A DNA stretch of 18,703 nucleotides, from assembly GCA_014762585.1 (NCBI GenBank), contig JABURN010000067.1, positions 1-18,703 on the forward strand, in the 5' to 3' direction. Origin of the DNA: Methylophaga sp. (lineage in GTDB: Bacteria; Pseudomonadota; Gammaproteobacteria; Nitrosococcales; Methylophagaceae). A program made the translations under genes and the position numbers. Below are positions 1-18,703 of this stretch, piece by piece. The notes below the pieces were generated by a model. The model made no database searches, had not been told where the DNA came from, and saw only the letters and a list, made by a program, of their open reading frames with translations. The number at the start of each line of letters is the position of its first letter. Position 1 is the stretch's first letter.

Positions 1-1
1 T

Positions 2-160
2 TCCCTGCTGATTTATGCCAAGTTTGTCAACGGTCGGGGTGGCAAGGACGTACTGACAGGATTACAGGAAGATGTTCGAAATGTGCTGGAAGTATCAGGC
101 ATCGATAAGCTGATCAAGATTTGCGATGATCTGACCATCGCTACAGCGAGCGTGAAATAG
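2..160 (+). CDS. STAS-domain anti-sigma factor antagonist, C-terminal part
   Basis: Only the last 52 codons are inside the window; the gene starts upstream of base 1. The readable part ends in TAG and matches the second half of a SpoIIAA/RsbV-like STAS domain: a GRGGKDVL stretch, an amphipathic helix, then a VRNVLEVSGIDKLIKI segment that corresponds to the usual 'vr.vLeltGldrlf.i' strand and helix. The phospho-accepting Ser/Thr region lies outside the window. The protein would bind its partner anti-sigma kinase when unphosphorylated. The next gene starts 12 bp later and encodes that kinase type, so the two almost certainly form one operon and one partner switch. The sigma factor or other output target is not visible. 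Family assignment is confident; which STAS subgroup it belongs to is not known. Confidence 0.8.
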   Translation, partial: SLLIYAKFVNGRGGKDVLTGLQEDVRNVLEVSGIDKLIKICDDLTIATASVK

Positions 161-172
161 AGGCGGTGACGA

Positions 173-613
173 TTGAGCCAAGACACGGTCCGACCTAAAA
201 CCCTGTCCCTGATTATAAAAAATCAGACCTCCGAGATAGCCAGAATGAGCCTGTGGCTGACAGGCAGTCTTGGACGCTGCGGCCTGTCGCGTGAGATGCA
301 GTTTAAATTTGACCTCTGTGCCAATGAAGCGGTCACAAACATTATTTCCTATGGCTATCCCAGAGGGGGAGAGCATGACATCAACCTGCAGTTACAGGTA
401 GAGACAGATAGCGCCATCTTGACCATTGAAGATGACGGCATCGCCTTCAACCCCACCGAGAATCCGGCACATGTTCAGCCTGAAAGCTTACAGGAGGCCA
501 AGGTGGGGGGATTGGGAATTGATTTGATCCGGCACTATATGGATCAGGTCTGCTATCGCAGAACAGCCGGTCTCAACAGGCTATCAATGCAAATGAAACT
601 GGCAGAAAGTTGA
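173..613 (+). CDS. RsbW/SpoIIAB-like anti-sigma serine kinase (HATPase_c)
   Basis: A 146-aa cytoplasmic GHKL-type kinase. The N-box is seen as ANEAVTN (E52, N56), the G1 box as EDDGIAF (D88, G89) and the G2 box as GGLGIDL (112-118). Length and motif order match the RsbW/SpoIIAB family, which phosphorylates the STAS antagonist and sequesters a sigma factor or another partner. The start is TTG at 173. It is preceded by GAGG at about 9 bp, and it keeps the first beta strand and helix (residues 9-35) that the fold needs; the internal ATG at 245 would delete them. It lies 12 bp after the STAS gene. In Gram-negatives such pairs often control biofilm or motility rather than a stress sigma factor; the c-di-GMP and chemotaxis genes further along fit that, but this is inference. 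Confidence 0.88.
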   Translation: MSQDTVRPKTLSLIIKNQTSEIARMSLWLTGSLGRCGLSREMQFKFDLCANEAVTNIISYGYPRGGEHDINLQLQVETDSAILTIEDDGIAFNPTENPAHVQPESLQEAKVGGLGIDLIRHYMDQVCYRRTAGLNRLSMQMKLAES

Positions 614-629
614 TTACAGCAATCCATAA

Positions 630-663
630 AAAAGGCCCGATATCGTCTGATAACGGGCCTTTT
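630..663. terminator. Bidirectional intrinsic terminator
   Basis: A perfect 10-bp stem (AAAAGGCCCG at 630-639, CGGGCCTTTT at 654-663) with a 14-nt loop. It sits 16 bp after the anti-sigma kinase stop and 18 bp from the TolC-family stop, between convergent genes. The T-run is longer when read on the minus strand, so it serves the TolC gene at least as well as the kinase gene. Confidence 0.88.
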
Positions 664-681
664 GCTGGGAGTCAAGCGCTT

Positions 682-2025
682 TTATTCGACGGGCTCAGGA
701 CTGGCAACGGTAATCGCTTCTTCCGGCGCTTCCAGTTCCAGGTGTTCAAGCAGTTTGCCCATGGTCTCCGCCAGCCAGTAGCAGGCATAGAGATGATCAT
801 AATAGGCATTGGTGTATTCTGCACTGGCTGTGAGTACCTCGTTTTCGGTATCCAGCAGATCCAGCAGCGTACGCTGTCCCAGGTTGAATTGCTCCTGGTA
901 GGCATCACGGGTTTTTAATGCCGACTCCATGCGCTGTTTGAGTACAGGCAGTTGATGCGACAGATTATCCAGTGAATTCCAAGCCAGACGCACATCACGC
1001 TCGATGTCACGCATTGCAATATTGGCTTCTTCACGGGCCTGCTGGCTTAAAAAGCCGGTTTCTTCCAAACGGGCCTTGTCTGCACCACCGTTCAGCAAGT
1101 TATAACGCAGACGAACCATGGCCAGAATTTCTTTTTCATGGCCTTTATCGCCATCCAGATTATTATCAGCACGTGTACTCAGCTCCAGATCGACACGTGG
1201 GTGGAATGGGGCTTCTGCGCCTTGTTCCTGAGCCAGTGCCGCTTCGTGTTGAGCCATGGCCGAACGCAGGGCAGGATGCTCGTGATAGGCAATCGCCAGG
1301 GCTTCTTCCACTGTCGCCGGGGCTTTATCACAACAATCAAGACCAGGGTCTGCCGGGGATTCAGGCATGTTACCCACCACGCGGTTGTAACTGCTCAGCG
1401 CATCATCCAGGTTACCTTTGTTGGAAGTCAGGTTAGCCTCGGACAGAGCCAGACGGCCTTTGGTCTGTTCCAGATTGGCACTGTTGCCCACACCGCTTTC
1501 AAAGCGTTGTTCGATTTGCGAGTAAATTCGCTCATGGCTTTCCAGGTTGGCTTCAGTCAGCTTCAACAGCTCCTGTCTGCGTAGTACATCTAGATAAACC
1601 TGGACTGCACGCAATGAGGTCGTTTCCGCAGTATCAAAAACGCTGTAGCCGGCTGACTCCGACTGAGATTGTGTCTGCTCTACCGCACTTTTGGTGGCAA
1701 AGCCGTCATACAGCATCTGCGAGGCAGACAATCCTGCTTCACCCCGTGTCAAAGTACGGTGACCGGGCGCGGTGGAATTGTTTTCTGCCCGCTCCTTGCC
1801 TATCCCCAGGTTTAAATCAACCTGTGGGTAGTAACCGGCCCGCGCCTGATCAATGGTCTTATCGACACTGCGGCGAAAGTTCGCATCTGCCAGCACGTTA
1901 GGGTTACTTTTGACTGTTTTATCGACTGCTTCTGTGAGGCTCTGCGCCGTGGCGGACTGAGCCATCAGCATGGTCGCGCCCATGAGAGAAGCCGTTAATG
2001 TCAGCAGCTTGAATTTATGTACCAT
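682..2025 (-). CDS. TolC-family outer membrane efflux/type I secretion protein
   Basis: A 447-aa outer-membrane channel subunit. It has a cleavable signal peptide (MVHKFKLLTLTAS..., cleavage probably after ATAQS at about 25-29). Two TolC repeats follow: LTEAVDKTVKSNPNVLADAN begins the first, and the second begins near VEEALAIAYHEHPALRSA. GYYPQVDLNLGIG and FHPRVDLELSTR mark the two beta-barrel strands, and an LLDLLDTENEVLTA coiled-coil helix lies near the end. This family forms a trimeric exit duct used by type I secretion and RND/ABC efflux pumps. No ABC transporter or membrane-fusion partner is next to it. The gene follows the OmpA-like lipoprotein by 16 bp, with GGAG before the ATG, so it is the second gene of that operon. 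OmpA-TolC pairs accompany secretion of large adhesins (LapE type) in several proteobacteria, a plausible but unproven role here. Confidence 0.9.
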   Translation of the reverse strand: MVHKFKLLTLTASLMGATMLMAQSATAQSLTEAVDKTVKSNPNVLADANFRRSVDKTIDQARAGYYPQVDLNLGIGKERAENNSTAPGHRTLTRGEAGLSASQMLYDGFATKSAVEQTQSQSESAGYSVFDTAETTSLRAVQVYLDVLRRQELLKLTEANLESHERIYSQIEQRFESGVGNSANLEQTKGRLALSEANLTSNKGNLDDALSSYNRVVGNMPESPADPGLDCCDKAPATVEEALAIAYHEHPALRSAMAQHEAALAQEQGAEAPFHPRVDLELSTRADNNLDGDKGHEKEILAMVRLRYNLLNGGADKARLEETGFLSQQAREEANIAMRDIERDVRLAWNSLDNLSHQLPVLKQRMESALKTRDAYQEQFNLGQRTLLDLLDTENEVLTASAEYTNAYYDHLYACYWLAETMGKLLEHLELEAPEEAITVASPEPVE

Positions 2026-2041
2026 TGCTCAACTCCGTCAA

Positions 2042-2587
2042 TCAGCGTGCGTTAATTTCGACGCGACGATTTCTTACTTCAACCGTGTCATCCGGGGTAG
2101 TTACCAGTAGTCGATATTCACCCTCGGCAGAGATTCGGATGTTCTCAGCAGGAACACCATAGTCAATCAGATCCTGACGCACTTTTTGCGAACGTCGCAG
2201 CGACAAGGCTTCGTTGTACGCGTTTGATGCAGAAGTATCGGTGTGACCACTAATCACGATTTCACTGAATTCGCGATCCAGAATTTCCTGATAGATTTCT
2301 CTGGACTCCACTTTGGACTCTTCAATGAACTCTGTTTTATCCAATAGGAAAAAAAGCTTGGCAGAGAAGGGTTCTGGTGCAGTAACGAGTTTGGGTGTTT
2401 CCGGAATCTGCATCGGTGGCACTTCACAAAATGGTGATTCAGCGCCGCTAAGCTGGTAGGGTGCTTCAACCGACTCACGTAAATCTGAACGTTCTTTGTC
2501 CGGTCCGACGGTGTTATGGATTGGACTGCACCCGGCTGCCACCAGCGTGGCGAGCAGTGGCAAACCCAAACGGCATAAATTAATCAT
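2042..2587 (-). CDS. OmpA-family peptidoglycan-binding lipoprotein
   Basis: A 181-aa protein with a short lipoprotein signal ending in VAAGC (lipidated Cys about residue 20; alanine at -3 is less usual than leucine). A roughly 50-residue linker follows, then an OmpA C-terminal domain from about residue 75 to the end. Key features are FFLLDKTEF, the GHTDTSASNAYNEALSLRR segment with D117 and R132 in the positions that bind diaminopimelate, and a closing VRNRRVEI. It should tether the outer membrane to the cell wall. The ATG is preceded by an AGAGG site about 8 bp upstream. It is the first annotated gene of an operon with the TolC-family gene 16 bp downstream. A sigma70-like promoter lies about 195 bp upstream and a repeated-motif array sits behind it. 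Confidence 0.88.
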   Translation of the reverse strand: MINLCRLGLPLLATLVAAGCSPIHNTVGPDKERSDLRESVEAPYQLSGAESPFCEVPPMQIPETPKLVTAPEPFSAKLFFLLDKTEFIEESKVESREIYQEILDREFSEIVISGHTDTSASNAYNEALSLRRSQKVRQDLIDYGVPAENIRISAEGEYRLLVTTPDDTVEVRNRRVEINAR

Positions 2588-2730
2588 CCTGATGCCTCTC
2601 CGTTAAACGGTGTCAAAAATAGCCTGGAAACAAGGCCGGACACAGCATCATGAGGTCGGTCTGACCCACATAAGACTGTCGGGGGAAAAGTCGACCCGAG
2701 GGCCGCCTGGTGCGTCACTTCCGTCATCAT
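2584..2730 (-). CDS. Possible small leader ORF coupled to the OmpA-like gene
   Basis: A 48-codon ORF inside the predicted leader of the OmpA/TolC transcript. It starts with a double ATG (2730, 2727) preceded by AGGGAGA at 6 bp, a very good ribosome-binding site. Its stop overlaps the OmpA start as ATGA (2584-2587), the typical arrangement for translational coupling. The predicted peptide (MMTEVTHQAALGSTFPP...) resembles no family I know, has no signal peptide or membrane segment and is rich in S, G and P. The favourable points are the ribosome site, the overlap and the position downstream of the predicted transcription start. It could equally be chance. Confidence 0.3.
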   Translation of the reverse strand: MMTEVTHQAALGSTFPPTVLCGSDRPHDAVSGLVSRLFLTPFNGEASG

Positions 2731-2781
2731 CCATTTCTCCCTGAAATGCCGACTCACTTGCGTGAAATGCTTTGTAACTGA

Positions 2782-2810
2782 AGTATCGATGGTTATTGAG
2801 CGCAAGTCAA
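2782..2810 (-). promoter_or_regulatory. Sigma70-type promoter for the OmpA-TolC operon
   Basis: On the minus strand, TTGACT (2805-2810; 5 of 6 consensus bases) and GATACT (2782-2787; 4 of 6) are separated by exactly 17 bp. The predicted transcription start is near 2775, which leaves a leader of about 188 nt before the OmpA ATG. That is long enough for the small ORF described above. Confidence 0.6.
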
Positions 2811-2825
2811 CTCAATATCGCTTAC

Positions 2826-2963
2826 TTTACAGCTGTTTAGCGCCTGTTTATCAAACAGCGTATCAGCCGCTTGCATGATTTGTTTCAGTCAACAAAGTCC
2901 TTAACGGCTATTAAACACCAACAGCCATAAAATGTGAACAGCATCACCCTTTACGGCTGTTAA
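2826..2963. promoter_or_regulatory. Array of four 14-bp near-repeats upstream of the OmpA-TolC promoter
   Basis: Four related sites fit TTWAC-RGCT-RTTWA: TTTACAGCTGTTTA (2826-2839), TTAACGGCTATTAA (2901-2914), the reverse-strand TTTATGGCTGTTGG (2918-2931) and TTTACGGCTGTTAA (2950-2963). The first also opens a direct repeat, TGTTTA-N5-TGTTTA (2834-2850), with the layout of a PhoP/OmpR-family box. The array fills much of the 390-bp gap between the peroxidase gene and the OmpA-like gene and begins about 16 bp upstream of the -35 box, where activators commonly bind. No regulator can be named with confidence. Confidence 0.45.
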
Positions 2964-2977
2964 TGGAAAGCGGTCTT

Positions 2978-3508
2978 TCAGAGCAAATCTTCTATGGCAT
3001 CGGTCAGGGATTCATCATCCGGTTCTATACGGCTACTGAAATGCTTCACCACTTTGCCTTCGGGACTTATCAGGTACTTGTTGAAATTCCAGCCGGGGGC
3101 TTCGCTCTGGCGATTGATTTCGCGAAATACCGGATTAGCCCGCTGGCCTTTGACGTAGCTCGGCGCAATCATGGTGAAGGTCACCCCGAAGTTTTCACGG
3201 CAAACGCGCGCCGCTTCTTCTTCGGTTTTAGCTTCCTGATTAAAGTCATTGCTGGCAAATCCCACCACCATCAGGTTCCTGTCTTTGTAATTCTGATGCA
3301 GCGCTTCCAGCCCTTCAAACTGGCGGGTAAAGCCGCAATGACTGGCAGTGTTTACAATGAGTAAGGGCTTACCACTGGCAACCTCGCAGAGGTTGACGGT
3401 GTCGTTGGTATGTAGCCTGGGCAGGTCATAATTAAGAAAATCCGGGCAGTCTTTGGCCCAGAGCGGTGAGACAAAAAATGACAACGTAAGCAAAATTAAG
3501 GCACGCAT
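2978..3508 (-). CDS. Exported glutathione peroxidase family protein
   Basis: A 176-aa thiol peroxidase with an N-terminal signal sequence (MRALILLTLSFFVSPLWA), so it acts in the periplasm. The catalytic tetrad is visible: C58 in NTASHCGFT, Q91 in NQEA, and W140-N141 in PGWNFNKYL. The family usually has PCNQF at the strand before Q91; here it reads ASNDF, so the cysteine that often resolves the sulfenic acid is missing. C103 (ARVCRENF) or C41 may replace it, or an external thiol may act. Most bacterial members are cytoplasmic and use thioredoxin; an exported form would reduce peroxides at the envelope. It is transcribed alone, with an AGGAGTT-like ribosome site before the ATG, and points toward the OmpA gene across a 390-bp gap. 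Confidence 0.88.
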   Translation of the reverse strand: MRALILLTLSFFVSPLWAKDCPDFLNYDLPRLHTNDTVNLCEVASGKPLLIVNTASHCGFTRQFEGLEALHQNYKDRNLMVVGFASNDFNQEAKTEEEAARVCRENFGVTFTMIAPSYVKGQRANPVFREINRQSEAPGWNFNKYLISPEGKVVKHFSSRIEPDDESLTDAIEDLL

Positions 3509-3632
3509 GATGAACTCCTGAAATAGGATTTTGGCTCTATCATCATAATCTCAGGACATCAAAAATATGTGATGACGAAGCCGGCTGTATGCCGCACCAT
3601 TGCTATGCGTGGTGAGCATGAGCATATTTTGT

Positions 3633-3659
3633 TAATGTGTGAATGAACTTTGCCGATAA
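3633..3659 (+). promoter_or_regulatory. Sigma28 (FliA)-like promoter for the BLUF gene
   Basis: TAAT (3633-3636), exactly 15 bp, then GCCGATAA (3652-3659). The -10 element is a full match to the flagellar sigma28 consensus and the -35 core differs from TAAA at one base. Transcription would start near 3666, about 50 nt before the BLUF ATG at 3717. This would place a light-sensor gene in the motility regulon. Confidence 0.55.
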
Positions 3660-3716
3660 TAAGGCTTTCATAGCATGACTTATGCTTGCCCCTCTTAACA
3701 TCAACGGTGATGCCCA

Positions 3717-4175
3717 ATGAGCCAGTCCATCCACAAAATCATGTACTCCAGCTCCGCTGTCGAACTATTATCAGCTGAGGATTTGGATCAATTGATGCGG
3801 AAGGCTCGCCACAAAAATACTCACTTCGGTGTCACCGGCTGTCTGATATATCACGACGGCAACATCCTGCAGTATCTCGAGGGCAGCAAAGCTTCCGTCG
3901 ATTTCATTTACGGCTCAATCGTTGGTGACAACCGCCATCATGACATCCATCTATTATGTAATGACCAGATAGAAAAAAGAGCCTTCAGCGACTGGAGCAT
4001 GGCTTTACGCTACATACCAGAGAATCGTCTACGAGACTATCGCACTGTCTATGACCTGTTCGAAGACATGATGGAGTCCGACACGATTGATCAGTTGTGT
4101 CGTCAGGCAAAGGTGTTTTTTGAAACCTTCCTCGATGTCAGCCGACTGCGTGCCGGCAATATGCGTCTGAGTTAG
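3717..4175 (+). CDS. Short BLUF-domain blue-light sensor
   Basis: A 152-aa cytoplasmic FAD-binding photoreceptor. The BLUF domain spans about residues 5-97, with the photochemical Tyr (Y10 in IMYSSS), the flavin-binding N34 (ARHKN), the signalling Gln (Q52 in ILQYLEG) and the W93/M95 pair in FSDWSMAL all present, so it should be photoactive. Residues 100-152 are a helical cap with no output domain, typical of short BLUF proteins that act on a separate partner. A FliA-like promoter precedes it. The stop overlaps the stop of the convergent EAL gene by 4 bp. In enterobacterial BluF/YcgF and in BlrP1, BLUF and EAL are fused in one protein; here the same two domains sit side by side as separate genes, which makes the EAL protein a possible partner. 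Confidence 0.92.
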   Translation: MSQSIHKIMYSSSAVELLSAEDLDQLMRKARHKNTHFGVTGCLIYHDGNILQYLEGSKASVDFIYGSIVGDNRHHDIHLLCNDQIEKRAFSDWSMALRYIPENRLRDYRTVYDLFEDMMESDTIDQLCRQAKVFFETFLDVSRLRAGNMRLS

Positions 4176-4942
4176 TCCAGTCCCAGCTTGGTGAAATCAA
4201 CTTCCGGTAAAGCCTCAAAGGCAGGCTTGGCGAACAGATAACCCTGATACAAAGAGACATTCATTTTTTGCAGCACAGCCAATTCTTCAACGGTTTCCAC
4301 GCCTTCACAGATTATTCTGATACCCACCTTGTGGGCAAAATCAATCACCGAACTCACCAGATGCTGACGGGTTTGATCCTTATCGATATTCCGAATCAGG
4401 TTCATATCCAGCTTGACGATATTGGGTTGCCAGTCTGAGATCAGGTTCAGACCGGAAAAACCGGCACCAAAATCATCAATCGCGGTAATAAAGCCTTTTT
4501 GATTGTAGTAATCAAAGATATTTTTCAGATGCTGGCGATCCTCAATTCGCTCTGACTCGGTCACCTCAAACATGATTTTTTCAATCGGGAAACCGAACTC
4601 TTCACAGGCGTTTAGCGTTGTTCTGATGCAGGTTTCCGGACGATAGACCGCGTTGGGAAAAAAGTTAATAGACAGCACTGAATCGAGTTCTAATGCCACC
4701 GCCGTTCGGATAGCTTTAACTCTGATTGCCTGGTCGAAATAATAACGGTTTTTGTCGTTCAGCTTGTCCAGGATAAAGCCGGCCGACTCCTGATTTGGTC
4801 CTCTAACCAGTGCCTCGTAGCCAAATATCTTTTTCTCATCAATATCGACAATCGGCTGGAATGCCATCGAGAAATCAATTTCTGTCCCGTTAGTATCCAG
4901 ACACTGACTGCAACCACTCGTTAATGATGAAAATTCTGACAT
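4172..4942 (-). CDS. EAL-domain c-di-GMP phosphodiesterase
   Basis: A 256-aa protein that is almost only an EAL domain (about 24-245). All catalytic and metal-binding motifs are intact: Q29, EAL at 43-45 followed by VR, N93 in INFFPNAVY, E126 in FEVTE, D156-D157 in AIDDFGAGFSG, K177 in KLD, E213 and E216 in EGVET, and Q233 in YQGY. It should hydrolyse c-di-GMP to pGpG and so favour motility. A CxxC pair (C11, C14) before the domain is a short N-terminal feature of unknown role. No GGDEF, PAS or membrane segment is present, so regulation must come from a partner or from expression. It converges on the BLUF gene with a 4-bp stop overlap and no terminator between them. An extended -10 promoter lies just upstream. 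Confidence 0.93.
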   Translation of the reverse strand: MSEFSSLTSGCSQCLDTNGTEIDFSMAFQPIVDIDEKKIFGYEALVRGPNQESAGFILDKLNDKNRYYFDQAIRVKAIRTAVALELDSVLSINFFPNAVYRPETCIRTTLNACEEFGFPIEKIMFEVTESERIEDRQHLKNIFDYYNQKGFITAIDDFGAGFSGLNLISDWQPNIVKLDMNLIRNIDKDQTRQHLVSSVIDFAHKVGIRIICEGVETVEELAVLQKMNVSLYQGYLFAKPAFEALPEVDFTKLGLD

Positions 4943-4969
4943 AGAAAAACCTGTTTCTGACTTGTGTTG

Positions 4970-5009
4970 AGTATAACAAGCAAGTGACCGGAGACTTCAA
5001 GCCTGAAGT
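4970..5009 (-). promoter_or_regulatory. Extended -10 promoter with overlapping palindrome, EAL gene
   Basis: On the minus strand, TGTTATACT (4970-4978) is a good extended -10 element about 28 bp upstream of the EAL ATG. A TTGAAG -35 candidate (4995-5000) lies 19 bp away, which is longer than ideal. The -35 candidate sits inside a perfect inverted repeat, ACTTCA-N4-TGAAGT (4994-5009), a likely operator position. Confidence 0.45.
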
Positions 5010-5111
5010 GAAAACTGAGTGCGGCACTGCTGCGCTTTGTGACTAGTTATCGATTCATTCTACTTTTATCTCAGTAACTTAGATTTACTGCTTCCCTCAC
5101 AGTAATTTCAC

Positions 5112-5140
5112 TTACGCACTATTAAAGTGCACCCTATATT
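5112..5140 (+). promoter_or_regulatory. Candidate promoter with spacer palindrome, SCO-chemoreceptor operon
   Basis: A TATATT -10 element (5135-5140) lies 17 bp after a weak TTACGC -35 (5112-5117). The spacer is largely filled by a perfect inverted repeat GCACT-N5-AGTGC (5116-5130), a typical operator placement. The start codon of the operon is about 95 bp downstream. I found no FliA-type site here. Confidence 0.35.
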
Positions 5141-5235
5141 TTTTCATAAATGCGAAAACTAAAGGTGGATTTCGCGCACAAGAGGCAACAGAGACCAGTT
5201 ATGAAGAAAAAAATTCTCAGGGTTTAGCTTTTATC

Positions 5236-5805
5236 ATGTTGCTGAAAACAATAAAACTGTGGGCCGGCGTCCTGCTGTGCAGTATCACGCTGCTTCTGGC
5301 GTTCTCCTCATTCGCCTGGTCTGAAAGACTCAATCATTATTTCACCGGATTTCACGGCTATTCTCATCAAGTCGGACTGACGCTGCCCCAATCACACCCA
5401 GTCACTGATGACATTCAGCTGATTGTTCCGGCATTCAACCATTGCGCTGACCGCTGTCCGGCCAACCTGATGCTCAGTAAAGAAGTGCTTGATAACACAT
5501 TTGGCGGGGTCGGACTGGTTATCTTGTCAATTCAGGCTGATCAGGATGTCTCAGCATTAATGACTCGCTATGCAGAAGTTACTGGCATTCAGCCAATGCT
5601 ACTGGACCATCAATTACCTGCTAGCTGGTCACTACTGGCCCGATATGAACAGATACGTGACAACCGCGCTAAAGCTCCACAGCATGCGGGGCACCTTTAT
5701 GTTTATCACACTCCCACTCAGACCCTTCTGACCTATCCCTCTCCCGATGCTGAAGACATCATCAGCGACATTCATCGGCTCAAGACAGGAGTCTTAAATG
5801 GCTAA
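5236..5805 (+). CDS. SCO-like (SCO1/SenC/PrrC-type) thioredoxin-fold protein
   Basis: A 189-aa protein with an uncleaved or signal-type N-terminal segment (about 8-28), placing the domain in the periplasm. Residues 59-165 resemble the SCO copper-chaperone fold: CADRC (C70-x3-C74) matches the CxxxC copper/redox motif and H150, in QHAGHLYVY, sits five residues before a Tyr exactly as the SCO histidine ligand does. The canonical DHS is altered to QHA. The domain is short and diverged, so a thiol or redox role without copper is possible. No cytochrome oxidase gene is nearby. Instead it overlaps the following chemoreceptor gene by 8 bp, which implies coupled translation and a shared job. The ribosome site before the ATG is weak, and an 8-codon ORF (5201-5227) precedes it. 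Confidence 0.7.
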
Positions 5806-7357
5806 CCTCTCAACACCTTTTCAGGCTGATACTCAGCACCGGCAAAAAGAAGATCTCAAAGGCAGTGACCGTCTGGTTCTGTTCATCCTGCTGGCACATC
5901 TGCCTTTTATTTACTGGCTGGTGCCTGCCGGTTTTGGTACCCATTTCCAGGGGGCGGTGCCAGCCACGCTTGCCGTTATCGCAAGCTGGTTTGCCTATCA
6001 GACACTGCCCGGCACTTTGTTGTCGCGTTCAGTCATGACGATCAGCCTGATGTTGATGTCGATGATTCTAATCATGCAGCAGTTCGGCCGGCTTGAAATG
6101 CATTTTCACATTTTTGTGGCGCTGGCTTTTGTGATTATCTGGCGCGATTACCGGATGGTTCTGCTGGCGGCGCTGGTGATTGCTGTTCACCACGCCATCG
6201 CTGTTCCGGTGCAGACTGCCGGCGTGCAGTTGGCGGGCATTCCTTTTATGGTCTACGGTCAGACCTGCGACTGGGAAACCTTTTTTATCCATGCAGCCTT
6301 TGTCATCTTCGAAGCGGCTGTGCTGATGTATTTCTGTCTGCGCATGCATCGCCAGTTCATGTTGTCTAATCAGGTTATGGCCGCTATGCAGTATGCCGCG
6401 GAACATCGTGATCTGACCATTGAATTCGCGGAAATGACGGCCAGATCAACGAATGACCACGCTTTTATCGGCTCTCTGAAGCACTTTTACGATCTAATCA
6501 GTGACACCATCAATCACTTTAAACAGGCTGGAAACAACCTGGGCAGCTATGCCACCAGAGGTGTGGAGATTTCTGAGTCGAATTTCGCCGCACTAACCGA
6601 ACAGAACCAGCGTATTGAGTCAGTGGCGACAGCAACCGAAGAAATGAATCAAAGCATTGCTGAGGTCGCCAATCACACCAGCAAGGCATCTACTCTCTCT
6701 TCCGACAGTCGTGACATTCTGCAGAAAGCCGGACAGCACGCGACACACAGTGTCACAGAGGTCCGTGAACTCATCGACAAGCTGGATAGAGTGGAGTCTA
6801 CTTTCGATGGACTGAGCAATGATATCGCCTCGATCAACGCGGCCATTGAGCTTATTACCGAAATCTCCAACCAGACCAGTCTGTTGTCGCTCAATGCTTC
6901 TATTGAAGCTGCACGGGCAGGTGAGCACGGTCGTGGTTTCTCGGTGGTGGCGGAAGAGGTGAGGCAGCTGGCAGAAAAAAGTAAGCAGGCGACTGAATCC
7001 ATCATGAATACGGCTGAGAAAATCGATACCTCGGTGACAGTTGTTATCAGCGAGATTGGCGCTTGTCATGATAGTGGTAAACAGGCGATCAGCAGTGTCA
7101 ATTCCAGCAGTGAGACAATGCGTGAGGCCGAAGCGCGTTCAGAAGCCATCAATAAACTTAACCGGCAAATTGCCGAGATGATGGAAGAACAGAGCGTGGT
7201 ATCAGCTCAAATCAGTCAGACCATGCATGAGCTGTTTGATACCAACAGCACAATGATTGCAACAATTGAAGACTCGGTTAATCAGAGTCGCGAGACACAA
7301 TCGCTGGCAACCGATCTTCTGGGACGGGCGAATCAGTTCCAAACGCTGGCAAGCTGA
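5798..7357 (+). CDS. Methyl-accepting chemotaxis protein with His-rich six-TM sensor domain
   Basis: A 519-aa chemoreceptor. Residues 25-185 hold about six membrane helices instead of the usual periplasmic ligand domain. Histidines lie in or next to these helices: H34 (LLAHLPF), H102 and H104 (EMHFHIF), H131-H132 (AVHHAI) and H165. A short, non-canonical linker (about 186-240) replaces a clear HAMP domain. The methylation helices flank a typical signalling hairpin (352-395: [28 protein letters not shown] and [13 protein letters not shown]), which contacts CheA/CheW. No CheR-binding pentapeptide ends the protein. An AGGAG site precedes the ATG, which lies within the end of the SCO-like gene. 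The clustered histidines and the SCO partner suggest metal, heme or redox sensing; the ligand is unknown. A strong terminator follows. Confidence 0.92.
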
Positions 7358-7371
7358 GTTCCAGACATAAA

Positions 7372-7395
7372 AAACCCGGCCGTGAGGCCGGGTTT
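7372..7395. terminator. Bidirectional intrinsic terminator
   Basis: A perfect 10-bp stem, AAACCCGGCC / GGCCGGGTTT, with a GTGA loop, 14 bp after the chemoreceptor stop. Read on the minus strand it is followed by six T, so it can also end the YqjE-like operon coming from the right. The remaining bases to 7608 hold no supportable gene. Confidence 0.9.
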
Positions 7396-7608
7396 CTCGT
7401 CAAAGCATGCAGTCACTCAGCGTTGACCCTGATACATGATGACTAAGAGCTGTAATGCCCGACTTCCCAGTCGACATGTCCCTGCTCAATAAAGATTGAG
7501 GAAAACTTTAATCTTCGCTGAGAATCCCAGCCTAAAATCTATTTTTCCTCACTGACACGGTGTCTTTCCCTGTCACGGTCAGGATTATTCTGAATCCATT
7601 CAGCGAGA

Positions 7609-8052
7609 TCAGTTGTTATCTGACAAGCCTTGACTGAAAGACTTCAGCAATGCCCGGGCCTCATCACTGTAACCCACCACAACACCAGCAATCAGTGTCG
7701 TGGCCAGCGATTTACCGGGATGCTTTTTGATGTAATCAGCCAGTGCCGGATTCTGCAGACATTGCGTCAACGCTTCCACTTCATCATCCGGCTGCTCGAC
7801 CGTTTTGCGTGGCGCAGGCCGTGGCGGTTTATTGATCAGAATCGCCACACCCGTGACCAGCAAACCCAGAGCGAGATAGCTGCCGGCGGTGATCAGTGCT
7901 GCCAGAGAGCTGGGATAATGCTCTGCCAGCACCAGAAACACCGCCACACCGACAAACACCAGGGCCAGAAAGCCAATCATGAGTGTCAGCACCACAGCTA
8001 TCGTGCTGTATTGAAGTCTGGAGCGCCAACTCATGCGCGTATTTGCAGTCAT
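7609..8052 (-). CDS. YqjE-like / phage-holin-superfamily inner membrane protein
   Basis: A 147-aa membrane protein with two adjacent hydrophobic helices (about 17-42 and 48-72), a proline/arginine-rich cytoplasmic linker (PPRPAPRK) and a soluble C-terminal part that includes a NPALADYIKKHPGKS stretch. It fits the holin-superfamily group that contains E. coli YqjE, whose gene follows yqjD. Here too the gene follows a DUF883 gene, by 11 bp, so the pair is conserved and co-transcribed. Despite the family name there is no lysis module nearby; these proteins are chromosomal membrane proteins of unclear function. The C-terminal extension of about 70 residues is longer than in YqjE and includes a weak third hydrophobic stretch (TTLIAGVVVGY). 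Confidence 0.7.
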   Translation of the reverse strand: MTANTRMSWRSRLQYSTIAVVLTLMIGFLALVFVGVAVFLVLAEHYPSSLAALITAGSYLALGLLVTGVAILINKPPRPAPRKTVEQPDDEVEALTQCLQNPALADYIKKHPGKSLATTLIAGVVVGYSDEARALLKSFSQGLSDNN

Positions 8053-8063
8053 CCTGTCAGGTC

Positions 8064-8366
8064 CTATCTGTCAAGAATTTTGCCGATCAGCATGCCGACG
8101 CCGAAGGCGACAGCCAGACTGCTGAAAGGATGATTTTCAACCCCTTCCTGGGCCTGATGTGCCGCATCCCGTGCATAGCCTCTGGCCTGATCTGCGGTGT
8201 CCCGGGCTTGTTGACGGGCCTGTTCTGCCGTCTGACGTATTCTGTTCTGGCCTTCCGTGGCATAGTCTTCGGACAGCTTTTTCATTGTTTTAGTCAGCTC
8301 ACTGAAATCATTACGGAGCGCTTTGATCTGCTCTTGTAGGTCTTGCTCGTTCGATTGAGTCGCCAT
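8064..8366 (-). CDS. DUF883 family (YqjD/ElaB-like) membrane-anchored protein
   Basis: A 100-aa protein with a long amphipathic helix rich in A, Q, R, E and D (about 8-72; repeated QARxxARD-type segments) and a C-terminal hydrophobic anchor that reads NHPFSSLAVAFGVGMLIGKIL. This is the signature of the ElaB/YqjD/YgaM family, tail-anchored inner-membrane proteins reported to bind ribosomes in stationary phase. The ATG is preceded by AGGAGGT at 6 bp, a near-ideal site, so high expression is likely. It lies between the acidic lipoprotein gene (51 bp upstream) and the YqjE-like gene (11 bp downstream), all on the same strand, probably one stress or stationary-phase operon. Confidence 0.88.
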   Translation of the reverse strand: MATQSNEQDLQEQIKALRNDFSELTKTMKKLSEDYATEGQNRIRQTAEQARQQARDTADQARGYARDAAHQAQEGVENHPFSSLAVAFGVGMLIGKILDR

Positions 8367-8417
8367 GAGTAAACCTCCTTGAGAAAAAATTAAAAGTTCA
8401 AAATCCTGTTACGCGTA

Positions 8418-8624
8418 TTACTGCATTTCATCTTCTGCTTCATCAGCAGCATCTTCAATAGCGTCACCGGTATCTTCCATCGCGTCACCCATTTCTTCAG
8501 CAGCTTCCTCAGCTGGCCCTTCATTGTCGCAGGCAGCCAGCAGGCCGAAGCTGGATAGGGCAAACATCAGAATGAGTATCCGGGCCAGCATTGAGTATGT
8601 TTTGGATTCAAACATTGATTGCAT
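8418..8624 (-). CDS. Small acidic lipoprotein, entericidin-like tail
   Basis: A 68-aa lipoprotein. The frame can be opened to a TTG at 8645, but GGAGGTG sits 4 bp before the ATG at 8624, so translation starts there (MQSMFESK...). A hydrophobic signal ends in the lipobox LLAAC, followed by DNEG. The mature part is about 36 residues and nearly all D, E, A, M and G, with heptad-like GDAMEDTGDAIEDAADEAED repeats. The GDAIEDAA segment also occurs in the entericidin-like protein encoded divergently at 9009, which suggests common origin. Aspartate at +2 after the lipid-modified Cys would be an inner-membrane retention signal in E. coli. Function unknown; likely an envelope-stress or osmotic-stress lipoprotein, and the first gene of the operon with DUF883 and the YqjE-like gene. 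Confidence 0.75.
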   Translation of the reverse strand: MQSMFESKTYSMLARILILMFALSSFGLLAACDNEGPAEEAAEEMGDAMEDTGDAIEDAADEAEDEMQ

Positions 8625-9008
8625 TTCACACCTCCATGAGAACAAGTCTTAACGGTGGTTCTGAGGAACCGTTTTTCCTCTACTGTCGTGACACGCATGT
8701 CAGACATTGGTTCAGATAAGGATTATTTAACTGCGAACTGAGTCGCAGTTGGATGAATTGAAACAGCTATTAAAAAGCAACTTTTCAATGATTCATTTCC
8801 ACCATAACACACTCAATGATCGAATGAATAAAGCGAACAATGGCAGAAAATCATTTCAGTAAAAATGTGAAATCGATAGTGAACTTTTAACCATTGATGC
8901 CATCGTAAGTAATGAAAACCATTAGTTTTGAAAGAATAAATCAAAACTTCGATTGTTTAATTTCATGGCTCTAAAAGCCCTTTGTTTAGAAGCCAAAAGG
9001 AGGTGCAT
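8625..9008. promoter_or_regulatory. Divergent AT-rich control region between lipoprotein genes
   Basis: This 384-bp stretch has no supportable gene. It contains a perfect 8-bp inverted repeat AACTGCGA-N6-TCGCAGTT (8729-8750), a hairpin GGTTC-TGAG-GAACC followed by T5 on the plus strand (8657-8676), and a sigmaE-like element GAACTT-N16-TCGTA (8881-8907) pointing to the entericidin genes. A GGAGG ribosome site at 8999-9003 precedes the first entericidin ATG. It must hold the promoters of both divergent transcripts, but no textbook sigma70 pair is clear. Confidence 0.5.
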
Positions 9009-9137
9009 ATGAAGTTTATGACATCAGCCATTCTGGGACTGACTATTGCCTTTGCTGTCTCAGCCTGCAACACCATTGAAGGTGCCGGCGAAGATATCGA
9101 AGCAGGCGGTGACGCCATTGAAGACGCCGCTGAATAA
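9009..9137 (+). CDS. Entericidin A/B family lipoprotein, copy 1
   Basis: A 42-aa lipoprotein. It has a signal sequence (MKFMTSAILGLTIAFAVSA), lipidated C20 and the family hallmark CNTIEGAGEDIEAGGDAIEDAA. Start ATG is preceded by AGGAGG at 5 bp. E. coli entericidins form an antidote/toxin-like lipoprotein pair expressed in stationary phase and under osmotic control; many bacteria simply carry one or two copies of unclear role. Copy 2 follows 67 bp downstream and is nearly identical through the signal and lipobox. A hairpin with a T-run lies between them. Compared with E. coli EcnB the mature part is more acidic (no Lys), in keeping with a salt-adapted proteome. Confidence 0.9.
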   Translation: MKFMTSAILGLTIAFAVSACNTIEGAGEDIEAGGDAIEDAAE

Positions 9138-9156
9138 ACCTGTAAGAAATCCTCGT

Positions 9157-9181
9157 GTCAGGGAAGCTTCCTGACTTTTTT
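9157..9181 (+). terminator. Attenuator-like hairpin between the two entericidin genes
   Basis: GTCAGGGA / TTCCTGAC (9157-9164 and 9168-9175, one G-T pair, AGC loop) followed by TTTTTT. It has the form of an intrinsic terminator placed between two tandem co-directional genes, so copy 2 may be expressed at a different level from copy 1. Confidence 0.75.
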
Positions 9182-9204
9182 CTCAAACCAAATAGGAGAT
9201 GTTT

Positions 9205-9348
9205 ATGAAATTCATGACATCAGCTGTATTGGGACTGACCATTGCTTTTGCCGTCTCAGCCTGTAACACCATCGAAGGTGCGGGTGAAGATGTGGAAGCG
9301 GCAGGTAGCGCGATTGACGAAAGCGCGGAAGAAAATACCAACTATTAA
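9205..9348 (+). CDS. Entericidin A/B family lipoprotein, copy 2
   Basis: A 47-aa lipoprotein. The first 29 residues match copy 1 except for V instead of I at position 8; the lipobox VSAC and the CNTIEGAGED motif are the same. The tail differs: VEAAGSAIDESAEENTNY, five residues longer and with polar Asn/Tyr at the end. An AGGAG site lies about 8 bp before the ATG. The pair most likely arose by tandem duplication followed by divergence of the tail, as in the E. coli ecnA/ecnB pair. Which copy, if either, acts as antidote or toxin cannot be told from sequence. Confidence 0.9.
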   Translation: MKFMTSAVLGLTIAFAVSACNTIEGAGEDVEAAGSAIDESAEENTNY

Positions 9349-9363
9349 GTTGGTCAGCCTGAC

Positions 9364-9391
9364 AAAAAGCCCATCTCCGGATGGGCTTTTT
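9364..9391. terminator. Bidirectional intrinsic terminator
   Basis: AAAAAGCCCATC / GATGGGCTTTTT-type stem (9364-9375 with 9380-9391) with a TCCG loop and flanking A and T runs, 15 bp after entericidin copy 2. It can also stop pdxH transcripts arriving on the minus strand. Confidence 0.9.
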
Positions 9392-9524
9392 TGTGGGTAA
9401 AAAGAAGCCGGGCGACAACCCAGCTTAATGAATAACAGAAGGTGAATAAGTGAGAAGCTGAAACCACATCACTTACTCAGTATGTCGGTGCGAATGTGAC
9501 ACGCTTGAATTTATTTCATCGCCA

Positions 9525-10166
9525 TCACGGTGCCAGACGCTGTTTTAGCCATTCGCCTTCCTCAGTCAGGGTGTAAGCAATGCGATCATGTAAACGCGAC
9601 GGCCGGCCCTGCCAGAATTCCCAGTAATCCGGGATCAGGCGGTAACCACCCCAGTGAGGTGGTCGTGGTGGATGCAGACCATATTCAGCGCCATAGCGTG
9701 CTGCATTGGCAACGATCGTTTTGCGACCGGCAATAACCTGGCTCTGGGGAGAAGCCCAGGCACCGATACGGTGGCTGAGCGGACGTGAGTTAAAGTAATC
9801 ATCGGACAATTCGGTCGCAACCTTTTCAACCCGACCTTCAACGCGGATCACGCGTTCCAGTTCCGCCCAGTAAAACTGCAAGGCGGCGAAAGGGTTCTGT
9901 TCCAAGTGTTGACCTTTTCGGCTCTGGTAATTGGAAAACCAGATAATGCCGTTGGCATCGTAATCTTTAATCAGCACCGGCCGGCAGGCGGGACGACCGC
10001 GTTCATCGACGGTCGCCAGTGTCATCGCATTAGGTTCGAAAAAGCCGTATTTCAGCGCCTCATCGAACCATTTTCGAAACTGGTCATAGGGCTCGCTGGC
10101 GGTTTCATTTTCATCCAGCTGACCTTTTTCATAGGTTTTGCGTAAATCCTGTAAGGATCTGTCCAT
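9525..10166 (-). CDS. pdxH: Pyridoxamine 5'-phosphate oxidase
   Basis: A 213-aa cytoplasmic FMN flavoenzyme that oxidises pyridoxamine- or pyridoxine-5'-phosphate to pyridoxal phosphate, the last step of vitamin B6 synthesis and salvage. Full family length. FMN and substrate contacts are visible: [63 protein letters not shown], and the C-terminal [13 protein letters not shown] followed by the terminal RLAP, all typical of PdxH. Start ATG gives the usual N-terminus ([19 protein letters not shown]). It is transcribed alone, divergent from the TIGR02450 gene and convergent with the entericidins. Nothing unusual. Confidence 0.97.
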
Positions 10167-10290
10167 TGCTTTCGCCTGTACTTAAATTGCTGCTGTGGAT
10201 TGAAGTCTGTCGTGCTGACTGTGACAATTTTCACTTAGTTATCACTGCCTTTGTGAATAATCTGTGATTCGTTTGATTTAAGTGCCCGCG

Positions 10291-10506
10291 ATGAATCAGA
10301 TACATACCAACAAACTGGCCTTGTCGAAATGGACTGCACGAAAGCCTCTGAACCGTGAAAAGCATTTTATGGTCACAAAAGTCGTCCGCGACGAACAGGG
10401 CCGAATCACAGACTGCCAGTTAGAGGCCGTCATCAGCAAAAAAATCTATCACATCGACTGGCGCCAGTTGAAAGACTGCGAAAGCTGGCAACACGGCTGG
10501 CAATAA
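10291..10506 (+). CDS. TIGR02450 family small Trp-rich protein
   Basis: A 71-aa soluble protein of unknown function. It shows the family pattern: N-terminal NKLALSKWTARKPLNREKHFMVTKV, then DEQGRITDCQLEAV and a closing tryptophan-rich IDWRQLKDCESWQHGWQ. The frame opens at a GTG (10282), but the ATG at 10291 gives the family's normal MN... start; neither has a strong ribosome site. It is widespread in marine gammaproteobacteria as a stand-alone gene. It is divergent from pdxH across about 125 bp. Confidence 0.85.
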   Translation: MNQIHTNKLALSKWTARKPLNREKHFMVTKVVRDEQGRITDCQLEAVISKKIYHIDWRQLKDCESWQHGWQ

Positions 10507-10521
10507 ACCGGCATCAAAATA

Positions 10522-10541
10522 CCGCCCCGGGCTACCGGCGG
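10522..10541 (+). terminator. Weak terminator-like hairpin
   Basis: CCGCC (10522-10526) pairs with GGCGG (10537-10541) 15 bp after the TIGR02450 stop. A T-rich tail (GTTTCACTTTTT) follows but is interrupted. It could separate the small gene from the porin gene 53 bp further on. Confidence 0.35.
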
Positions 10542-10594
10542 CGTTTCACTTTTTAATCACCCATGGAGAACCCGCTCAAGAAACAGGAGAATAT

Positions 10595-11665
10595 ATGAGC
10601 TTTACCAAGACCTACAGCGCCGTGACATTATCATCCCTCGCTCTAAGTCTTTTTACTCCCCCGCTATCGGCCCAGGAGGCTGAAGTAAACGACCCCTTTC
10701 GTTACGATTTTTATCTGTCACTGCGCATGCAGGCGGAATCGGTGCATCCCGACAATGAAGCCGCCATGAATGATTACCGTGGTCTGCGCGATGCGTTTTC
10801 CCGGGTCGGGGTCAACGCGGCTTACCGTTTTTCTGAAGATTACCGCCTGTTTGGTCAGCTGGAAGTACCGTTTGATACCGCCAATTTCCGTTTCGGCGAC
10901 CCTTATGATCAGGGTGGCGCCGGCCGTGATGACCGGGAAGATTTACGGGTCGCCCGCCTCGGTCTGGAATCCCCCATCGGCACCTGGGTGGCCGGTCAGC
11001 AGTGGATGCCATATTACAACACCATCACCTACCCGGTGGACCAGTTCAGCACCTTCTACAGCGGCTTTGCCACCTACACCACGTTTCGCGTCAAGGAAAC
11101 GCTGAGTTACGTCAGCCCGACCATGAAAGGCTTCAGCTTTGGCGGGTCTTATTCCTCGGCAGCCGGCAATGAACGTTCTCCATCACGGATTGATGATCGC
11201 CGGATTCAGGCTTTTGCCCGCTACAGCTATAACGGCACGGTGCTGGCCATAGGCATGGATGATCGCGGCAATGCCGATGGATACAAAGATCGGCTTTACG
11301 GTTTTTCAGCGGCCAAGCGCTTTGATAACTGGAGCGTGGTATTCAAATATGAAACCACCGATACCGACAACCCAAATAGTTTCTTCGGTGACGGTGCCGA
11401 GGCCTTCAACCTCTACACCGAATACCGTCACGACAAGTTTACCTACAAGGCGATGATCGCGGATGTCGAATCCTACGGCGAGAGCGTGCTGCATCTGGGC
11501 ATCGATCACCAGTTCAAGGAAAACCTGATCCTGTTTGCCGAGTATTACCAGGAACAGGAAACCGCCGCCTTAACCGGCAAACAGGAAGGTCTAGCCGGCT
11601 TTAACAGTGGCATCAGCGGCGGCAAAGTCTTTGCCGCCGGCTTTCGCTACCACTTTGGTTTCTAG
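10595..11665 (+). CDS. Outer membrane porin (Gram-negative porin family)
   Basis: A 356-aa beta-barrel protein with a signal peptide (cleavage after PPLSA, about residue 26). The mature part shows the alternating polar/aromatic strands of a 16-strand porin. Other porin signs are VNAAYRFSEDYRLFGQLEVPFD near strands 2-3, an acidic constriction-loop region (GDPYDQGGAGRDDREDLRVARLGLESPIGTWVAGQQWMPYY) and a C-terminal strand ending HFGF, with the terminal Phe needed for assembly. It should form a general or anion/cation-selective trimeric pore. The ribosome site AGGAG lies 6 bp before the ATG. Its stop codon overlaps that of the convergent BetT gene by 4 bp with no terminator between. The high acidic content of the loops suits a saline habitat (inference). 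Confidence 0.85.
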   Translation: MSFTKTYSAVTLSSLALSLFTPPLSAQEAEVNDPFRYDFYLSLRMQAESVHPDNEAAMNDYRGLRDAFSRVGVNAAYRFSEDYRLFGQLEVPFDTANFRFGDPYDQGGAGRDDREDLRVARLGLESPIGTWVAGQQWMPYYNTITYPVDQFSTFYSGFATYTTFRVKETLSYVSPTMKGFSFGGSYSSAAGNERSPSRIDDRRIQAFARYSYNGTVLAIGMDDRGNADGYKDRLYGFSAAKRFDNWSVVFKYETTDTDNPNSFFGDGAEAFNLYTEYRHDKFTYKAMIADVESYGESVLHLGIDHQFKENLILFAEYYQEQETAALTGKQEGLAGFNSGISGGKVFAAGFRYHFGF

Positions 11666-13728
11666 TGCTTATCCTGCTCGTGGTCTAAAGACTCGCCATT
11701 GAGCATATCGTCATGTTCCTGCATCTTCCACGGCAGAATGCCGGGGGAGATGTGCAGGAAGTGCAGATATTTCTCAAACTGGTGCAGGATATCCTCGATG
11801 ATTTCCTCTTCCTCGTAGCCATAGATGTTGTATTGCTGACCACCGCGGCGCAGGAAGACTTCGGCACGGTAATAGCGCTCATCCCCGTCCGGGTCTCTGG
11901 GCCGCTCAGGATAGGCAAAACTCGGTCTTGCATAGGCCCGCATACGGATATCGTAGATAAAGTCGAGCTGGTCCTTGAGCACCACTTCGATATAAGCCCG
12001 GTGATGGGTTTCATCGTGAGCCACGACCACCGGCCAACCTTTTTCCTTGATGACTTCCTCCACATAACGCATGGCCGGATGCACGTTGTTGGTAATGAAA
12101 TCTGCGACCTCATCATAACCGGGATAATCAATCAGGCCTGACAGACGCTGCCGCCAGCCACGTTTACTGGCTGGTCCCGCCGACTGCATATGTGCCTGCA
12201 AACTCACTTCACGATGGCCTTCTATGATCAGCGCCCGCCACATGCCTATCGCTGCCAGCACCAGGATGATGGCAAACGGTAGCGCACTGGTGATGCTCAT
12301 CGTCTGCAAGGCACCGAGCCCACCGGCAATCAACAATGCCGCGGCCAGCAGCCCTTCCAGCGAGGCCCAGAATACACGCTGCCAGACAGGTGTTGCACTG
12401 GCACCGCCGGAAGCCAGCGAATCAATCACCAGCGAGCCCGAATCCGATGAAGTCACAAAGAAGGTCATGATCAGTATCACGGTGATAAACGAGACGATCG
12501 AGGTCAAAGGCAGCTGTTCATAGAGCTTGAATAGCGCAATCGCCGTATCCTGCTGCACTTCGGTGATCAGCGCCTTGTAGCCTTCATTCATAATCATATG
12601 CAGCGCGGTATCACCGAATATCGAGAACCACAGGAAGGTGAATATCGTCGGCACCAGCAGCACACCGAACACAAACTGACGGATAGTCCGGCCACGGCTG
12701 ATTTTAGCGATAAACAGGCCCACAAACGGTGCCCAGGCAATGGTCCAGCCGAAGATAAACAGGGTCCAGTTACCAATCCAGTCACTTCTGGAATAGGCCT
12801 GCAGGTTGAAGGTGCGCTCAACAATATTATTGAGGTAACTGCCGGTGTTCTGCAGGAAGGCTTCCAGAATATTGACGGTGGGGCCGGCGATAAACACAAA
12901 GCTCATCAGCGCCACCGCCAGCACCATATTCAGGATAGAGAGTCTTTTAACGCCCTTATCCATGCCGGCGACGACCGAAAAGATCGCCAGGCCGGTAATA
13001 AAGGCAATGGTGATCACCTGTACCGTGGTGCTAACCGGAATTGATGACCACAGATAATTCATTCCGGCGTTGATCTGGGCCACCGACAGCCCCAGCGTAG
13101 TTGCAATACCAAATAAAGTCCCTAGAATCGCCACCACATCCACGGTATGGCCGATAGGCCCGTGAATTCGCTCACCGATGATCGGATACAAAGCAGACCG
13201 CATCGATAGCGGCAAACCATGTCGGAAAGCGAAATAAGCCAGCAGCAGGCCGGTCAGGCCGTATATCCCCCAGATATGGAAGCCCCAGTGGAAAAAGGCA
13301 ATCTGCATCGCCTGCTTGGCGGCATCAATGGTTTCAGGCGCCCCCTGAGGCGGCGTTGAATAATGCAGCACCGGCTCGGCCACACCGAAGAACAACAAGG
13401 CTATGCCGTAACCCGCTGAGAACAGCATCGCAAACCAGGCCGGGAAACTATACTGTGGCGCCGCATGATCAGGTCCCAGTTTGATGCGACCCCAGGGTGA
13501 GACCGCCAGCGCCACAATAAAGACCAGGAAAAACGCCACCGCCAGCATATAGAACCAGCCAAAGTTCTGGGTCAGGTAAGCGAGGGTTTGATCAAAAGCG
13601 CGTCCGGCAAGCTCGGGATTGCTGATGGTGCCAACCACCAGCAATAGAGTGACAACAACAGCAGGGAGAAATACGGGGATCAGTACAGTCGATTTCGCCG
13701 CTTTTGGCGATTCGGCAGTGGCCATCAT
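11662..13728 (-). CDS. betT: BetT-like BCCT family choline/glycine betaine transporter
   Basis: A 688-aa inner-membrane secondary transporter. Twelve TM helices span about residues 12-510. Family marks include FFHWGFHIWGIYGLTG and the substrate-site GWTIAWAPFVGLFIAKISRGRTI stretch in TM8. The last 170-180 residues are a long, charged cytoplasmic tail (ending DHEQDKH) like that of E. coli BetT (677 aa), where the tail tunes osmotic activation. Substrate is most likely choline, proton- or sodium-coupled; glycine betaine cannot be excluded. No betAB or betI gene is nearby. A GGAAG ribosome site precedes the double ATG; the first is used here. A consensus-like promoter lies about 80-110 bp upstream. 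The stop overlaps that of the porin gene by 4 bp. Confidence 0.92.
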   Translation of the reverse strand: MMATAESPKAAKSTVLIPVFLPAVVVTLLLVVGTISNPELAGRAFDQTLAYLTQNFGWFYMLAVAFFLVFIVALAVSPWGRIKLGPDHAAPQYSFPAWFAMLFSAGYGIALLFFGVAEPVLHYSTPPQGAPETIDAAKQAMQIAFFHWGFHIWGIYGLTGLLLAYFAFRHGLPLSMRSALYPIIGERIHGPIGHTVDVVAILGTLFGIATTLGLSVAQINAGMNYLWSSIPVSTTVQVITIAFITGLAIFSVVAGMDKGVKRLSILNMVLAVALMSFVFIAGPTVNILEAFLQNTGSYLNNIVERTFNLQAYSRSDWIGNWTLFIFGWTIAWAPFVGLFIAKISRGRTIRQFVFGVLLVPTIFTFLWFSIFGDTALHMIMNEGYKALITEVQQDTAIALFKLYEQLPLTSIVSFITVILIMTFFVTSSDSGSLVIDSLASGGASATPVWQRVFWASLEGLLAAALLIAGGLGALQTMSITSALPFAIILVLAAIGMWRALIIEGHREVSLQAHMQSAGPASKRGWRQRLSGLIDYPGYDEVADFITNNVHPAMRYVEEVIKEKGWPVVVAHDETHHRAYIEVVLKDQLDFIYDIRMRAYARPSFAYPERPRDPDGDERYYRAEVFLRRGGQQYNIYGYEEEEIIEDILHQFEKYLHFLHISPGILPWKMQEHDDMLNGESLDHEQDKH

Positions 13729-13779
13729 TCGCTTCCTTCTTATTTGGTTATTTCAGTTGGTACGACTGGCAACAGCAGA

Positions 13780-13795
13780 CGCTCGGGCGCTCGGG
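13780..13795. repeat. Perfect tandem 8-bp repeat in the betT leader
   Basis: CGCTCGGG occurs twice in direct succession (13780-13787, 13788-13795), just downstream of the predicted betT transcription start. It may be an operator half-site pair or a simple slippage product. Confidence 0.7.
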
Positions 13796-13797
13796 TA

Positions 13798-13836
13798 AGT
13801 CCGGTTCATTCTGTTGGACCCGGACTGAGCTGTCAA
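13798..13836 (-). promoter_or_regulatory. Sigma70 promoter of betT with overlapping inverted repeat
   Basis: On the minus strand, a perfect TTGACA -35 (13831-13836) and CAGAAT -10 (13808-13813) are separated by 17 bp, with transcription expected near 13801, about 73 nt before the betT ATG. The inverted repeat AGTCCGG-N15-CCGGACT (13798-13804, 13820-13826) covers the start site and spacer, a repressor-like location. Its own promoter means betT need not be co-transcribed with the 662-aa gene upstream. Confidence 0.65.
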
Positions 13837-13896
13837 ACCGACACAGGGCAACATGGAATAAGTGAAATCTACGTTAATGTACGAAGGTGCAGAGCC

Positions 13897-15885
13897 TCAC
13901 ACCCGGTTGGCTCCCCAGCTTTTAATAATGCGCTCGGAAACGGCTTCCAGCTCCTCGGGGGGGACAGACCCCATCATGCCGGGTTCGAGCGGGTCAAAGT
14001 GGAAGATATATAAACGTGAGGCAAACTGTTCGAAAGGCAATGATGCTTCGCCGGAACGCTCGGAATTCCCGGCCGTGCTGACCAGAATGTCGTCTCCCCA
14101 GTTCTGACCACTGTCATTGTTCGGATTATAGAAATACACCCGCATGACATTTTCCTGGTCCAGCGCCACCCGCAATATCGTGATTGCATGCCAGCCAATA
14201 AAGCGCATCGCACTATCGGTAATCGCCACACCCGCCGGCTGTGGATGAATCAGCGGCTGATTGCCGTTATAGAAAGGATGGTAACTGGCATAAAACTTTC
14301 TCAGAAAGTCTTGCAGCTGATGCAATTTGCCGGTGGCCACATCGACATTGATGGCAAAGCCCCGGCCGCACCACCAGCCGTGAAATTCGGGGTTGACCCA
14401 GCGGTGCGGATCGCCCTCCCTATCTGCACAGCGCCTGCCCATCTCAGCATAGATGCGATCGAGATGCGGGACCAGAATCAGGGATACCGGATCGAGATCC
14501 ATCGGCAATTCCTTGGCAATACCGGCCACACTATCCCGGGATGAAATCGACTGCCCCTCGAAGTGCATGATGACTTCATTATCACGCGCCGCGCTGACCA
14601 CCAATTGCAGAAGATAATCAGGATCGCTGTAAGCCCACATCGATATCGCCCTGGCCGACTGGCAGGTTGGATTATTACCCTGCCCAACGCCCAGTGGCAG
14701 TCCCAGTACACAAAGGACACCGCCCAGAAGGCGTGCTTCAGGTGTCGGCTGATCCCCGAACAGAAGACTCAAACGCTGACTGGCCTCGGCTGATAATGTG
14801 AGCGACAGTTGCCGCCACAATGAGGGAGCGACGGCTGGCTGATACAAAATACAACGTTCGAGCAGTAATGACAGGCCGTAAATCGCCTGCGCAGACTCAG
14901 GGTGAACCGCCTTATCAATCAGTGCCCGCACCAGATCAATGAAACTTAACAGGCAGTCCCGTCCCGTTGATGACAGGCCCAACGCCTCTGAGAGCAAGTG
15001 GTCACTATTGTCAGAAACAAAACGCAGTAATACTGCGTGATAGGGCGACACCAGACCGGTGTCATGCATGGCGCGTGCAAAGCCGGTTGCCTCATACTGC
15101 AATGTCGGTGCATCCATGGTCTCCAGCCGCGACAGGTAGACTGCCACGCCGGGATCTTCCCTTGACGCCTGCGTTGCACCATAGAGGCTACTGATCAGGC
15201 GATCCGCACCATGCCCACTCTGCCCCAGATCAATGTCCGGATTTTGCTGGCAAATCGCGATCTGGGTGACCATCTGTTTAATCTGATCAACCTGAATCGG
15301 CCGCTGCTGCAGAATTCGCCAGATCTCATCGATCAGCTGTTCAATAATGTATTCGTAACCGATACGCTGAGCCAGGTACTGCAGCAGATTACGGCTGATT
15401 TTTGCCAGTTTGCCCTGTGTTTCGCGTTCCGCTTCGCTGGGCACCGAAAACAGCATCTGCAGATTGACGGCAAGAATATGCGTCAGATGATGATGCGCCT
15501 GCTCGGCAGAAATCGCCTCATGTCGATATGCGCCACTGGCCACGGCAAGCAGACGCAAATCACTCAAGGCCTCAATCAACACCGTGTCGGCATCCGGGCT
15601 TTTCAGCGCATGGACACTGAGCGAGGGGACCAGAATCTGTGGCTGGGCATAGTCAGTGTTCTTGAACAGACCAGCCCGCTCGATCCGCTCAATATAGCGC
15701 TCAAGCAGCTCACATCCGCCTTCCGACTGAATGATCCGTTTGGCCGTATCATAAAGGCGGCGCACTTTGGTCGCCTTGGAAAAGTCAGGCGCCTCATCCA
15801 GTGCCGTGATGGCGTCTTCCAGCCTCTCCACCAGATGCGGTTGTGTCATCTCAATGGTATTGGCTTGACTAGCTGTTTCAACCAA
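13897..15885 (-). CDS. Uncharacterised protein with papain/calpain-like Cys-His-Asn signatures
   Basis: A 662-aa protein I do not recognise by name. No signal peptide or convincing membrane helix, so cytoplasmic. Residues 1-390 are alpha-helical with no known motif. The C-terminal part looks like a papain-fold cysteine hydrolase. GQGNNPTCQSARAIS places Q402 exactly six residues before C408, as the oxyanion Gln and nucleophile are spaced in papain and calpain. H566 is followed by A in GWHAITI, like the papain HAV. N587 in YFYNPNNDSGQNWGDD resembles the calpain NPWG segment. Order Cys-His-Asn is correct. EFHGWWCGRGF (501-510) is another conserved-looking patch. Start is TTG at 15885 with AAGGA 6-7 bp upstream. 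It lies 28 bp downstream of the ATP-grasp gene, so the two are an operon. Peptidase, amidase or transglutaminase-like activity is inference. Confidence 0.75.
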   Translation of the reverse strand: MVETASQANTIEMTQPHLVERLEDAITALDEAPDFSKATKVRRLYDTAKRIIQSEGGCELLERYIERIERAGLFKNTDYAQPQILVPSLSVHALKSPDADTVLIEALSDLRLLAVASGAYRHEAISAEQAHHHLTHILAVNLQMLFSVPSEAERETQGKLAKISRNLLQYLAQRIGYEYIIEQLIDEIWRILQQRPIQVDQIKQMVTQIAICQQNPDIDLGQSGHGADRLISSLYGATQASREDPGVAVYLSRLETMDAPTLQYEATGFARAMHDTGLVSPYHAVLLRFVSDNSDHLLSEALGLSSTGRDCLLSFIDLVRALIDKAVHPESAQAIYGLSLLLERCILYQPAVAPSLWRQLSLTLSAEASQRLSLLFGDQPTPEARLLGGVLCVLGLPLGVGQGNNPTCQSARAISMWAYSDPDYLLQLVVSAARDNEVIMHFEGQSISSRDSVAGIAKELPMDLDPVSLILVPHLDRIYAEMGRRCADREGDPHRWVNPEFHGWWCGRGFAINVDVATGKLHQLQDFLRKFYASYHPFYNGNQPLIHPQPAGVAITDSAMRFIGWHAITILRVALDQENVMRVYFYNPNNDSGQNWGDDILVSTAGNSERSGEASLPFEQFASRLYIFHFDPLEPGMMGSVPPEELEAVSERIIKSWGANRV

Positions 15886-15913
15886 ACCGGTTCCTTATCG
15901 CACCGCTGGTGCT

Positions 15914-17158
15914 TTACACATAAAAGTCCAGCGACTCTTGATGTTTCAATAGATCACGCATGGTTTCTGCGTCGCTGCCGAAAAAGTATACCAAACCCCA
16001 ATGGGTACCAAAGGCGGTGCGCTTGGTCACTGTCTCTTCCAGCGGCGCGGTCAGCTCATGGTAATTAAAATAGGCATGCCCCTCGGTTTCGTCCGGAATT
16101 TCCAGCTTGCTGACCACCCGGCGTCGTGGGTAAACCCCGAAGCAACCGGCATGGCCTTTGGCGTCGACCACTTCTTCCGGGAAGAAGTCGTCAATCTCTT
16201 CCTGGCTGGTTTTCGGATCGAAAGACAGGATCAGCCCCTGATAGGCATTGAAACCGTAGGCCTGCTCCAGTAATTCAAATACTTTGAAGCCGGGGGGGCG
16301 ATAGGCCACTTCACCAAAGTACATCTCGCCATCACTGGTGACAAAGTACTCGGGGTGAATAAAGCCGAAATCGATATCGAAGGTTTTGATCAGCTTTTCA
16401 ATCTGTGCCTTGATCTGCGGTCGGTATTTTTCCAGTTCCGGTGAAGCCGGCACAAATACCGAATAGCCCAAAGTCACGTACTCGGAGATATTCAGAAACT
16501 GAATCTTGCCGTCATGTACCCAGGCTTCAACAGCAAATTCCCAGCCATCCAGGTGGGATTCCATCAGTACCGGGAATTCCTCATCGGGAATCATATCGAC
16601 TTCATCCGGTGTGCGGATGACCCGGTGACCAAGACAACCGGCTTTATCAAAAGCTTTCAGGTGAATGGGGTCATTGGGGTCACCATCCAGTTTAAGCAGG
16701 GTCTGGTTCACCCGTTTCAGAAAACGAATCACATCCTCTTTGTCATGGGCTTCTTCAAAAATGCCCACCCGAATACCGCCCAGCTGCGCACGGCGTTTCA
16801 TTAAGGCCTTGTCGCGCAGTAACAAGGACTGGCCAAACAGTTTGGGGTTATCCAGCAATACTGAGTTGATTGCCCCGGCCCATTCCACAGTTTCCTCGAA
16901 CAACGGAATAGCGACATCCACGCCCTTTTCCTTCAGCGTTTGAGCGATTTCCATTGAGCGATCATTGAGACGCTCGAAATTCCACTTGATATAGGGAATG
17001 TTATGCGTCTCGCAATATTCTTCTGCCCAGTCGGGCGCTACGACCACGTAGCGTCTGTCGAATTTTTCCGCTGCTTCGACCGCATTGAGACTCCAGCCCA
17101 GAAAGGCGACATAGCCTTTGTCAGGGTTTTTTGTTCTGTTTTTGGTTTCGGACATCAT
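15914..17158 (-). CDS. ATP-grasp superfamily carboxylate-amine ligase
   Basis: A 414-aa cytoplasmic ligase from the chosen ATG at 17158; GAGGA lies just before it, whereas the more upstream ATG (17188) has no ribosome site. Residues 15-110 look like the N-terminal pre-ATP-grasp Rossmann-like domain (YVAFLGWSLNAVEAAEKF). The ATP-grasp fold follows: K168 in HLKAFDKAGCLGH for phosphate contact, the nucleotide-binding E200 in PVLMESHLDGWEFAVEA, HPEYFVTSDGEMYF with E270, and E283 in GEVAYRPPG for Mg and acyl-phosphate chemistry. Such enzymes join a carboxylate to an amine through an acyl-phosphate. The substrate is not visible. The last 80 residues (340-414) are an extra domain. It is the first gene of an operon with the papain-like gene. 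The 222-bp region upstream is full of hairpins. Confidence 0.88.
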   Translation of the reverse strand: MMSETKNRTKNPDKGYVAFLGWSLNAVEAAEKFDRRYVVVAPDWAEEYCETHNIPYIKWNFERLNDRSMEIAQTLKEKGVDVAIPLFEETVEWAGAINSVLLDNPKLFGQSLLLRDKALMKRRAQLGGIRVGIFEEAHDKEDVIRFLKRVNQTLLKLDGDPNDPIHLKAFDKAGCLGHRVIRTPDEVDMIPDEEFPVLMESHLDGWEFAVEAWVHDGKIQFLNISEYVTLGYSVFVPASPELEKYRPQIKAQIEKLIKTFDIDFGFIHPEYFVTSDGEMYFGEVAYRPPGFKVFELLEQAYGFNAYQGLILSFDPKTSQEEIDDFFPEEVVDAKGHAGCFGVYPRRRVVSKLEIPDETEGHAYFNYHELTAPLEETVTKRTAFGTHWGLVYFFGSDAETMRDLLKHQESLDFYV

Positions 17159-17185
17159 GCTTCCTCTGATTTTGAAAATGACAGG

Positions 17186-17327
17186 CATGCATCAGCGCTT
17201 GTTTCAATGCATGGCAATGCAGATTGGGCATTGACTTCGGGTCGCGAAAACCCGGCTCATTGCGAGCTTGAATGAAACGCTTTCCGCGTTTCCATGTTGA
17301 AATGACGCAGAATGAACAGGCGTCATT
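17186..17327. other. Hairpin-rich leader region upstream of the ATP-grasp gene
   Basis: Four perfect inverted repeats lie within 142 bp: CATGCAT/ATGCATG (17186-17192, 17207-17213), CGGGT/ACCCG (17238-17242, 17250-17254), GAAACGC/GCGTTTC (17274-17280, 17286-17292) and AATGACGC/GCGTCATT (17301-17308, 17320-17327). None is followed by a good T-run, so they are more likely operators or a structured leader than terminators. No clear sigma70 promoter was found here. Confidence 0.5.
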
Positions 17328-17344
17328 ATTGATTGTGCTGGTAA

Positions 17345-17370
17345 ACCCTGCCCACTGTCGCAGGCAGGGT
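17345..17370 (-). terminator. Terminator-like hairpin after the CmpX/MscS-like gene
   Basis: ACCCTGCC (17345-17352) pairs perfectly with GGCAGGGT (17363-17370), 10 bp after the stop on the minus strand. Only three T follow on that strand, so termination may be partial and read-through into the ATP-grasp gene is possible. Confidence 0.5.
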
Positions 17371-17380
17371 ATGTGAGTAG

Positions 17381-18703
17381 TTACTTCCTTAGTTTTTCCA
17401 GCATGGTCTCGACCTCTCGGCCGGCAATATCTTTACTGCCGAGGCCAATCGCCAGAGCCGTACCTACAGCAACTGCACCTAACATCAGACCAAAGGCAAT
17501 GTTGATAATATCCTGAGCGAGCCCCAATTGGCGTAAAGCCATGGCAATTGTCAGGAACAGAATGGCGACGCTCGCAAGCGAAGCTGCCGCATTGGGCAAG
17601 CCTGCCTCAGTAATCAGTGATTTGACTTTCTTGGCGACAAAAATACCCACAGCGAGAATCACGGCGGCCAGAATGACTTGTACCGCAAATTCGATCATGG
17701 CCGTCACCAACTGGCTGAGCGGATCAAAATTCAAGAGCTCTGTCGCACCCAGAACCGCAAAAAGTATCACACCCAGTAACACCAGGTTACCTGCATACTG
17801 ACTCGGGGTACGCTCAGTTTTCATCTCAAAGCCCAGGTTTGAAATGACTTTATTAAACCCGGATGCAGTCAGCAGATCAGTCACCAGTTGCGCGACCAGT
17901 TTACCGATATAGTAGGAAATACCAATCACCAGCGCAGCGGCCAAAATGCCCGGAATGGCTGCAAAGATCATCTGGATCATGTTCTGCGCTGGCATCGACA
18001 CTGCTGCGATTTTGAGTGCATCCAGCGACTGCACAATCACCAGCAGCAGGATAAACGTGTAAACCACCGTACCCAGCAATGATGAAAACTTGTTTTCCAG
18101 TCCCACTCTTTCACTGAATTTGTCGATACCTGCCGCCGCTGAAAGACTGGTCACGACCTGTTTGACCAGACGGGCAACGAAATAACCGACTGCAAATATC
18201 AGTGCTGCAGAAATGATGTTGGGTAGATAACTGAACAGCTTGGTAAACATATCCTGCAGTGGCGTGACCAGGCTTTCCATCTGCAACACACCCAGCACCA
18301 TTGGCAGGAATAACAAAAATACCAGCCAGTAACCGGCCCTGGAGAATGACTTGCTGACAGAAAGCTGTTCGCCGCCTTCTTCCAGATTATTCAGCCGCTC
18401 ATCAAGCTTGGCCATTGAGGAGGCTTTTTCTATACCCTTCTCCAGTAAGGAGGCCAGAATCCAGGCAATGATCAGTAACCCGGCTGCCGCGCCCAGTTTA
18501 GGCAGGTAAATAAAGATTTCTGTCAGTAAGGCATTCAGTGGCTGGGTGACAGAATCCAGTTCCAGTCTATCGAAGAAGGTGATCAGGCCGAATATCATGA
18601 TCAGCCAGAACGCGGTGTTTGCAATCACCTTCTCTATTGGAAAGCTTTCATTCAAACCCACCGTTTTGGTGAAGCGATTATCCAGTTGTGTCTTAAGCAT
18701 CAA
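17381..18703 (-). CDS. CmpX/MscS-related multi-pass membrane protein, probably N-terminally cut by the window
   Basis: 440 residues are visible, with about ten membrane helices. Four copies of a TM_helix-type repeat recur (YLPKLGAAAGLLIIAWILASLLEKG; YLPNIISAALIFAVGYFVARLV; AIPGILAAALVIGISYYIGKLV; VQVILAAVILAVGIFVAKKV), each followed by a short amphipathic loop. The last helix reads AVGTALAIGLGSKDIAGREVE, like the glycine/alanine-packed pore helix TM3 of MscS, but the soluble MscS beta domain is absent. This matches Pseudomonas CmpX-type proteins, linked to membrane-tension and cell-envelope sigma responses. The first visible residues (LKTQLDNRFTKTVG) look like the loop that normally follows another repeat, and the frame is open to base 18703, so the true start is probably outside. 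An ATG at 18700 is the only alternative seen. Confidence 0.8.
   Translation of the reverse strand: MMLKTQLDNRFTKTVGLNESFPIEKVIANTAFWLIMIFGLITFFDRLELDSVTQPLNALLTEIFIYLPKLGAAAGLLIIAWILASLLEKGIEKASSMAKLDERLNNLEEGGEQLSVSKSFSRAGYWLVFLLFLPMVLGVLQMESLVTPLQDMFTKLFSYLPNIISAALIFAVGYFVARLVKQVVTSLSAAAGIDKFSERVGLENKFSSLLGTVVYTFILLLVIVQSLDALKIAAVSMPAQNMIQMIFAAIPGILAAALVIGISYYIGKLVAQLVTDLLTASGFNKVISNLGFEMKTERTPSQYAGNLVLLGVILFAVLGATELLNFDPLSQLVTAMIEFAVQVILAAVILAVGIFVAKKVKSLITEAGLPNAAASLASVAILFLTIAMALRQLGLAQDIINIAFGLMLGAVAVGTALAIGLGSKDIAGREVETMLEKLRK

Follow-up and report, generated by a model that had tools for sequence, protein, structure and literature searches.

Two neighbouring genes of a Methylophaga genome, one for an ATP-grasp ligase and one for a 662-aa protein that we name CysP, point to an undescribed joint pathway; CysP itself is apparently a new enzyme of the papain-like type, and the ligase its regular companion. 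The case is built from computed catalytic residues, fold resemblance, co-occurrence, adjacency and correlated divergence. Our preferred reading, held tentatively and at somewhat less than an even chance, is that the two form a self-contained, horizontally mobile, cytosolic writer/eraser pair that would act on one amide bond.

Both genes lie on the minus strand of the window, by which we mean the whole stretch of 18,703 nucleotides that was analysed (contig JABURN010000067.1):

15914..17158, minus strand: ATP-grasp carboxylate-amine ligase, 414 aa (ORF list, Pfam, homologue lengths, profile alignments)
13897..15885, minus strand: gene for CysP, a 662-aa papain/calpain-like protein (ORF list, TTG start)

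The mechanical ORF for the ligase is 15914-17188 on the minus strand in the ORF list, and because ligase copies in the databases are mostly 413 aa, we place the start at 17155-17158, not at 17188. A gap of 28 bp (15886-15913) lies between the ligase gene and the CysP gene that follows it, as the first-pass annotation had it, and AAGGA occurs six bases 5' of the CysP TTG start. Pfam identified a BCCT transporter, a porin and an MS_channel_1st_1 (CmpX-like) protein in the flanks. Read by eye, the CmpX-like gene, then a hairpin and TTT, lie upstream of the pair, and the ligase and CysP genes may form a transcription unit of their own; the hairpin was absent from the output of the consensus scan. 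No signal or membrane segment was apparent by eye and neither protein has an apparent leader, and therefore both probably act in the cytosol. The closest named relative in the locus scan was Methylophaga thiooxydans, at 85% over the 662-aa CysP.

CysP lies outside the family libraries that we searched. It matched no Pfam family at E≤1 and no NCBIfam family above the family cut-off, in agreement with its earlier description as a 662-aa protein without a recognised family. Sequence searches of solved structures that started from CysP alone or from three profiles returned nothing, or chance and designed helical proteins. At least 2904 database proteins are related to CysP at E≤0.001 among the 7999 scored in the first homology search, a family without a name in these libraries. 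In an alignment of 321 sequences (307 after removal of those contained in another), four codons of the window encode residues that were present without exception:

14680..14682, minus strand: codon of Q402, the putative oxyanion-hole glutamine (Q in 321/321 sequences)
14662..14664, minus strand: codon of C408, the putative nucleophile (C in 321/321)
14188..14190, minus strand: codon of H566, the putative general base (H in 321/321)
14125..14127, minus strand: codon of N587, the putative third triad member (N in 321/321)

The first-pass annotation had picked out these residues as Q402-x5-C408, H566-A and N587-P and had let its proposal hang on whether C408 and H566 are conserved among homologues; the positions were correct, and all four residues remain invariant in sequences that share as little as about 40% identity with the window CysP. 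C408 is the sole invariant one among eight cysteines, the other seven being kept in 7-98% of the 321 sequences, and the only histidines found in all 321 are H494 and H566, with those at 536 and 629 present in 320. The order Cys, His, Asn with a Gln before the Cys, which characterises the papain-like superfamily, was found throughout the alignment. Nine rows were labelled as free of a ligase in the fetched stretch, and all nine retain Q402, C408, H566 and N587; eight of them truly have no adjacent ligase (L018, L087, L132-L135, L138 and L139), and the ninth, L088, is a short stretch with a ligase 1.38 kb further on.

The partner protein is a borderline pass for PF13535 (hmmscan gave 24.9 bits against a cut-off of 27, and the genome search counted it as over the cut-off, at 27.4 bits with neighbours), and many of its homologues carry a precomputed PF13535 assignment. 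A profile of 20 ligase relatives, which are 73-89% identical to the window ligase, found the solved ATP-grasp structure 4dim and the L-amino-acid ligases 3vot and 4wd3 (E 0.00017-0.0025). The profile match to the last two, which are ATP-grasp_4 enzymes of PF13535, is weak (only E 0.0019-0.0025) but consistent, with two glutamates and an arginine aligned:

16349..16351, minus strand: codon of E270, a putative metal ligand (20/20 sequences; aligned to E of 3vot and 4wd3)
16310..16312, minus strand: codon of E283, a putative metal ligand (20/20; aligned to E of 3vot and 4wd3)
16298..16300, minus strand: codon of R287, a conserved arginine (20/20; aligned to R of 3vot and 4wd3)

We take E270, E283 and R287 to be the metal-binding glutamates and conserved arginine of ATP-grasp ligases, and their retention bears out the earlier description of the active site as intact. 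Judged by its alignments, the ligase belongs to a separate subfamily that comes with a conserved partner gene, and L-amino-acid ligation is a candidate activity.

We then asked how constant the partnership is. Among the best 80 of 562 confirmed named-genome CysP loci, the ligase lies just upstream on the same strand in 79, a few of the ligases being cut by a contig end. Halomonadaceae account for 55 of the 80, and all 25 of the remaining loci have the pair, which answers in the affirmative the first-pass question of whether the genes stay adjacent across genera. The single exception, L018, has a 78% ligase elsewhere. Other arrangements were also seen: the pair is divergent in L144, L145, L146 and L148, convergent in L098, and in reversed order with a 1.38-kb gap in L100. 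An even sample of the class had CysP in 8 of 274 genomes and the ligase in the same 8, and of 398 genomes sampled across the phylum, 11 have CysP and those same 11 the ligase; each sample takes in the window's own genome (G000). Counted by genus, the co-occurrence in the 398 genomes is 7 of 213, for which the chance is about 3 in 10^13 with genera taken as independent and linkage ignored. The distances of CysP and ligase correlate over 91 distinct pairs (Mantel r 0.858, with 0 of 2000 permutations as high; L008, L018, L035, L049, L054 and L055 were excluded beforehand). Common descent contributes to this correlation. Copy numbers are not matched: one genome (G334) has five full CysP genes and one fragment with two ligases, G435 has four CysP and two ligases, and G314 and G573 each have one CysP and two ligases; G399 has three of each.

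ATP-grasp ligases form amide bonds through an acyl-phosphate, and papain-type enzymes convert an amide to an acyl-enzyme that undergoes hydrolysis or transfer. Because two such enzymes are kept together with nothing else, the making and unmaking of one bond is, to us, the best explanation. With ATP, the ligase would turn a carboxylate into an acyl-phosphate, activated for coupling to an amine, and an amide or peptide bond would result; CysP would attack the same class of bond and cleave it through C408, with H566 and N587 polarising that cysteine and Q402 in the oxyanion hole. The net effect would be that one amino-acyl or peptidyl group is written onto, or erased from, an acceptor, which the helical N-terminal part of CysP may bind. 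Three points in this scheme are inferred: a shared bond as the target of both enzymes, hydrolysis and not transfer as the CysP step, and a protein or peptide as the acceptor. The first-pass annotation had suggested that the pair makes a peptide-like molecule and recycles or attaches it, with a link to osmolytes or the envelope; its pairing of a ligase with a papain-like enzyme stands, strengthened by the co-occurrence, and the osmolyte or envelope link is not supported by the flanks. Most of the tests that it had set for its own refutation came out in its favour.

A more specific version of the writer/eraser reading, which we regard as doubtful, has the writer attach a short peptide or a single amino acid to a conserved cellular protein; the eraser, calpain-like and equipped with a repeat-like part for recognition, would take it off again, and the two genes would be a cassette that spread across phyla and expanded in Marinobacter. 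Tubulin tyrosination in eukaryotes is an analogue of such a reversible protein-modification cycle. Ligase/peptidase switches are known mainly from eukaryotes, and if the product is a modified protein, the pair would be their bacterial counterpart; if it is a small molecule, it would be a new metabolite of marine and salt-lake bacteria. Since the pair is small and looks cytosolic, and some halophiles and methylotrophs that carry it can be grown in culture, the product should be directly findable by deletion, metabolomics and proteomics.

Ligase/hydrolase pairs are already known, but with other peptidase or ligase families. In the glutathionylspermidine synthetase/amidase, a system that the first-pass annotation had also named, an ATP-grasp ligase and a papain-fold amidase act on one amide bond, the CHAP amidase and the synthetase being fused and belonging to other families. 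The logic is the same, but the two activities are separate genes here, and neither CysP nor the ligase matched the CHAP or GSP-synthetase domains of Pfam at E≤1. RimK/RimB and RloABC of Pseudomonas, as presented in PMC12239564, are ATP-grasp ligases encoded with a peptidase, and the Rlo peptidases matter under hypoosmotic stress. Those peptidases are aspartic retropepsins, RloA being secreted and RloB a membrane protein, whereas here the partner is a cytosolic-looking, papain-like cysteine enzyme with no membrane partner. No retropepsin-like aspartic peptidase was found beside the ligase, where the partner has no Pfam match and an invariant Cys-His-Asn set. The R2K/CDC123 clade, described in PMC4431377 as predicted protein-modifying enzymes that have spread horizontally, would by that paper's definition be a different ATP-grasp clade from the window ligase, and the words peptidase, papain and protease are absent from the paper's main text. 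PMC10318531 reports 21 newly assigned papain-like families, and the main text of the bacterial-calpain paper (PMC4631099) makes no mention of Halomonas, Marinobacter or ATP-grasp. A description of this pair was found in none of the titles and abstracts listed by our searches of the open-licence literature, outside which most subscription papers fall.

The same co-occurrence, adjacency and catalytic evidence would also fit a two-step biosynthesis, in which a peptide or amide produced by the ligase is transferred or trimmed by CysP, through transamidation or transpeptidation, to yield a small product. Papain-fold enzymes do include transferases. We consider this possible but less probable than the writer/eraser reading, since a pathway of two genes is short and the surroundings of the pair lack any other widely conserved gene for biosynthesis, transport or a precursor. 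When ORFs of 90 aa or more from the neighbourhoods were clustered, the 60 largest clusters were mostly confined to Halomonadaceae and yielded no third widely shared gene. A 45-locus cluster extends beyond that family by a single Cellvibrionaceae locus, and a few small clusters (3-5 loci) include two or three families. One 20-locus cluster spans four families; it sits at the ligase's place on the opposite strand and is probably an antisense ORF that arose by chance. A search for a RiPP precursor covered 2861 small ORFs (20-89 aa) no more than 1.5 kb from the pair, and all of the 12 largest clusters that they form are inside Halomonadaceae. The first-pass annotation had likewise found no precursor peptide gene, and a reading in terms of RiPP maturation, which it had named as one setting of ligase/hydrolase pairs, is left without support, no small ORF in these clusters being widely shared. 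A stretch upstream of the pair that is conserved in Halomonadaceae, and that emerged from the small-ORF clusters, was set aside as a candidate: in L012 it is a signal recognition particle RNA gene on the opposite strand.

The neighbours also bear on an osmolyte cycle, in which a compatible solute resembling a dipeptide would be made by the ligase in salt-loving bacteria and recycled by CysP. The named relatives are mostly Halomonas, Vreelandella, Marinobacter, Alcanivorax, Methylophaga and such genera, which live in saline or marine places, and a BCCT gene is close to the pair in L011, in L021, in the window and in the window's sister, and close to a solitary ligase in L142. We nonetheless think an osmolyte cycle improbable: a BCCT relative is nearby in only 2 of the 80 loci and a CmpX-like one in 1 of 80, the ligase also occurs in Mycobacterium, Rhodococcus and Streptomyces, and identity above 80% between phyla seems more than a solute enzyme would need. 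Because the flanks differ between lineages, the hint of an osmolyte or envelope function that the first-pass annotation had drawn from them is not upheld. Such genomes are rich in BCCT transporters, and the BCCT genes may stand beside the pair by chance. In the window, the hairpin read by eye separates the CmpX-like gene from the pair.

The likeness of CysP to calpains could be superficial, the protein being a helical one with a mixed domain whose invariant residues serve binding or metal chemistry; the predicted structure makes this quite unlikely. An AlphaFold2 model built from a diverse alignment of 93 sequences reached a pLDDT of 85.8. An earlier prediction from 22 close homologues had a pLDDT of 54. 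The model places a helical N-terminal part at about residues 1-370 to 390, in line with the 390 helical residues that had been read from the sequence, and a catalytic domain at about 370-632. The 18 best structural matches to residues 370-632 are all calpains, with a Z of 7.3 that is below the tool's safe limit; papain-like peptidases of several other kinds also match this stretch. C408 heads a helix (409-420, beginning at the residue after it), H566 is on a strand (562-575) and N587 directly follows one (581-586), all of which argues against a superficial likeness; residues 401-407 have a pLDDT under 50. The earlier call of a papain/calpain-like enzyme thus agrees with a model whose fold is nearest to calpains, at that same sub-threshold Z.

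Calpains have the exact Q-x5-C spacing, and the calpain core (family C2, PF00648) shares with CysP this motif, the H and N order and the best structural match. Their active site, in the main text of PMC4631099, consists of Cys, His and Asn with a Gln before the Cys. CysP differs in having no PF00648 match, a helical N-terminal part and a partner ligase gene. PF00648 did not match CysP at E≤1, was not among the families matched at E≤10 by 22 aligned CysP members or by five diverse members, and had no match in the window's own genome or in the carriers G314 and G334. Because the PF00648 test failed, we do not class CysP as a calpain, which it may nevertheless resemble in how it works. When profiles were compared, three bacterial calpains scored a probability of 0.2% against CysP and 0.0% against its N-terminal half; the outcome says little, because both profiles have little depth (Neff 1.9 and 1.5) and L156 was omitted; the calpains had been fetched via PF00648, and this fourth locus was left out when its active-site pattern did not match. 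A search of viral predicted structures with CysP returned nothing at E≤0.001, with papain-family names among the weak rows.

The ligase has 2153 database homologues, of which the 120 listed are 83-100% identical; among the matches listed, at least six at 84-85% are named Mycobacterium, Mycolicibacter, Rhodococcus, Streptomyces or Pseudonocardia. As a yardstick we used RpoD of G160, a sister of the window genome in the same genus, the RpoD and ligase queries thus coming from sister genomes because no RpoD was found in the window genome (assembly 85.7% complete). Within five Methylophaga genomes the two proteins are similarly conserved (RpoD 89-92%, ligase 86-92% to the window ligase). In 11 genomes outside the genus RpoD is 58-65% identical (residues 221-610 only for G286) and the best ligase 75-89%. 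This conservation above RpoD between genera, which needs explaining whether the product is a protein or a small molecule, together with the 84-85% identity in Actinobacteria, suggests horizontal transfer; the simplest reading of these comparisons is that the ligase of the pair has crossed between phyla at least once. As an alternative, or in addition, a hard ceiling of constraint may act on the ligase. In a quick, midpoint-rooted tree six actinobacterial ligases form one branch within proteobacterial diversity (SH-aLRT 94, the tool's mark being 95). No close relative turned up in a plasmid collection outside Halomonas.

The pair's patchy occurrence, its likely passage between phyla and the multiple copies found in some genomes would suit a conflict or defence module, with the ligase modifying or arming a target and the peptidase as effector, yet this is very improbable: PADLOC-DB 2023 has no family matching CysP or the ligase at E≤10, no CysP relative was found on viral contigs and no phage match to the ligase, no consistent defence neighbours were seen by eye, and the high conservation is not arms-race divergence. 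The UniRef label of one CysP homologue (P0329), 'Zorya protein ZorC EH domain', was rejected, as Pfam on that protein gave it no backing. Both CysP and the ligase occur in records labelled Pseudonocardia (P0185 and P0335).

We compared the window ligase (15914-17158) with RpoD, used as a yardstick in five Methylophaga genomes and 11 outside the genus. Between genera the ligase was much more conserved (75-89% identity versus 58-65% for RpoD), whereas within Methylophaga it was about equally or slightly less conserved (86-92% versus 89-92%). This pattern suggests that the ligase has spread by horizontal transfer.

The surroundings of the pair formed by this ligase and CysP, the papain/calpain-like protein, were also examined in other genomes. 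In the Aidingimonas locus L012, the pair adjoins an RNA gene, identified by its match to Rfam RF00169:

L012:6348-6444, strand opposite to the pair, small signal recognition particle RNA gene

By eye, locus L013 contained the same stretch, and the small-ORF clusters located there were found again in 12-16 Halomonadaceae loci. RNA genes are commonly used as insertion sites.

In two Alcanivorax loci, a BCCT transporter gene followed the pair on the same strand within 0.9 kb (L011:10755-12806 and L021:10813-12864). The encoded transporters were 67-68% identical to that of the window, and the order of pair then BCCT gene was common to all three.

Copy number and pairing varied among genomes. Three genomes of family f174 (G334, G399 and G435; loci L131-L139 and L144-L147) each encoded 3-5 full-length CysP paralogues, alongside two or three ligases. 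In three cases a diverged CysP copy was arranged head to head with a ligase that had diverged as well. G334 also held a CysP fragment, perhaps a gene remnant:

L140 (G334:C10:1017443-1017610), 67-aa open reading frame that covers only the last 56 residues of CysP (48% identity)

Two diverged-type ligases had no CysP alongside:

L142:7781-9160, lone diverged-type ligase, 77-78% identity
L143:7744-9123, lone diverged-type ligase, 77-78% identity

Each of these genomes encoded one CysP, placed with a different ligase. At L018, no ligase gene was found upstream of CysP (7400-8000); since a 78% identical ligase sits elsewhere in that genome (G657:C23), this CysP may use a partner encoded in trans.
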